64,000 bases of DNA from Spirochaetota bacterium (GTDB lineage Bacteria; Spirochaetota; UBA4802; UBA5550): NCBI GenBank assembly GCA_017999915.1, contig JAGNKX010000004.1:186001-250000 (forward strand), in the 5' to 3' direction. The notes under the pieces were generated by a model that was not told the DNA's origin, did no database searches, and was given only the letters and a program-made list of their open reading frames with translations. Shown here in pieces: positions 1 through 64,000 of this stretch (positions are counted from its first letter, which is position 1; the number at the start of each line of letters is the position of its first letter). The translations under genes were made by a program, and so were the position numbers.

Positions 1-2
1 CC

Positions 3-1055
3 GCCGTTGCGACGACCATGGCAGCGCTCAACACCGGCGCCATCGACCTTGCCCAGGGTGCCGCGCTGGTGATCGGGCAGAATATTGGGACAACCATTAC
101 AGCCGCAATAGCCGCCATGGGCGCCACCCCCTCGGCCAAGAGAACGGCCATTGCCCACATTCTTTTCAACGTCATTACCGGTATAGTTGCGTTCATCATC
201 CTGCCGTTTTTCATATCGTTCATTCAGTACATAATCCATACTTTCGGCGTCATGGACAACACGATCACCCTCGCCGGTTTCCACAGCGCCTTCAATCTTC
301 TTGGCATATGCATCATACTTCCGTTCCTCGGATTTTTTTCAAGGTTTCTGACAAAGATCATACCTGACCGGGGCCCGTATCTTACGCGTTACCTCGACAA
401 CTCCATCCGTAACGTGCCCACCGTTGCCGTTGAAACAGTACGGCGCACCATCATAGATATCACCATTGCCACAATCGATGTCGTGCGGATCATGATCGAG
501 AACGAGAAAATATCACCCGTGGTTAAAAGCAGGCTCCGGGATGTGGGAAAGGCCCTGAACGAGACACGCCGGTTCCTTGCCCAGATCCGTTCCCTCAAGG
601 GCGCGTCCTCCGCGTATGGTTCCCATCTCATGGCCATCATGCACGCCCTAGATCACGTGGATCAGCTCATTATCGCCTGCTGGGAATTCGAAAAGCTCTC
701 CACCATGCACAACGATCACCAGCTCAATCACCTGGCGCTGACTCTCTCCGAAGACGTCGGCCCGGTGCTTGTCATGCTGGAGGGATTAAAAAAAAAGGAA
801 TCCGTCGTTGAGATGGAAAAAACATCGCACTACATGAAAGAGCTCAGGGAGAAGCAGCGTGAGGAAATACTGGCACGCACCGCCGCGGGGACCATCGACG
901 CCGACACCGCCATACGCCAGATCGAGGCGATCCGCTGGCTGGACCGGGTTACCTATCGCATTTTTCGCGCACTCTATTATCTCGGCCATTATACCGAAAA
1001 CGCCGATTCCGTCGATCATTCCGAGTATTCGGATGAACTGTCCCGGAATGCATAG
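3..1055 (+). CDS. Na+/phosphate cotransporter family protein, C-terminal part
   Basis: The reading frame is open from the window edge, so the 5' end is missing. The first ~115 visible residues contain the QNIGTT motif and hydrophobic segments typical of the repeated core of NptA/YjbB-type Na/Pi cotransporters (inner membrane). A hydrophilic helical C-terminal region of ~200 residues follows and fits the PhoU-like domain often fused to these transporters. The family is thought to couple sodium influx to phosphate movement. The family call is strong; substrate and direction are inferred. Confidence 0.85.
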   Translation, partial: AVATTMAALNTGAIDLAQGAALVIGQNIGTTITAAIAAMGATPSAKRTAIAHILFNVITGIVAFIILPFFISFIQYIIHTFGVMDNTITLAGFHSAFNLLGICIILPFLGFFSRFLTKIIPDRGPYLTRYLDNSIRNVPTVAVETVRRTIIDITIATIDVVRIMIENEKISPVVKSRLRDVGKALNETRRFLAQIRSLKGASSAYGSHLMAIMHALDHVDQLIIACWEFEKLSTMHNDHQLNHLALTLSEDVGPVLVMLEGLKKKESVVEMEKTSHYMKELREKQREEILARTAAGTIDADTAIRQIEAIRWLDRVTYRIFRALYYLGHYTENADSVDHSEYSDELSRNA

Positions 1056-1136
1056 GCAGCGTGAAAATCATGCATCGGCAACATTGAATTCCATGGGACT
1101 ATCAGCGAGACTGACTATATCTAACAAGGACATATA

Positions 1137-1952
1137 ATGAACCAGGACCAGGTAAAAGAAAAGCTCCTCATGCTTGACAACAAGGTGGAAGACTTCACCG
1201 TCATCCTCTCAGGGAAGGAGAGCAAAAAAGTCGACGGACTCTATTATCCCGACAGCAGGGAGATCATCATCCATAACAAGAATTTCAATGATGACAACCA
1301 GCTGATCTACACCGCCATTCATGAATTCGCCCATCATCTTCATCATACACGCTCGCCGGTGCCTGTTTCGTCACGGGCCCATACGAACAAATTCTGGGAT
1401 ATTTTTCACAAGCTCCTCTTTCGGGCTGAGGAAAACGGCATTTACAACAATATATTCAGGCAGGACAAGCGGTTCGTTGATCTGTCGAATAATATCAGAA
1501 CCAAGTACCTTGCCGTGAACGGAAATCTCATGAAAGAGCTCGGGGGCCTCCTTGAGAAAGCCCACGCCCTCTGCGAAGAGCTCAACGTCTCCTATGACGA
1601 CTATGTTGACCGGGAGCTCCTCCTTCACAGGAACACGGCCAGGCTCCTGATGAAGATCAACACGATGAACATCAACCCGGCGATCGGCTACGAGAACATG
1701 AAAACCGTGGCCTCCATCAAGGACGATTACTCGAGGGGCCGCGCGGAGGAGGCCTTTGCCGAAGGGATGTCGCCTGACATGGTCAAGGCCGAATTTTCGT
1801 CGCGGGATAAATCCGATAATTCCATCGATGTTCTGCTCCAGGAACGCGACCGCATCGAGCGGTCCATTGACACTCTGACAAAAAAACTGGCAAAGATAGA
1901 ACGCAGGATCAACGATTTAAAATATGAAGCTCCTTCGCGAGGTAAAAAATGA
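1137..1952 (+). CDS. Putative zinc metallopeptidase-like protein (HExxH) with C-terminal coiled coil
   Basis: A 271-residue protein. HEFAH at residues 62-66 is a zincin motif, and HTNKFW at 82-87 resembles the third-ligand region of SprT/WLM-like proteins, where His82 would complete the site. There is no signal peptide, so it is probably cytoplasmic. The last ~40 residues are heptad-like and charged, suggesting a coiled coil. Its stop overlaps the start of the TetR gene (ATGA), so the two are probably translationally coupled. I do not recognise a named family beyond the zincin motif; substrate and function are unknown. Confidence 0.65.
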   Translation: MNQDQVKEKLLMLDNKVEDFTVILSGKESKKVDGLYYPDSREIIIHNKNFNDDNQLIYTAIHEFAHHLHHTRSPVPVSSRAHTNKFWDIFHKLLFRAEENGIYNNIFRQDKRFVDLSNNIRTKYLAVNGNLMKELGGLLEKAHALCEELNVSYDDYVDRELLLHRNTARLLMKINTMNINPAIGYENMKTVASIKDDYSRGRAEEAFAEGMSPDMVKAEFSSRDKSDNSIDVLLQERDRIERSIDTLTKKLAKIERRINDLKYEAPSRGKK

Positions 1953-2584
1953 CAAAGACGGCACGTGACAGTAAAACCATTGATAAGATAAAGGAAACGA
2001 TACTCAACCATGCCATTGATATTATCAATAACGAAGGCTTCCAGCGGATGACGATGAGAAAAATCGCCTCAAAGAACAACATGTCCGCAACGAACCTCTA
2101 TAACTATTTTTCCAATAAAGATGAAATATACATCAATATTCTGATCAGGGGATTCAGGCTCCTGTATGACAATTTGAAATCCGCATATGATTCCCAGAAT
2201 GATCCGGTCGAACGTGGTAAAAGCTTTGTGAAGGCGTATCTTACTTTCGGCATACAGAACTATAATTATTACGAGATCATGTTTTCGCCCGCCTTGCCGA
2301 AATACAACGATTACATAGGAACGCCGCTTGAGAGCTTAGCCGCCGTTGAGATGGATTATTCACAAAAAATTATTGACCTCTCAGTCTTTGCTATTGTTGA
2401 GGTTTTAGGAAAGAAAAAAGCCATCGATCCTGCCGAAACGGAACGCCGTATGATCGAAATATGGAGCATGCTCCATGGCATGATTTCTTTATATAACAGC
2501 CGGATGATCGATTATGTTATTAAAAAACCGGTGGACACCTATGAAAATATCGTGGATGATCTTCTAAGTTATATAAAATCTTAA
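1949..2584 (+). CDS. TetR/AcrR family transcriptional regulator
   Basis: A 211-residue protein with an N-terminal helix-turn-helix at roughly residues 12-60. It includes the typical TMRKIASKNNMSATNLYNYF run, followed by an all-helical ligand domain. The gene overlaps the preceding metallopeptidase-like gene by 4 bases. A dyad-symmetric element overlaps the likely promoter of the next gene (2605-2645), so the likely target is the adjacent saccharopine-dehydrogenase-like gene and kinase. The effector is unknown. Confidence 0.88.
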   Translation: MTKTARDSKTIDKIKETILNHAIDIINNEGFQRMTMRKIASKNNMSATNLYNYFSNKDEIYINILIRGFRLLYDNLKSAYDSQNDPVERGKSFVKAYLTFGIQNYNYYEIMFSPALPKYNDYIGTPLESLAAVEMDYSQKIIDLSVFAIVEVLGKKKAIDPAETERRMIEIWSMLHGMISLYNSRMIDYVIKKPVDTYENIVDDLLSYIKS

Positions 2585-2604
2585 GTTGGATTATAAAAAA
2601 ATAC

Positions 2605-2645
2605 TTGACTTATAGTTAACAACTGTTATTATTAACATTAGTTAA
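2605..2645 (+). promoter_or_regulatory. Promoter with overlapping dyad, candidate TetR operator
   Basis: TTGACT (2605-2610) and TATTAT (2627-2632) are spaced 16 bases apart and make a good sigma70-like promoter for the gene starting at 2663. Two half-sites, TTAACAACTGTTA (2616-2628) and TTAACATTAGTTAA (2632-2645), form an imperfect inverted repeat across the spacer and -10 box. A repressor bound there would occlude RNA polymerase. The adjacent TetR gene is the obvious candidate; binding is inferred. Confidence 0.5.
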
Positions 2646-2662
2646 TTTTACGTGAGGTATAT

Positions 2663-3886
2663 ATGGCAAAAGTTATCGTTCTCGGTGGCGCCGGCGCTGT
2701 CGGTTCAGTGGCTGTCAGGACACTGGCACGGCATAATGAATTTTCCGATGTTGTCATCGGAGATTTCAATATAAGCAGAGCTGAATTGCTGCGGTCAAAG
2801 ATAGGCTCTCCTAAAATTTCCTGTACCCCTTTCGACGCCCATGATTCGACAAGCATTCACAAAGCCATTGAAGGATGCGATGTCATTTGCAACTGCGTCG
2901 GCCCCTTTTATAGTACCGTAATACCGATCCTCACAGCCTCAATTGAAAAAAGGATACCCTATGTCGACGTCTGCGACGATGTGGATGTGACCCTTGATAT
3001 ATTCAAGCTTGACGGCGCGGCCAAGTCAGCCGGTGTCACAGCACTGATCGGGATGGGAAATTCTCCCGGCGTTACCAATATCATAGCCAAGCTTGCCGCT
3101 ACCGACCTTCTTGATGAAACTGATTCCATAGACATTTTCCACGCCCATGGAGGCGAAAAGGTCGAAGGGGAAGGGGTCATCGCCCATCGGTTTCATTGCA
3201 TGTCCATCGATATTCCAATGTACCTCGAAGGAGAATTGAAGTATGTGAAATATTTTGAAAAGGACGGTATATCCCTCAGGGAGACCTTTGAATTCCCGGT
3301 CCTCGGCAGGGTACCCCTCTATCCCTATCCGCACCCTGAGCAGGTCACCATCCCCAACTATATTAAAACAAAACGGGTGACCAACAAGGGGTCTGTAATT
3401 CCTGACGCATATTATGATCTCACCCGCGATCTCTGCGGCCTCGGTCTCGGCAGCAAGGTCCCGCTGACGGTCAACGGCCGAGAGGTGATCCCATACGATT
3501 TCGCCGTGGCCTACATACTCCGGGAGCGGGAACGGATACTCAGGGAGCTCAATTTCGGCTCCCAGCGTGGTTGCTGTTCCGTCGTTGTGAAAGGCAGTAA
3601 AAACGGCGAATCCAAGGAATACCGGTTCCACATGGCGTCGAGGAGCCAGGCCCTCGGCGAAGGCACCGGCATTCCGGCCGCAATGGGCGCGATCCTGATG
3701 CGCCGCGGCAAGGTTGAAGGGAAGGGTGTCATGCCGCCTGAAGCCTGCGTCAATCCTAAAGACCTTCTGGCGCTGATGCCTGAGGTAATGGACCTTGACA
3801 AAAACAAGGAAGGCGGTGAATCGTTCGGAGGTTTCATTATTGAAAGCGTTGATAAAAATGGGAAAGTAACAAAAATAAACCTGTAA
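2663..3886 (+). CDS. Saccharopine dehydrogenase-like NAD(P)-binding protein
   Basis: A 407-residue protein beginning with a Rossmann nucleotide-binding loop (GGAGAVGS near residues 8-15) and the CNCVGPF pattern typical of the saccharopine dehydrogenase/homospermidine synthase-like superfamily. A large C-terminal catalytic-type domain follows. Members oxidise or reduce C-N or similar bonds with NAD(P); the substrate here cannot be read from sequence. It sits behind the putative TetR operator and 4 bases ahead of an FGGY kinase, suggesting one catabolic or biosynthetic operon. Confidence 0.8.
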   Translation: MAKVIVLGGAGAVGSVAVRTLARHNEFSDVVIGDFNISRAELLRSKIGSPKISCTPFDAHDSTSIHKAIEGCDVICNCVGPFYSTVIPILTASIEKRIPYVDVCDDVDVTLDIFKLDGAAKSAGVTALIGMGNSPGVTNIIAKLAATDLLDETDSIDIFHAHGGEKVEGEGVIAHRFHCMSIDIPMYLEGELKYVKYFEKDGISLRETFEFPVLGRVPLYPYPHPEQVTIPNYIKTKRVTNKGSVIPDAYYDLTRDLCGLGLGSKVPLTVNGREVIPYDFAVAYILRERERILRELNFGSQRGCCSVVVKGSKNGESKEYRFHMASRSQALGEGTGIPAAMGAILMRRGKVEGKGVMPPEACVNPKDLLALMPEVMDLDKNKEGGESFGGFIIESVDKNGKVTKINL

Positions 3887-3890
3887 TAAC

Positions 3891-5501
3891 ATGCCTTCAT
3901 CACAAATGAACAGGTTCATCCTTGCCGTTGATCATGGCACGTCAGGGTGCAAGGTGGCTTTATCGACTATCCATGGAAAGATAATAGATTTCGAAAGCCA
4001 TCCGACGAAGGTTTTCTTTTTGCCGGGCGGCGGCGCCGAGCAGGACCCTGAAGAATGGTGGACGGCATTTTTGACTTCTGCAAAAAGGCTTCTAAGACGC
4101 CACAGAAGCAAGGCTAAAAAAATCGACGCCATATGCGTTTCCAGCACATTTTCCAGCACCGTAGCCGTCGGACGCAACGGAATGCATCTTATGAATTCCA
4201 TCATCTGGATGGATTCACGCGGAGCCGGTTACATTCGAAAAGCAGCTAGCGGATTCCCCACCATACAGGGCTACGGCCTTTCCAAGGTCCTTAAATGGAT
4301 CAGTATCACCGGCGGCGGTCCGTCCCTGTCCGGCAAGGATGATATCGCCCACCTGCTGCTTATAAAGAATATCTTTCCGGATGTGTATGATAAAACCTGC
4401 AAATTCCTGGGGAGCAAAGATTACTTCAACCTTCGGCTTACGGGAGAATGCGTCGCCACCAATGATTCGATCATGCTCTTCTGGCTTACCGACATCCGTG
4501 ACATCAATAACATCACCTACTCGAAATCATTGATACAGTCTTATGGTATTGACGGCGAAAAACTTCCTCCGCTGGCGAAATCAATTGATGTGATCGGGAA
4601 ACTGCTTCCCAATGTCGCAAGCGAGCTGGGGTTGCGCGGGGACGTGCTCGTTATAGGCGGCTCCCCTGACCATCAGTCAGCCCTGGTCGGTTCGGGGGCC
4701 GTGAGGGATTATGAAGGTCACCTGTACATCGGCACTTCATCATGGGTCGAGTGCCCCGTTCCCTTCAAGAAAACCGATATGTTTCACAGCATAGCGTCCC
4801 TGCCATCGGCAATACCGGGCCGTTACCAGTGCATAAACGAGCAGGATATCGCTGGAGGGGCCCTTTCCTTCTTGCTGAACAATATCATTTTTCACAAAAG
4901 CGATTTTTACGAAGCTAAACCGCAGAAAAATCCGTACGAGCGCATTGACCGAACCGTTAAAAAAGTCCCTGCCGGCAGCAACGGCATAATATTCACGCCA
5001 TGGTTGAACGGCGAGAGGACGCCCATTGACAGCACGACACTGCGCGGGATGCTCTACAATATTTCCATTACGAATAATACCGATGATATAGTGCGATCAG
5101 TCCTCGAAGGCGTCGCATTCAATACGAAGTGGAGCCTCAAGTATGTTGAAAAATTCATCGGCCGCACAATGGATACCATTAACATCATAGGTGGCGGGGC
5201 TCAATCACTTGAATGGTGCCGCATTTTCGCCAATGTGCTTAGAAGGAACATCCGCAGGGTGAAGGATCCCATTCAGGCTAATGCGCGGGGAGCCGCCTAC
5301 ATTGCCTCGGTCGCCCTTGGTCATATCGGCTTCAATGATATCCCTCAATTGATCGAATATGATTCGTGCATCGAGCCTCAGGAAAAACAGGCCGATCTTT
5401 ATGATGACATTTTCAATGAATTTGTAAACATATATAAAAAGAACAGGGGGATTCTTGAGCGTCTCAACAGGGGCGATAAATCACCGGTTCAGCCTGTCTG
5501 A
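3891..5501 (+). CDS. FGGY family carbohydrate kinase (xylulokinase-like)
   Basis: A 536-residue protein with the phosphate-binding DHGTSGCKVAL motif at residues 14-24, the ISSTF/IWMDSRG region, and the C-terminal IIGGGAQSLEWCRI adenosine-binding motif, in the order expected of FGGY sugar kinases. It would phosphorylate a sugar or polyol with ATP; the sugar is not predictable. Translation may start here or at Met6 (3906); neither has a strong ribosome-binding site. It is co-directional with the dehydrogenase. Its 3' end overlaps the convergent recO gene by 21 bases. Confidence 0.85.
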   Translation: MPSSQMNRFILAVDHGTSGCKVALSTIHGKIIDFESHPTKVFFLPGGGAEQDPEEWWTAFLTSAKRLLRRHRSKAKKIDAICVSSTFSSTVAVGRNGMHLMNSIIWMDSRGAGYIRKAASGFPTIQGYGLSKVLKWISITGGGPSLSGKDDIAHLLLIKNIFPDVYDKTCKFLGSKDYFNLRLTGECVATNDSIMLFWLTDIRDINNITYSKSLIQSYGIDGEKLPPLAKSIDVIGKLLPNVASELGLRGDVLVIGGSPDHQSALVGSGAVRDYEGHLYIGTSSWVECPVPFKKTDMFHSIASLPSAIPGRYQCINEQDIAGGALSFLLNNIIFHKSDFYEAKPQKNPYERIDRTVKKVPAGSNGIIFTPWLNGERTPIDSTTLRGMLYNISITNNTDDIVRSVLEGVAFNTKWSLKYVEKFIGRTMDTINIIGGGAQSLEWCRIFANVLRRNIRRVKDPIQANARGAAYIASVALGHIGFNDIPQLIEYDSCIEPQEKQADLYDDIFNEFVNIYKKNRGILERLNRGDKSPVQPV

Positions 5502-6251
5502 AAATATGAATGACTTGGATTTGATCTCCATGTGAAAATAATGCTCCATGAAAAGAGAAATCGCAAAAAGCAGGTCCAGCAAATCTTTTTCGCTGAATCG
5601 GCCATGATCGATGGCGTTGAATTTCTGCGACATGCAGAGGACCATGTATTCTCGCATTGCTCCTGGGAGCACCGTGCTTCCCCGCCAGTGTCCTGACGAA
5701 GCGGCACCGAGGCAGGCGCCGCAGACGGGCCTGAGGTCTGTCACATCCATGGCGAATGTCGAAAATTGTTTTGTGCCGCACAGCTTGCAGAAGTCAAGGT
5801 CTGATAGTATCCCGTGTAATTGTAACAGATGCAGGATCATGAAAGCGGAAAGATGTGCTGGAAATTCTGTTTTTGATAAAACTTCAATACCGGCCGACAG
5901 GAGCTTGAATATCGATTCATCACCCATGTCAAAGCCGCTGGTTTTATCGACGGATTCCAGCAAAAAATACAAGTGCCATATCTTGTTGAGGTCGGCGGTG
6001 ATGGCTGTGTAATATTTTTCGACCGTGATCTCGTTGACGATACAATAATCACGATCATCGCGTTGATAGTAAACGAGCGTCGACATCGAGCCGGGTTCGG
6101 TCGCCGCCAGGGACCTTTTCTTGCTTTTTTTCAGCCCTTTGAAAAGGAACCTGCGTTTTCCGCAATCCCTCGTGTAAAAATTGCATATGATATCCGCCTC
6201 TCCTAATGCCTGGGATGAAAGGGCGATGCCAGTTGTCTTTAAGATTTCCAT
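5481..6251 (-). CDS. recO: DNA repair protein RecO
   Basis: A 256-residue protein. The N-terminal OB-fold has the usual opening ('TTGIALSSQALGEADIICNFYT'-like, with G-K-R-R-F-L-F-K-G-L-K), followed by a helical domain and a CxxC...CxxC zinc motif (CKLCG ... CGAC). This is the RecO architecture. RecO acts with RecR and RecF to load RecA at gapped DNA. It is transcribed with the CorC-like gene located 5 bases upstream on the same strand. Confidence 0.88.
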   Translation of the reverse strand: MEILKTTGIALSSQALGEADIICNFYTRDCGKRRFLFKGLKKSKKRSLAATEPGSMSTLVYYQRDDRDYCIVNEITVEKYYTAITADLNKIWHLYFLLESVDKTSGFDMGDESIFKLLSAGIEVLSKTEFPAHLSAFMILHLLQLHGILSDLDFCKLCGTKQFSTFAMDVTDLRPVCGACLGAASSGHWRGSTVLPGAMREYMVLCMSQKFNAIDHGRFSEKDLLDLLFAISLFMEHYFHMEIKSKSFIFSDRLNR

Positions 6252-6256
6252 CGGGC

Positions 6257-7093
6257 CTATTTGGATTTTGAGATGGTCACGGTGATGCGGTTTATGATCG
6301 TCCCGGTGATGTCTTTTATGGTGAACTGGATGTCACCGTCCTTGATGGATTCGCCTTTTTCTGGAATTTTTCCAAAAAGATCAAAAACGTATCCGCCCAC
6401 GGTGTCGAAGCCGTCCTGCGATATGTTTAATCCCAGCTGCTCGTTGAATTCAGCTACGGGCATGCGGGAATCGACCTCGTAGGTGTTCTTTCCCTTCTTT
6501 TCGATTTCGGGGAGGTCCACCGTGTCATATTCATCGTTGATCTCGCCGACGATTTCTTCCAGTATATCTTCGAGGGTTACGATGCCGCTGAAGCCGCCAT
6601 ATTCATCGACGACGACGGCAATATGGAGCTTGCGAAGCTTGAATTCCACCAGCAGTTCATCGAGGGTCATCGTCTCGGGAACAAAATATGGCTCGTGCAG
6701 TATTTTCTTGAGCTGGAATTTCTTTTTTGATGTTTCGATAAGGAGTTTCAGGAGATCCTTCACGTAGAGTATGCCGACGATGTTGTCGATCGTCTCCTTG
6801 TACACGGGCACGCGTGAATGGCCGGCCTTACACATCGTTTTCACCAGCGGCTTCAGGTCCGTTTCAGAATCGATTGCGAAAACATCTACGCGGGGGATCA
6901 TGATATCACGGGCGTTCAGTACGGGGAGTTTGATTACCCCGCGGATCATGTCTTTTCTTATAATATCCAGATTCTCATAGTCACATGATTCCAGGACATC
7001 GTCGTTGTTCTTGGAGAAAGATTTTTTAAGACGATTGAAAAATTTTGTCTTTTTTACGGGGATATTGTCTGAACCAGAATTATCGGATATCAT
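6257..7093 (-). CDS. CorC/HlyC-type CBS-domain protein
   Basis: A 278-residue soluble protein with no N-terminal membrane domain. A tandem CBS pair spans roughly residues 65-190 (starting [11 protein letters not shown]; the second CBS contains [26 protein letters not shown]). A CorC/HlyC transporter-associated domain occupies the last ~80 residues. Such proteins bind adenine nucleotides and are linked to Mg/Co efflux and acid or heat tolerance. It is probably the first gene of an operon with recO. The upstream 220 bases are AT-rich and shared with a divergent gene. Confidence 0.88.
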
Positions 7094-7312
7094 TCTGTTT
7101 TGAATATAACCTTCCTAATTTATATACTTTAATTAAAAAGCAGGTGAAATCAATTTTTGTCAACAGTATTTTTCCATAATGCATCTTATGATATGTTGTC
7201 TTGATTATCAGATGCTAAATATCAAATATTTGGATATGACATTTATCGTTCTTGTAATATTAAAATTTTAGTTTACATATAAACAGCATTTCATTAAGGA
7301 GTATTTCAATAA

Positions 7313-8125
7313 TTGAATTTCAATAACGGGATTACTCACATGAAGAAATTTTTTGATCCAGAACCTTTGATAGTGACTACCGGAGGAGGCGGACCCGGTT
7401 TGTTCCATATTACAATACGCAACATGAAAAACGCCATTTCTCTCGGTTCCGACGTGATCCAGGCGGCTGCTGACATTACCAGAGATAAGAAAATTGTCCT
7501 TTTTTCAAATATCGTTTTTACAAATAAGGAAATCTCGGGGAAGGGTATCAGGAGCTTTACGCTCGATGAATTAAAGGCGTTGTGCCGCGCGTCAGCCGGC
7601 GATAAGCCGGACGACGATATGGACGGATTGTTCCCGGAAATGGATGAGGCCCTGAAAAAAATTAAAAGCCATCGATTCAACCTGCATCTTTCAGGAAGGG
7701 ACCCGGAACTCATTCATAAATTCTGCGACATCATTACCGACAACAGGGCTCAAGAGCGTGTCCTTGTCTCATCGTTGGCCGGCGGAACCATCAGAAAAAT
7801 CCGCGGAGTATTTCCCGATATGGCCACCTGCTTCCCTTTTATCAATGCCATCGGTTTTTACGCCCTTCACCGGAGCGGATTACTTTACTTTAAAAGAAAT
7901 TTCACCCACGATGTGCTGATCATCCCCGAGAGAATTGGCGCATCCTACCTTGCCAATCCCGGGCTTATCAAAGAAGCCAGGTCGAGGGGCATCCGCGTCT
8001 ATGTGCTTGACGTCATCAAAGAAGAGCAGGTCGGGCGTTTGCATGGCAACGGCGCCGACGGTTTTGTGACCAACTATGCCACGATGGTAAAGCGGGCCAT
8101 GAAACAACTTGAGGGCCAATCATGA
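7313..8125 (+). CDS. Glycerophosphodiester phosphodiesterase-fold pseudoenzyme
   Basis: A 270-residue protein with the overall GDPD TIM-barrel pattern, including a C-terminal GIRVYVLDV...GADGFVTNY strand order. The catalytic positions are changed. The opening HRG becomes TTGGG, PENT becomes FHIT, the metal-binding E-x-D region reads IQAAAD, and the HD of VLxHD reads SN. It therefore probably does not hydrolyse glycerophosphodiesters. TTG is chosen as start because AAGGAG lies 11 bases upstream; ATG at 7340 is an alternative. The stop overlaps the next gene (ATGA), so the two are coupled. Confidence 0.65.
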   Translation: MNFNNGITHMKKFFDPEPLIVTTGGGGPGLFHITIRNMKNAISLGSDVIQAAADITRDKKIVLFSNIVFTNKEISGKGIRSFTLDELKALCRASAGDKPDDDMDGLFPEMDEALKKIKSHRFNLHLSGRDPELIHKFCDIITDNRAQERVLVSSLAGGTIRKIRGVFPDMATCFPFINAIGFYALHRSGLLYFKRNFTHDVLIIPERIGASYLANPGLIKEARSRGIRVYVLDVIKEEQVGRLHGNGADGFVTNYATMVKRAMKQLEGQS

Positions 8126-9033
8126 TAATTACGGCTGCTGAACCGTTTTACATATATATCATGCTTCTGACCATATTTATTGCCCACGTCCGTCTTCTGG
8201 AAAAGAGCCTGGATAGAGTAGGACCCATTCAGTTTTTCATGCATAAGCTTTACGCCGTGATCGAACCTGTCATTTTGAGAATAACCGATTACCTTATTAC
8301 AAAAAAGCGTATCACGGAAAGCGTTCCCGGCATGGCTCTGCTCCGTTTCATAGCCACGGCAAGCCATTATCTTCCCCATGGGGTGGTCATTACCACCAAA
8401 GCCGCCGAACGCTTCATGGATTATATTGAAACCGTCGAGGGCCCGGCCGGCGCGCGAATAGCCGTCGGTCCCTGCGTCTGCCAGCGGTCATTAAACAGGT
8501 GGAATGAACCTTCCTGCAAGGATATCGTGATCCTCTATGGCGCCGAGATATACCGCCACCTTAACCTGGGGTACCGCGTCATTACAGCGGCTGAAGCTAA
8601 GAATATCGTGCGACAGTGCCGCGATGCTGGCCTTGTCCATAGCATCGATTTCTGTATGCAAACGGGGAAATGGGCTTTTGTCCTGTGCAATTGCGATAGC
8701 AAGATATGCGTGCTTACCAGGACATTTATATTGACTGGCAAGTTCATATATGCGGGCCCTGAAATCGTCGCTCTTAAAGCGGATAAATGTCTCGGAGAAA
8801 AAAAATGCGGACATTGCATCAGGGTCTGCATGTTCGGCGTCAATTCATCCACGGGGACCAAGCCTTCCGTGGCCTTCGACAGGTGCCTGGGTTGCGGACA
8901 ATGCAGCCGTGTCTGTAAAGGAAAAGCGCGTTCAATGTCCCCACGATTTGATTACGGACATGAGAGGGTTGTGCCGGCCGAAATCCTGCTCGGACAAGGA
9001 ACCGGAAAAACTACGGCTTCCGCGCGGAAATAA
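8122..9033 (+). CDS. 4Fe-4S ferredoxin-domain protein with N-terminal membrane segment
   Basis: A 303-residue protein. A hydrophobic N-terminal segment (residues ~8-22) may anchor it. The middle region carries additional conserved-looking cysteines (GPCVCQR...C and CNCDSKIC). The C-terminal third has two cluster-binding motifs, CLGEKKCGHCIRVC and CLGCGQCSRVC, consistent with two [4Fe-4S] clusters. It overlaps the GDPD-fold gene by 4 bases, implying a joint role. An electron-transfer function is inferred; partner and substrate are unknown. Its 3' end overlaps the convergent methyltransferase gene. Confidence 0.75.
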   Translation: MIITAAEPFYIYIMLLTIFIAHVRLLEKSLDRVGPIQFFMHKLYAVIEPVILRITDYLITKKRITESVPGMALLRFIATASHYLPHGVVITTKAAERFMDYIETVEGPAGARIAVGPCVCQRSLNRWNEPSCKDIVILYGAEIYRHLNLGYRVITAAEAKNIVRQCRDAGLVHSIDFCMQTGKWAFVLCNCDSKICVLTRTFILTGKFIYAGPEIVALKADKCLGEKKCGHCIRVCMFGVNSSTGTKPSVAFDRCLGCGQCSRVCKGKARSMSPRFDYGHERVVPAEILLGQGTGKTTASARK

Positions 9034-9799
9034 ACGCCCGGGCCGAAATTGCATCAGCCTTCGCGTTGTTCTTATCAAGGTATGTTGCGACGAACAATTC
9101 CTTGAAACCCTGATGTTCCTCTTCCGGCAAACGTGATATAAAAGGCACCATGGGGGCAGATTCTAGGTATCCGGACAATTCATTGATATTCTTAAACACA
9201 TAATTGTGTTCATACCGCTCAACCTCGATGCAGATAAAACCTGTGCCGCTGAGAAGCTCTCTGTTCTCTTCCCGGGTAAGAAATTTCCATGGCCATGTCA
9301 TGTTCTTATAATAGGACCGGTACCGCTCCACCTGCAGTATTGCGAAGATTGTTTCATACAAGGTATTGGGCTCCTTAAGGCTTGTCTGGACCATGATTCG
9401 CCCTCCCGGTTTCAAAGACCTGAATATCAATCGGTACATTTCTTTGAGGTCGTGGATCCAGTGAATGGCCGAATTCGAAAACAATGCGTCGAATTCTTCA
9501 TTGAAATCGATCTTGAGTGCGTCTCTGTTGACAAGAGTTATATTGGAAATCCCGCGTTGAGCGACGTTATCCTTCGCAATTTCTATCATTTCCAAGGATG
9601 CCTCGATGCCGGTCACGTGTCCCCGAGGTACTCTCGATGCAAGCTCAATGGTTAGAAGGCCGTTACCGCACCCCAGGTCCATTATAGTTTCCTGAGACCC
9701 GGGATTCAACATTTCTATGGCTTTAATGCCAAGATCATATTGAAGAGAGGAGCTTCCCTGATAAAGTGCAGCATTCCATTTTAATGAAGGTTTTTCCAT
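9011..9799 (-). CDS. SAM-dependent class I methyltransferase
   Basis: A 262-residue protein. The SAM-binding motif I is visible (IMDLGCGNGLLTIELA, near residue 40). Motif II/III-like segments follow (VTGIEASLEMIEIA; FDALFSNSAIHWIHD). The overall pattern resembles trans-aconitate 2-methyltransferase and ubiquinone/menaquinone-type enzymes. The substrate is not predictable. It is transcribed divergently from the B12-radical SAM gene and ends convergently with the Fe-S protein. Confidence 0.85.
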   Translation of the reverse strand: MEKPSLKWNAALYQGSSSLQYDLGIKAIEMLNPGSQETIMDLGCGNGLLTIELASRVPRGHVTGIEASLEMIEIAKDNVAQRGISNITLVNRDALKIDFNEEFDALFSNSAIHWIHDLKEMYRLIFRSLKPGGRIMVQTSLKEPNTLYETIFAILQVERYRSYYKNMTWPWKFLTREENRELLSGTGFICIEVERYEHNYVFKNINELSGYLESAPMVPFISRLPEEEHQGFKELFVATYLDKNNAKADAISARAFISARKP

Positions 9800-9875
9800 A
9801 AATTGAGATGTTTAAATAGTTTTCATCTTATACTGTATATCATGCTACATTATTGGCCGGCGATTTTAATGCAAC

Positions 9876-9902
9876 AAGTATTTTCTTGACATAATTTTGC
9901 TT
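9876..9902 (+). promoter_or_regulatory. Conserved promoter-like element upstream of radical SAM gene
   Basis: A 27-base segment centred on TATTTTCTTGACATAATTTT, with TTGACA at 9886-9891. It is 25/27 identical to a segment upstream of the tRNA gene at 44014-44040 and shares its first half with one upstream of hemB (50199-50225). It probably contains the -35 box of the downstream gene; the -10 (around 9909-9916, AT-rich) is not sharp. Confidence 0.45.
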
Positions 9903-9954
9903 ATGACAACTATTTAGTAAATCACAAAAGATGAACGTTTTAGGAGCCTGATAA

Positions 9955-11517
9955 ATGAAAAAAAGGGTATTGCTGCTCAATCCTCCCTATCCGCTGGAAG
10001 AATCTCCGGCGCCGCCCTTCGGACTCATGTCCCTGGGAGCATACCTTCTTGAAAATGGTAGCGATGTAATAATCGAGGATTATATCGTCAATCCCTATTC
10101 ACGGGACCGTGCCCGTGAAATAGTAAAGCAGTATAAACCCGATGTCATAGGCGCCACCGGCGTGACCATGAATATAAATACCGCCCTGCAGATTCTCAGG
10201 GATTACAGCGAAGAATCGCCGGATTCAATCATCGTGATGGGCGGTCCCCATGCCACATTCGACGCGGATAGCCTCCTGGCCGATAATGGCCACGTGGATG
10301 TCATTGTACGGGGAGAGGGGGAACTCACCACCACTGAGCTCATGCGAAACCTCGGCGATACCAATGCCTATAAGGGCATCAAGGGACTTTCCTACCGCGA
10401 TAACAGCTCAATTGTGCACAACGAGACGCGGGATTTTATTCCTGATATCAACATTCTTCCGTACCCCGCGCGTCACCTCATCCAGCTCAGCAAGTACAAG
10501 GCGCTGGGCCTTCCTATCAACATGGTGACGTCCCGCGGATGTCCCTTTGAATGCATCTTCTGCGTCGGCTCGAAAATGGTGGGCCGCCGGGTGCGATATT
10601 ACGACACACAGAGGGTCGTCGATGAGTTCCAGATGCTCGCCGCCATGGGCTTCCGCCAGATCAACATCGTGGACGACCTGTTCACATCCCATAAAAAACG
10701 CTGCATCGAGATCTGCGAGGAGATCATAAGGCGGGGGATCAAGCATGAATGGACCGCCTTTGCCAGGGTCGACACTGTCAGCCGGGAGCTACTCGATATC
10801 ATGAAGGCAGCCGGATGCAACATGCTCTGCTTCGGCATCGAGAGCGGTGTCCAGGAAATACTGGACCGCGTGAAGAAAAAAACGACCCTTGAAAAGATCG
10901 AGAAGGCCCTTGCCCTGTGCAAGGATGCGGGAATCGTTCCCATGGCCTCGTACATCATGGGACTTCCCGGCGAGACCCCCGAGACGGTGAAGCAGACCAT
11001 GGATTTCGCCAAGAGCACCTGCAACAGTTACGGGTTCCACATCCTGGCGCCATTCCCCGGCACGGAGGTGCGCGAAAAGGCCGAAGAATACGGCATGAGG
11101 ATACTCACCAGCGACTGGGACAAGTACGACGCGAACCAGTCCGTGTGCGAATCGATATATCTTCCCCACCAGGAGGTTGATCGCATCGTCAACGAATTCA
11201 ACGGCGGTATCAACCGCCTTATCGTCGGCATCCTGAAAAAGCACGAGCGGGGCGAGGAAATTTCAGCAAGCGATCTCGACATGGTCAACGGCATCATGTC
11301 CCTCGATTTCAGCTACAAGCTTATCAATGGTAAAATGGTGGAGACCTACTCTGCAAACAGCGCCAACGGATCCGGGCGGAATGGTTTGATCGATTATGTT
11401 ATCGAGCATTCCGAATTTGAGAGGGATACGGTTATCCGTGAGCTGAACCGCCTGTTCACTATCGGCTGCCTCATAGACCGTTCCACACCGGAGGCAACAC
11501 ATATTTCCTGGGCGTGA
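9955..11517 (+). CDS. B12-binding radical SAM protein
   Basis: A 520-residue protein. Residues 1-140 form a cobalamin-binding Rossmann-like domain (LLNPPYP...PPFGLMSLGAYL; VIGATGVTMN; IVMGGPHAT). It lacks the classical DxHxxG base-off histidine, as many BchE/MiaB-like members do. Radical SAM cysteines are C196, C200 and C203 (CPFECIFC). The later YIMGLPGET motif is typical of this class. About 110 additional residues at the C-terminus have no clear assignment. The reaction (methylation, cyclisation or other) cannot be deduced. It appears to be a single-gene unit. Confidence 0.82.
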   Translation: MKKRVLLLNPPYPLEESPAPPFGLMSLGAYLLENGSDVIIEDYIVNPYSRDRAREIVKQYKPDVIGATGVTMNINTALQILRDYSEESPDSIIVMGGPHATFDADSLLADNGHVDVIVRGEGELTTTELMRNLGDTNAYKGIKGLSYRDNSSIVHNETRDFIPDINILPYPARHLIQLSKYKALGLPINMVTSRGCPFECIFCVGSKMVGRRVRYYDTQRVVDEFQMLAAMGFRQINIVDDLFTSHKKRCIEICEEIIRRGIKHEWTAFARVDTVSRELLDIMKAAGCNMLCFGIESGVQEILDRVKKKTTLEKIEKALALCKDAGIVPMASYIMGLPGETPETVKQTMDFAKSTCNSYGFHILAPFPGTEVREKAEEYGMRILTSDWDKYDANQSVCESIYLPHQEVDRIVNEFNGGINRLIVGILKKHERGEEISASDLDMVNGIMSLDFSYKLINGKMVETYSANSANGSGRNGLIDYVIEHSEFERDTVIRELNRLFTIGCLIDRSTPEATHISWA

Positions 11518-11618
11518 TCTCCTCCGCATCCGGGAGTTTGCGTCGACCGGGAATTTAATGATGCCACTTTCTCAGGCAAAGCAATTGACTGTTTGCCGAA
11601 GGTTAATGAACCCACGCG

Positions 11619-12497
11619 ATGATCGAAGATCATATGAATTCAATTTTCAGCGTCATTGATTGTTATTTAAATAACGGCCTCACCGCATCCAATGACATCC
11701 TTGCCTTCGCAGAATCAACCCTGGGAATAGAATCGATCAAAGAACTGTGTCATCTCCTGACGACAGGAGACCCCGATGTTGATGGCCTGACTGACCTTTT
11801 ATTTTCACCGGATCTTGAATTGGAAACGTCCATTGAGCCCTTTATTCCTGTTGAAGGGCTTGCGCCTGATGAAACGCTGAGTCTTACCGTGAAGATATTG
11901 AATAAACACGATACCGTCATGGTGACGCTCGGCGATACCGATGTCGATGTCCCCGTTATGTTAACGGAACCGCTGCTCGATCGTTTTATCGGCAAGCTCA
12001 ACCTGGATAAAACGATCCGGGCCATGAATACAGGCGATCAACTGTCATTTTTCTCCGAAGAAGACATCATTTCATTTCGTGTGCTTCTGCGCCATTCCCG
12101 CTATCGTGCTAACGCGGAACGTGACAGCCTCATCATTTCCCTGCTCGAAGGGTTGGGGAGGATCACTGGAGGAACAAAGCCCGCTATTGTCCATGACTGC
12201 CTCTCACACTTGCTGGAGCTATTAAGCGAAACCCCAAATAATAGTGACTTGAGCGCTCGGCTTTCAATGAAGATGCTCAATTACAAGGATATGCTGGAAA
12301 AAGCGGCGTTGTTCGATGATTATCTCGAGAAATATACAATGGAGTATCTCATGTCGCAAAAGATTCAACTGCCGACGTTCAATGTCGAGGAAATCAGGAA
12401 GAAAATGTATCTCACGGACCTGATCAGCTCAGCCATATTCGGGAACCCGGCCGATCCAGGACGGGAGGAGACTATATTTTACCATGAGTCGGACTGA
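11619..12497 (+). CDS. Hypothetical protein, mostly helical
   Basis: A 292-residue acidic protein with no recognised domain, no signal peptide and no membrane segment. Residues ~90-110 are strand-like (SLTVKILNKHDTVMVTLG), suggesting one small beta region inside an otherwise helical protein. The start could be Met1 or Met6 (11634). It ends 33 bases before the convergent outer-membrane protein gene. The coding pattern is consistent with its neighbours. Confidence 0.55.
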   Translation: MIEDHMNSIFSVIDCYLNNGLTASNDILAFAESTLGIESIKELCHLLTTGDPDVDGLTDLLFSPDLELETSIEPFIPVEGLAPDETLSLTVKILNKHDTVMVTLGDTDVDVPVMLTEPLLDRFIGKLNLDKTIRAMNTGDQLSFFSEEDIISFRVLLRHSRYRANAERDSLIISLLEGLGRITGGTKPAIVHDCLSHLLELLSETPNNSDLSARLSMKMLNYKDMLEKAALFDDYLEKYTMEYLMSQKIQLPTFNVEEIRKKMYLTDLISSAIFGNPADPGREETIFYHESD

Positions 12498-12530
12498 TCT
12501 GCGCAGGTTTCTGCATATGAAAATTATGAA

Positions 12531-13448
12531 TTAAATCCTGAATCCGATCATGGCGTAATAGTGAAGTGTTTGAAATATCTTATTGTTATAGAAGACAAGA
12601 TAATAGTCCGTTCCGATATTGAGACTCATGGCGTATAGGAAATTCAATTCTATGGATACTCCCGCCTTCGCGTAAGGATCCAGAGATTCAACCTTCCCGT
12701 TTATAAGGGGAATCCCTATTGCGTTGCTGCGGGTATATTTCTGGACTGAATATGACACGCCGCCGCCCAGACGAAAATAAAAACTGATCGGGGCTTTCAG
12801 TCTGGTTTTCATAAAAAGATTTATACCGCCGGTTATCGTCATCAGCTTCGATTTGAACTGAACCGAGTTGTTCCCCGCGTAAATACAGTACTTCCCGTCA
12901 AGCTCAATGCCCATGAAGCGGGCGAAGTTTTTAGACTTAACGGCCTTCGAATCGCCGAAATGGAAACCCAGGGTCCCCATATACCCCAGATACTGCAATG
13001 TAAAGGTACTGTTCTTGTACATTGAATTCCAGGAGGGGAGGAGCATATTGTAACACACGCCGCCATTAATTTTTATCCCGGCCTTGCCCGGATATGTATT
13101 CGAAAAGAACTTCGTTCTTTCAGTTTTTCGGATTTCAATGCCGTCCCAATCGGTCCAGAAGCTGACCTTTTCAAATTTATTAACTGCGCCGATCCTGATC
13201 TGGTATTTCCCCGGGGGGAGCATGAAATCAACATAACTGGTGGGAACGGTCTTGTCCAGGACAACTGCATCATCGGCGTCCTTAATTTGCACCATGTATC
13301 GAATGATGCCCTGGACGCTTTCCCATTTTATCCGTATGGTTTTTTCCTTTTTTTCTTTGGCAAGGGCAGGGGATAGCGCTGCTGCTGCAACAGCAACCGA
13401 GGTTATCATGAAAAGCAAGAAATTGAACTTGATCGCTTTCAGTTTCAT
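12531..13448 (-). CDS. Putative outer-membrane beta-barrel protein with fibronectin III-like N-terminus
   Basis: A 305-residue protein. A signal peptide ends near residue 30 (hydrophobic ITSVAVAAAALSPALA). Residues ~35-110 resemble a fibronectin III-type module (IRIKWESVQGIIRYMVQI...YQIRIGAVNKF). The remainder alternates polar and apolar residues and ends in an aromatic-rich strand (YYAMIGFRI), as in outer-membrane barrels. It lies 6 bases after the FecR-domain gene and is the third gene of the cyclase operon. Confidence 0.65.
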   Translation of the reverse strand: MKLKAIKFNFLLFMITSVAVAAAALSPALAKEKKEKTIRIKWESVQGIIRYMVQIKDADDAVVLDKTVPTSYVDFMLPPGKYQIRIGAVNKFEKVSFWTDWDGIEIRKTERTKFFSNTYPGKAGIKINGGVCYNMLLPSWNSMYKNSTFTLQYLGYMGTLGFHFGDSKAVKSKNFARFMGIELDGKYCIYAGNNSVQFKSKLMTITGGINLFMKTRLKAPISFYFRLGGGVSYSVQKYTRSNAIGIPLINGKVESLDPYAKAGVSIELNFLYAMSLNIGTDYYLVFYNNKIFQTLHYYAMIGFRI

Positions 13449-13454
13449 ACGTCA

Positions 13455-15617
13455 TTATTCCGTATTTATTATTTTATTTGAATCAAGTTTCAAGTCTTTT
13501 TTTATTCCCAACGTTATTTCAAAAACTGCCCTCGCTTCTTCACTCTTGCGCTTCATCCGGTTGGCAGCCGCGTCCATTTCAAGGGCCTGTATGGTCCACA
13601 TGAACTTTCCTTCGTCAAGCTTGTTCAATGCGGCGAACTTGAACGCGTTATTCCTTGTTTCAAACGTGGCTATTGAGTAATGAATGCCGCCCCTGAACTG
13701 GTAAAGACCTACACGATAGAGATTTGCCCCCTTTACCGGTCTCCATGAAAAATCAAGGGTGTCTTTAGTCAGCATGTTGACCGTGCTTCCGGCACCGGGA
13801 CCTACGACGACGGGCGTATCGAGCAGGCTCACCACCTCGAAGGAATTGACAGGGCTTGTGAGAATTGCCTCGTTCTTTTCATCGACAAGTTTTACACGCC
13901 AGAAATATTGGCCTTCATCTATTTTCGGAATGACCGTGGACAAGTCTGATGTCGACATTTCCTTTACGACAGCTGAGAAGTCCCTGCTTTTTGAGAGTTG
14001 CACCGAAAATTTTCCATCCAGATCGGTTTTAGACCAGGAGAAATTCACGTCCGAGGTCCTTTCATCTTTCGGATTGGCGATGATGGCCCTGTCAACCGGT
14101 TCAATCAGCTTAATGGAGCCCGTATCCCCGACCTTGAACCTTGAGCGTCTGGATAGATCGGTCGTGGTACCGTCTCTCATCACTCCCCTGAGCGCCCAGT
14201 AATAGGTGCCCTGGTTCATTTTTTCGGTTAGACGATATGATGTATTCTTGCTGCTTCTTTTAAATATAACCCTGGACAAATCACTGTCTTCGGCGATCAC
14301 GATATTCGTGTCGACGATCGCCGGGTCCTTCACCCACGTGAAGTTAAGCCCTTTCTGGACAATCGATTTCGGGTGGACCGATCTTCCAGAGGGCGGGTAA
14401 ACCGGTTCCGGTGGCTCTATCGATTTTGTTTTTGCCACCGTGAAGGTATAGACAGGCGACGAGGCATTGCCGCTCGTCTGATCCGTTTCAGATATGTTGA
14501 CGACCTTCCAGAAGTAGGTGCTCTCCCCGAGGTTGTTCAATGATATCTTGTTACCCTCGACCGTCGTATTGACCGCGGCGGGCGTCATTTCAGGCTTTGA
14601 TGAAATCATCAGCTTGTACCGTTGGACCGATTCGTTGCGCGACCATATGAAATTTATCATCGGTTTCGCATCCCGGAATTTTATGATCGACCTGTTTGGC
14701 GGGGAAATCAGCGTGACGGGCCTGTCATTGACAACGGTGAATTTTCTTATTTCACTGGTTTCAATCTTTTTTGTGGCGTTGTTAATGGCTGTCACGCGCC
14801 AGTAGTAAACGCCTATATCGAGCCTGGCGGCGGCAGCGGCGCCATTGGACTTTACCTTTATGAATGGGTCCGCAAGGGCGGGATTCGCCGCGATTTCGAG
14901 ATAGGTGCTGTAATCTCCCTTGATACGCTCCCAGGAGCAGGGGACAGTTGTTTTCCCGCCATCGGAGGGGATATACCGGTTATGTTCGGGGCTTATGAGC
15001 TTTATATTGAGATCGTAGAGACGGATGGTATCCTTGCCGGCCAGTATGTTCTGGTTTTCGTTGATAACTTTTTCTTCCTTTCCGCTCCTGAGCGTCGCCT
15101 TGCCTCGATTGACCGTCATCTGGAGCTGGTTGTCACGATCCTGGGACAGGCTCACGTCGCCGTTTGACAGCGATACCGTCGATTCGCCTGATTGAATATT
15201 GACCTTTTGCTTGCCGTCGGCTTTCTTTCCGCTCTGCTTGGCGCTTATGGTGCCCTGGATGAACTTGATATCCACTTCCTTTTCCGAAATGGCCAGGAGA
15301 ATCATGCTGTTCTCGCTGAGATTGATGACCGTGCCGTCAACGAGCTTGATCGTGGCTTCGGAGTGATCGGCAGTGCGAACGGTATCGTAATTGTACAGGC
15401 TCGATCCCTTGGTTATTTCATCCCATACCACCTGGGATGAATATTTTCGTTCTGCCGTATTGCGCTTTGATGTTATCTGGCCGATAAGCTTGGTGCTGCC
15501 CATGCCGGAACGGTACATTATATCCGCATATAGGAGATAGCCGAGGACCGAGAGGATGGCCATCCCTATGACGAAGATAACGACATCACTTTTCGATAAT
15601 CTCATACTTCTCTTCAC
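13455..15617 (-). CDS. FecR-domain protein with multiple fibronectin III-like repeats
   Basis: A 720-residue protein with one N-terminal membrane anchor or signal (residues ~11-31). A FecR domain spans residues ~45-200 (WDEITKGSSLYNYDTVRTAD; LVDGTVINLSENS). About five repeats with FxWxx and Y(Y/F)WRV signatures follow, typical of fibronectin III/Ig-like modules. It is probably periplasmic and attached to the inner membrane. Its 5' end overlaps the cyclase gene by 32 bases. It could pass an envelope signal to or from the cyclase (inference). Confidence 0.75.
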   Translation of the reverse strand: MKRSMRLSKSDVVIFVIGMAILSVLGYLLYADIMYRSGMGSTKLIGQITSKRNTAERKYSSQVVWDEITKGSSLYNYDTVRTADHSEATIKLVDGTVINLSENSMILLAISEKEVDIKFIQGTISAKQSGKKADGKQKVNIQSGESTVSLSNGDVSLSQDRDNQLQMTVNRGKATLRSGKEEKVINENQNILAGKDTIRLYDLNIKLISPEHNRYIPSDGGKTTVPCSWERIKGDYSTYLEIAANPALADPFIKVKSNGAAAAARLDIGVYYWRVTAINNATKKIETSEIRKFTVVNDRPVTLISPPNRSIIKFRDAKPMINFIWSRNESVQRYKLMISSKPEMTPAAVNTTVEGNKISLNNLGESTYFWKVVNISETDQTSGNASSPVYTFTVAKTKSIEPPEPVYPPSGRSVHPKSIVQKGLNFTWVKDPAIVDTNIVIAEDSDLSRVIFKRSSKNTSYRLTEKMNQGTYYWALRGVMRDGTTTDLSRRSRFKVGDTGSIKLIEPVDRAIIANPKDERTSDVNFSWSKTDLDGKFSVQLSKSRDFSAVVKEMSTSDLSTVIPKIDEGQYFWRVKLVDEKNEAILTSPVNSFEVVSLLDTPVVVGPGAGSTVNMLTKDTLDFSWRPVKGANLYRVGLYQFRGGIHYSIATFETRNNAFKFAALNKLDEGKFMWTIQALEMDAAANRMKRKSEEARAVFEITLGIKKDLKLDSNKIINTE

Positions 15618-18258
15618 CGCGTTCTATCATTTGAGTGACGGCATCATCAGACAACAGGTCCTTTTGATCGATGCCGATGAGGGACTGCATGTCACGGAGG
15701 GTCTTGGGCCGCGCCGGATCGTCCTTTCGTCCCAGAATGGCGTAAATCTGCTGAGGCTCCATTTTCCCTTTGACCTTTATCTGCTTCATTTTTTCGACGG
15801 CAAAAATATCTTTTACGAGTTTATAGGAATCTTCACTTATGAGTATATCGGTACCGAAGGGCTTGTTAAGCTGCTCGATCCTCGACGCCAGGTTTACCGC
15901 GTCGCCGATGACTGTATATTCCATCCTGTTCTCGGATCCGATCTGACCGGCGAGGACCGTTCCGGTATTGATCCCGCATCCGATGATGATGATCGGCTTC
16001 TTGGTTCCGCCTCGGCCCTTGTTGAATTCAATGAGCTCCTTTCTCATCATGAGTGCGCTGTTGACGGCGTTCTCCGTGTCGTTGCCCTTGGAAATGGGAG
16101 TTCCCCATACTGCCATGATGGCGTCCCCGATGAATTTATCTACGATACCGTCGGATTTTTCAATGCACGAAACCATTTTTGTCATGTAGATGTTTAGAAA
16201 TTCAACGACCTCTTCCGGCTCAAGTTTCTCCGAAATTGCCGTGAATTGACGTATGTCAGAAAAGAGTATGGCCACCGTTTTGCGTTCGCCGCCGAGACGC
16301 AGGTCATCGCGGAGGGCGGCCTCGGCTATCTCCTTGTTTACGAACTTGCCGAAGGCGCTCTTGATGCGTTCCTTTTCCTCAAGTCCTTTCCCCATCTGGA
16401 TGAAGGTGCTGGTCAGCTGGCCGATCTCATCCTTCGTTGTAGGCGCAATGTCCACATGGTACTGTCCCTCTATGATTTTCCTGGTGGCTCCGACAAGCCG
16501 GATAATGGGCGTCGTTATGGTCTTCCCGAAGAAGAATATTATCAGAATGGCTCCGGTGAGGACGATTCCCATAATGATCATATTCCGGCGCTGGATGTCA
16601 TAGACGGCCTCAAAGGCCTTTTTCTCATCGGCCGTGGCGATTATGCCGAAGCCGCCCATGTCGATCTTTTTGAAGGAGCCCAGGTAGTAGATACCTTTTG
16701 AGTCCTTGTAGCGGGTCTGGCCGTTATCGATCTTGCTTTTCATCATCATGCTGCAGATGGGGAGCGTCGCGTAGTTGGTCCCGCTCTTGATGACATTTGC
16801 GTCTGGATGGGCAATGACATCGCCCTTGAAATTTACCATGAAAACCTTAGTGATGCCTGCCGTGGCGAACGTTTTCATCAGATTTTCAAGGCGGATATAG
16901 CTGATAATTATCGATTTTACAGCTCCGTTGACGTCGCGTTCATGGGGAAAGCTGAGTGAGAACACGGTATTGTCCAGGTACGGCGATACGTTAATAATAA
17001 GATGTTCCCCCGAGAAGGAGAGTGCCTGCAGCTTTTTATCATTGATTGTATTGATATCGTTTTCATTGATCAGAAATTTGTTCATCAATGGCGTGTTATA
17101 AAAGGTTTTATCGAATTTCTGAGCACCGGACTTTTCGTCCTGCCGGGCGATGCCGGTAAAAAGCACTTCTTTCCGCCCCGCCTCGAGAATGCTCTCCTCG
17201 CCTGCGGTCGTTCCTTTTTGCTCCTTGAGCATTACGGACGACATGATCTGGTACTTCTCGATTTCCGATTTTATCTTGAGGGCGATAACCTCGGAAATCT
17301 GCAGGTTGCTTTCCTGTACGCGTATCTTGTTGTCATTCCTGAAAAAATAACTGGCAAGGAAAATCATGCCGGTCAAAGACGCGAAGATGATTAACGATAT
17401 TATCGATATGAGCTTAAAACGTATGGACCTGTAAAAAGGTCCGGCACCGACCTCGGTTATCTCCACCGGCGCCGCGAGAGCTGTTTTTACTTTCCCGGGC
17501 TCTTTCTTCGATTCTTTCTTATCATTGGATACTTCCCCGGTCTCGCCGGCTTTTGCGCCGGCAGCTGCGGCAGTGGTTTCTTTTTTCTGCCTCGATGTGT
17601 CGGGTTTGGCTGCAGGCGCAGGTTTCTGCTCAGCCTTGGCAGGTACCGGTATAGGAACAGCAGGTCCGGCGGCCGGTACCTTCCTCAAATGATCCGGTCC
17701 GGCATCCCTGGAGATTACAACGGAACGGTCAATCCTTACCGCATCCTTGATTTTGCCGGCATCATCATCAGGCTGTGAATAGGTTTCCTTGAAAGCTTCA
17801 ATAAGCCCCTTGTAAGTATTGAGCTCTTCCGCGTCCTTTTTTATTTTCCGCACCGTCTCAATGGCATCATTGACGCTCCTGCCGTTGGCTATGTGGATGC
17901 ATGCTATAAGGGGCAGGGCAAACCTGGTCCTGTAAGAGATAATCAGACACCCACCCCCGGCGAGGGCTTTTTTCAAATCTTTAACCGCAGCCTTTAAGAC
18001 ATTGACATGCTGTGCATCGGGTGTATCGAAATAGAGGCTCATCACCTGAATTCCGCTCCTTGTGAGGGCATTCACCATGGAGAGATAGATTTTTGCGTCC
18101 ACCGGTTCCGAAGAAACTATGCAGGCAGTTTTGACGCCGTTTTCAATAAGTAGCTTTGACTTAGAACCGGAGAGGGCCTCTCTGATTTGTCCATCTGTAA
18201 CAAAATCAGGCAGTATTTCCAGGAAGAGTTTATTATTTGAGGTAGTTTTTGGTTTCAT
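15586..18258 (-). CDS. Class III adenylate/guanylate cyclase with sensor and HAMP domains
   Basis: An 890-residue protein. Residues ~20-160 resemble a dual-specificity-phosphatase-like fold whose active loop is degraded (CLIISYRTRFA in place of HCxxGxxR). A Pro/Ala-rich linker follows to ~270. Next come a membrane helix (~285-310), a Cache-like periplasmic sensor, a second membrane helix (~525-545), HAMP, and a C-terminal class III cyclase. The cyclase has metal aspartates in ILFSDIRQFT and DKFIGDAIMAVWG, and EYTVIGDAVNLASRIE. It is predicted to make cAMP or cGMP in the cytoplasm in response to an envelope signal. It is the first gene of a three-gene operon. Confidence 0.88.
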   Translation of the reverse strand: MKPKTTSNNKLFLEILPDFVTDGQIREALSGSKSKLLIENGVKTACIVSSEPVDAKIYLSMVNALTRSGIQVMSLYFDTPDAQHVNVLKAAVKDLKKALAGGGCLIISYRTRFALPLIACIHIANGRSVNDAIETVRKIKKDAEELNTYKGLIEAFKETYSQPDDDAGKIKDAVRIDRSVVISRDAGPDHLRKVPAAGPAVPIPVPAKAEQKPAPAAKPDTSRQKKETTAAAAGAKAGETGEVSNDKKESKKEPGKVKTALAAPVEITEVGAGPFYRSIRFKLISIISLIIFASLTGMIFLASYFFRNDNKIRVQESNLQISEVIALKIKSEIEKYQIMSSVMLKEQKGTTAGEESILEAGRKEVLFTGIARQDEKSGAQKFDKTFYNTPLMNKFLINENDINTINDKKLQALSFSGEHLIINVSPYLDNTVFSLSFPHERDVNGAVKSIIISYIRLENLMKTFATAGITKVFMVNFKGDVIAHPDANVIKSGTNYATLPICSMMMKSKIDNGQTRYKDSKGIYYLGSFKKIDMGGFGIIATADEKKAFEAVYDIQRRNMIIMGIVLTGAILIIFFFGKTITTPIIRLVGATRKIIEGQYHVDIAPTTKDEIGQLTSTFIQMGKGLEEKERIKSAFGKFVNKEIAEAALRDDLRLGGERKTVAILFSDIRQFTAISEKLEPEEVVEFLNIYMTKMVSCIEKSDGIVDKFIGDAIMAVWGTPISKGNDTENAVNSALMMRKELIEFNKGRGGTKKPIIIIGCGINTGTVLAGQIGSENRMEYTVIGDAVNLASRIEQLNKPFGTDILISEDSYKLVKDIFAVEKMKQIKVKGKMEPQQIYAILGRKDDPARPKTLRDMQSLIGIDQKDLLSDDAVTQMIERGEEKYEIIEK

Positions 18259-18437
18259 AATAATTATCTAAATTCATTATAAATTTGACAGTTTAAAGTT
18301 AGCTAAGATCATTAAAAATATCATAAATTATAATTCTATTTTATGACATTAACATCAATAATGTATATTATATTTTATACATAGTGAATGATTTTATAAT
18401 TGTTAAAAAATATCAACTAATATATACATCGGCTATT

Positions 18438-18602
18438 TTATCGCAGTGACTCAAACACTTTGGCGACATCCCAAGCCATGGCATTCAATAGATTAATGGC
18501 CATTACGCGCGTTGAAGGAGAATTTTTAACATCTGCATTACCGCTGGAAAGCTTTTCAATTACCTGAGCTATCTTGTTATTTTGTTCATTTGTATATTCC
18601 AT
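18438..18602 (-). CDS. Small hypothetical protein (54 aa)
   Basis: A short open frame of 54 codons starting MEYTNEQNNKIAQVIEKLSS and ending in KVFESLR. It has an AGGA ribosome-binding-like sequence about 6 bases upstream and a TATAAT-like box further up. Amino-acid composition is natural, with an amphipathic N-terminal helix and a hydrophobic patch AINLLNAMAW. It occupies an otherwise empty gap between the cyclase and the 192-residue gene, on the same strand as both. No family is recognised. Confidence 0.45.
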   Translation of the reverse strand: MEYTNEQNNKIAQVIEKLSSGNADVKNSPSTRVMAINLLNAMAWDVAKVFESLR

Positions 18603-18678
18603 GGCATTCCTGTTTTATTATTATAATTAATTAATAAATGATTATATGCAGTTTTACAACAAGCCTATTTTTTCTGAC

Positions 18679-19257
18679 TCAAGTCAGACCGATTGTGCCA
18701 TAATCAGTGAATATCTCCTTCTTCCAGAACGGCTCCACCATTTTAGATTCACTGCCATGAGCGGCAAGGACCGACATGAATCGTCCCACGTGTTCATGGC
18801 CGCAAATGAACACTATATTCATGTCAAGAACTTCCCTCAATCGTTCATACCAGAATTCTTCCCGCTTTCGCCAATACGTTTTGGCCATTTCCACAGCAAG
18901 GCTGCGCACCTTTTCTCTGAGCACCCTGTCCAGTATATAGGACGGTGGCGCGGCATATTCTGCTTTCGCCCTTTCAAGGAGCTCGCCGAAGTAGGGAATG
19001 CCGAGGGCTTCAAGCTCCTTTTCGCCGGGATCGCAATATCTGTGCCGAATCCCCAGCATCAGGGAAGCCTCAACGGCTGTCCCAGCCGTCGCGTTATAAA
19101 CATCATGCAACGCCTCTTCGCTGAACTCCTCGGCTATGACATCTACGGCAAGATCGCGGCATACATCGATAATATAGGACCGGAATTCAATCCTGATCGG
19201 CTCCGGCACCGGTCCATCATATTGCACCAGGTGATCTACACCGATTAGATATACCAT
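18679..19257 (-). CDS. Conserved-looking hypothetical protein
   Basis: A 192-residue protein with a Rossmann-like first strand (MVYLIGVDHLVQYDG) and a second strand/histidine motif near the end (IVFICGHEHVGRFM). No named family is recognised. The arrangement, with a hydrophobic strand followed by histidines, hints at a small hydrolase or TraB/ChaN-like fold, but this is speculative. It starts 9 bases after the EcsC-family gene, so they are probably co-transcribed. The overlapping plus-strand frame looks like a shadow. Confidence 0.6.
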   Translation of the reverse strand: MVYLIGVDHLVQYDGPVPEPIRIEFRSYIIDVCRDLAVDVIAEEFSEEALHDVYNATAGTAVEASLMLGIRHRYCDPGEKELEALGIPYFGELLERAKAEYAAPPSYILDRVLREKVRSLAVEMAKTYWRKREEFWYERLREVLDMNIVFICGHEHVGRFMSVLAAHGSESKMVEPFWKKEIFTDYGTIGLT

Positions 19258-19265
19258 GGCATGAT

Positions 19266-20171
19266 TTACCGATAAAGAAAATTGGAAGACAGGCGTTTAA
19301 CCCGGGCACTGGACGCAAATATAGAAGAAACCGAAGCTTCGGCGGCTACTTTGTTATCAAGATGAAGCTTTCTGAAAATCATATAGGCCGAAGTCATGGT
19401 GCTGCTCATCAGCCAGTAGTTAAAACCGGCGCCAACGACGGCGCCGATTACGGGAATTAATTGGGTGATCTTTCGTTTCGAAATGCTCTTCGCGATATGG
19501 GCCGGAATGTTACCGGTCGAGTGTTCGAGAAATTTCAGCAATAACGATGTCTTTGAACGGGCAGCCGCCTTGGCATAGGCCGCTTTCCCGGTCATGGCAG
19601 CAGCCGCGAAATGGAGATCAGCCAGGGCGGCGGTTTTTGCTGCTGCGGAGCCGCAGCAGCCGGCGCTGTAAATGCCCATGACCACAGGGGCCATGGACGG
19701 GTCCTTCATGTCGAAGCCGTACGCCGATCCTATCTGTTGTATAGTCCTGAACAGAATTCCCATGATCGCCGGGATGTCCGCCGCGACAAGGGCCAGGCCT
19801 CCCAAGCCGCAGCCGGCGCCTTCAAGGGCGGCAATGATTTTTCCGGAGCTAAAAAATCCCCGGGCAATCCTGTCAAGATCCCGCATGTCCTGTCCCGCCA
19901 GATCTGAAATGGAATGAACATCGAGTCCCGCTCTTCTAGCTTTTTTTATAATGCTTTTTTCCGTATAGGTCCAGTATGATACGTCCTTCAGCATCTCCAT
20001 AAAACCGATCACCGCCTTCTCCACTGCCAGGCGTAACGGCCTGGGTACATTATCGATGAACAGGGTGACGGGCTTTCCCACCGAATCGATGGTTTTATGG
20101 CCCAAGCCCGGCTTACCCTTTTCCCACTGACGTATCTCATCCAGTGCCTTGATTTCATATGTGCTTAACAT
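19266..20171 (-). CDS. EcsC family protein
   Basis: A 301-residue protein matching the EcsC family. It opens with YEIKALDEIRQWE, then has glycine/alanine-rich hydrophobic stretches (ALEGAGCGLGGLALVAADIPA) and the LIPVIGAVVGAGFNYW motif near the C-terminus. The Bacillus namesake is encoded with an ABC transporter and influences secretion; the biochemical function of the family is unclear. Here it is followed closely by the 192-residue hypothetical gene. Confidence 0.8.
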   Translation of the reverse strand: MLSTYEIKALDEIRQWEKGKPGLGHKTIDSVGKPVTLFIDNVPRPLRLAVEKAVIGFMEMLKDVSYWTYTEKSIIKKARRAGLDVHSISDLAGQDMRDLDRIARGFFSSGKIIAALEGAGCGLGGLALVAADIPAIMGILFRTIQQIGSAYGFDMKDPSMAPVVMGIYSAGCCGSAAAKTAALADLHFAAAAMTGKAAYAKAAARSKTSLLLKFLEHSTGNIPAHIAKSISKRKITQLIPVIGAVVGAGFNYWLMSSTMTSAYMIFRKLHLDNKVAAEASVSSIFASSARVKRLSSNFLYR

Positions 20172-20480
20172 GGGCTATCCACACTCACCTGTTAAATGCA
20201 GGCTGATCATGATGATCAATGGACTTATCTTTATCAGCCTGGTGTTTAATATACTGCAATGATGCGAGGCATATCAAATAAAAAAATGAATACACATCAT
20301 TTTTTTATATTTTAATAAACAAATAGCTCTAATTGTCTTAAATTAAATTGCTTACTTAATCGATTTTTCAGGCATCAGTTTTTACAAATCTCAATGATTA
20401 TTAGCTTGATAATAAATATAATTAATATACTGTGTCATTAGAAACAATTGTTTTGGGATGTTCAGGGATATTGTAAAGAT
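20172..20480. other. AT-rich divergent intergenic region
   Basis: No gene is seen. It separates the divergent EcsC and ATPase-domain genes. A 9-base inverted repeat, CAGGCTGAT (20199-20207) / ATCAGCCTG (20233-20241), lies in the 5' region of the EcsC gene and could form a leader hairpin. The remainder is very AT-rich, consistent with promoters on both strands. Confidence 0.5.
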
Positions 20481-21125
20481 ATGACCCTTGAGGAAGCCGT
20501 TAAACAGAATAAAAAGATAAAAATACTGGCCTATTCGGTGAGCGATTACGTTGAAAGCCGAATGAAAGAGGTGCTTGGCCTTATATTCGATAATTTCGAA
20601 AAGCCTGAATTGGTTCCACCGGTGTACACCTGCTTGAAAGAGCTTGTCATCAATGCGGTCAAGGCGAACTTCAAAAATATCTATTTTGAAGGCTACGCAT
20701 CGAAAAATCGCTCGGAAAGCGTGATTGATTACGAAATGGCCTTAAAGCTTTTCAAGCTTGAGCTGAGCAGGGAAAACGCCGGCAGCCTTGAGCGCCTGGC
20801 CCGCGATTATGACATGCGGGCGGAGGTGGTAATTCAATCTGTTGAGAATTGCCTGAACATCACGGTATCAAACCCGGTCGAAATGACCGATCGGGAAAAG
20901 ACAACAGTGCAGAACAAACTTCAAAGCGCCAGCCGGTATTCCGATATTACCGAGTATTTCGCTGAAAACGATGAAGAGGTGAGCACCGAGATCGATGAAG
21001 GGGCCGGCCTCGGCCTGATCCTCATATCCATGATGCTCCGGAGCATGGGGGGCAACGACCGCGATTTTGTCATTACCTCTGAGAACCACAAAACCACCGC
21101 ATTTCTCAGGATCCCCGTCAGATAA
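20481..21125 (+). CDS. Stand-alone histidine-kinase-like ATPase domain protein
   Basis: A 214-residue protein from the ATG; an in-frame TTG at 20448 would add 11 residues but has no better ribosome site. It shows a GHKL-type N-box-like segment (CLKELVINAVKANF) and a G-box (DEGAGLGLILISMML), but no phospho-acceptor histidine domain, sensor or membrane segment. About 100 residues lie between the boxes, including a helical insert. It could be an anti-sigma/serine-kinase-like or orphan sensor ATPase subunit; the partner is unknown. Confidence 0.65.
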   Translation: MTLEEAVKQNKKIKILAYSVSDYVESRMKEVLGLIFDNFEKPELVPPVYTCLKELVINAVKANFKNIYFEGYASKNRSESVIDYEMALKLFKLELSRENAGSLERLARDYDMRAEVVIQSVENCLNITVSNPVEMTDREKTTVQNKLQSASRYSDITEYFAENDEEVSTEIDEGAGLGLILISMMLRSMGGNDRDFVITSENHKTTAFLRIPVR

Positions 21126-21301
21126 GCCGCGAAATCCATAAGGATCAAATCCTTTGAGAGGCCGTCAAAAATTGAATTTTGAAATTTTTTTTTCTTGTTT
21201 TATTTTCAGATATGCAAAAATGTGTCTTGTTTTTAAAACAACTTGTCATCCAAAGTGACATAAAATAGTATTCATTATATTTTACGGAATTAAGAGGCGG
21301 T

Positions 21302-21877
21302 ATGGTCCCCAGTAAGTTGTTTCTCACAAAAGGCGTTGGCGTTCACAAAAATAAACTTTCATCATTTGAGCTTGCATTGAGAAATGCCGGCATAGAAAAG
21401 TGCAACCTCGTTTACGTATCCAGCATTTTACCGCCCAAATGTAGAATTATACCCCAGAAAGAGGGGGTCAAACTGCTCCACCCCGGACAGATAACATTCT
21501 GTGTCATGGCTCGAAATGAGACCAATGAGCCCAACAGGCTGGTATCAGCGGCCATAGGCATTGCGATGCCACGGGACCAGGAAAACTACGGCTATCTGTC
21601 GGAACATCATTCCTTTGGCGAGATATCCAAGGTTTCCGGGGATTTCGCAGAAGATCTGGCGGCAACCATGCTGGCATCAACCCTGGGTATTCCCTTTGAT
21701 TCAGACCAGGCCTGGGACGAGCGAAAACAGGTCTACCGCGCCAGCGGACACATTTTCAAGACGCGCAACATATCACAGTCCGCGGAAGGAAATAAAAACG
21801 GCCTGTGGACTACGGTAATAGCCGCCGCGGTGCTGCTCGTTGATGAGAAGAATATCGTAAAATACAAAAACGAATAA
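21302..21877 (+). CDS. Pyruvoyl-dependent arginine decarboxylase
   Basis: A 191-residue proenzyme. It has the self-cleavage site VSSILPP near residue 40 (cleavage between the two serines creates the pyruvoyl group), preceded by [16 protein letters not shown], and the C-terminal alpha-chain region containing [10 protein letters not shown]. The family converts arginine to agmatine, for polyamine synthesis or acid resistance. It is probably a single-gene unit, followed immediately by a rho-independent terminator. Confidence 0.9.
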
Positions 21878-21885
21878 TACGCGAG

Positions 21886-21907
21886 AGCCGTTATCCCGGC
21901 TTTTTTT
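21886..21907 (+). terminator. Rho-independent terminator
   Basis: AGCCG (21886-21890), a six-base loop, CGGCT (21897-21901), then a run of T. It lies 9 bases after the arginine decarboxylase stop codon. Confidence 0.75.
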
Positions 21908-22925
21908 AAAATAAAGCGCCCACCGCGTTCTTCCCCTTGTCCTTGATATTGAACATAGCCTTGTCGGCCACCGAAAGAAGTCGGGTTAAATTTGTCGCGT
22001 CTTCCGGATAGGCAGCGACGCCGAAGCTGGCGCTCAACCTTGCGTTAATTCCCCTGTTCGACAGATACACGGTCTTTACCATAAGGGAGCGGATTTCCTC
22101 CGCCTTGTCTATGGTCGCTTTCCTGTCAAAACCTGGAAGGACAATGACAAATTCATCGCCCCCGTAACTGACGCCGAAGGCTGGTTCTGACAAAGCCTCG
22201 ATGATGGTATGGGCCACTTCCTGGATCGCCTGACTCCCGTTGAGGTGGCCATGGGCGTCCACGATTTTCTTGAAGTTGTCCAGGTCCATGAAGATGAGCC
22301 CGAAGGGTTTGTTCGTATTCTTGCTTGTTTCAAATAATTCAGACAACCGGCTGTATAAATAGCGGGTGTTGTACAGACCGGTAAGATTATCCTTGTTCGC
22401 GAGGGTCTGAATATGCTGATAATGACGGGTATTTTCAACAGCTATGGCAGCATAATCGGCCACGAACATCAGGAGAGACAGGGCTTTCTTGCTGGTCTTA
22501 TACGGATTTATGGCCTCAATGACACCCACTGCCTGGTTCCCGAACACCAGGGGCACGCACATTACCGACTTTGTGACCTTGCCCGATATGCGATCTATCT
22601 GGTCGTTAAAATACTTGCATGTGCGCACATCATCCACGACCATGGGCGTCTTTGTCAGGGCCACCTGCCCGGCGATGCCCTGTCCCATGGCTATCCTGAT
22701 ATCCTTGACCTCTTTCATGTCGAGATCGATGCTCAATTTGAAGACCAGCTCGTTCTTTTCGCGCTCCACGAGCATTAGGGACCAAATGTCGGCCGGGATC
22801 AGGTCAGAGAGCTTTTTCAGTATGGTGCCGAATAGCCTGTTCTGGTCCAGTTCCGAGGTCAAAGCCTTGCCCAGGTCCATGCAGGAACGCAATTCACGGC
22901 GCGATAGGTGCATTTCACCGTACAT
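21906..22925 (-). CDS. GAF-domain diguanylate cyclase
   Basis: A 339-residue protein. An N-terminal GAF sensor domain (roughly residues 20-165) is followed by a GGDEF domain with an intact YGGDEF active-site motif. The region just upstream (SEPAFGVS) lacks the RxxD inhibitory site. It is predicted to make c-di-GMP in the cytoplasm without product inhibition through the usual I-site. A GGAG ribosome site supports the start. It converges with the arginine decarboxylase gene. Confidence 0.88.
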   Translation of the reverse strand: MYGEMHLSRRELRSCMDLGKALTSELDQNRLFGTILKKLSDLIPADIWSLMLVEREKNELVFKLSIDLDMKEVKDIRIAMGQGIAGQVALTKTPMVVDDVRTCKYFNDQIDRISGKVTKSVMCVPLVFGNQAVGVIEAINPYKTSKKALSLLMFVADYAAIAVENTRHYQHIQTLANKDNLTGLYNTRYLYSRLSELFETSKNTNKPFGLIFMDLDNFKKIVDAHGHLNGSQAIQEVAHTIIEALSEPAFGVSYGGDEFVIVLPGFDRKATIDKAEEIRSLMVKTVYLSNRGINARLSASFGVAAYPEDATNLTRLLSVADKAMFNIKDKGKNAVGALF

Positions 22926-23028
22926 GGGCCACTCCGCGTTTCATATCATTTGAGATGATCGGTGCTGATAGGGTCTCGCAACGCATGTCATTAAATCGAA
23001 ATATCTCCGGTTTTTTACAAGAACTTTT

Positions 23029-23685
23029 TTATACCGGTTCACCGATGCGAATAAATGGCAGGATGAGCACTCCCAGGACAAGGCCGATGACGAAGCCGAT
23101 GGCGTGGGCGAGGTAGCTCACATGGGGATCGAAGGTGGTCGGAAACATCATGACAAGAGAGAAACCAATGGCCCTGAAGAGTCGCATCGGCACAGTATGA
23201 TCGACATCATGGTGGATGTAAAAAACGAGCCACAGAGCCACCATGCCGTAGGCCATGCCAGAAGCCCCAAGCAGTTTTATGGACGGATCATAGACCGCTA
23301 TTGTCAGCAGGTTGGTCAGTAACCCAATTACCAGTGAAACAGCGGGAAAAACGATCAGGCCGAAATAGGCCTTCAGCATCCATCCGAATACGAGAAAAAT
23401 CAGGGCGTTACTGAATAGATGGTACAGGTCCCCGTGGGTGCAGAGAGATGTAAAAAGCCTCCAATACTCATGGTGCTTGAAAATGGAGTCTCCGCTCAGC
23501 CACAGGTAGTCCCCGGCAGCAGATCTGTTATAAACCGCGGTGGCCAGATAAAATATCAGGAATAGTATCAGCGCCGGTATGGCGTTGCGCAGCGAAGGGA
23601 ACCGGGCGAGGGGTCCCGGCGGACACTTCGGTTTTTCCTTGAAATCCTCGGGATCCGGGAAATCGTCATCTTCAAATTCGTTCAT
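23029..23685 (-). CDS. Rhomboid family intramembrane serine protease
   Basis: A 218-residue protein with about six hydrophobic segments. The catalytic serine motif LLGASGMAYG and the later catalytic-His motif YLAHAIGF are both present, as are the HLFSNALIFLVFG segment and a first-loop W-RLFTSLCTHGD pattern. It is predicted to cleave membrane proteins within the bilayer; the substrate is unknown. Its start overlaps the cupin gene stop (ATGA). Confidence 0.88.
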   Translation of the reverse strand: MNEFEDDDFPDPEDFKEKPKCPPGPLARFPSLRNAIPALILFLIFYLATAVYNRSAAGDYLWLSGDSIFKHHEYWRLFTSLCTHGDLYHLFSNALIFLVFGWMLKAYFGLIVFPAVSLVIGLLTNLLTIAVYDPSIKLLGASGMAYGMVALWLVFYIHHDVDHTVPMRLFRAIGFSLVMMFPTTFDPHVSYLAHAIGFVIGLVLGVLILPFIRIGEPV

Positions 23686-24017
23686 TTCTTAGGAATATAA
23701 TCCTCCCGAATGGGGTTCCACGAATCAACGGCGATAGTGAACTCATCAAGGACCCGTCCGCTGTGGACTGTGCCGGAGGGGACAACAGCCACATCCCCCC
23801 TTTTCATTACCCTCGTATTGCCAGCGACGGTCAGCTCCAACGCTCCTTCCAGAACAAGGCTGATCTGCTCATGGTGGTGGCTATGCTCGGGTAGGACCGA
23901 GCCAGGCTGCATTTCCACCCAGGTGATCATAACGTTGTTCAGGTGAGCCTCTTTAAAAACGAAACCCTTGAGCGGGCTGATACCTTCTTTTGTTTTGAAA
24001 GAATCAAAGTATTCCAT
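23682..24017 (-). CDS. Small cupin-domain protein
   Basis: A 111-residue protein from MEYFDSFKTKEG. This start is chosen because GGAG lies 8 bases upstream; an in-frame Met 21 codons earlier lacks such a site. Cupin motif 1 contains LPEHSHHHEQISLVLEGALEL, with metal-ligand-type His and Glu, and motif 2 contains VPSGTVHSGR. The biochemical role (binding, isomerase or dioxygenase) is not deducible. It overlaps the downstream rhomboid gene by 4 bases. Confidence 0.8.
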   Translation of the reverse strand: MEYFDSFKTKEGISPLKGFVFKEAHLNNVMITWVEMQPGSVLPEHSHHHEQISLVLEGALELTVAGNTRVMKRGDVAVVPSGTVHSGRVLDEFTIAVDSWNPIREDYIPKK

Positions 24018-24101
24018 GGCTATTCTCCAGATTGATGATTTTTTCATTATATAGATGTAGGGAATATTTGACAAATACAAAATATACAGGATGATTGCCC
24101 C

Positions 24102-24718
24102 ATGGAGACGAAGGAACAGATGCTTCAGGCCCTCAAGGCCGAGGTCGCGGGTTGCTCACGCTGCAGGCTTGCCGGAACCAGGACCATGACCGTGTTCGGT
24201 GAAGGCAATCCTGACGCTGAGGTCATGTTCATCGGCGAGGGCCCCGGGAAGCAGGAGGACCTTACCGGCCGTCCCTTTGTCGGCCGCGCCGGTGAGCTAC
24301 TGACAAGGATCATCGAGCTGGGCATGGGCGTTCCCCGCTCTTCAGTCTTCATCGCCAACCTGGTCAAGTGCAGGCCCACGGTGGACATGAAATTCGAACG
24401 AGACAGGCCCCCCGACAATGATGAATTGACCGCCTGTTCCCACTTTTTCGGCGCCAGGTGGAGATCATTCAGCCCCGCGCGATCGTGGCCCTGGGCAGTC
24501 CCTCGGCAAAATTTCTTCTCGACACGTCGACCGGCATCACCAAACTGAGGGGGAACTGGGGCTCTTTCCATGGCATCCCCGTGATGCCGACGTACCATCC
24601 CAGCTATCTACTCAGGAACGGCGGTGAAGCCAGTCCCCTGCGCAGGGACGTGTGGGACGATATCAAGAAGGTGCTGGGCAAACTCGGGAAACCGATACCC
24701 AAAAAACGAAAGGAGTGA
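24102..24718 (+). pseudogene. Family 4 uracil-DNA glycosylase, interrupted by a frameshift
   Basis: The N-terminal part (frame from 24102) contains [33 protein letters not shown] and [15 protein letters not shown]. The C-terminal part is in the +1 frame from about 24455 ([34 protein letters not shown]). The two halves join naturally as ...CSHFFGA/QVEIIQP... if one base is restored around 24447-24455. Family 4 enzymes remove uracil from DNA and carry a 4Fe-4S cluster. All other motifs look intact, so this is either a recent inactivating mutation or a sequencing/assembly error. Confidence 0.75.
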
Positions 24719-24722
24719 TTGC

Positions 24723-25388
24723 ATGAAAGTCTGTGAAGGTGTGTACTCATATGTGTGGAAGGGATATTTCGTCAACAACGCCAACATGTTCTATTTCGGC
24801 GAACCCCTCAATATCCTTTTCGATCCGGGCCTCAAGAACTACCTGGACATGCGCTTCGAGGAAATGAAAAAGGACGGCCTTGATCCGAAGAACATCAAAT
24901 TCTGCGCCAACACCCACTGCCATCCCGATCATTTCGAGGGTTCCCTGGAGTTTGCCAAAAAGAAGATACCCATCGCCATGCATGAAGAGGAGATCACCTT
25001 CTACAATAAATTGGGGCCGCAATTCTTCCAGATGTTTGGCATGGCCTTCCCGAAGCTGGAGTTCGATATTGTTTTAAAAGACGGCCTGTGGACCGTCAAT
25101 GGCACCGACCTTGAGATCTATCACACGCCCGGTCATTCCCCCGGATCGGTCTGCATCTACTGGAAGGAGAAAAAGACCCTCGTCTGCGGAGACGTTGTCT
25201 TCGAACAGAGCGTGGGGCGGGTCGATTTTCCCGGAGGCGACGGCGAAAAACTCATAGAAAGCATCAAGCGCATATCGAAGCTTGATATCGAATATCTCCT
25301 GCCGGGCCATATGAACATCATCACCGGGGCAAGCGCCATACGAAAAAACTTCGAGATGATCGAGAACTATTATTTTTCCATGATGTAG
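24723..25388 (+). CDS. Metallo-beta-lactamase fold hydrolase
   Basis: A 221-residue protein starting at the ATG after a strong AAAGGAG site. Its first ligand motif is HCHPDH (residues 65-70), with His65, His67, Asp69 and His70. Further ligands are probably in HTPGHSPGS, CGDVVF and LLPGHMN. This is the compact glyoxalase II-like/flavo-diiron-like subset; the substrate is unknown. It directly follows the glycosylase gene. Confidence 0.82.
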   Translation: MKVCEGVYSYVWKGYFVNNANMFYFGEPLNILFDPGLKNYLDMRFEEMKKDGLDPKNIKFCANTHCHPDHFEGSLEFAKKKIPIAMHEEEITFYNKLGPQFFQMFGMAFPKLEFDIVLKDGLWTVNGTDLEIYHTPGHSPGSVCIYWKEKKTLVCGDVVFEQSVGRVDFPGGDGEKLIESIKRISKLDIEYLLPGHMNIITGASAIRKNFEMIENYYFSMM

Positions 25389-25406
25389 GGAAGTGCGGTT
25401 CCTTCG

Positions 25407-26711
25407 CTAAAGCTTCATGAGCAGTCGCATGCCTCGCATGAGCAGATTGGCCGCGCTTCCCCTGAGGGTAATGGCCCCTTTGCCGCAATAGGATTCGCAG
25501 CAGTAGCAATTGATACACAAACCGGAATCGATGACGGGAAGTCGTTCCCTGTCATAGCTGATGGCCTTGACCGCGCATTTTTCGACGCAGGCATCGCAAC
25601 GGGTGCATTTTTTCCTGTTGATATGCGGATGCACGATAAACTGATCAAAAAAATAATCATCGATTTTGCCGGCAACACCCTTCGCGATCTCTATGTCAGG
25701 CAGCTTCACATAGGGTATTGACGGTATGGCGCCGATCGTTCTGACCGCCGCGGCAGAAACAAGGCCCCTCTCCATGGCCTCTCTCACGGCCGGGACCCAC
25801 ATCGGATCGTACCCGATGATTCGGCACGCCACCATGTCCAGGGCCGGACCGCTTTCAGAGGCAAGAACAAGCCCGGTGAAGCGCGGTTCCCCGTTTGCGG
25901 CGGGACCGTTCTTGTCGAGACCGATGACCGCGTCCATGATCGTGAGGCGCGGCGACACAGCCTCGTACACATCGACGATGGGCTTCCCCCACGCGTCCTG
26001 GTAATCATCCCGGTGCTGGAACTGCTTGTGGTACAGCTGCTTGGACCCTCCCACGACGCACCCGTACACGTTCTTTATCGCCCCCGTGTACCGTGCCAGG
26101 CGATGGAGCTTAAGCTTGGGGACATTTACCACCAGGTCATGGTCGAACACGGCCTCGGTCACGTAGAAGGGATTCAGGTACCTGCCCGATGTTATTTTTC
26201 TGAGGCGCGTAGTTTCGAAGGGGACTATGGATGCGCCGTATTTCCCGGCGACAGCGGCAATGCCGGATTTTTCCATACCGGCCAATGTGCAGCCGCCCTG
26301 GTAAAAAGCAGAAGAATCGCCGATGGTTATGGCGCAGCCAAGTTCTTTGAAATATCTGCACACGGCGTCTATGATTCCCGGATGTGTTGTCGTGGCCTGA
26401 TCCGGGGTATTCTGCCCTATGATATTCGGCTTGATAAGGACCTTGCAGCCGCGTGTACATTTGTACCTGATGGCATCCAGCGCCTTCTTAAGGGCGGGGT
26501 ACGTCTTGTCAGGATTATATGACGTGCATGGCTCCACGGCAACGATCTTTTTTACGGTTATTTTATGGTTCCGTATTTTCGGGTCCTGATGTTTTTCAGC
26601 TGAGTGGGCTGCCATAGGATTCACCTTCCTGATAAAATTCATCAACAACAAGAAGATCACCGAAAAGCAGGGCAGTATCCTGCCAATAAAATGCCGCCGT
26701 GATACATTCAT
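25407..26711 (-). CDS. DUF362 domain protein with two 4Fe-4S motifs and Tat-like signal
   Basis: A 434-residue protein. The start is placed at MNVSRRHFIG, which gives a twin-arginine-type signal (SRRHFIG plus a hydrophobic core), suggesting folded export with cofactor bound. A DUF362 domain spans ~60-350 (KVLIKPNIIG; TTHPGIIDAVCRYFKE; LVVNVPKLKLH). Two ferredoxin motifs follow, CTRCDACVEKC and CINCYCCESYC. A periplasmic redox role is inferred; function is unknown. It converges with the preceding hydrolase gene. Confidence 0.8.
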   Translation of the reverse strand: MNVSRRHFIGRILPCFSVIFLLLMNFIRKVNPMAAHSAEKHQDPKIRNHKITVKKIVAVEPCTSYNPDKTYPALKKALDAIRYKCTRGCKVLIKPNIIGQNTPDQATTTHPGIIDAVCRYFKELGCAITIGDSSAFYQGGCTLAGMEKSGIAAVAGKYGASIVPFETTRLRKITSGRYLNPFYVTEAVFDHDLVVNVPKLKLHRLARYTGAIKNVYGCVVGGSKQLYHKQFQHRDDYQDAWGKPIVDVYEAVSPRLTIMDAVIGLDKNGPAANGEPRFTGLVLASESGPALDMVACRIIGYDPMWVPAVREAMERGLVSAAAVRTIGAIPSIPYVKLPDIEIAKGVAGKIDDYFFDQFIVHPHINRKKCTRCDACVEKCAVKAISYDRERLPVIDSGLCINCYCCESYCGKGAITLRGSAANLLMRGMRLLMKL

Positions 26712-27218
26712 AAGCTTCCTCGGCCTCGTTTTGAACGAAACATACTCTACACTTAAATACCACATCCGATGAAAACGAATCACGCCGCTAAATGGGTAGA
26801 AGAACATTTGTCATGATCAATGGGGACATGTCCAATATACATCATTTTTCATGTTTTGTCATATTTTAGTGGTTTGATGGATAGATGTGCAGCCGAACTG
26901 AGCGTCGCAGTGATTTTGACGAACTGACGAGTGTCAACCCTGCAGGCGGTATGGCTCCATACCTCAATGCACGACTGAACCCGGATAATATTAGAACTGA
27001 CATGTCAGTTTATTTCTTGACAGATATGCGGGACTTTGGTAAATAACCCAACGATCTGATAATCATGTCGGATGAAGGGTTTTGTTATGAATTCATCATT
27101 AAAATCCGGCTGGACGGTCAAATTATATTCAATTATCAAATTGAATTAATTGGTTATCGGATCATTGGTCGGTCTTAGCGGGATTATCAAACTATCATAA
27201 CGGGGATTGGAGGTTTTT
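26712..27218. other. Divergent intergenic region without a visible gene
   Basis: About 500 bases between the divergent DUF362 and START-domain genes. I see no credible open frame. It contains a perfect 16-base palindrome at 26995-27010, a TTGACA-like box at about 27017, and AT-rich stretches near 27120-27160. It probably holds promoters on both strands. Confidence 0.5.
26995..27010. promoter_or_regulatory. Perfect 16-base palindrome, candidate operator
   Basis: AACTGACATGTCAGTT reads identically on both strands. A TTGACA-like box (about 27017-27022) begins a few bases downstream, so a dimeric regulator bound here would act next to a promoter for the START-domain gene. The regulator is unknown. 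Confidence 0.45.
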
Positions 27219-27944
27219 ATGTTCAAAAAAAGATTTCTTATCATCGGGTCATTATTTTTATTTATTGCGGTTATTACAACCGGCACGCAGAGCGGCGTGA
27301 AATATCAATGGAAGCTTGAAGGAATGAAGAACGGCTGCCAGGTATACACCAGCCCGGTTCCCGGCAAGGAATACATTGCCGCGAAGGCCGTATGCGTCAT
27401 TCCGGCCAGAATGGAGGTCGTCGGGATGGTTCTCAGGGACATCATCAACTATCCTACGTGGATGTCAGATTGCGTAAACACGAAGATGCTTAAAGTTGTC
27501 AATGACCAGGCTGACGTATTTGTGTTCTGGTTCCAGCAGCATGTCCCCATCCTTACCGACAGGGATATGGTGCTAAAATCAAACGTTACTCTCAATTACC
27601 CGAAGGGCTGGTGCCTCATCAATGCCTTCTCTACCAATGATATGGCCTATGATGCGAAAAAAGGCTATGTCAGGATGCCTCGCTTCAGCTGTGAATTCCT
27701 TCTTGAATGGGTCGACAGGGAAAATACCAGGGTTTCCTTTTTGATCGATCCGGATCTTGGCCCAGGCGTTCCTGTTGGAATAGCCAATTCAACCATCAAG
27801 AGCATTCCGGCAAAATCGATGGAAAAAATGAAATTGATGGTCAAACACCCGAATTACGTCGAACCTGCCAAAACGTCTAAATACAACAAGCTGCTCACGG
27901 AAGCGATCAAAGCAGGGTATCCCGCTTTGAAAGGCGGCAAATAA
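27219..27944 (+). CDS. Exported START-domain (lipid-binding) protein
   Basis: A 241-residue protein. ATG at 27219 is preceded by GGAGG, a better start than the in-frame TTG at 27207. It has an N-terminal signal peptide (KKRFLIIGSLFLFIAVITTG). The mature part resembles START/SRPBCC lipid-transfer domains: WKLEGMKNGCQVYTSPVPG, MVLRDIINYPTWMSDC, LTDRDMVLKSN. It is predicted to bind a hydrophobic ligand in the periplasm. A patatin-like phospholipase gene converges on it. Confidence 0.8.
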   Translation: MFKKRFLIIGSLFLFIAVITTGTQSGVKYQWKLEGMKNGCQVYTSPVPGKEYIAAKAVCVIPARMEVVGMVLRDIINYPTWMSDCVNTKMLKVVNDQADVFVFWFQQHVPILTDRDMVLKSNVTLNYPKGWCLINAFSTNDMAYDAKKGYVRMPRFSCEFLLEWVDRENTRVSFLIDPDLGPGVPVGIANSTIKSIPAKSMEKMKLMVKHPNYVEPAKTSKYNKLLTEAIKAGYPALKGGK

Positions 27945-27965
27945 AAGAGATGCTTTCATAATATC

Positions 27966-27997
27966 AAGTCCATGTCCTCCACCGATGACATGGACTT
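27966..27997. terminator. Bidirectional terminator hairpin
   Basis: AAGTCCATGTC (27966-27976) and GACATGGACTT (27987-27997) form an 11-base perfect stem with a 10-base loop, followed by a T-rich tail on the plus strand. It sits between the convergent START-domain and patatin-like genes and could serve both. Confidence 0.65.
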
Positions 27998-28009
27998 TCT
28001 TATTCATAT

Positions 28010-29089
28010 TTACTCCTTGGCTTGATATTCTACAACCATTGAGCTGATCTTTTTCGAAGCCACCGCCTCATAAAATTCTTCACCAAGATTTTTCGCGCCC
28101 TGAACGGCCCTGCGCCAGTAGTCCAGGCGTTCCGAGTCCTTTCCCCTGAATTTCATGAAATCATTCCGGTCAGGTATCTTTCCATAGGGGAGGGCTCCTA
28201 TAAAATCCTTTGACGGGCAGACTATAAGGACATTTTCCATATTCTTTTTATGGGCCCGCCGCCACGGCAGGTGCTTGTCAAGCCATCCGGGAATGATGGA
28301 ATCCGTATAATGGGGGTAGAGTACTATATGATCCGGGTCCGAATCAAAGGGAATATCAATGTGATAATCTATCATGCCCCCGTCACGGTATGTCCCGACT
28401 GGAACGCCGGGGATATCCGTCACTCCTTTCATAACCAATGGGATTGAACCGGATGCCATGACGGCTTGCTTTATATTATCTTCTGCAAGGTATGCGTGAA
28501 GGATGGGGAAGCCGCCCATATTATAAAACGGGGGTACATCTCTGCCATCGCAGAACAAGGTCCTTTCAAAATGCAGGCCCATGGATCTTCGTGATAGAAG
28601 ATTGGTAAGGGTCGCCAGGGCCATTCCGGCTGCGATGGCCGCCCTGGATTCAACTGCCAGGATATGCCGTGCCCTGACGGCAAGAATATTCAGGCGGTAA
28701 TAGGGATGTTGCAATACTTCAAGCTTCTTTTTTTCAGGGAAATATGCGTCCAGGATAACCTGGCTTACGGCCGATACCTCTTCTGCGGTCGGTGCCGACG
28801 AATATGACTGATTCAGGTAGGCCGTTTCAAAGGCATCGATTGCGGCTGCAGGATTGCTCTGTGCCAGGGCGGCAAAACGCCATGTTCCGATGGAGGAGCC
28901 CAGCAGGTATAGAGGCTTCTTCCTGTGCTTGAAAATTACCGCCAGGCTGCGGTCAATACCCCCCAGTATCAGCCACTTGGGCCCTCCTGCCGCTCCGGCC
29001 ATTACGCTGACCCGGTCCGGGGTTAATCCTTCATCGCGTATTATACGGAGTGCCCTTGATCCGGCTATAAACGACAGTGGTTGGGTCAT
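28010..29089 (-). CDS. Patatin-like phospholipase
   Basis: A 359-residue protein. It has an oxyanion-type glycine region (GAAGGPKW), the nucleophile elbow GSSIGTW and the catalytic aspartate in DGGMIDY, i.e. the Ser-Asp dyad of the patatin family. No signal peptide is seen. It is predicted to hydrolyse acyl chains from phospholipids. Its N-terminal half matches the family best. Confidence 0.82.
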   Translation of the reverse strand: MTQPLSFIAGSRALRIIRDEGLTPDRVSVMAGAAGGPKWLILGGIDRSLAVIFKHRKKPLYLLGSSIGTWRFAALAQSNPAAAIDAFETAYLNQSYSSAPTAEEVSAVSQVILDAYFPEKKKLEVLQHPYYRLNILAVRARHILAVESRAAIAAGMALATLTNLLSRRSMGLHFERTLFCDGRDVPPFYNMGGFPILHAYLAEDNIKQAVMASGSIPLVMKGVTDIPGVPVGTYRDGGMIDYHIDIPFDSDPDHIVLYPHYTDSIIPGWLDKHLPWRRAHKKNMENVLIVCPSKDFIGALPYGKIPDRNDFMKFRGKDSERLDYWRRAVQGAKNLGEEFYEAVASKKISSMVVEYQAKE

Positions 29090-29370
29090 GGAATCACCTG
29101 CTTTCTTTTTTTTTATGCCGGGTAAAACCTGATTATTTACACTATGGATTAATTGTAAGTCAATAATAAAATGCGCCGGGGCGCCATCAAATACCCCGCA
29201 GCTTGCTATGGGATTTTAGCGAGCTGCGATTAAAGCGCACCAGTCGTCACGGGTCCTTATTGTTGATGGAAGAACCACTTTCAATTGACATTTTTTCGTG
29301 AGATTATAGGATTGCTACATTATAATACGGCGCTTGATCATTGACAAGCAATTGCGCAGATAGGACAGAT

Positions 29371-30603
29371 ATGCTGAAATTATACAATACGATGTCACGA
29401 TCTCTGGAAGAATTCAAGCCGCGCAATAAAGGTAATGTTAAGATATTTACCTGTGGTCCATCGATATACCGTCGTCCACATATCGGCAATTACCGCACCT
29501 TCATGTTCGAAGACATCCTCGTGCGGTATCTTCAGTTCAAAGACTATCGCGTGGACCGGGCGATACCCCTTACCGATATCGAGGATAAGACGATCATGGA
29601 GGCCATAAAGAAAAAAAAGAAGATCGATGACCTGACCGGCGACATTGAAAGGATCTTTCTTTCCGAAATGAGGTCGCTCCATATGCTTTTGCCGAAAAAG
29701 GCGCAGAGGGCCTCCCTTTGCGTGGATTGCGCCGGCAGGCTGATAAAGAAATTGATGGAAACCGGCCATGCCTACCGCCATGGCGCGGATATTTTCTTCG
29801 ATCCCATGAAATTCAAGGGATTCGGGAAGCTCTATCGGCTTGACCTGAAGCGCTGGCCGAAGAAAAAGATCCGCTTCAAGCGCGACACCTATAACGGCAA
29901 CCGCTGGAACCTGGGCGATTTTATCCTCTGGCACGGATATCGCGACGGCGATATCAAGTGCTGGGACACGGCCGTTGGAAAGGGACGGCCGTCATGGAAT
30001 ATCCAGGACCCGTCGGTGATAATCCAGCACCTTGGCGGCTCGATCGACATCAACTGCGGCGGCATTGATAATATTTTCCGCCATCACGATTACAACATCG
30101 CCATTGTCGAGTCCTATACAGGCACCACCTTCGCGAACTACTATCTTCACGGCGCCCACCTCATCGTGGACGGCAAGGCAATGTCGAAGAGCAGGGGTAA
30201 TATCATATACCCCGAGGATATTTACCGTCACGGTTGCAGAAACCGCGATCTGAGGTTTTTTCTCTTCTATACCCATTATAGAAAAAAACTAAATTTCACA
30301 GCCGCCCGTTTCAAGGATTCGTGCGCTAAAATGGAATCGTTCCGGACCCTTGCCCTGAAGCTGTGCAGGCCTCCCCGGTCCAATAATCCCGGGGATCGCC
30401 GCGTAAAAGAGCTTATTGGCGATATTCAGCGAGTCTTTGAAAATAATATGGACAATGACCTCGGCATAGGCGCGGCCTTCGATGGCATATACGAAATCCT
30501 TGAATCCCTGGACAGGATTAGAAACCAGATGTCGAAAAAAGACGCATCCGACCTTGAAAAAACCCTCAAGAGGATTGATGCCGTCATGGCAGTGTTATTT
30601 TAA
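29371..30603 (+). CDS. Cysteinyl-tRNA synthetase-like paralogue with altered zinc site
   Basis: A 410-residue protein with the class I synthetase catalytic core: TCGPSIYRRPHIGN (residues 27-40; Cys28 and HIGN retained), DFILWH, and AMSKSRGN (270-277) in place of KMSKS. The CysRS zinc ligands are incomplete. The WHIEC motif reads WNIQD (Cys to Asp213), and the HHENE motif reads HHDYN (final Glu to Asn242). The C-terminal part is shorter than the ~460 residues of typical CysRS. It may ligate a different amino acid or act outside translation (inference). ATG is used as start, not the in-frame TTG at 29341. Confidence 0.75.
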   Translation: MLKLYNTMSRSLEEFKPRNKGNVKIFTCGPSIYRRPHIGNYRTFMFEDILVRYLQFKDYRVDRAIPLTDIEDKTIMEAIKKKKKIDDLTGDIERIFLSEMRSLHMLLPKKAQRASLCVDCAGRLIKKLMETGHAYRHGADIFFDPMKFKGFGKLYRLDLKRWPKKKIRFKRDTYNGNRWNLGDFILWHGYRDGDIKCWDTAVGKGRPSWNIQDPSVIIQHLGGSIDINCGGIDNIFRHHDYNIAIVESYTGTTFANYYLHGAHLIVDGKAMSKSRGNIIYPEDIYRHGCRNRDLRFFLFYTHYRKKLNFTAARFKDSCAKMESFRTLALKLCRPPRSNNPGDRRVKELIGDIQRVFENNMDNDLGIGAAFDGIYEILESLDRIRNQMSKKDASDLEKTLKRIDAVMAVLF

Positions 30604-30665
30604 TGTAACTTAATGGCGTCTATGGCAACAGATTTCATGCGTGCGGGATGTAAAGTAACTATCAT

Positions 30666-31550
30666 ATGAATCCGATCCTCGAAGTTAGTGACCTCAAAAA
30701 GTATTACCCGGAAGTGAAGGCCGTGGACGGCATTAGCTTTGCCATCGAGCCGGGCACATGCTTCGGCCTTCTGGGTCCGAATGGCGCGGGCAAGACCACC
30801 GCGATAGAGGTCATCGAGGGGATACTCAAGCCCACCGGCGGGGAGATATTTTACAAGGGAAAGCGCCGGGGCAATTCCTTTAAAAACGAGGTCGGGATCC
30901 AGTTCCAGAATACGGAGCTGCCCCAGTTCCTTACCGTAAAGGAAACTCTCCTCACCTTCCGGAACCTCTACGACCGCAAGGCCGACGTGGCTGAATTGAT
31001 AGAGACCTGCCGTCTCGAAGATATCCTCAAGCGCGACAACCGCAAGATATCTGGCGGGCAGAAGCAGCGCCTTCTCCTGGCCATGGCCCTGTCCAACGAC
31101 CCGGAGCTGCTTTTTCTTGACGAGCCGACGACCGGTCTCGATCCCCAGGCGCGCCGCCACCTCTGGGATATCGTACACCGGATCAAGTCAAAGAATCGAA
31201 CCATCGTTCTGACAACCCATTACATGGAAGAGGCGGAAATTCTGTGCGACCGCATCGGCATCATCGATAACGGGAAGATCATAGCCATGGGTACGCCCCG
31301 GGGGCTCCTCAAGGAGCACTGCGGCGGCGTTTCCATTACGCTCAATGCCTCGATCGACAATGCGGTCCTTGATAATTTTCCCTGCCAGTGGTTTCGCCGA
31401 TACGATACGATAGAGATAGAGACTACATCTCCCAACGAATGCCTTCACCGGCTGATGGAGCTGGGAGTCGACCTGTCGACGATGAATGTGCGCAATCAGA
31501 ACCTTGAGGACCTTTTTTTAAAACTGACCGGCCACGATCTACGGGCCTGA
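30666..31550 (+). CDS. ABC transporter ATP-binding protein
   Basis: A 294-residue ATPase with Walker A GPNGAGKTTA, signature SGGQKQRL and Walker B LLFLDEPTTGLDP, followed by the H-loop TTHYMEEAE. The C-terminal extension after residue ~215 is typical of ABC-2/DrrA-type exporters. It pairs with the membrane gene located 44 bases downstream. The cargo (drug, polysaccharide or other) is unknown. Confidence 0.92.
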   Translation: MNPILEVSDLKKYYPEVKAVDGISFAIEPGTCFGLLGPNGAGKTTAIEVIEGILKPTGGEIFYKGKRRGNSFKNEVGIQFQNTELPQFLTVKETLLTFRNLYDRKADVAELIETCRLEDILKRDNRKISGGQKQRLLLAMALSNDPELLFLDEPTTGLDPQARRHLWDIVHRIKSKNRTIVLTTHYMEEAEILCDRIGIIDNGKIIAMGTPRGLLKEHCGGVSITLNASIDNAVLDNFPCQWFRRYDTIEIETTSPNECLHRLMELGVDLSTMNVRNQNLEDLFLKLTGHDLRA

Positions 31551-31594
31551 GAGGACCTGTCATCGGGGGACCGTCCCGTAGAAGGAGCTGTGCG

Positions 31595-32629
31595 ATGTTT
31601 AAACGAATATGGACACTTTTCAAAGCGCGAAACCTCGAATTTCTGAGGGACCGGTCCGCCTTTGCGTGGAACATCCTGTTCCCCGTGCTGGTCATCGTCG
31701 GGTTCAGCGTTCTTTTCAGCGATGACCGTCAAATACTCTATAAAGTCGGTATTATCGGCACCCCCACCGTTGCCGAATCAGATTCCGACACGCAGCTAAA
31801 AGCCTTTAAAAAAGTTAAATATATCGATTTTATCCCCTTTTCTTCCGAAGAGCTGGCCATGCCGAAGCTCCTCCATCACCGGATCGACCTTCTCATAGAC
31901 CAGGAAAGAAAGACCTACTGGACAAGCAGGACTTCGCCCAAAGGATATATCACGGAACATCTCCTCAAGTCCAGCGCCACCATCCCCAAAACAGATTTGA
32001 AGAAGGAGTCCGTCCGCGGCATCGAGATCCCCTACATAGAATGGCTTTTCCCGGGCATACTGGGGATGAACATGATGTTCAGCGCTCTCTTCGGCGTCGG
32101 CTATGTGGTGGTCACCTACAGGAAAAACGGCGTATTGAAAAGGATGAGCGTCACTCCGCTCTGGCCCTGGGAGTTCCTCACGTCGCAGATAATGTCGCGC
32201 ATGTTTCTTATCCTGCTGACCACCGCCATCGTGTTCATCGGGTGCAAGCTCATGTACGGGTTCCAGGTGCGCGGATCATATCTCACGCTCCTCCTGGTGG
32301 TCTGCCTGGGCGGCTTCAGCATGATATCCCTGGCCCTGGTCGTGGCCTCCCGCAGCGGCAGCGAGGAATTCGCCGGCGGCATCCTCAACCTGATAACCTG
32401 GCCCATGATGTTCCTGTCCGAGGTCTGGTTTTCCCTCGAGGGATCGGAGCCGTGGGTGCAGAAGGCGTCCAGGATTTTTCCCCTTACCCAGATGATCGAT
32501 GCCGCCAGGAAGATCATGAACGACGGCGCCGGGATCCAGGATGTGCGATCCAACATACTCATTCTCGCGGCCATGTCTCTGGTCTTCCTGGTCACCGGAT
32601 CGCTCCTCTTCAAATGGCAGAAAGGGTAG
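31595..32629 (+). CDS. ABC-2 type transporter permease
   Basis: A 344-residue protein. It has an N-terminal membrane helix (residues ~20-40), a periplasmic loop to ~140, then five further hydrophobic segments containing FPGILGMNMMFSALFGVGYV and the KRMSVTPLWPWEFLTSQI motif. This is the ABC-2 permease pattern (YadH/DrrB-like). It forms an exporter with the preceding ATPase. The metal-dependent-hydrolase-like gene follows after 9 bases and may be co-transcribed. Confidence 0.88.
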   Translation: MFKRIWTLFKARNLEFLRDRSAFAWNILFPVLVIVGFSVLFSDDRQILYKVGIIGTPTVAESDSDTQLKAFKKVKYIDFIPFSSEELAMPKLLHHRIDLLIDQERKTYWTSRTSPKGYITEHLLKSSATIPKTDLKKESVRGIEIPYIEWLFPGILGMNMMFSALFGVGYVVVTYRKNGVLKRMSVTPLWPWEFLTSQIMSRMFLILLTTAIVFIGCKLMYGFQVRGSYLTLLLVVCLGGFSMISLALVVASRSGSEEFAGGILNLITWPMMFLSEVWFSLEGSEPWVQKASRIFPLTQMIDAARKIMNDGAGIQDVRSNILILAAMSLVFLVTGSLLFKWQKG

Positions 32630-32638
32630 GAGTCAATC

Positions 32639-33655
32639 ATGGACCCTTTGACACACAGCGCCCTGGGAGCGGCCATGGGCGGCTTCATAGGCGGGAAAAA
32701 GGAAGGCCTGCGCGCCCCTATCGCGGGGTTAATGGCCGGCGCCTCGCCTGACCTTGACCTCCTACCGACCCTTTTCATGGAACCCATGGCAAAACTGGAC
32801 TTCCATCGGGGCATAACCCATTCGGTTGTTTTTGCCCTTCTCCTGTCGCCGATTGTCGCCTATGCCATATGCCGCTGTACTGGCTCGAAAAACGCAAAGG
32901 GGCGATTCCTGACATGGACTCTTATCGTGTTGTGCGCGATCCTATCACATATCGTTCTTGACTGCTTCACCACCTATGGCACCCGGATTTTTCTGCCCTT
33001 CAGCGATTATCGCGCCGCCATCAGCTCCATCGCCATTGCCGATCCTTTCTTCAGCGTTCCGATCATCGTAGCCGCGGTGTCCCTTTTCGCGGTTAAAAAG
33101 AACGAACGCCTTAAAAAAATCCTTTTCGCGGCCGGATCCGTTACGGCGCTGGTCTATCTCGCGACGACCGTCCTCGTGAAAATGCATATCGATTCCGTCT
33201 TTGAGGATAATTATAAAAAACAGGCCATTGAACATTCCAGGTACATGACGACACCGATGCCCTTTTCAAATTTTCTATGGGTCGGGATTGCCGAAGGCCG
33301 GGACAGTTTTTTTACCGGGTACTATTCCCTTCTTGACCGGGATGCCGCGATATCGTTTGACATTAATCCCAAGAACCATGAATATCTCGGTGATATGCTG
33401 AAAAATTCGGCCATCAAGACGATCATTTCACTTGCCAAGAACTTTTATTCAATAGAACAGACCGAGGCTGGCTTGAAGCTTATCGACCTCCGGTATGGCA
33501 GTCTCTGGGCCGGCAGCGGAATAAAGGAGTATATAATATCGTATGATATCCGCAATGACCATGATAAACTCGAAATCATCCGTCACACGCGTTCGCGCCT
33601 ATCGCCCGAAACATTCAAAATTTTCATAAAAAGGATTATCGGAGTAAAAAAATAA
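32639..33655 (+). CDS. YdjM/DUF457-type membrane-bound metal-dependent hydrolase
   Basis: A 338-residue membrane protein. The N-terminal motif MDPLTHSALG and HRGITHSVVFALL are the histidine-rich signatures of the YdjM/DUF457 family, along with HIVLDCFTTYGTR and IADPFFSVPI. Four or five membrane segments are visible, followed by a soluble C-terminal region of ~140 residues. Members are annotated as metal-dependent hydrolases; the physiological reaction is unclear. It lies at the end of the ABC transporter operon. Confidence 0.8.
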   Translation: MDPLTHSALGAAMGGFIGGKKEGLRAPIAGLMAGASPDLDLLPTLFMEPMAKLDFHRGITHSVVFALLLSPIVAYAICRCTGSKNAKGRFLTWTLIVLCAILSHIVLDCFTTYGTRIFLPFSDYRAAISSIAIADPFFSVPIIVAAVSLFAVKKNERLKKILFAAGSVTALVYLATTVLVKMHIDSVFEDNYKKQAIEHSRYMTTPMPFSNFLWVGIAEGRDSFFTGYYSLLDRDAAISFDINPKNHEYLGDMLKNSAIKTIISLAKNFYSIEQTEAGLKLIDLRYGSLWAGSGIKEYIISYDIRNDHDKLEIIRHTRSRLSPETFKIFIKRIIGVKK

Positions 33656-33656
33656 T

Positions 33657-34127
33657 ATGGAACGTAATCTCGCGATACAACCACGTTTCCCCATGGTGAT
33701 GGCACTACTGCTGATGGCGGGATTTCCTGTCGCCGTCATGACTGCCGAACCGGATCCGGACAGGTCCAGCGCTTATAATGAATGCGACGCCCGCTGCGCC
33801 ACGCTGGATGGCGAAAGCAGATACCGGTGCGTCAAGACCTGCATCAATACAAAAAAAAGGAATGCCCCCGTGGGAAATAATGAAGTGAAGAAGAAGATAA
33901 GCGACTGCGAAAAACTGTGCGAGCCTTATAAGGGCATAGACAATGTAACGTGCAGGAGGCTCTGTCTCGATAATAAACGATACAATCCCCCGAAAAAGAA
34001 AGAACCTGAAACCAACACTGATCCGTCCCCCTGCGAGACCAGGTGCGGGGCCCTTTCGGGGCCGTCACGGGATACCTGCATATCCCGCTGTGAAAAAAAG
34101 AGCCGCTTTGACTCCAGGAGAAAATAG
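33657..34127 (+). CDS. Secreted cysteine-rich protein with three CX3C-X10-CX3C repeats
   Basis: A 156-residue protein with a hydrophobic signal-like segment (residues ~12-30). It then has three repeats in which cysteines keep identical spacing: C43/C47/C58/C62, C84/C88/C99/C103 and C126/C130/C141/C145. The linkers are Lys/Pro-rich. The twin CX3C layout suggests helical hairpins clamped by two disulfides each, if the protein is oxidised in the periplasm or outside the cell. No family is recognised. It starts 1 base after the preceding gene, so it is probably in the same operon. Confidence 0.65.
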   Translation: MERNLAIQPRFPMVMALLLMAGFPVAVMTAEPDPDRSSAYNECDARCATLDGESRYRCVKTCINTKKRNAPVGNNEVKKKISDCEKLCEPYKGIDNVTCRRLCLDNKRYNPPKKKEPETNTDPSPCETRCGALSGPSRDTCISRCEKKSRFDSRRK

Positions 34128-34225
34128 GGGAAACCGCAAATAATATTCGGTCCGATAATTATTTTATAGACATGGCGCCGCCTCTCTGGTAATATTCTCA
34201 TAGAGCGCCGAGGTATCCGGTTTTT

Positions 34226-34810
34226 ATGAGAAAAATAGCAATTATTCTTTTCTTGCTTATGACAACCGTTCCGTTCATGACCTGCGAGCGGAATGATATG
34301 CATGACCTGGCATTACTGGGACTTGCCCCGAAAAACGCCATATACCTGTACATAGGCGGGATGTCATCTGGTAACTCCAAAGGAAGAAACGACTCGGACA
34401 GCCAGTGCTACACTGCCGGATTGATCTATCATTCACTTATCGGCGCATCCAGGGTCAAGGCCTTTCGAAGCTACTCGTTTTCCGATGAATTAAGGTTCAT
34501 AGTCCCGACCAACTACTGGCAGTATCCCGTGGTCGGCATTTCTCCCGCACTGACCCTTACAATGGTATCCAGCACTTGGGCAAGTCTCTGGGACGGGGCA
34601 CTGGACAATCCCGTAAACACATCCGTTGGCATGCCTTCCGGGACCTACTGGTGGTCAGGAAGCAATCCCGACGGCGGTTACTCCGGAATCGACTGCGGCG
34701 GGTGGCAGGACAGCATATCTACCAAATCAGGCCAGGTCGGCGGCGCAGGCATCGGTGAAGCGACTCTTACCTGCGATACCTCCAATTATGTATTATGCGT
34801 TGCTTACTGA
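34226..34810 (+). CDS. DUF1554-like lipoprotein
   Basis: A 194-residue protein with a signal peptide ending in a probable lipobox (FLLMTTVPFMTC; Cys near residue 20). The C-terminal half contains the W/Y/G-rich pattern (SGTYWWSGSNPDGGYSGIDC; SNYVLCVAY) typical of DUF1554 domains, a family best known from Leptospira surface lipoproteins. It is probably anchored at the outer membrane. Function is unknown; its phylogenetic value is that it supports a spirochaete origin. Confidence 0.65.
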   Translation: MRKIAIILFLLMTTVPFMTCERNDMHDLALLGLAPKNAIYLYIGGMSSGNSKGRNDSDSQCYTAGLIYHSLIGASRVKAFRSYSFSDELRFIVPTNYWQYPVVGISPALTLTMVSSTWASLWDGALDNPVNTSVGMPSGTYWWSGSNPDGGYSGIDCGGWQDSISTKSGQVGGAGIGEATLTCDTSNYVLCVAY

Positions 34811-34946
34811 ATCCTCACCATCCTCACTAACCTGAATAATGCGATTAATATACGTTATTTATTGCCACATTATGCCGGAATAAGTACATTATGTACATTA
34901 TCGGGCACCCGCTCAGCATTTCATTTTATGATACAGGGAGGATGAA

Positions 34947-35882
34947 ATGAAAAAAGCACTTATCATTATTATATGCGTCGTGGGGATTATTTTAGGCGGA
35001 TGCGCAGCCAGCTATTATTTCTTTCCAGGCATTATCGTTAAATCCTTTTTCATCTATAACAGGCTTTCCGCCGGCCTTTCCCGCCATGAAATCAAGGTGG
35101 ACGACCATCAATGGGCCTATTTCGAAGGCGGCACGGGCGATGTCATAGTATTCCTCCACGGCTTTGGTGACAGCAAAGAAGGGTGGGGGGCGTTTCCTGC
35201 CCCGTTCATGGACAGCTACCGCGTCATTATACCGGACCTGCCCGGATTCGGAGAAAATTCCAGGGTTCTATCAGATTCCTACCGTGTCCCCGACCAGGCT
35301 AAGAGGCTTGACCGCTTTGTCGAAACGATCGGGTTACGGTCATTCCATCTCTGCGGTGAATCGCTGGGTGGGACCATCGCCGCTTACTATGCCACAGTCT
35401 ATCCGGATAAGGTTAAAAGCATAATGGTGATGGGTTCCCCGGGGTTGCGGCAAGCCGCTAAAACCGATGCAATGCGGGCCTATGAGAAGGATAAAACAGA
35501 GGGCCTGTATTATAAGACTGAAAAAGGATTCCACCAGTTGATGGGGTGGGCCTTTGCCAAGCCTCCCCAGTTTCCCAGGCCCTTTGTCGACTATTTTGTG
35601 GAAACGGCCCGGGAAAGGTACTCTTTTAACAAAAAAATGTTTGATGATTTATATAAGACTGATTTTACAATCATGGAAAATCGACTGCTGAAGATAACCG
35701 CTCCGGTTCTGATCATATGGGGCAACAATGACAGGATCATTCATATTTCGACCGGCGAAGCTTACCACAAAGGAATAAAGAACAGCAGGTTGGAAATTCT
35801 CAACGGCGGTCACATGATATATGCCGACGAACCGGAGAAGACAATCAAAGTTTACAGGGACTTCCTTAAAAACCTTAAATGA
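34947..35882 (+). CDS. Alpha/beta-hydrolase, probably lipid-anchored
   Basis: A 311-residue protein. A hydrophobic N-terminus ends in LGGC (Cys near residue 19), a plausible lipobox; it could instead be a single membrane anchor. Alpha/beta-hydrolase fold features are clear: oxyanion HGFGDSKEGW, nucleophile elbow CGESLGG, acid region IWGNNDRI and catalytic His in NGGHM. It is predicted to be an esterase or lipase-like enzyme in the envelope; the substrate is unknown. Confidence 0.82.
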   Translation: MKKALIIIICVVGIILGGCAASYYFFPGIIVKSFFIYNRLSAGLSRHEIKVDDHQWAYFEGGTGDVIVFLHGFGDSKEGWGAFPAPFMDSYRVIIPDLPGFGENSRVLSDSYRVPDQAKRLDRFVETIGLRSFHLCGESLGGTIAAYYATVYPDKVKSIMVMGSPGLRQAAKTDAMRAYEKDKTEGLYYKTEKGFHQLMGWAFAKPPQFPRPFVDYFVETARERYSFNKKMFDDLYKTDFTIMENRLLKITAPVLIIWGNNDRIIHISTGEAYHKGIKNSRLEILNGGHMIYADEPEKTIKVYRDFLKNLK

Positions 35883-36093
35883 TCCGTTCCGATCCTGTCG
35901 CAACCATAGGCGCCAGCAAACATCCATATGCATCAGTCCGGTTGTGCGGTGCAACACAGCCAATACAACATTTTATAGGCCAAATTGTGCTTGATATTAT
36001 ATATAATAGTTTATTATATAGTTAATCTATTTTTGTGCGAATTATGCCATTCAGTGGGTCGTTCATGGGATTAGAAACCCAATAAGGAGATGA

Positions 36094-37813
<1,720 letters not shown>

Positions 37814-37846
37814 AGGTATTTCTGTCAAAAGGGAACCTGAATTCGT

Positions 37847-38491
37847 ATGAAAACAGAAACCATATCGATCAAGAAGCTCAAAAAAGACGGCACCATTGAC
37901 TCGTCCATTACACGCAGCCTTGCCGACATGATTAAAGGCGGTAAGACCGTGCTGATGCCGGTTGACGCCATCTATGGCATTGTGTGCCTCGATGACCAAC
38001 GCAACAGGGAAATACTGGAGCGCATAACAGGCGACTCCGACTCACATGTCGTTCGCATGGTTTCGTCATTCAAGATGCTCAACGAAATCAGCAACATCGA
38101 CAAGCTTGAATTTGATTTTCTTCATCGCATATGGCCCGGGGAGCTTATCGTGTATGTCGAGGATATCTCTGCAAAAGGGAAGGCCATTCCCGTACGCATG
38201 CCCAGGAGCAAGTACCAGCAGGATATAATCGATCACGTGGGAAAGCCCTGCCTCTACTCGGCCCTCCTCGATGCGGATAAAAAGCCGATGTACCGGAAAA
38301 AGGAGATTATAGACACCCTCGAAGGCAGGATCGATTGCCTCCTGGTGATCGATGAGTTCTGCAAGGAGCACACGCTTCCCTCCGTTGTCGACATCAGCAA
38401 GGGGACCCTTGCCATTATCAACGAAGGGAGGGTGTCCACGGAGGAAATAAAATCACTATATTTCCTGGGCAAGGATGACTCCGTTCTTTGA
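37847..38491 (+). CDS. YrdC/Sua5-like protein, divergent
   Basis: A 214-residue protein with the YrdC-type opening (GGKTVLMPVDAIYGIVCLDD, cf. P-T-E-T-x-Y-G-L) and a WPGELIVYVEDI segment like the WPGPLT motif of the family. The region usually reading S-A-N near the ligand is replaced by LYSALLDADK. True family members make threonylcarbamoyl-AMP for tRNA t6A. The divergence leaves room for a different ligand. The next gene's TTG start overlaps its stop. Confidence 0.6.
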   Translation: MKTETISIKKLKKDGTIDSSITRSLADMIKGGKTVLMPVDAIYGIVCLDDQRNREILERITGDSDSHVVRMVSSFKMLNEISNIDKLEFDFLHRIWPGELIVYVEDISAKGKAIPVRMPRSKYQQDIIDHVGKPCLYSALLDADKKPMYRKKEIIDTLEGRIDCLLVIDEFCKEHTLPSVVDISKGTLAIINEGRVSTEEIKSLYFLGKDDSVL

Positions 38492-40965
38492 GCGTCCGCA
38501 CGGCAACGATCCTTCTTCTGCTCGGGCTCCTCGCCATGCCCGGGCCCCCGGTCACAGCCCGTCGCGCCGTCCCTGAAAAGGAGGCCTGGCGATGGAAAAC
38601 CCTTGCAACATGTCACTTTGACCTGTACTATCCGGATGGCCTTGAAGACCTGGCCCTTAAGGCGGGAGAGCTTGCCGAAAGCGGCTATCTCCGTGTTTCA
38701 GGCATTCTCGGCCATGAGATGAAAAGAATCATCCCACTGGTGCTGTACCCCGCCGGTAATTTTTCCCATTGTGTCAAGAAAGAAAATCAAGCCGATGCAG
38801 TTCAAGGATCATTATGTAACGAGTATATTCCCGCCGGATATGTTTCCTTTAATGGGTCCTATGCCGATCTGCGCAGATCGATAACCATTGAAACAGCCCG
38901 TGTCTTTCAACGCGCCATCGCCGGGGAAACACCCCTTTATGCGCCGGCAATCACGTCGATGCGTACACCCTGCTGGCTGTCTGAAGGAATTGCCCGGTAT
39001 TGCGCCAATGGCTTCGACCGTTCCGCGTACAGATCTATTCACAGCATGATTGCCGGCAACCGATACCGTGGCCTTTCCGATAACTCCTTGATGCAAGGAG
39101 GCGGCGACGATGAGTGGGCCTCCATGGGCCAGGCTTTTTGCTATTTCATTGAAAAACGTTTCGACAAGGAAACATTGGGAGAGCTTCTCAGGGACATCAG
39201 GGACCTTGGCTTTTTCACCGAAGCTCTGCATGGGGCTACCGGTAAGACGGTTGAGGACCTCGATCGGGACTTTGCCGGATTCCTCCTGGAACTTCACAGA
39301 CATGAATCAAAGAAACAATTAAAAAAAGAAGTTGGATTGAACCGTATCAACTCTTCCCGCGGGCCTGGGGACGGGATGATCCCGGCCTCATCATCGGACG
39401 GGAAGGACATTCCCGCGGTAGGCAGTGCCGGTGGACATCCTTGCATCATCGTGCCGGATGCAGTCACCGGCCGAACAGCACAGATGATTCAGCTTCCCTT
39501 CGATCAGATCAGGCATCCTTATATTTCCCCTGACGGCAGAAATATTGTCTTTTCCGCCGTGGCAGGCTCCTCCGAGGACATCTACTTGATGGATTTACAC
39601 ACAAAGAATATAACGCGGATCACCGATGATGATTTCAGCGACCGCTATCCGTCCCTGTCCCGTGATGGAGGAACCATTCTGTTTTTGAGCAATTATAATA
39701 CCCGGGGCGATTCGGCCGACCCCGACTACCGGATCAATCAGATCAACATCAAGACAGGAAATAGGACGGTCCTGCACCCGGCACAGGGAAATCTTCCGAT
39801 TATTGACGGCCTTGCCGGCTCAGCCATACAGTACCTGTCTGCTCAAAAGTCAGGTCCCTATCCGCCTGAATATCATGATCCCCGGATAAATCCTGCCGAA
39901 ATTACCTTTGATCAGTACAAACCAGTGACGCAATCCCCATGGCTCCAACTGGGGATGGCGGGAACTCTGCAGAACAGCTATCTTCTCTTTTTTCAGGGAG
40001 TCTTCACCGATATACTCGGACGCCACAGGCTTGTAGTTTCCGCCAATTACCTGCGAGACCGGAGCAGCAATTACGCCAATGCTTCCCTGTCATATACCTA
40101 TAGCATCAGGGGGCTATTCCTCGATATCGGCTTCTTCAGGCGGGGCGATCCATTGAGAATAGAATCGCTCAACGACATGGTGGATTATCCTTCAACGATT
40201 TCATCGGGCATACGAGGCATGGAGCATTACGGGGGGATTGCGTCGCTTGGCTTTGGCCTGGGTAAGTCATTTACTCTGCGACTGGGTACTTCCGCCGGCC
40301 GTTATGAAAAGGAACATCATTTCCCGCTGACGCGTCATAACTTGAAAATGACCTTTGGCAGACTATTCATGGCAGCGCAGTATGACACAACGGAATATGC
40401 CTCCATGGTTCCCATCAAAGGATTCCGGGGTCAAATAAGGGCTGATCACACCTTCGATCTTACCGGGAACAGGTCATTTACCGGCATCGGTATCGATCTT
40501 TCAGGGTATGTTCCCATCGGTAGAAAATTCATCTTTGCCCTCCGCGGATCGGGCTCAATGCTGATCGGCCCGAATCGCGGCAATTTTCAGTACTATCTCG
40601 GCGGCTTTTCCTCCCTCAGGGGATATGGTCTCAATTCCATAGCGGGAAGTAACATGTTTATGTGTTCAGCCGAATTACGGTTCACTCCTTCCGACTGGCG
40701 CACCTTCGGCATTCCCCGCCTCGGCGGGCTTGGAAATATCGGGGCAGCGATGTTCATAGATGCCGGATCTGCCTGGAACGGCGGATATAGATTGATTGAC
40801 AAAAAAACGGGGCGCCTTGATGATCTGAAACTCGATTTCGGCTTCGGCGTCAGGGCGGCCCTGAGCCCCCTATTAATTTTAAAACTTGACTTTGCCTGGC
40901 CCTTTGATAATAAGACAATCAAGGAAAATGTTATTTTATTCAGCATTGGATTTGATTACTTCTAG
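38488..40965 (+). CDS. Three-domain envelope protein: zincin-like / TolB-like propeller / Omp85-like barrel
   Basis: An 825-residue exported protein (N-terminal hydrophobic stretch ~7-20). Residues ~40-270 follow the peptidase-MA/gluzincin layout, with WLSEGIARY at 163-171, but the usual HExxH position reads ITIETARVF (132-140), so proteolysis is unlikely. Residues ~330-410 show TolB-like repeats (YISPDGRNIVFSA; RYPSLSRDGGTILFLS). The last ~350 residues are an Omp85/BamA-like barrel with FQYYLGGFSSLRGYG and an aromatic C-terminus. It is probably an outer-membrane protein; its role is unknown. The TTG start overlaps the YrdC-like stop. Confidence 0.7.
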   Translation: MSVRTATILLLLGLLAMPGPPVTARRAVPEKEAWRWKTLATCHFDLYYPDGLEDLALKAGELAESGYLRVSGILGHEMKRIIPLVLYPAGNFSHCVKKENQADAVQGSLCNEYIPAGYVSFNGSYADLRRSITIETARVFQRAIAGETPLYAPAITSMRTPCWLSEGIARYCANGFDRSAYRSIHSMIAGNRYRGLSDNSLMQGGGDDEWASMGQAFCYFIEKRFDKETLGELLRDIRDLGFFTEALHGATGKTVEDLDRDFAGFLLELHRHESKKQLKKEVGLNRINSSRGPGDGMIPASSSDGKDIPAVGSAGGHPCIIVPDAVTGRTAQMIQLPFDQIRHPYISPDGRNIVFSAVAGSSEDIYLMDLHTKNITRITDDDFSDRYPSLSRDGGTILFLSNYNTRGDSADPDYRINQINIKTGNRTVLHPAQGNLPIIDGLAGSAIQYLSAQKSGPYPPEYHDPRINPAEITFDQYKPVTQSPWLQLGMAGTLQNSYLLFFQGVFTDILGRHRLVVSANYLRDRSSNYANASLSYTYSIRGLFLDIGFFRRGDPLRIESLNDMVDYPSTISSGIRGMEHYGGIASLGFGLGKSFTLRLGTSAGRYEKEHHFPLTRHNLKMTFGRLFMAAQYDTTEYASMVPIKGFRGQIRADHTFDLTGNRSFTGIGIDLSGYVPIGRKFIFALRGSGSMLIGPNRGNFQYYLGGFSSLRGYGLNSIAGSNMFMCSAELRFTPSDWRTFGIPRLGGLGNIGAAMFIDAGSAWNGGYRLIDKKTGRLDDLKLDFGFGVRAALSPLLILKLDFAWPFDNKTIKENVILFSIGFDYF

Positions 40966-41001
40966 TGCAAATTGGCCAGGAAACTGTGAGGCGGTTCCGC
41001 G

Positions 41002-41592
41002 ATGGAAAGGAAAGGCTCGGTAAAAAGAAAAACCAAAGAGACTGACATAGCCCTCGAACTGATTTTGGACAGCGTTGAAAAATCAGAGATAGCCAGCGGC
41101 GTCCCCTTTTTCGATCACATGCTCGAATCGATGTCGAAACACGGAAGGTTCCGGCTCACTCTTTCCTGCAAGGGAGACAATGATATTGACGACCACCATT
41201 CCGTCGAGGATATCGGCATTTGCCTTGGCCAGGCCCTGAAGCAGGCCCTCGGCGACAAGGCGGGCATAGTCCGGTTCGGCGATGTAACAATTCCAATGGA
41301 TGACGCTCTTACCCTGGTGGCGGTCGATCTTTCCGGCAGGCCATTTTACAAGTACACCGGCCCGCTCCTGAACGGCTCCATAGCGACCTACAGCGAGGAA
41401 TTGACCGATGAATTCCTGCGCGCCCTGGCTATGAACGCCGGCATCAACCTCCATGTCATGGTATATTACGGCCAGAACAAGCACCATGTCCATGAGACGA
41501 TATTCAAGGCCCTGGGCATTTCATTATACAGGGCCGCAAGCAGGGACCTGGGCCTGAAAGGCGAGGTCCCGTCGACAAAAGGAACCATATGA
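41002..41592 (+). CDS. hisB: Imidazoleglycerol-phosphate dehydratase
   Basis: A 196-residue single-domain HisB. Diagnostic metal-site motifs are FFDHMLE, DDHHSVEDIGICLG, the GRPFY loop and KHHVHETIFK. It catalyses the sixth step of histidine synthesis. It overlaps hisH by 4 bases. The cluster here is hisB-hisH-hisA; hisF and the other his genes are not in the window. Confidence 0.95.
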   Translation: MERKGSVKRKTKETDIALELILDSVEKSEIASGVPFFDHMLESMSKHGRFRLTLSCKGDNDIDDHHSVEDIGICLGQALKQALGDKAGIVRFGDVTIPMDDALTLVAVDLSGRPFYKYTGPLLNGSIATYSEELTDEFLRALAMNAGINLHVMVYYGQNKHHVHETIFKALGISLYRAASRDLGLKGEVPSTKGTI

Positions 41593-42197
41593 TCACGGTC
41601 ATTGATTACGGGATGGGAAACCTCAGGTCCGTGGTGAAGGCTATTGAAAAGTTCACCGACAGGGTGGCGGTTTCAGCCGATCCCTCCTCGATAGAAAAAT
41701 CGGACGCCCTGATAATGCCCGGCGACGGAGCCTTCGGCATGGCCATGGAAAACCTCACTTCCCGCGGATGGATCGGACCGATCCATGAATTCATTGAAAG
41801 GGGAGGGCACTTCTTCGGCATCTGCCTCGGGTTCCAGCTCCTTTTTTCAAGCAGCGAGGAGTTCGGCTCCCACAGGGGCCTGGGGATCATTCCCGGCGAT
41901 GTGGTCAGGTTCGGAGAAGAGGACCTGAAAGTGCCTCACATGGGATGGAACACCGTGGATCTGATCAGGGAAGCGCCTGCCTTTGCCGGCATTCCGACAG
42001 GAAGCTATTTTTATTTTATACACTCCTATTACCCGGAGGTCAGCGACCGGAGCTGGGTGATCGGCGAGGTTGAATACGGCAAGCCCTTCCCGTGCATCGT
42101 GGGCAAGGGCAATATCATAGCGACTCAGTTCCACCCGGAAAAGAGCCACACCGTGGGGCTTAAAATCATCGAGAACTTCGTGAGCGGACTATGCTGA
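41589..42197 (+). CDS. hisH: Imidazole glycerol phosphate synthase glutaminase subunit
   Basis: A 202-residue class I glutamine amidotransferase with the nucleophile motif GICLGFQLLF and the His/Glu dyad in TQFHPEKSH. The N-terminus ITVIDYGMGNLRSV is typical of HisH. It supplies ammonia to HisF, which is not encoded here. It overlaps hisB by 4 and hisA by 7 bases, so the three genes are tightly coupled. Confidence 0.95.
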   Translation: MITVIDYGMGNLRSVVKAIEKFTDRVAVSADPSSIEKSDALIMPGDGAFGMAMENLTSRGWIGPIHEFIERGGHFFGICLGFQLLFSSSEEFGSHRGLGIIPGDVVRFGEEDLKVPHMGWNTVDLIREAPAFAGIPTGSYFYFIHSYYPEVSDRSWVIGEVEYGKPFPCIVGKGNIIATQFHPEKSHTVGLKIIENFVSGLC

Positions 42198-42910
42198 TCA
42201 TCCCGGCCATTGACATCAAGAACGGCAATTGTGTCAGGCTCCTCCAGGGCGATCCCGAGAAGGAAACCGTATACTCCCGGAGCCCCGTCGACATGGCTAA
42301 GCGCTTTGAAGACGCAGGGGCCAGGCTTATCCACGTTGTTGACCTTGACGGCGCCTTCGAGGGCAGACCGGTCAATCGCGACATCGTCTCGGCCATAGCC
42401 TCCACTGTCTCGATACCGATCGAGATCGGAGGCGGCATACGCACTGCCGATGCCGTCCGCATGTATGCCGACATCGGCATACGGCGCATTATCGTCGGCA
42501 CCATAATACTGGAGGAATCATTCCTGACCCTGATCGACCGGTTCCGCGACGTCCTGGTCGCCGGCATTGACGCGAAAAACTCCATCGTTGCCACCCACGG
42601 GTGGAAACAGGTTTCGTCCATGTACGCCCTTGACCTTATTCGCAAGCTCAAGGACCACGGCATACGGGACGTCATCTATACCGACATTGCCACCGACGGC
42701 ATGCTCACGGGCCCGAACCTGAAGGCCATCCGGGAAATCCTGGATGAAATTAACGACATTGATCTCGTCGCGTCAGGGGGAATATCCTCGATGCAGGACC
42801 TGGTAAACCTGTCGGAATTCGAAGGCTCCGGCCTGAAGGGATGCATAACGGGAAAGGCCATATACGATGGCAGAATAGAAATTGCCGAAGCCTTCTCCCG
42901 TTTTCAATAA
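42191..42910 (+). CDS. hisA: Phosphoribosylformimino-AICAR-phosphate isomerase
   Basis: A 239-residue TIM barrel with the family signatures IIPAIDIKNGNCVRLLQGD, the catalytic aspartates in AIDIKNG and YTDIATDGM, and the C-terminal phosphate-binding ASGGIS...GKAIYDGRI. It performs the Amadori rearrangement before the HisH/HisF step. Its 5' end overlaps hisH. Confidence 0.95.
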   Translation: MLIIPAIDIKNGNCVRLLQGDPEKETVYSRSPVDMAKRFEDAGARLIHVVDLDGAFEGRPVNRDIVSAIASTVSIPIEIGGGIRTADAVRMYADIGIRRIIVGTIILEESFLTLIDRFRDVLVAGIDAKNSIVATHGWKQVSSMYALDLIRKLKDHGIRDVIYTDIATDGMLTGPNLKAIREILDEINDIDLVASGGISSMQDLVNLSEFEGSGLKGCITGKAIYDGRIEIAEAFSRFQ

Positions 42911-42920
42911 GGTTGTACTC

Positions 42921-43979
42921 ATGAAACCATCAGACGATACAGATTTTATCATCCACTTTCCTACGGAGATCGAACAGTATGAACGCAAGATCTACGATCT
43001 AAAGCAGCTCATTGAGATTAGCAAGGGACTCAATTCGACCCTTGAGTACAACATACTGATCGATTCCATACTCCTCACCTGCATGGGTCAAATGCAGCTC
43101 CTCATGGCCGGCATCTTTCTGAAAAAAGGGATAGGCCACGAGAATTTCGCCCTCCACCGCAATTACAAGGGCTTTGAGGTGGATCATTCGATCGACTATG
43201 AGCTCGAGCCCGATTCGGAAGCAATACGCTTCATGGAGAAAAATTTCCGATGCTACACACTGGAAGAGCTTGAAGACGGCGTTTCCAACGAACCGTCGCT
43301 TGACATCCTGAAGCTGCTCAAGCCCAACCTGGTTGTCCCCCTAATGTGCAAGGGCATTCTCAACGGCATCATCATACTCGGCGACAGGATCAACAGCAAG
43401 GATTTCACCGAGACTGAGAAAGAATACCTCCTTGATATTGCGTCCCTGGCGGGCATCGCCATTCACAACGCCTCTCTCTATGAGATGGCCACCACGGACA
43501 TGATGACGAAGCTTAAGATCCATCATTATTTCCACACCATGCTCATCGAGGAGATAAACCGCGCCAACAGGCTCAGCAGGCCCCTCTCCATCATCATGGC
43601 CGATATCGACCATTTCAAGGTGTTGAATGACACCTACGGTCACCAGGCCGGCGACATGGTGCTCATCAACGTGGCGAAAATCATCCGCGAAAACATTCGG
43701 CAGATCGATGTCCCGTCGCGCTACGGCGGCGAGGAGTTTTCAGTGATCCTTCCCGGCACCGAGATCCACGAGGCGCTGGTCGTCGCCGAACGCATACGGC
43801 AGAATATAGAGAAATCCAAGGTCGAGTACGACAACAAGGATCTCAGGGCCACCATCTCCATCGGTGTGACCCAGTATGACCCGGACCTGGACAAAACAAA
43901 AAACACCCTCATCGAACGGGCCGATAAGGCCCTGTACATGTCAAAACGCAACGGCCACAATCTCGTATCCTTCCTGTAA
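42921..43979 (+). CDS. GAF-like sensor diguanylate cyclase
   Basis: A 352-residue protein started at the ATG (AAGG about 9 bases upstream). An N-terminal sensor region (~40-190) has GAF-like features (VVPLMCKGILNGIIILGD). The C-terminal GGDEF domain has an intact YGGEEF motif and a putative I-site, RQID, a few residues before it. It is predicted to make c-di-GMP with product inhibition. The gene is only 10 bases after hisA and may be in the same transcript. Confidence 0.88.
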   Translation: MKPSDDTDFIIHFPTEIEQYERKIYDLKQLIEISKGLNSTLEYNILIDSILLTCMGQMQLLMAGIFLKKGIGHENFALHRNYKGFEVDHSIDYELEPDSEAIRFMEKNFRCYTLEELEDGVSNEPSLDILKLLKPNLVVPLMCKGILNGIIILGDRINSKDFTETEKEYLLDIASLAGIAIHNASLYEMATTDMMTKLKIHHYFHTMLIEEINRANRLSRPLSIIMADIDHFKVLNDTYGHQAGDMVLINVAKIIRENIRQIDVPSRYGGEEFSVILPGTEIHEALVVAERIRQNIEKSKVEYDNKDLRATISIGVTQYDPDLDKTKNTLIERADKALYMSKRNGHNLVSFL

Positions 43980-44013
43980 TGCTTAGTTTTGCCGAAGATG
44001 CCCCTCTGATTTC

Positions 44014-44040
44014 AAATATTTTCTTGACATAATTTTACTT
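44014..44040 (+). promoter_or_regulatory. Conserved promoter-like element upstream of tRNA gene
   Basis: A 27-base segment containing ATTTTCTTGACATAATTTTA, with a consensus TTGACA at 44024-44029. It is nearly identical to the one before the radical SAM gene (9876-9902). A T-rich -10 lies about 17 bases on, near 44047. It is positioned to drive tRNA(CAU) and possibly rplU. Confidence 0.55.
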
Positions 44041-44065
44041 GTTAGATTTATTGACCTTCTAAACA

Positions 44066-44139
44066 GGGCCCATAGCTCAGTCGGTTAGAGCATCTGACTC
44101 ATAATCAGGGGGTCGAAGGTTCGATTCCTTCTGGGCCCA
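44066..44139 (+). tRNA. tRNA with CAU anticodon (Met elongator or Ile2)
   Basis: A 74-base cloverleaf. The acceptor stem GGGCCCA pairs with TGGGCCC (44132-44138), the D-arm has AGCTCAG, the anticodon loop is CTCATAA with anticodon CAT at 44100-44102, and the T-arm carries GGTTCGATTCC. The perfectly paired first base pair rules out the initiator tRNA. An elongator Met or lysidine-modified Ile2 tRNA cannot be separated by sequence reading alone. CCA is not encoded. Confidence 0.93.
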
Positions 44140-44174
44140 CTTTCAAATAGAACCAATGTAAGGATAACAATTAT

Positions 44175-44489
44175 ATGTATGCAATAGTGGAAATCTCAGG
44201 GAAACAGTACAAGGTTGAAAAAGACGCAACTCTCAATGTCGATAAACTTGAAAAAAACGCTAATGACGAACTGATCATAGACAAAATTCTCATGGTATCC
44301 GGCGACGACAAGGTAATGATCGGGCAGCCGTATTTAAAGAACGTTAAGATCACCGCGAAAGTCATTGGCGATATCAAGGGCGAAAAGGTCAGAGGCATTA
44401 AATTCCAGAAGCGCAAGCGCCATGAGCGGACCCTGGGCCACCGCCAGAATTATTCGCAGATAAAAATCAGCGAACTGACGGTCGGTTAG
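44175..44489 (+). CDS. rplU: 50S ribosomal protein L21
   Basis: A 104-residue protein, the full length of bL21, opening MYAIVEISGKQYKVEKD and ending with the KRKRHERTLGHRQNYSQIKI tail typical of the family. It binds 23S rRNA in the large subunit. It is the first gene of the rplU-prp-rpmA cluster, preceded by AGGA. Confidence 0.97.
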   Translation: MYAIVEISGKQYKVEKDATLNVDKLEKNANDELIIDKILMVSGDDKVMIGQPYLKNVKITAKVIGDIKGEKVRGIKFQKRKRHERTLGHRQNYSQIKISELTVG

Positions 44490-44497
44490 CGACAGCG

Positions 44498-44911
44498 TTG
44501 ATCACGGTCACGTATCATAATATCCAGTATGATGACGAACTGCGCTGCGATTTAAACGGCAGCGGTATAATAAAAGTCAGGATCGAAGGTCACGCGCTGT
44601 TCAGTCCGGAGGGGACCAGGAGTCAACCGCACAGGAAAGCGGGCGCGGCAAAGGGGTATAACCTGATCTGCGCGGCGATTTCCTTTTCGGCATTGACGCT
44701 GTTGAGATCGATAACGATCATCGCCGGGATCAATCCTGATTACACCATCAATGAAGGTTTGATGGAGTTCTGGTTCCACGGGTCGGCGCTGAACGCCGAA
44801 CAGAAGACGATAATACGGGTGCTTCTTGAGTCTTTTTTAATAGGCATGCTTGACATGCGCAAGAAATACCCGGATGAAATAGCGATACAGACAGTCGCAC
44901 AAACTCAGTAA
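44498..44911 (+). CDS. prp: Prp-like ribosomal-processing cysteine protease (YsxB family)
   Basis: A 137-residue protein starting with TTG. The catalytic pair of Prp is recognisable as EGHA (His near residue 31) and [10 protein letters not shown] (Cys near residue 57). About 14 additional residues sit between them compared with the usual GHA...DIVCA spacing. In Firmicutes Prp removes an N-terminal extension of L27. Here the neighbouring L27 has no such extension, so the substrate may differ. Located between rplU and rpmA as usual. Confidence 0.75.
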
Positions 44912-44931
44912 CGATATCAGAGGAGCATGAC

Positions 44932-45189
44932 ATGGCACATAAAAAAGGAGGCGGTTCGACACGGAACGGCCGCGATTCCAATTCAAAACGACTCGGCGTC
45001 AAGCGCTACGGCGGCCAGCTCATTAAAGGCGGGACCATCATAGTTCGCCAGCGCGGCACAAAGATACATCCGGGCACCAATGTCGGTTGCGGCAGGGACT
45101 TTACCCTTTTTGCCCTGATCGACGGCGTGGTCACCTTCGAAAGACTCGACAAGAAAAGAACTAAAGTTTCCGTTTATCCGCCGGCGTAA
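44932..45189 (+). CDS. rpmA: 50S ribosomal protein L27
   Basis: An 85-residue protein of standard length beginning [20 protein letters not shown]. The conserved N-terminal tail reaches toward the peptidyl transferase centre. There is no cleavable pre-sequence, unlike the Firmicutes form. The remainder ([20 protein letters not shown]) is typical bL27. A terminator follows. Confidence 0.97.
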
Positions 45190-45218
45190 GACCGGGTAAA
45201 TCAACTTTTATGAACATG

Positions 45219-45255
45219 AATCGCGTATTATCAAGATACGCGATTTGTTGTTTGT
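45219..45255 (+). terminator. Rho-independent terminator after rpmA
   Basis: AATCGCGTAT (45219-45228) and ATACGCGATT (45236-45245) form a 10-base perfect stem with a 7-base loop, followed by TGTTGTTTG. It would end the rplU-prp-rpmA transcript. Confidence 0.7.
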
Positions 45256-45345
45256 AAGAGGACTCTGCAATCGGTCTGATTCAGCCCGATGACTACGACA
45301 ATTTCCAGGCGATCATGTAAAAATACCTTCCAGGGGATATAACCG

Positions 45346-46341
45346 GTGCCCAAATTCACAGATACGACATACATACGGGTCAAAGCCGGCAACGGCGGTC
45401 CCGGTTCCGTGTCCTTTCACAGGGAGAAATTCATTGCCTGGGGAGGTCCGGACGGAGGCGACGGGGGGAAGGGCGGTGACATTTACATCCAGGCCGACAT
45501 ACGGCTTCATAATCTCTCCCACCTCTTCAAGGACCGTCTTTACAAGGCGGAAAACGGCCATCACGGCATGGGAAATAATCGCCATGGCAAGGACGGAGCG
45601 GATTTTACCGTCAAGGTCCCTGCCGGGACCCAGGTCATCGATCATGAATCGGGGGAGATCCTTGCCGACCTGCTGGAAGAGGGAGAGCGATTCCTCGTTC
45701 TGCCCGGCGGGATAGGAGGGAAGGGGAACGCTTTCTTCAAATCATCCACTCACCAGACGCCGCGCTTCGCTCAACCCGGAATGCCCGGCGAGGAAAAACG
45801 TGTAACCCTGAACCTTAAGCTGATCGCGGACATAGGCCTGGTGGGCCTTCCCAACGCGGGCAAGTCGACACTTCTGGCCGCTCTTACTAATGCGAAGCCG
45901 AAGATCGCAGATTATCCCTTCACCACGCTGGTGCCTAATCTCGGCGTCGTTCAGAATGAAGACGGATCGATTTACAAGATCGCCGATATCCCCGGCATCA
46001 TCGAGGGGGCCCATCGCGGCCATGGCCTGGGTCTCTCATTCCTCCAGCACATCGAGCGCATGAAGGCGATACTCTTCATTCTCGATGTCACCGGAGAAGA
46101 CCTGAAATACACACTGGACCTTCTCAGGTCCGAGCTCAATACGTACAATAGTGAATTGACAGAAAAACCGTATTACATTCTTCTTAACAAGATCGACCTG
46201 GTCGATAATGACCATGTCGAAGAACAGAAAAAAAACCTGAAGGACAAGCATGTCCTTCCCATTTCGGCGGCCACGGGACAGCATATCGATGAGCTGCTGG
46301 CCGTTCTGGACAGGCTGATGGAGCTTAACGGTGCCACGTAA
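45346..46341 (+). CDS. obgE: Obg family GTPase (ObgE/CgtA)
   Basis: A 331-residue protein starting with GTG after AGGGGATA. The N-terminal Obg domain is glycine-rich (GGPGSVSFHREKF; GGDGGKGGDI). The G domain shows G1 GLPNAGKST, G3 DIPGIIEGA and G4 LNKIDLVD. It lacks the long C-terminal tail of some members. It acts in 50S assembly and stress control. It is the usual neighbour of rplU/rpmA. It overlaps proB by 11 bases. Confidence 0.95.
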   Translation: MPKFTDTTYIRVKAGNGGPGSVSFHREKFIAWGGPDGGDGGKGGDIYIQADIRLHNLSHLFKDRLYKAENGHHGMGNNRHGKDGADFTVKVPAGTQVIDHESGEILADLLEEGERFLVLPGGIGGKGNAFFKSSTHQTPRFAQPGMPGEEKRVTLNLKLIADIGLVGLPNAGKSTLLAALTNAKPKIADYPFTTLVPNLGVVQNEDGSIYKIADIPGIIEGAHRGHGLGLSFLQHIERMKAILFILDVTGEDLKYTLDLLRSELNTYNSELTEKPYYILLNKIDLVDNDHVEEQKKNLKDKHVLPISAATGQHIDELLAVLDRLMELNGAT

Positions 46342-47437
46342 AAATCTGATAAAACATGTCAGGCGGATCGTCGTAAAGATCGGGTCATCATCCGTGACAG
46401 AAAACGGGATCATATCCGGCAAGAAGGTATCGGCGATCGTCACTGACGTTTCCGAGCTGATCCGGCGCGGATTCCAGGTCGTGATCGTCACGTCCGGCGC
46501 CATTACTTCCGGAGCCGGGTCCCTCGGGAGGAGCGTCAAGAACCTGACTATCCCGGAAAAACAGGCCTTTGCGGCCGTGGGACAGACTATCCTGATGAAC
46601 GAATACCGCGCCAGGTTCAGCAGGCAGGGCCTTCACGCCGGCCAGATCCTTCTTACCGAGGACGACGTCAAGCACCGGACCAGGTTCCTCAACGCCCGAC
46701 ACACCCTTGAAACGCTCCTTCACCTCGGCATCGTGCCCATCGTGAACGAGAACGATTCCGTGGCGGTCACAGAAATCAAGTTCGGCGACAACGACATGCT
46801 CTCCGCCCATGTCGCTGGCCTGATTAACGCCGATCTGCTCATCCTCCTGTCTGATGTGGACGGCTTTTTCATGGACATGGAGGATCCCGAGCCTGTCGAG
46901 GAGATTTTTTCCATCAACGACCAGATAATCGAGCGCGCCGGCGGATCCGGATCGGATTTCGGCACCGGCGGCATGATGTCGAAAATCCGTGCCGCTGAAA
47001 TCATGATCCGTTTCGGCGAAAAAATGATCATCGCCAATGCAAAGACCAAAAATGTCCTGTCGCGCATAATGACTGGAGAGAAGATCGGGACCATCTTCAT
47101 CGGCAAGGACAAGCCTCTCCTGGGGAAAAAAAGATGGCTAGCCCTGAGAAAAACCACCGGGATCCTTATCATAGACGAGGGCGCGGTGAAGGCCATCAGG
47201 GTCGGGAAGAAATCGCTCCTAGCCTCGGGGATCACCGGGATAGCGGGAGAGTTCAGCATGGGCGATGTAGTTGAAATCGCCGAGAGCGCCAGGAAAAGGG
47301 TTGGTAAAGGCATAGTCAATTACAGCAGCGCCGAACTCCTCCAGATCAAGGGCAGGAAAAGCTCTGAAATCAAGAAGATCCTCGGCGACAATGTTTTCCG
47401 GGAAGTGGTCAACAGGGATGATTTGATTGTCTACTGA
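46331..47437 (+). CDS. proB: Glutamate 5-kinase
   Basis: A 368-residue protein with the amino-acid kinase opening VVKIGSSSVTENG, then VIVTSGAI, the NENDSVAVTEIKFGDND motif, and GTGGMMSKIRAAEI. A C-terminal PUA domain begins around residue 275. It makes gamma-glutamyl phosphate for proline synthesis. The GTG start overlaps obgE. proA is not adjacent. Confidence 0.95.
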   Translation: MPRKNLIKHVRRIVVKIGSSSVTENGIISGKKVSAIVTDVSELIRRGFQVVIVTSGAITSGAGSLGRSVKNLTIPEKQAFAAVGQTILMNEYRARFSRQGLHAGQILLTEDDVKHRTRFLNARHTLETLLHLGIVPIVNENDSVAVTEIKFGDNDMLSAHVAGLINADLLILLSDVDGFFMDMEDPEPVEEIFSINDQIIERAGGSGSDFGTGGMMSKIRAAEIMIRFGEKMIIANAKTKNVLSRIMTGEKIGTIFIGKDKPLLGKKRWLALRKTTGILIIDEGAVKAIRVGKKSLLASGITGIAGEFSMGDVVEIAESARKRVGKGIVNYSSAELLQIKGRKSSEIKKILGDNVFREVVNRDDLIVY

Positions 47438-47440
47438 TGC

Positions 47441-47520
47441 CTCGACTTCGCTCGGCAACCATCCCTCGACTTCGCTCGTCTCAAAAGTTCGACAGGCTCA
47501 GCTCACCGCTTCGCTCGACA
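47441..47520. repeat. REP-like intergenic repeat cluster
   Basis: Two exact copies of CTCGACTTCGCTCG (47441-47454 and 47465-47478) are followed by TTCGACAGGCTCAGCTCACC (47488-47507) and a partial third copy (CTTCGCTCGAC). It lies between the convergent proB and cobA-hemD genes. This looks like a dispersed intergenic repeat; it may form hairpins. Confidence 0.6.
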
Positions 47521-47555
47521 ATCGAAGAATTTATGATTATAGAATACGTGTCACT

Positions 47556-49085
47556 CTATTTGTAATACGCCAGTATAGCGTCCACCAATCCATCTATGGT
47601 ATGCACTTCCGCTGATATCTCCACTGAATAGCCGAGCTCCCTGGCCCTGTCGGCTGTGATGGGTCCTATGGCCGCGCACTTGATAGCTTTCGTTACGGCT
47701 GCTCCGGCTTTCTTCATTATCCTGTCAAAATTCTGTACCGTTGACGAACTGGTAAAGGTAACCAGGTCAAAATTGAGGCCCCGAAGCTGCTCAATTTGCG
47801 CCGGCATATCCGAAAGATCTTCTTCAATGGTTCGGTAGACGGGTATATCATCCACAAGCTTCGCACCTTTATCAAGAAGCGATTGACCGAGCTCCTTCGG
47901 CGCGATGTCTGCCCTGGGGAGGAGGAATGATTTTCCCGAGATTTCCCCGCGATCGGCGAGCTCACGGATTATATCTGTGCTGATGAACTTCTGCGGCACC
48001 AGGTCAGCCTTTATACCGAAGTCATGGAGGCGTTCACCGGTGGCAGGTCCGATCGCGCAGATTTTTGCAGATGACAGTGAACGCGAATCGAGTCCGGCTG
48101 CGAATAGGCGTGCGAAAAAATGATCCGCTCCGTTGACGGATGTGAATATGATCCAGTTATATTGGCCCAGCTTCTTGAATATGTGACCGAAGTCATTGGG
48201 CTCCTCCACGGGAACGATTTTGATGACCGGCAATTCGATTACGCCGGCACCAAGCTCCGTGAGGCGCGCTGTCAGCTCCGACGCCTGTTCCCGGGACCTG
48301 GTCACGACTATCCGCTTTCCGAAGAGGGGACGCTTTTCGAACCAGTTTATCTTTTCCCTCAGGGATACGACCTTTCCCACTATTATAATCGATGGCGGTT
48401 TTATACCGGCCTCTTTGACGCGAAGAGCGATATTTTCAAGAGTCCCGGAAACGGACCTTTGCGACGGCTGGCAGCCGTTCTCTATGACCGCGGCAGGCGT
48501 CGTGCTGTCCAGTCCGTTTTGAGTGAGCTTTTCAATGATAAGAGGAAGATTCTTCACACCCATGAGGAACACAAGGGTCTGGACTCCCGTAGCCAGCTTG
48601 TCCCACCGGATATCGCTTTCCAGCTTGGTCGGATCCTCATGGCCCGTGATGAAGGCCACCGAAGCGCTGTATCCCCTGTTAGTCACAGGAATTCCCGCGT
48701 AATTGGGAACGGCGTAGGCCGAAGATATTCCGTTGACGATCTCAAAATCGACGCCCTGTTCCACGCAATAGAGCGCCTCCTCGCCGCCGCGGCCGAAAAT
48801 ATAGGGGTCACCACCCTTGAGACGCACCACCATGTTATCGGCCCCGGCTTTCTCCACGATGAGCCTGTTTATATCATCCTGCTCCATGGTATGGGAGGCG
48901 CCGCTCTTGCCGACATAGATTTTTTCGCACCGCTCACTCGCGAAGGAGCGCACGACGCGCTCGTTGACCAGGTTGTCGTATATCAGCACGTCGCACTGCT
49001 CGAGAAGCTCCTTGGCCCTTAATGTCAGGAGGCCGATATCCCATGGTCCGGCGCCGACAAGGTATACTTTTCCATTCCTCTTCAT
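47556..49085 (-). CDS. cobA-hemD: Fused uroporphyrinogen-III C-methyltransferase / uroporphyrinogen-III synthase
   Basis: A 509-residue fusion. Residues ~1-245 are CobA/SUMT: VYLVGAGPWDIGLLTLRA, LKGGDPYIFGRGGEEAL, NGISSAYAVPNYAGIPVTNR and VFLMGV. Residues ~260-509 are HemD: VVTRSREQASELTARL, IFTSVNGADHF, AIGPATGERL and VTFTSSSTVQNF. It makes uroporphyrinogen III and then precorrin-2. The first signature has Trp where family members usually have Gly (GPWD vs GPGD). The start uses GGAG 6 bases upstream. It is divergent from hemB, downstream of hemC. Confidence 0.93.
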   Translation of the reverse strand: MKRNGKVYLVGAGPWDIGLLTLRAKELLEQCDVLIYDNLVNERVVRSFASERCEKIYVGKSGASHTMEQDDINRLIVEKAGADNMVVRLKGGDPYIFGRGGEEALYCVEQGVDFEIVNGISSAYAVPNYAGIPVTNRGYSASVAFITGHEDPTKLESDIRWDKLATGVQTLVFLMGVKNLPLIIEKLTQNGLDSTTPAAVIENGCQPSQRSVSGTLENIALRVKEAGIKPPSIIIVGKVVSLREKINWFEKRPLFGKRIVVTRSREQASELTARLTELGAGVIELPVIKIVPVEEPNDFGHIFKKLGQYNWIIFTSVNGADHFFARLFAAGLDSRSLSSAKICAIGPATGERLHDFGIKADLVPQKFISTDIIRELADRGEISGKSFLLPRADIAPKELGQSLLDKGAKLVDDIPVYRTIEEDLSDMPAQIEQLRGLNFDLVTFTSSSTVQNFDRIMKKAGAAVTKAIKCAAIGPITADRARELGYSVEISAEVHTIDGLVDAILAYYK

Positions 49086-49147
49086 AAACAACTCCATCTG
49101 CGGGTAGCTGCATTATTTATATTATGATGATTATCATCCTGGTTGAA

Positions 49148-50080
49148 TTACAGCGGGCGGCCGTAAATTTGTTCAAGGATTTTTCTTGCGCCCTCATCAA
49201 GGAGCTTCCGCGCCAGGGACCTGCCGATTTCATCATGATCCGACGCCGACCCCGACAGGGTCCCCTGGTAGATTTCCCTTCCGTCCAATGAAGCCACCAT
49301 GCCCCTGAGAACAAGCTCATTTCCTGCCAGCCTCGCCAGGCCCGCTATGGGGACCTGGCATCCGCCTCCCAGGGCGGATAGAAAAGCCCTTTCGCAGCCA
49401 ATGGCCATCTCGCTTTCAGGATCATTGAGGGAGGTGATTATCTCTTCGGCGCGGCGGTCGCCGCTGCGTATCTCTATGGCAAGGGCGGCTTGACCAACTG
49501 CCGATATTATCATGTCTTCCGGTATCGTTTCGCTGATGATATCCGTCATGTTGAGCCTGGCCAGCCCCGCATGGGCAAGGATTATCCCGGACAGGGCCGG
49601 ATTTTCCCTCATCTTCTTAAGACGCGACTGAACATTCCCGCGAATATCGACTATGTGTAGACCCGGGTTGAAGGCAAGGAGCTGCGCCTTACGCCGGAGA
49701 CTGCCGGTTGCCACGGTGTCGGAATCACCGAGATCCCTGAGCTTTTTGCCGTCCCTGGATATGAACACGTCGCAGGGATCGAGCCTTTTTGTAACGGCGC
49801 CGATCCTGAGTCCCTCCGGAAGCGCCGTGGGCATATCCTTCATCGAATGGACGGCAAGGTCAATGGCGCCGTCAATGAGCTCTTTTTCTATTTCCTTGGT
49901 GAAAAGGCCCTTGTCCCCGATTTTAGACAGTGGCGCGTCAAGGATCTTGTCACCGGTCGTTTTGATCGTCACCAGCTCAAAATCATGCTCCGGATGGCTT
50001 CGCGTCAGAACGTCGCGGACATGGTCGCTCTGCACCAGGGCAAGCTTGCTTCCCCGCGTCCCGATCCGAATTGTCGCCAT
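49148..50080 (-). CDS. hemC: Porphobilinogen deaminase (hydroxymethylbilane synthase)
   Basis: A 310-residue protein started at MATIRIGTRGSKLAL. The upstream frame extension is unlikely to be translated. It has HSMKDMPTALPEGL and the dipyrromethane-cofactor cysteine in GGGCQVPIAG. It polymerises four porphobilinogens to hydroxymethylbilane, the substrate of HemD. It is transcribed with cobA-hemD and divergently from hemB. Confidence 0.96.
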   Translation of the reverse strand: MATIRIGTRGSKLALVQSDHVRDVLTRSHPEHDFELVTIKTTGDKILDAPLSKIGDKGLFTKEIEKELIDGAIDLAVHSMKDMPTALPEGLRIGAVTKRLDPCDVFISRDGKKLRDLGDSDTVATGSLRRKAQLLAFNPGLHIVDIRGNVQSRLKKMRENPALSGIILAHAGLARLNMTDIISETIPEDMIISAVGQAALAIEIRSGDRRAEEIITSLNDPESEMAIGCERAFLSALGGGCQVPIAGLARLAGNELVLRGMVASLDGREIYQGTLSGSASDHDEIGRSLARKLLDEGARKILEQIYGRPL

Positions 50081-50198
50081 GGCCTTATTCCGTCTCCTTT
50101 CATAACATAATTGTTCAAGTAAATTAATCAAATGATACAAATCAAGCATTATTCCCCGTACCATGAAGATGTTTACCCTGAATTGACCCGGGTCAAAC

Positions 50199-50225
50199 AA
50201 ATATTTTCTTGCCAAATATACTCTT
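50199..50225 (+). promoter_or_regulatory. Conserved promoter-like element upstream of hemB
   Basis: It contains AAATATTTTCTTG, identical in 13 bases to the start of the element before tRNA(CAU), then TTGCCA as a -35-like box (50209-50214). It lies 40 bases before the hemB ATG in the divergent hemC/hemB region. The -10 is not sharp (around 50228-50236). Confidence 0.4.
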
Positions 50226-50264
50226 ATTATAGGATAGTACACACGTTATTAACAGGAACCGCCA

Positions 50265-51236
50265 ATGACAGAAAAACAGCGGCCCAGGAGAAACAGGGCG
50301 TCATATTTGATCAGGGACCTTGTCGCGGAAACCGTGGTTGACCGACGCAAGCTCATTATGCCTCATTTTGTCCTTGAAGGGAAGAACATCAGGGAGCCCA
50401 TAGCATCCATGCCAGGCATCAGCAGGGTTTCCATAGACAACCTGCTCAAAGATATTGAATCCGACCACAAGACAGGAATTGAGAAGATACTTCTTTTCGG
50501 GATACCTGACAAAAAAGACGAAGAGGGGAGCGGCGCCTATGACCGCAACGGCATCGTCCAGAAGGCCCTCCGGGAGATAAAAAAGCATCTGCCTGGCATA
50601 ATGGTCATATCCGATGTGTGCCTCTGCGAGTACACCAGCCATGGCCACTGTGGCATGGTCGACGGCGGCAACATTTTGAACGATTCGACACTGGAGATAC
50701 TCTCCCGGGTCGCCCTTTCCCATGCCGAATCGGGATCCGACATGATAGCGCCATCGGATATGATGGACGGCCGGGTCCGCGCCATACGTGCATCCCTTGA
50801 CGCGGGCGGCTTTGACGACATGCCCATCATGGCCTATTCGGCCAAGTATTCATCGGCATTTTACGGTCCCTTCCGCGAAGCGGCAGGCAGCGCTCCCCAG
50901 TTCGGCGACCGGAGCAGCTACCAGATGGACTGCCGCAACGGCCTCGAAGCCGAGAGGGAGGTTCTTCTCGACATCGCCGAAGGGGCGGATATCGTCATGG
51001 TGAAGCCGGCCCTTGCTTATCTTGACGTCATATACCGCACCCGCCGCCTGGTCAATGTGCCTCTCTGCGCCTATAACGTGAGCGGGGAGTACTCGATGGT
51101 GAAGACAATGGCCAGGCTCGGCTACGGCGACGAGGTTCGCCTCACCAGGGAGATCATGACTTCGATATTCAGGGCCGGGGCGGACATGATAATATCCTAT
51201 CATACGCGGGACATATTCAAGAACAGCTGGTTTTAG
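50265..51236 (+). CDS. hemB: Delta-aminolevulinic acid dehydratase (porphobilinogen synthase)
   Basis: A 323-residue protein. The DVCLCEYTSHGHCG motif carries the three cysteines of the zinc-dependent type. Schiff-base lysine regions are AYSAKYSSAFYGPFR and MVKPALAYLDVI. It joins two aminolevulinate molecules. It is the first gene of a probable plus-strand operon hemB-hemL-hemA-ahbD-ahbAB-ahbC-met8, 2 bases before hemL. Confidence 0.97.
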   Translation: MTEKQRPRRNRASYLIRDLVAETVVDRRKLIMPHFVLEGKNIREPIASMPGISRVSIDNLLKDIESDHKTGIEKILLFGIPDKKDEEGSGAYDRNGIVQKALREIKKHLPGIMVISDVCLCEYTSHGHCGMVDGGNILNDSTLEILSRVALSHAESGSDMIAPSDMMDGRVRAIRASLDAGGFDDMPIMAYSAKYSSAFYGPFREAAGSAPQFGDRSSYQMDCRNGLEAEREVLLDIAEGADIVMVKPALAYLDVIYRTRRLVNVPLCAYNVSGEYSMVKTMARLGYGDEVRLTREIMTSIFRAGADMIISYHTRDIFKNSWF

Positions 51237-51238
51237 CG

Positions 51239-52528
51239 ATGAACATTGAAAAATCTCAAAAGCTCCAGAACAAGGCGGCGCGCTTACTGCCCGGCGGCGT
51301 GGATTCTCCGGTGCGTGCCTTCAAGTCCGTGGGCGGCGAACCGCTCTTCATGAAAAAGGGTGAAGGGTGCCGCATGACCGACGAGGACGATAATGTCTTC
51401 ATCGACTACTGCATGTCCTGGGGTCCCCTGATCCTCGGTCACGCCGAACCTTCCGTGATCAACGCGATCCGGAAGACTGCCAAAAGCGGCACCAGCTTCG
51501 GCACGTCCAATAAATACGAAGTCCAGCTGGCGCAGCTCATCACGAAGCGCTTTAAGTCAATCGACATGGTCCGTTTCGTCAACTCCGGCACCGAAGCTGT
51601 CATGAGCGCGATACGGCTCGCCAGGGGCTATACCGGAAAGGAAAAGATCGTCAAGTTTGACGGATGTTATCACGGCCACGTGGACCAGATGCTTGTAGCC
51701 GCCGGATCGGGCCTGGCCACGCTGGGAAGTCCTGATTCTGCGGGCGTCACCGCCGGGTCGGCCAAAGACACGATCGTCGTGCCCTTCAATGACATTGATT
51801 CTGTCAGTAAGGTCTTTGAGGCGGAATCGGGCGCCATCGCAGCCATTATCCTGGAGCCGGTTCCGTGCAACTACGGCCTTATAATGCCCCGGAGCAATTT
51901 CCTCCGGGAGATACGGGAACTATGCGACCATTATAAAGTCCTTCTGATATTCGACGAGGTAATCACCGGCTTCCGCCTCGCGCCCGGAGGCGCCCAGGAA
52001 TATTTCGGCGTTAAGGCGGATATCACGACCCTGGGGAAAATAATTGGCGGCGGGCTTCCCGTTGGCGCTTATGGGTCTTCAAAGAAAATCATGGCCCATG
52101 TTTCCCCCCTGGGTCCCGTTTACCAGGCCGGGACCCTGTCTGGCAATCCCCTTGCCATGACGGCCGGCATCCAGACACTGAAGAAACTCGAAAAGATCAA
52201 TGCCTATGACGATTTGAAGCGCAAGAGCGAAACGTTTAACGATCTCTTAAGGCCTTCAATGGAAAAATATGCCGGCAAGGTTCTGTTCAGCAGAATAGAA
52301 TCGATTTTCGCATTCAATTTTACATCGGAGAAAAAGATTGAGACCCTCGCGCAGGTCAAGGCAAGCGACATGAAGGCCTTCGCGCGCTTTCATAAGGAAA
52401 TGCTTAACAGGGGAATATATCTCGCGCCATCCGGATACGAGGTGGGATTCCTATCCACCGCCCATGGCGATGACGATCTCAAAAAGACCGCTATGGCCGT
52501 TGAAGAAAGCCTTGCGGCCATATTCTGA
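51239..52528 (+). CDS. hemL: Glutamate-1-semialdehyde 2,1-aminomutase
   Basis: A 429-residue class III aminotransferase-fold protein with the family signatures LPGGVDSPVRAFK, FVNSGTEAVMSAIRLAR, the FDEVITGFR motif and the PLP lysine segment TTLGKIIGGGLP. It converts glutamate semialdehyde to aminolevulinate. Together with hemA it shows the C5 route is used, not HemA-type ALA synthase. Confidence 0.97.
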   Translation: MNIEKSQKLQNKAARLLPGGVDSPVRAFKSVGGEPLFMKKGEGCRMTDEDDNVFIDYCMSWGPLILGHAEPSVINAIRKTAKSGTSFGTSNKYEVQLAQLITKRFKSIDMVRFVNSGTEAVMSAIRLARGYTGKEKIVKFDGCYHGHVDQMLVAAGSGLATLGSPDSAGVTAGSAKDTIVVPFNDIDSVSKVFEAESGAIAAIILEPVPCNYGLIMPRSNFLREIRELCDHYKVLLIFDEVITGFRLAPGGAQEYFGVKADITTLGKIIGGGLPVGAYGSSKKIMAHVSPLGPVYQAGTLSGNPLAMTAGIQTLKKLEKINAYDDLKRKSETFNDLLRPSMEKYAGKVLFSRIESIFAFNFTSEKKIETLAQVKASDMKAFARFHKEMLNRGIYLAPSGYEVGFLSTAHGDDDLKKTAMAVEESLAAIF

Positions 52529-52580
52529 GCGATATTGCACACTAATATAATACAGCTGATACTCTACCATAGAAAATTAC

Positions 52581-53894
52581 ATGAATAAAAGAGATGAAAT
52601 ATCCGAGATATTGATGCTGGGCCTGAGCCATAAGACCGCCCCTCTGGAAATCCGCGAGAAGTTCACTTTTGAGAATGAGACTCTCAAAAATTTCCATGAG
52701 CGGGCGAAGAAAGCCGGCATCGACGAGATGGTCTATCTTGCCACCTGCAATCGGGTCGAGATATATTACTCGGCCCATGAGATCCACCGCTCCAGCGAGA
52801 AACTGACGGCGCTCCTGGAAGAATTTACCGGTCTTTCCCAGGAAAACTTCGAACAGTACATTTACAAAAAATATTCCCGAGACGTAGTGACGCATCTGCT
52901 GGCCGTCGCCTCGTCACTTGATTCAATGGTAATCGGCGAAAACGAGATCCTGGGCCAGATCAAGCAGGCATACCGCGATTCGGTGCTGCACAAAAACAGC
53001 GGCATACTGCTGAACCGACTGTTTCACCAATCCTTTAACACGGCCAAAAAGGTACGCACCTGCACCGGCATTTCCCAGAATCCCCTTTCCATCGCCTATA
53101 TCGCGGTGGAGCTTGCCCTCAAGAAATTCGACGGCGATCTGTCGAATCGCAACGCCCTTCTCATAGGCGCAGGCGAAATGGGCGAGCTCATACTGAAATA
53201 TCTTACAAAAAACAACATTAAGGACATAACCATCGCCAACCGCTCATTTCATAACGCCGAAACAATCGTTGAGCGCATCAATAAAAAGGCCCATATCATT
53301 TCCCTAGGCGATATTGCCTCCGCGGCCGAGCAGGTTGACATCATCATAACTTCTGTAACCTGTCACGACTATTTGCTTACATATAAATTGATAGAATCTA
53401 TTATCGGCAAGCGAGGCGGACAACACCTGTTCATCATCGATATCGCCGTGCCGCGCAATGTCGATCCGGACGTTGCCTCAATACACAATGTGACCATTTA
53501 TAATATCGATGATTTAAAGGTCATTGCCGATGAGAACCTGAAAAACAGGATTAAGGAAGTGGAAGCAGCCATGGAAATCGTCAATTCAGACGCCAACGAT
53601 CTCATTGACTGGTACGAAGGCCTTGAGATGGTCCCCATGATCGTTCACATGCAGGAAAGTTTCGACAAGATCCGTGAAGCGGAAGTGACTAAATATCGCA
53701 GGCGTCAGCTGAAGCACCTCTCGGAGGAGGAGATGCAGCATATCGATGACCTTACCAGGCAGATAATATCCAAGATTCTCCATAACCCGATCATGGCGAT
53801 CAAGCAAAACAAGGCCCAGCACCTTAATGGCTATCATGACAAAGAGGACATCAAGCAAAAAATCAAGATCATTGAGGAACTGTTTAAGATATGA
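52581..53894 (+). CDS. hemA: Glutamyl-tRNA reductase
   Basis: A 437-residue protein. The catalytic cysteine lies in YLATCNRVEIYY, and the NADPH-binding domain in ALLIGAGEMGELILKYL. The SVTCHDYLL and DIAVPRNVDP segments and the C-terminal dimerisation helix are typical. It starts the C5 pathway by reducing glutamyl-tRNA. It overlaps ahbD by 4 bases. Confidence 0.97.
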   Translation: MNKRDEISEILMLGLSHKTAPLEIREKFTFENETLKNFHERAKKAGIDEMVYLATCNRVEIYYSAHEIHRSSEKLTALLEEFTGLSQENFEQYIYKKYSRDVVTHLLAVASSLDSMVIGENEILGQIKQAYRDSVLHKNSGILLNRLFHQSFNTAKKVRTCTGISQNPLSIAYIAVELALKKFDGDLSNRNALLIGAGEMGELILKYLTKNNIKDITIANRSFHNAETIVERINKKAHIISLGDIASAAEQVDIIITSVTCHDYLLTYKLIESIIGKRGGQHLFIIDIAVPRNVDPDVASIHNVTIYNIDDLKVIADENLKNRIKEVEAAMEIVNSDANDLIDWYEGLEMVPMIVHMQESFDKIREAEVTKYRRRQLKHLSEEEMQHIDDLTRQIISKILHNPIMAIKQNKAQHLNGYHDKEDIKQKIKIIEELFKI

Positions 53895-54952
53895 AAATGG
53901 ACCATGTCCCGAGGCTCATTTTCTGGGAATTGACCAAGGAATGCAACCTTAACTGCATTCACTGCAGGGCTGAAGCCGAGAATATCCGATACGAAGGCGA
54001 ACTGATCTTCAGCGAGGTGGCCGCCGTGATCGACGACATAGCTGCCCACTACAGGCCGATCCTGGTCCTCACCGGCGGCGAGCCCCTGTACCGCGAAGAC
54101 ATTTTCACCATTGCTCGATACGCCTCCGACAAGGGCCTTAAGACCGCTCTTGCCAGCAATGGCACGCTTATCGATGATGATACGGCACTCAGCATCAGGG
54201 AAGCGGGAATAGGGCGGGTGAGCATTTCCCTTGACGGCAGCAACGCCGCTTCCCACGACGGGTTCCGCGGAATACCCGGTTCCTTCGAGCGGGCCCTTGC
54301 CGGTATCGACCGTCTCCGTTTCGCCGGGGTCGAGTTCCAGATAAACACGACCATATCTCGAAGGAACGTCGATGAAATAGAGGATATCATGAAGCTGGCC
54401 GAGAAGACCGGTGCAAAGGCGCTCCATATCTTCATGCTGGTGCCAGTAGGATGCGGCGTCGAGATCGCCGAGACGGAGATGATCTCCAAGGAAAAATACG
54501 AAAGCGTGCTTAACTGGTTTTATGATAAATCGAAGGAGACAAGGCTCGAGCTCAAGGCCACCTGCGCGCCCCATTATTACCGGATCATACGGCAGAGGGC
54601 GAAGGAGGAAGGGAGGAAGCTCACCTTCGAGACGGACGGCATGGCAGCGGTTACAAGGGGCTGTCTCGCCGGCACTGGCGTTTGCTTCATCTCGCACCGG
54701 GGGGATGTTCAGCCCTGCGGATACCTGCCGATCGCAGTGGGCAATGTCAGGGAAAAGCCGTTCCATGAGATTTGGGATTCGGCCCCCGTATTCCTCTCCC
54801 TCAGGGAACTGGACAATCTTACCGGTAAATGCGGACTCTGCGAGTATAAGACATTCTGCGCCGGCTGCAGGGCCAGGGCCTATCATGAAAAAGGCGATTA
54901 TCTGGCAGACGAACCCTATTGCGCTTATGTCCCGGCGCGGTCGAGGTGTTGA
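53891..54952 (+). CDS. ahbD: AhbD, radical SAM haem b synthase
   Basis: A 353-residue radical SAM protein with cluster cysteines C18, C22 and C25 (ECNLNCIHC). The long match to AhbD includes CRAEAE, TCAPHYYRIIRQRAKEEG, FISHRGDVQPCGYL, and the C-terminal auxiliary cluster motif CGLCEYKTFCAGCRARAY. AhbD oxidatively decarboxylates Fe-coproporphyrin III to haem b. It starts inside the hemA stop (ATGA) and its own stop overlaps ahbAB (TGATG), so the genes are coupled. Confidence 0.93.
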   Translation: MKMDHVPRLIFWELTKECNLNCIHCRAEAENIRYEGELIFSEVAAVIDDIAAHYRPILVLTGGEPLYREDIFTIARYASDKGLKTALASNGTLIDDDTALSIREAGIGRVSISLDGSNAASHDGFRGIPGSFERALAGIDRLRFAGVEFQINTTISRRNVDEIEDIMKLAEKTGAKALHIFMLVPVGCGVEIAETEMISKEKYESVLNWFYDKSKETRLELKATCAPHYYRIIRQRAKEEGRKLTFETDGMAAVTRGCLAGTGVCFISHRGDVQPCGYLPIAVGNVREKPFHEIWDSAPVFLSLRELDNLTGKCGLCEYKTFCAGCRARAYHEKGDYLADEPYCAYVPARSRC

Positions 54953-55986
54953 TGGATTTCACGCCCATTGAAACCGCGGTGATGAACAGGATACAGAAGG
55001 ATTTTCCCCTGGTTTCCGATCCGCTGTCCGCCCTGGCCGAGGAATTATCGATCCCCATGGATCAATTTCTCGCTACGGTAAAGGACCTGAAAAAACGTGG
55101 CGTTGTCAGGAACATAGCCGGAATATTCAACGCCGATCGACTCGGGTTCGTGACCACCCTGGTCGCCCTCAGGGTTGATGAAAAGGACCTTCCAATGGCC
55201 GCGGAAGTAATAAACGGGCATCCCGGAGTCAGCCACAATTATCAGAGGGATCATCATTACAACATCTGGTTCACCCTGGCCGCCGAATCCGAAGCTTCCC
55301 TCGATCGTACAGTCCAGGTCCTGGCCAGTCAATCCGGAGCAAAAGATCATATCATACTTCGCAACGAGAAGCTATTGAAGATAGGCCTGCTCCTGTCCAT
55401 AGGCGACGAGATACAGCCGGGCCATGGAACAGCCGGGGCTAAAAGCGATGAGCGCTCCAATGCGACAATCGCCTTATCCGATGATGACAAGGAATCGATA
55501 CGGTTGCTGCAGAAAGACCTTCCCATTGCCAAGGATCCTTTCGCAATCCTGATCAATGACAGCAATAGCCCCATCACCCAGGAGTCGTTCATGGCATGCT
55601 TTCAACGCTTGAAACGGGACGGCATTTTGAGGAGATACGCGGCGGTTCTCCGACATCGTGAAGCAGGATACCGTTCCAACGCCATGACGGTCTGGAAGCC
55701 AGGCGACGGCTCGGATATCGAGCGAATCGTCAAGATATTCCATGATTCGCACCTTATATCTCATCTCTATCTGCGGACGCTTTATCCAGGAAAATGGGAA
55801 TACCCGTTATTTGCCATGATACACGCCCGTTCAGATGATCAGCTCAGGAACATGATCGAAGAATTATCGGAAAAATCCGGTATCGATGATTATCAGGTCC
55901 TATATTCGCTGAAGGAATTCAAGAAAGAGCGTGTTGTATATTTTTCGCCGCGCTTCAAGGAATGGGAAAGACAGGCAGGCCTATGA
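54952..55986 (+). CDS. ahbAB: Fused siroheme decarboxylase AhbA-AhbB (AsnC/Lrp-type)
   Basis: A 344-residue protein made of two homologous halves, each a winged-helix/ACT-like AsnC unit. Half 1 (1-155) contains SHNYQRDHHYNIWFT, with His95 and His101/102. Half 2 (~173-335) contains SHLYLRTLYPGKWEYPLF (His271) and IHARS (His291). AhbA and AhbB normally form a heterodimer of separate chains that turns siroheme into 12,18-didecarboxysiroheme; here they are one polypeptide, as in NirDL-type fusions. It starts on the ahbD stop and overlaps ahbC by 4 bases. Confidence 0.9.
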   Translation: MDFTPIETAVMNRIQKDFPLVSDPLSALAEELSIPMDQFLATVKDLKKRGVVRNIAGIFNADRLGFVTTLVALRVDEKDLPMAAEVINGHPGVSHNYQRDHHYNIWFTLAAESEASLDRTVQVLASQSGAKDHIILRNEKLLKIGLLLSIGDEIQPGHGTAGAKSDERSNATIALSDDDKESIRLLQKDLPIAKDPFAILINDSNSPITQESFMACFQRLKRDGILRRYAAVLRHREAGYRSNAMTVWKPGDGSDIERIVKIFHDSHLISHLYLRTLYPGKWEYPLFAMIHARSDDQLRNMIEELSEKSGIDDYQVLYSLKEFKKERVVYFSPRFKEWERQAGL

Positions 55987-57257
55987 TCGACATTGGAAAG
56001 CTATACTGCGGTGGCAGGTCCACCGGCGATTCACTCAGGTACGGCACGGAAGCCGGCCCCGATTGCCACGGCAACAGGCCCCATGATCCGGTGAAGCTCG
56101 CCGGCGAGAGAAGGCCCATTGTCGTGTGGAGCACCACCAGGACCTGCAACCTCAATTGCGTCCACTGCTATACCGATTCCTGCAACATGAAGTATGACGG
56201 CGAGCTTTCCACCGATGAAGGAAAATCCCTCATCAACGACCTTGCCGCTTTCGCCATACCGTCGCTCCTTTTTTCAGGCGGAGAGCCACTCATGAGGAAG
56301 GACATCTTCACCCTCATCGAGCACGCTGCGGGCAAGAACATCAGGCCGGTCATATCCACGAACGGCACACTCATCGACAGGCAGACGGCCCAGAACATCA
56401 AGAACGCCGGCGTCGTCTACGTGGGCATCAGCCTTGACGGCATGGAAGAGATCAATGACAGGTTCCGAGGAATGAAGGGTGCCTTCTCGCGGGCCATGAA
56501 AGGCTTCGAGAATTGCACTGCCGTCGGGCAACGGGTCGGGCTTCGCCTGACCCTTACCAGGCGGAACTTCGCCGACCTGGACCGTATCTTCGATTTCATC
56601 GAGAAGGAAGGAATCAACCGGGCCTGTTTTTACCATCTTGTATATTCAGGCAGGGGAGGGGACCTCTTCAAGGACGACCTTACCCATGAAGAATCCCGGT
56701 CCGCCATGGACACCATCATGGCGCGCACCGATGATTTTTTCAAACGAGGCCTTGATATCAATATACTTACCGTGGACAACCATGTCGATGGCGTATACCT
56801 GTATCTCAAGCTGAGAGAGACCGGAAATGCCCGTGCGGAGGAGGTCTATCGTCTCCTCGCGTGGAACGGCGGTGGCGCCCATTCCACCGGCGTTGGGATC
56901 GCCAATATTGACTTCTTCGGAAACGTCCACCCCGATCAGTTCTGGCAGGATTACACCTTCGGCAATGTCAGGGAACGCAATTTCGGCGACATATGGATGG
57001 ATGAAAGCGATCAACTCATGAAGGGCCTCAAGCACAAGGCGGATCATATCCGGGGCAGGTGCCGTCTCTGCAAGTACCGCGACCTTTGCACCGGCGCCAT
57101 GAGGGTTCGCGCCTTCAGGACCTATAACGATCCGTGGGGCCCGGACCCGCAATGTTATCTATCCGATGAAGAGATAGGCCTTGACGAATCCAAGAAAAAC
57201 GATCTTGCCAGGTCCGGGGAGACCTATCCCGTCCCGAGGGAGCTTCTGGCGAGATGA
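55983..57257 (+). CDS. ahbC: AhbC, radical SAM 12,18-didecarboxysiroheme deacetylase
   Basis: A 424-residue protein. The start MIDIGKLYCGGRSTGDSLRY fits AhbC and uses the ATGA overlap. Radical SAM cysteines are C55, C59 and C62 (RTCNLNCVHC). The GNVHPDQFW motif and the C-terminal auxiliary-cluster motif CRLCKYRDLC are typical of AhbC/NirJ. AhbC removes two acetate groups to give Fe-coproporphyrin III. NirJ (haem d1) is the alternative, but the adjacent AhbD favours haem b. Confidence 0.88.
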   Translation: MIDIGKLYCGGRSTGDSLRYGTEAGPDCHGNRPHDPVKLAGERRPIVVWSTTRTCNLNCVHCYTDSCNMKYDGELSTDEGKSLINDLAAFAIPSLLFSGGEPLMRKDIFTLIEHAAGKNIRPVISTNGTLIDRQTAQNIKNAGVVYVGISLDGMEEINDRFRGMKGAFSRAMKGFENCTAVGQRVGLRLTLTRRNFADLDRIFDFIEKEGINRACFYHLVYSGRGGDLFKDDLTHEESRSAMDTIMARTDDFFKRGLDINILTVDNHVDGVYLYLKLRETGNARAEEVYRLLAWNGGGAHSTGVGIANIDFFGNVHPDQFWQDYTFGNVRERNFGDIWMDESDQLMKGLKHKADHIRGRCRLCKYRDLCTGAMRVRAFRTYNDPWGPDPQCYLSDEEIGLDESKKNDLARSGETYPVPRELLAR

Positions 57258-57913
57258 AACTGTACCCCGTAATGATTAACATTGAAGGGAAAAAAGCCGT
57301 CGTTATCGGAGGGGGATCCGTTGCCCTTCGTAAAGTGAAGGACCTCCTTGAATGCGGCGCCTTCGTACGGATAATAGCCCCTGAGATCCATGATGAGATC
57401 GCGCGCCTGTCTGAATCATATTCCGGGAGAATCGATATTGTCAGAAGGATATATCGTAATGGAGATTGCGAGGGATCGCTTATTGTTTTTTCAGCGACCA
57501 ACGATGAAACGGTCAACCGTAATGTCTACGAGGAGGCATCGTCAAAAAATATTCTTATCAATGCCGTGGATGATCCGCCCAACTGCTCATTTTTCATGCC
57601 ATCCTGGTTCAACAGGAACGGATTGATCGTTGCCGTATCCACCAGCGGCATATCGCCTTCTATGTCGGCTCGCATACGACGTGATATCGAGCGATCTCTC
57701 CCCGTTTCCGTCGACGAAGGCCTTGCCGCGCTTCAGCAGGCACGACTTATTATTCGGGAAGACGAGGATTTTTCAACTCTATCTTCCGAAAGGCGCGGCA
57801 CCATTCTCAAGCACATTGTCCAGAACGACAACCTGCTCGGCGATCTGGTGAATTCCTATAAGAATGATTCAGTGAAAATGTTTCTACTGAAATTAAAAAC
57901 AGATCTCACATAA
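57254..57913 (+). CDS. met8: Precorrin-2 dehydrogenase / sirohydrochlorin ferrochelatase (Met8/CysG N-domain type)
   Basis: A 219-residue protein. The NAD site is IEGKKAVVIGGGSVALRKVK. The family aspartate lies in NAVDDPPNCSFFMPS, and SPSMSARIRRDIE marks the second domain. It oxidises precorrin-2 to sirohydrochlorin, and Met8-type members also insert Fe2+. No separate ferrochelatase is in this cluster, so this protein probably makes siroheme. It overlaps ahbC by 4 bases and closes the operon. Confidence 0.9.
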   Translation: MKLYPVMINIEGKKAVVIGGGSVALRKVKDLLECGAFVRIIAPEIHDEIARLSESYSGRIDIVRRIYRNGDCEGSLIVFSATNDETVNRNVYEEASSKNILINAVDDPPNCSFFMPSWFNRNGLIVAVSTSGISPSMSARIRRDIERSLPVSVDEGLAALQQARLIIREDEDFSTLSSERRGTILKHIVQNDNLLGDLVNSYKNDSVKMFLLKLKTDLT

Positions 57914-57965
57914 CCCCGTTTTACAACCCGCATTGTTCCGTAAATACTGAATTTCAGGGATGCTC

Positions 57966-58226
57966 TCACTCTCCATTCTTTTTAGGCCTTGCAACATTTA
58001 CACGGATACTGCGTCCCTGGATCTCAGATCCGTTCAGCTTCTGAATTGCGTCATCCGCCTCCGTGTCATTGGCCATTTCAATGAAGCCGAAACCCTTTGA
58101 TTTGCCGGAGTCAGGGTATCTGATGATTTTGACTGACATGACTTCGCCATGCTGCTGAAACAGGTCGCGAAGGGTGTCGTCAGACATCTGATATGACAGA
58201 TTACCCGCGTAGATTTGTTTAGACAT
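57966..58226 (-). CDS. RRM-type RNA-binding protein
   Basis: An 86-residue protein consisting of one RRM. RNP2 is IYAGNL (residues 4-9) and RNP1 is KGFGFIEM (~44-51). It resembles the small RNA-binding proteins of cyanobacteria and spirochaetes. It is probably a cytoplasmic RNA chaperone, perhaps cold-inducible (inference). It converges on the haem operon. A leader of unknown length lies upstream. Confidence 0.92.
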   Translation of the reverse strand: MSKQIYAGNLSYQMSDDTLRDLFQQHGEVMSVKIIRYPDSGKSKGFGFIEMANDTEADDAIQKLNGSEIQGRSIRVNVARPKKNGE

Positions 58227-58713
58227 ACCTCACCTCAAACAAAAAAATAATATATAAGAATTATTCCGCCGGGAATCTTCAGGCAGGAATAATTTTATAT
58301 GCGAGTGAAATATGATATATCTGCATTGCCTTGAAACAAAGCTGACAAATCGGGGGGGAAATCTGCGTTGATGTCATCTAGAATAATCAAATTTTAAATA
58401 ACAAAAAGTACGGTCTCTGGATCCTTACAATCCCCAATCCCCCATCCATAACCCCTGATAATTGCACAATCCGGAGGATTAACTGCAAAATTTTATTTTT
58501 TTAAAATCTCGCCATGAAAAAGAACAAAAACGAATTGTTGTGAATGTTATACTATCTTGAATAAAAAGTCAACAATCTTTTTTCATCATTTATTCATATT
58601 CAGCGCTTCGTTCAAAACCCTGGGAGATCCTGGATATATATACTGAACCCCGGGATTGTTCTTATATCAATAAATTTCCTTGCCATACCTTACAGGATCT
58701 GTGAATATAAATC
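58227..58713. other. AT-rich intergenic region, no gene seen
   Basis: It separates the divergent RRM gene and GcvH-like gene. No frame longer than about ten codons with a ribosome site is apparent. Cold-shock-type RRM genes often have long leaders, so part of this may be the RRM 5' UTR (inference). A short CCCTGGGAGATCC...CCCCGGG patch near 58619-58655 could pair weakly. Confidence 0.45.
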
Positions 58714-59103
58714 ATGAAAACAATACCGGATGAAAGGCGATATGACCGCAGTCATGGATGGATCGAGATGGAAGATGATTTTATCGGCAGGTGCGGCGTA
58801 TCAGAGCAATACCTGGCGACGCTTGGTCCGATAGAATTCATCGATTTTCCCGATATTGACGCGGAAGTAAAGAGGGGAGAACCGGTCGCATTGCTGGAGT
58901 CAGCCACGCATTATTTCAAGTACCTGTCTCCAGTATCGGGTCGCATAACTGAGATAAATCAATTATTGGAGGGAACCCCTGGTATCATCAACACCGATCC
59001 CTATGGTGACGGCTGGTTATATAAGATTGATGTCAAGGAGCCCATTGAATTCGATGATCTATTGCCCGAAGACGAATATATAGGCGACATGGAAAACTCA
59101 TGA
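58714..59103 (+). CDS. GcvH-like lipoyl-domain protein lacking the lipoyl lysine
   Basis: A 129-residue protein with clear glycine cleavage H-protein layout: SHGWIEME, a GVSEQYLATLGPIEFIDFP segment, SPVSGRI, then NTDPYGDGWLYKI. In GcvH the lipoylated lysine follows ES(V/x); here the segment reads ESATHYFK, with Thr65 in that place and the first Lys four residues later. It is therefore unlikely to carry lipoate in the normal way. An orphan gene; no gcvT or gcvP is in the window. Function unknown. Confidence 0.7.
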   Translation: MKTIPDERRYDRSHGWIEMEDDFIGRCGVSEQYLATLGPIEFIDFPDIDAEVKRGEPVALLESATHYFKYLSPVSGRITEINQLLEGTPGIINTDPYGDGWLYKIDVKEPIEFDDLLPEDEYIGDMENS

Positions 59104-59106
59104 GAC

Positions 59107-59177
59107 ATATATATTTAATACAGTTTTTCCAATATATTCAAAATGGGCTTGATTTTTAACGCTGTATTAATATATAT
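59107..59177. repeat. Long AT-rich inverted repeat
   Basis: ATATATATTTAATACAG (59107-59123) and CTGTATTAATATATAT (59162-59177) are inverted copies with one bulged base and a 38-base loop, starting 3 bases after the GcvH-like stop. It could act as a terminator or mark the edge of the accessory region. Confidence 0.5.
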
Positions 59178-59307
59178 TCAATTATAAATAATTATTTCCA
59201 TTTATTTATTATATTATTTTTGCACACTTTAATTATATTGCACTCATGGTGGCTTGGGCGGGCCATAACACGGGAGAAACATATAATAAACACGATGGGA
59301 GCGCTAT

Positions 59308-59622
59308 ATGAAATTTGAAATTCTTATCCAGAACGTATTCATTCTATTTGTCATTGCCATTATCATTGAATCCTGTGCAATGGCCATATTCTCATTGACC
59401 GCGTTGAAGGACATATCCGAAAACAGGACGGTTCAGGTTACCCGTGATACCTTTGTCGTTCTCCTTGCGCTTCTCCTGTGCTATAAGGTTGAGCTTCTGA
59501 GCCTTTTCGCAGGCACGGGCATCAAGTTCCATAAATATATTGATACTGCCATCAGCGCACTCATGCTTGTAGGGCTTACCAATGTTGTCAACGGCTTCTT
59601 CAGCAAAATGAGGCGAGGATAA
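59308..59622 (+). CDS. Small integral membrane protein
   Basis: A 104-residue protein with three hydrophobic segments (about residues 8-32, 46-65 and 74-95) and a charged end (SKMRRG). Its size and topology resemble phage holins and small unknown inner-membrane proteins, but I cannot assign a family. It is the first gene of the AT-rich accessory end. A ribosome-binding GGGAG precedes it. Confidence 0.55.
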   Translation: MKFEILIQNVFILFVIAIIIESCAMAIFSLTALKDISENRTVQVTRDTFVVLLALLLCYKVELLSLFAGTGIKFHKYIDTAISALMLVGLTNVVNGFFSKMRRG

Positions 59623-59675
59623 TTTATGAGGTTTTCAAATATATAATCCCTTGATCATTATTTCAATTATCAGGA

Positions 59676-59709
59676 TTACATGGCCGCAGGCCTGACTTGC
59701 GCCATGTAA
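59676..59709. repeat. Nine-base inverted repeat
   Basis: TTACATGGC (59676-59684) and GCCATGTAA (59701-59709) can form a perfect 9-base stem with a 16-base loop, downstream of the small membrane-protein gene. No strong T-run follows, so terminator function is uncertain. Confidence 0.4.
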
Positions 59710-59843
59710 CAACGCAATGCCTTTTGCCACTAACATTGAACTTCCGATAAGATATATTATGTCTCATTAGACAAAAATATATCTTTTTATTAACATTTAT
59801 AAAACTTTTGTATAACTTTTGTTAAACATTTCCTCTACTTTTC

Positions 59844-60050
59844 CTATACCTTCAACCGGAATTTTGCATTCCCACTTTGGTGATATTCAGATATTACTAT
59901 ATTACTGAACATTTCCAGAGCTTCCTCTGTACATCGCTGTTTATTTCTTCCGTACAGAGATACCGCATAATGAAATTTTTGTAAAACATTTTTTGGTATT
60001 CGAACGCCAAAAAAATGTAATTCACTCCCTTGAATATTTTCTCCATCCAT
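59844..60050 (-). CDS. Small hypothetical protein, possible ribbon-helix-helix
   Basis: A 68-residue protein, from the ATG preceded by GGGTGG; an in-frame TTG 57 bases upstream lacks a ribosome site. The segment FGVRIPKNVLQKFHYAVSLY has the strand-then-helix pattern of ribbon-helix-helix (Arc/CopG) domains, and the rest is helical. It might be a small DNA-binding regulator of the accessory region. Composition is AT-rich like its surroundings. Confidence 0.45.
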   Translation of the reverse strand: MDGENIQGSELHFFGVRIPKNVLQKFHYAVSLYGRNKQRCTEEALEMFSNIVISEYHQSGNAKFRLKV

Positions 60051-60173
60051 GACCGCCACCCATTTTTTTGTATAAGCAAATTCTAATGCGGTTAACCAGA
60101 CGGTCAAGATTAATAACTTAACAATTGATAACTTTAATTAAGCTATAAAACGAGATTTTTCTGACATTCCATG

Positions 60174-60809
60174 CTATTTTGGCCCGACATAATATGGAAC
60201 GTTTTTCTGCCGATACTTTTCATACTCTACCATGAGGTCGAGATTCCCCTCGCTCTTTTCCCTAATCCTGTCTATTGCATCATAAATAGCCTGTTTTGAT
60301 ACCCTACGGGCATGCGCCATATCTCGCCGAGAATGACCCCGGACCATGTAATATAAAACATCACGCTCCATGAGTGTCAGACCTTCATAAATTGCTTTTG
60401 CCACACGCATTTTAAATTTCATTTCAGATGTTAAATCAATGACGTATATAAGAAAATGCGTTTCATTAAAATAAACAAATGTAACATCAAAAACCTTATC
60501 CTCGTTTGTCGTAAGCATATGGTAATCAACCCGGCACTGTGTAATTGATTTTTCCCGGTATGTTTTTTTTGCAATCTCCACCAGATCGGGTCGGTTAAAA
60601 AATACGGCGTCTATGTCCATTCCGATATATTTAGTTATTTTAAGATTGGAAAATTTAATGAGGGCGAAATTGGCGTGTAAAAATATCCATTTCCCATCAA
60701 TCAACTTAAACATCATTGACAGCGAGGGTGCGGCGTCAAAGGCGCGTCTAAAGTCTTCTTCTTTATTCTTCACAAGGAGGCCCAGGGATCGAGGTGGTAC
60801 GGCCGACAT
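60174..60809 (-). CDS. PAS-like sensor with LuxR-type helix-turn-helix
   Basis: A ~211-residue protein; the start is uncertain. Sequence beyond residue ~12 (LVKNKEEDFRRAFDAAPSLS) is PAS-like to ~130, and the C-terminus (ANIYEGLTLMERDVLYYMV-like, RRDMAHARRVSKQAIYDAI) is a LuxR/FixJ-type HTH. The coding frame extends upstream through an unusual GC-rich structured segment (60776-60879) with Arg/Pro-rich translation, which is probably not part of the native protein. Candidate starts are Met at 60809 or GTG at 60773. It is probably a single-component regulator. Confidence 0.6.
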   Translation of the reverse strand: MSAVPPRSLGLLVKNKEEDFRRAFDAAPSLSMMFKLIDGKWIFLHANFALIKFSNLKITKYIGMDIDAVFFNRPDLVEIAKKTYREKSITQCRVDYHMLTTNEDKVFDVTFVYFNETHFLIYVIDLTSEMKFKMRVAKAIYEGLTLMERDVLYYMVRGHSRRDMAHARRVSKQAIYDAIDRIREKSEGNLDLMVEYEKYRQKNVPYYVGPK

Positions 60810-60879
60810 GATCCACCAGGCGGCAACCATGCGGCCCCTCATAGCCCTGGGCCTCCATGTAGACCGGCAGCTGTCGGTC
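60776..60879. repeat. GC-rich structured element with paired inverted repeats
   Basis: GGAGGCCCAGGG (60776-60787) and CCCTGGGCCTCC (60845-60856) are a perfect 12-base inverted pair with a 57-base loop. Just beyond is the near-palindrome GACCGGCAGCTGTCGGTC (60862-60879). GC is far above the AT-rich surroundings. It might be a structured RNA, a mobile-element relic or a recombination site. Confidence 0.5.
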
Positions 60880-60978
60880 ATGCCTGGTGTTTGAATTATT
60901 ACCGGAGTACCAATCCAGTCAAAATCCAAATTTTATTATTTATGCCGATTTTTTAATTGTAGCGGAGATAGTCAATAC

Positions 60979-61761
60979 TTATATCTTTTTATACGCCTTT
61001 AATTTTAACTGCTCTTCCATGGATATAAGGACGTCCCGGATCCGCTCAGCGTCTCGGGCCTTCCCGCAGCGGATCACCACCTCGGCGCCGGCGCTGGAAA
61101 TTTCCTTGATTGCTATGGAATTCTTGTTTTTCAGATCGGCCATATTCTCGATTTTCTTAAAAACACGGTCTTTTAAATCCTTGTTGAATACGTTCCCTTT
61201 AACGCCTTCCTCGCGGGCTTCTTCCTCAAGCTCCTCAATATATGCAAGTAGGCGGTCCTGAACCTCGGTTTCAGACAGCTTATTATCCCTGGTGAGCTCA
61301 CGGAATTTCCGCTGCATCTCTTTGTCATCATGAAGGATGGTGTTTATATCATAGTTCTTTTTATAGCCCAGGCCTGAAAACTCGGGGTCGATATTTTTAT
61401 AAATCCAGAGATAGCGCCCGGCCTGCTTCCAGGATATCCGTGTTTCTTCATAATGATCATCAAACCATTTCCGGGCCGAGGTATATTCCGGCGTCTTTTT
61501 TTCATCCCTGTAATATTTATCGTTCCACTCATCGACTTCGCGCTGGATCTGTTCAATGAGCTCGGCGACAAAGCGCCCGGTAACATATTCCGAAGCACGC
61601 TTCAGCCGCACCAGGTTGTACAACGTGCCGGAATATTTATCATGGTTGATAGTGTAATAATGAGCCCCCTGCCGGCCGAACATTTCCCACCATTGCCCGG
61701 AAGTCAGCTTCTGGAATTTTTCGATTGCAGAGGGCTCGAATTTGATTATTTTATGGGTCAT
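60979..61761 (-). CDS. Hypothetical charged helical protein
   Basis: A 260-residue protein from MTHKIIKFEPSAIEKF, a start supported by its ATGA overlap with the upstream lipoprotein gene. Strongly charged, helical, no membrane segment. The stretch WKQAGRYLWIYKNID resembles helix-turn-helix segments of plasmid or phage proteins, but the assignment is weak. A possible coiled coil covers ~165-205. Function is unknown. Confidence 0.55.
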   Translation of the reverse strand: MTHKIIKFEPSAIEKFQKLTSGQWWEMFGRQGAHYYTINHDKYSGTLYNLVRLKRASEYVTGRFVAELIEQIQREVDEWNDKYYRDEKKTPEYTSARKWFDDHYEETRISWKQAGRYLWIYKNIDPEFSGLGYKKNYDINTILHDDKEMQRKFRELTRDNKLSETEVQDRLLAYIEELEEEAREEGVKGNVFNKDLKDRVFKKIENMADLKNKNSIAIKEISSAGAEVVIRCGKARDAERIRDVLISMEEQLKLKAYKKI

Positions 61762-62177
61762 AATTTCTCGTATTTCTCGGTTTCTGAGTTGTACCACTCG
61801 CTATATTTATTCATCTTTTTATAACAATAATATGCCCTTACCGATTTTGATTTTTTCTCATCCATTCCGAATTCAGCAAAATTAACATCCCTGGGAATAA
61901 AGGCATTTTCTTTTTTATCGAAAATCACGATCAAAAGATCAATATCATTATAATTCTTTTCCGCCTCAATCTGCTTTGAAATAAAAAAAGATTTTAATTG
62001 TTCAGAGTCGATTTTATCAGAATAAACATAGGTGCTTATCTGCTTATCAACTGGACCTTCTTTGGATTTTTTCTGATCAATTAACCGGTATGGATATGCA
62101 GCTGCAGCACTTTTTTTAGACTCTCCGCAGGATGAAAACAATAAACCTAATATCATAATGGACACTCCCCACCTCAT
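61758..62177 (-). CDS. Putative lipoprotein
   Basis: A 139-residue protein with a short signal ending in the lipobox LLFSSC (Cys near residue 17), then Lys/Tyr-rich mature sequence. No recognised domain. Overlaps the 260-residue gene by 4 bases, so the two form a unit. It could be an entry-exclusion, superinfection-exclusion or lysogenic-conversion protein, but nothing in the sequence decides this. Confidence 0.55.
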   Translation of the reverse strand: MRWGVSIMILGLLFSSCGESKKSAAAAYPYRLIDQKKSKEGPVDKQISTYVYSDKIDSEQLKSFFISKQIEAEKNYNDIDLLIVIFDKKENAFIPRDVNFAEFGMDEKKSKSVRAYYCYKKMNKYSEWYNSETEKYEKL

Positions 62178-62232
62178 ATGCCGCCTCCATTTTTTTTATT
62201 TAGAATTTAACGGAAGCGGCGATTATAGCAAT

Positions 62233-62430
62233 CTATTTTTCCCCGAATATAACCTTTTTGTCATCACCTGGTTCCCGTTTGTCGCCCCCCCGGTCTATGT
62301 GTTCATCGATGATCCTTCGGAGGCTTTCGTTTTTCCCGATGCCATATTTTGTGGACATTTCATCGATATAGTTCAATTGTCTATCGGTGAGGCGAAATTC
62401 ATGTTTTTTCATTTTCACTGTCGATTTCAA
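62233..62430 (-). CDS. Small ribbon-helix-helix (CopG/Arc-like) protein
   Basis: A 65-residue protein. The TTG start is used because GGAGGG lies 7 bases upstream; an ATG six codons in (62412) is the alternative. KKHEFRLTDRQLNYIDEMS followed by KNESLRRIIDEHID gives the strand-helix-helix pattern of CopG/Arc repressors. It is probably a local repressor acting on the adjacent repeat-rich region. Confidence 0.6.
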   Translation of the reverse strand: MKSTVKMKKHEFRLTDRQLNYIDEMSTKYGIGKNESLRRIIDEHIDRGGDKREPGDDKKVIFGEK

Positions 62431-63131
62431 AACAGCCCTCCATTAACCGTACTTTTGTCATGCAATTCCATGCCTTTTAGCATGCTACCATATACCATGT
62501 CAAGCACAATTCTATGCACATGCTAATTGGCATGTTGTCCAATGGCTTCAAACATAAATATTTAAAAACACATGTTATTAACCATACAATAACCCTACAC
62601 TAGCCCCCCCCTCGCTGTTAAATTTGTTACAGATGTAACGGCTTGCAACATTATTGCAACCAAATAAAAGCATGTCATTTACATGACATAAAACATGCTG
62701 TTAGCCATACATAACGCATGTTGTTTTTGTCTTTTTCTAAACACTATTATATAATATATTTATATAATATAATATATTATTATTATTTATAGGGGATATG
62801 ATATATATATAATGTGTGTAGTATATATATGTGTGTGTAAATAATATATGTCATACATAAGGGGGGAGAGACCCCGAAATTAGACTTTCTGACACCTACC
62901 GTTTATAGACAATTAATGACAATCATTGCTGATTATATTAAAATACAGTGCGTTGCGCTATATGTAACGCAGTTATTCATCATCAAAGGTACTGTGCGGC
63001 CCCCCTACCCGCGTGCAATACTCGGCCGTGCCGCGCCCGAAACGCGTAGTGTGCCATGCTGGTGACAGGTAGACAGGCATGTCTAAAAATTAATTGACAA
63101 ATTTACGATTATTTGTGTAGAAATCTCGACC
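62431..63131. other. Repeat-rich non-coding region before the terminase genes
   Basis: About 700 bases with no credible gene. It has repeated ACATGT/ACATGC-type hexamers, two copies of a ~23-base direct repeat (62570-62593 and 62693-62715), small dyads such as GTTACAGATGTAAC and ATGTCATTTACATGACAT, a long TA/TG-rich tract at about 62745-62850, a GC-rich patch near 63000-63055, and TTGACA at 63094-63099 with a possible TAGAAA -10 at about 63118. This could be a phage regulatory or replication region. Confidence 0.5.
62570..62715. repeat. Two-copy imperfect direct repeat, iteron-like
   Basis: Copy 1 starts ACATGTTATTAACCATACA (62570-62588, continuing AATAAC) and copy 2 starts ACATGCTGTTAGCCATACA (62693-62711, continuing TAAC). 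They match at most positions and are 123 bases apart. Spacing and sequence suggest binding sites for a replication or repressor protein. Confidence 0.5.
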
Positions 63132-63848
63132 ATGAGAGTAAGGGCTTCACGGCTTGCCGAGGTCGCCGGCTGCAACCGGCAGAACATCAGCAAGGAAATT
63201 AAAAAGCAGAACCTAGTCCGCGGCGATGACGGCCTCATTGATCTCGACAATCATCGGAACAAACAATGGCTCCTCGCCCGAGGACTCACACCGGTCATGT
63301 TTACGTCGATGGTGAAGGCGAAGAAACCGAAGAAGCGGAAGTCTATAGCGGCTCCTGGGCGCGAGGGAAATACCAATCCAGACGATGACTCCAGGGATCC
63401 TGGGCCCGCGTCTGTTCCCGATGACTTTGCCGCCCTGACCGGGCTTCCTGAGCGCCTGCAAAACATGACAATCCGCGAACTGGTCATGAAGTACGGCGCC
63501 CCGATGAATTTGAAAACCTACGTGGAGATCCTGGCGAAGATCATGGAGGCGCAGCGGAAGGATGTCGAGATCCAGGCCCGCCGGCTTGAAACAATCCCGA
63601 AGGATTTCGTAACCTCCCACGTGTTCCAATACCTCGAGGTCCTCTCTTCCCGCCTGTTTGACTATCCCGATTCATTCATTGATGCCTTCATTGCCGAAGT
63701 ACAGGCGGACCCGAAGAAGGCCCGGATCGCCCTCCCTGAGAAAATGCGAAAAGAGCTCGGTAAGCTCATCCGGGAATCGAAACAGAGTATTGAGCGCAAT
63801 CTCAAGAACCTACGGAGCAAGCATGATAACTCAGACGACAGTGAGTGA
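63132..63848 (+). CDS. Putative phage terminase small subunit
   Basis: A 238-residue protein. An N-terminal helix-turn-helix (residues ~5-30, RLAEVAGCNRQNISKEIKKQ) of the kind used by small terminases to bind packaging sites is followed by a charged linker (~60-100) and a helical C-terminal oligomerisation region. It overlaps a GpA-type large terminase frame by 26 bases. The role rests mainly on this position and the HTH. Confidence 0.6.
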   Translation: MRVRASRLAEVAGCNRQNISKEIKKQNLVRGDDGLIDLDNHRNKQWLLARGLTPVMFTSMVKAKKPKKRKSIAAPGREGNTNPDDDSRDPGPASVPDDFAALTGLPERLQNMTIRELVMKYGAPMNLKTYVEILAKIMEAQRKDVEIQARRLETIPKDFVTSHVFQYLEVLSSRLFDYPDSFIDAFIAEVQADPKKARIALPEKMRKELGKLIRESKQSIERNLKNLRSKHDNSDDSE

Positions 63849-64000
63849 TATCGACTACCTCACTACATCCTTTTTGAATATAACTGATACCAAGGAATTT
63901 TTAAAACCATCAGAATATAACGAACAGGTCCGATATCTTCCTCCGGGTCTAACGCCGTTCCCTGGATATTATGATTATAACCGAACTCCCTATCTTCGAG
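63823..64000 (+). CDS. Phage terminase large subunit (GpA family), 5' end
   Basis: A partial frame of 59 codons, open to the window edge. It starts MITQTTVSDIDYLTTSFLNI. The visible part contains LKPSEYNEQVRYLPPGL, TPFPGYYDYNRTPYLRE, matching the N-terminal PSEWA...pGxw...TPYLREI pattern of GpA-type terminases. The ATPase motifs would lie beyond the window. It overlaps the small-subunit gene, as is common for terS-terL. Confidence 0.7.
   Translation, partial: MITQTTVSDIDYLTTSFLNITDTKEFLKPSEYNEQVRYLPPGLTPFPGYYDYNRTPYLR

Follow-up and report, generated by a model that had tools for sequence, protein, structure and literature searches.

In the 64,000-nucleotide stretch of Spirochaetota DNA analyzed here (the window), the gene at positions 29371 to 30603 encodes a paralog of cysteinyl-tRNA synthetase (CysRS). 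On our reading it belongs to a distinct, ancient CysRS-derived subfamily without prior description; no publication on it was found in the literature searched, in which subscription journals were thinly covered. CysRS is the textbook case of an enzyme that chooses its amino acid through a zinc-thiolate contact. In this conserved two-domain family that contact is rewritten and the other catalytic machinery is retained, which makes the family a natural experiment on synthetase specificity. The explanation that we favor is an active ligase that forms an adenylate, recognizes its amino acid in an altered way, and acts on RNA or another polyanion, a statement that as a whole we hold at a probability of roughly 0.45; we judge its narrower core, an active adenylating ligase whose side-chain pocket has changed, to be quite probable. 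The family probably carries out a previously undescribed aminoacylation reaction. CysRS paralogs as such are already known, and it is the zinc-motif variant that is new here. The features of the gene are the following.

29371–30603, + strand: CysRS-like paralog, 410 amino acids, ATG start (reading frame, PF01406 match, ortholog alignment)
29452–29454, + strand: codon of Cys28, a zinc ligand still present, in a CGPS motif, invariant in 21 of 21 (ortholog alignment)
29479–29490, + strand: HIGN (residues 37–40), class I ATP-binding motif (reading frame, ortholog alignment)
29854–29910, + strand: new connective-region motif, residues 162–180, WP...RF..DTY.G..WN (ortholog alignment, comparison with canonical CysRS)
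29995–30009, + strand: WNIQD, residues 209–213, replacing WHIEC, with Asp213 for the second Cys ligand (alignment)
30079–30096, + strand: RHHDYN, residues 237–242, replacing PHHENE, with ligand His238 retained (alignment)
30181–30192, + strand: MSKS, second class I ATP-binding motif (reading frame, ortholog alignment)

The reading frame is unbroken. A TTG at 29341, 10 codons upstream of the ATG, is a possible alternative start; in the alignment the orthologs start at the ATG of 29371. With 226.5 bits against the Pfam model of the CysRS catalytic domain (PF01406, tRNA-synt_1e; cut-off 27, E-value 6e-67), the product falls within the CysRS superfamily. It scores below the curated cut-offs of TIGR00435, the canonical CysRS equivalog (277.7 bits; cut-off 340), and of TIGR03447, the MshC model (161.6 bits; cut-off 485.1). 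Because the CysRS models are matched only below the curated cut-off, the label “second cysteine-tRNA ligase” would be misleading for proteins of this family. The residues named in a preliminary description of this DNA (Cys28, HIGN, Asp213 in WNIQD, Asn242 in HHDYN, and AMSKS) are all correct, although AMSKS, which it had listed as a departure from KMSKS, is nothing special, since the residue ahead of MSK differs among family members.

The same description took the gene for a paralog and pointed to a possible absence of any other cysS as evidence to the contrary. A canonical cysS is present on another contig (G000:C2:165640-166875; 476 amino acids), with WHIEC, HHENE, and a full C-terminus, so that the genome has both the paralog and a complete CysRS whose zinc site is unaltered. 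A normal CysRS also occurs in all carriers that were checked and are sufficiently complete. In two small archaeal assemblies only the paralog is seen, and in two fragmented spirochete genomes the normal CysRS gene is in pieces.

Nor is the variant a one-off: a conserved family of 21 sequences with WNxQD is found in relatives. Identity to the window protein is 61–82% in the same genus and about 50–56% elsewhere in the order, and further orthologs occur in RBG_16_67_19 and in two more lineages of Spirochaetota (G374, G377). The clade was found in 15 genomes of Spirochaetota and 11 of Bathyarchaeia. A phylum search from a Bathyarchaeota carrier is positive in 11 of 398 genomes, and the Spirochaetota sample gives 15 of 393 at cut-off; G050 (37% identity), one of the 15 Spirochaetota matches, has canonical motifs and is rejected as a member. 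The spread is patchy, with 11 of the 46 genomes of the order positive by a strict DNA pattern that misses at least one true member. In the tree, the 21 paralogs form one clade (support 100/100) on a stem of 1.52 changes per site. G006 pairs with G374 although they come from different families, and these sequences suggest a transfer between lineages. Viral, plasmid, and phage copies are rejected: viral-contig matches that were read for the motif have WHxEC, and plasmid and phage matches reach at most about 32% identity among the matches listed. The matches in Neomarinimicrobiota and Betaproteobacteria are canonical proteins that have WHIEC and all of the domains.

Fixed differences were sought between the 21 paralogs and 27 canonical CysRSs, with an E. 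coli CysRS reference that matches the PDB 1li5 alignment in the regions used. The E. coli residues aligned to the zinc site are Cys28, Cys209, His234, and Glu238; in the window paralog Cys28 and His234 are retained, Cys209 is replaced by Asp213, and Glu238 is replaced by Asn242. WHxEC has become WNxQD and PHHEN has become RHHDY in all 21 paralogs. Asn210, Gln212, and Asp213 are found in 21 of 21 paralogs and 0 of 27 canonical proteins; Arg237, Asp240, and Tyr241 are likewise fixed. The position equivalent to Glu238 holds Asn in 12 paralogs, Thr in eight, and Ile in one, and the canonical four-ligand site (Cys, Cys, His, Glu) is therefore absent, with Asp213 and Asn, Thr, or Ile242 at two of its positions. 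Because Asp213 is invariant in 21 orthologs, down to 44% identity, it cannot be put down to chance or assembly error. Ten positions are fixed differently between the two groups, and the two zinc motifs, with 11 of the 410 positions, account for six of these (hypergeometric p-value 1.5e-8, for windows defined by the motifs and taken as given). His224 (E. coli numbering) is lost as well. Cys28, Thr68, Trp205, Asp229, and His234 (E. coli numbering) are retained, together with HIG and MSK.

In CysRS, Thr68, Trp205, and Asp229 sit along the wall of the amino-acid site and make backbone contacts. All three are retained, so the substrate probably still belongs to the alpha-amino acids. The fixed changes cluster in the amino-acid pocket, which is most naturally read as a change in how the side chain is recognized. 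This fits the earlier proposal that the protein may activate another amino acid. The accompanying claim, that two zinc ligands have been lost, needs a caveat: both replacements are real, but loss of the metal does not follow, since Asp is able to bind zinc and MshC functions although it lacks the Glu. Judging from sequence, Cys28, Asp213, and His238 could between them make up a metal site with three ligands, so cysteine is still a possible substrate, which counts against the reading that we favor. The gene might, on the other hand, be a CysRS copy that is decaying or serves only in regulation, without ligase activity, as the replacement of two canonical ligand residues would allow. However, the ATP motifs and the pocket are invariant across bacteria and archaea, dN/dS within the genus is about 0.05–0.08 (with dS close to saturation), and the fold is confidently predicted (AF2 model, pLDDT 90.8); we consider an inactive copy highly improbable.

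The whole AF2 model matches canonical CysRS in the E. coli CysRS-tRNA structure (PDB 1u0b; Z 45.6, and 45–46 over residues 1–395), with the correspondence ending at residue 395 of 461. Because the match stops at about this residue, the anticodon-binding domain is absent, and its conserved columns are missing in 21 of 21 paralogs. The helical bundle is retained. The lack of the domain fits a role outside decoding, which is the part of the earlier suggestion of a role outside translation, like that of MshC, that finds support; the analogy with MshC itself is partial. MshC, the cysteine:GlcN-Ins ligase of mycothiol synthesis (TIGR03447; PDB 3c8z, 8hfm), shares with the paralog its length (about 410 amino acids) and domain plan, namely the CysRS catalytic core and helical bundle without an anticodon domain, and has lost the Glu ligand position as well (HHEYS); against MshC the model gives Z 40.9, slightly below CysRS. 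An MshC-like ligase would couple cysteine, or a different amino acid, to the amine of a small molecule, e.g., in a low-molecular-weight thiol or other metabolite, and the patchy distribution agrees with this. Yet MshC retains WHVEC and the PHHE context where the paralog has WNxQD, is acidic (pI 5.0), and branches elsewhere in the tree, though on a branch too long for firm placement. MshA exceeds the curated family cut-off in 0 of 20 carriers (one control genome is over it), and the bacteria have no conserved pathway neighbors. An MshC-like role is thus a possibility that we hold to be doubtful. The comparison also narrows what is peculiar to the paralog: because the fourth ligand is lost in MshC too, only the Cys-to-Asp change and its neighbors are distinctive, and because MshC keeps WHVEC and loses the Glu only, the paralog lies further from cysteine recognition than MshC. 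This is the main reason for thinking that the amino acid, or the mode of holding cysteine, is different.

The connective region differs from that of CysRS as well. Trp162, Pro163, Phe169, Thr173, Gly176, Trp179, and Asn180 are near-invariant in the paralogs and absent or rare in CysRS, and the motif contains two one-residue insertions relative to CysRS (Pro163, Gly176). The paralogs are basic (pI 8.2–10.2 in 20 of 21, the exception being G377 with pI 5.8), in contrast to the carriers' canonical CysRS (pI 5.0–6.7). A basic surface suits RNA and also other polyanions, and the charge makes an acceptor of this kind more likely than a neutral sugar as with MshC. It fits acidic carrier proteins, nucleotide-like molecules, and membranes too, and this, together with the acidic G377, counts against the reading that we favor. 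Aminoacylation of an acidic carrier protein or other protein has a precedent in the SerRS-like aa:CP ligases (class II), which aminoacylate carrier proteins (PMC9437257), and would agree with the basic surface and the missing anticodon domain; across lineages, however, there is no common neighbor gene that could be the carrier, and we think such a role very unlikely.

In the reading that we favor, an altered ligase acting on RNA or another polyanion, the paralog would, like CysRS, bind ATP together with an alpha-amino acid and form an aminoacyl-adenylate, as HIG, MSK, Thr68, Trp205, and Asp229 suggest. The side-chain site would have been rebuilt (in E. coli numbering, Cys209 to Asp, His206 to Asn, Glu208 to Gln, Pro233 to Arg, and Glu236-Asn237 to Asp-Tyr, with His224 and Glu238 lost) and would most likely accept an amino acid other than cysteine, or bind through a different or absent metal. 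Lacking an anticodon-binding domain, the enzyme would select its acceptor through its altered connective region and its basic surface; the charge points to another polyanion or to RNA, be it the acceptor arm of a tRNA or, in the manner of GluQ-RS, one of its bases. GluQ-RS (YadB) is a functional analogy only: it is a truncated class I synthetase that lacks the anticodon domain and modifies RNA, but it derives from GluRS and not from CysRS. The coexisting canonical CysRS, the 100/100 clade, the clustering in the zinc motifs, the invariant catalytic motifs, the AF2 fold, and the basic pI all count for this reading. A more specific version, in which a non-cysteine amino acid is attached to tRNA or other RNA without anticodon reading, is rather unlikely; if true, it would mean a new RNA aminoacylation or tRNA-base modification common to spirochetes and Bathyarchaeia.

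Loss of the anticodon domain together with a changed connective region has a precedent in CysRS* of Desulfobacterales, a second, tRNA-charging CysRS (PMC7609411) whose selC*-CysRS* system is described in reviews (PMC9437257; PMC7609411); this precedent also counts for the reading that we favor. The paralog might likewise still activate cysteine and put it on a particular tRNA without anticodon reading, as proposed for CysRS*/selC*. Compared by description (PMC7609411), the two have in common a second CysRS gene, the missing domain, and the altered connective region, carriers retain a normal CysRS, and cysteine binding by a Cys-Asp-His zinc site is chemically possible. However, the cysteine site itself is rewritten in the paralog, and CysRS* is encoded with selC* and selB* whereas the paralog is adjacent to neither selB nor selC. 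All 51 tRNA matches in the genome were examined; they include a single ordinary tRNA-Cys, with no second tRNA-Cys and no extra isoacceptor, and among the genomes compared no odd tRNA is common to carriers. The genome does have tRNA-Sec (selC), beside a selA-like gene on a contig other than that of the paralog, but tRNA-Sec does not track the paralog (13 of 14 carriers versus 21 of 26 non-carriers). Since it is about equally common in non-carriers, we dropped the selC/CysRS* link, and we regard a CysRS*-like role as distinctly unlikely. That no cognate RNA was found and that selC is as common in non-carriers count against the favored reading as well.

Two other tRNA-like elements lie outside the window. 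One is a 101-nt RNA (G000:C4:288254-288354, − strand; locus L069:355-455; RF00005, 55.5 bits) that looks intron-like, its anticodon stem having 9 bp and its loop about 31 nt; it has no ARAGORN call and ends shortly ahead of a ribosome-binding-site-like GGAGG and a GTG. Because it is found in this genome only among about 38 relatives, it is rejected as a general partner. The other is a degenerate 66-nt tRNA remnant (G000:C3:6098-6163, − strand; locus L068:1099-1164) that is flanked by two recombinase-like ORFs and may be a copy of an attachment site.

The neighborhood, to which the preliminary description had also looked, is syntenic within the genus but forms no conserved operon across lineages. 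Within the genus, a patatin-like gene lies upstream of the paralog and ABC-transporter genes lie downstream. The patatin-like protein (28010–29089, − strand) is divergent, just below the Pfam cut-off, and adjoins the paralog in all genus members examined. In archaeal carriers, a Bcp-type peroxiredoxin gene ends 9–18 bp upstream of the paralog in six of ten loci examined. This pair would suit a redox thiol made by an MshC-like ligase. Nothing else points to a redox context, and the arrangement is explained equally well as synteny inherited from a common ancestor. In several of the loci L154–L161 and related Bathyarchaeia loci, a small gene with a cytochrome-b5 domain faces the paralog. Elsewhere in the window, a uracil-DNA-glycosylase-like gene (24102–24718, + strand) is apparently split into overlapping frames of 148 and 86 amino acids where relatives have one 208 amino acid frame, reflecting a frameshift or a sequencing error.
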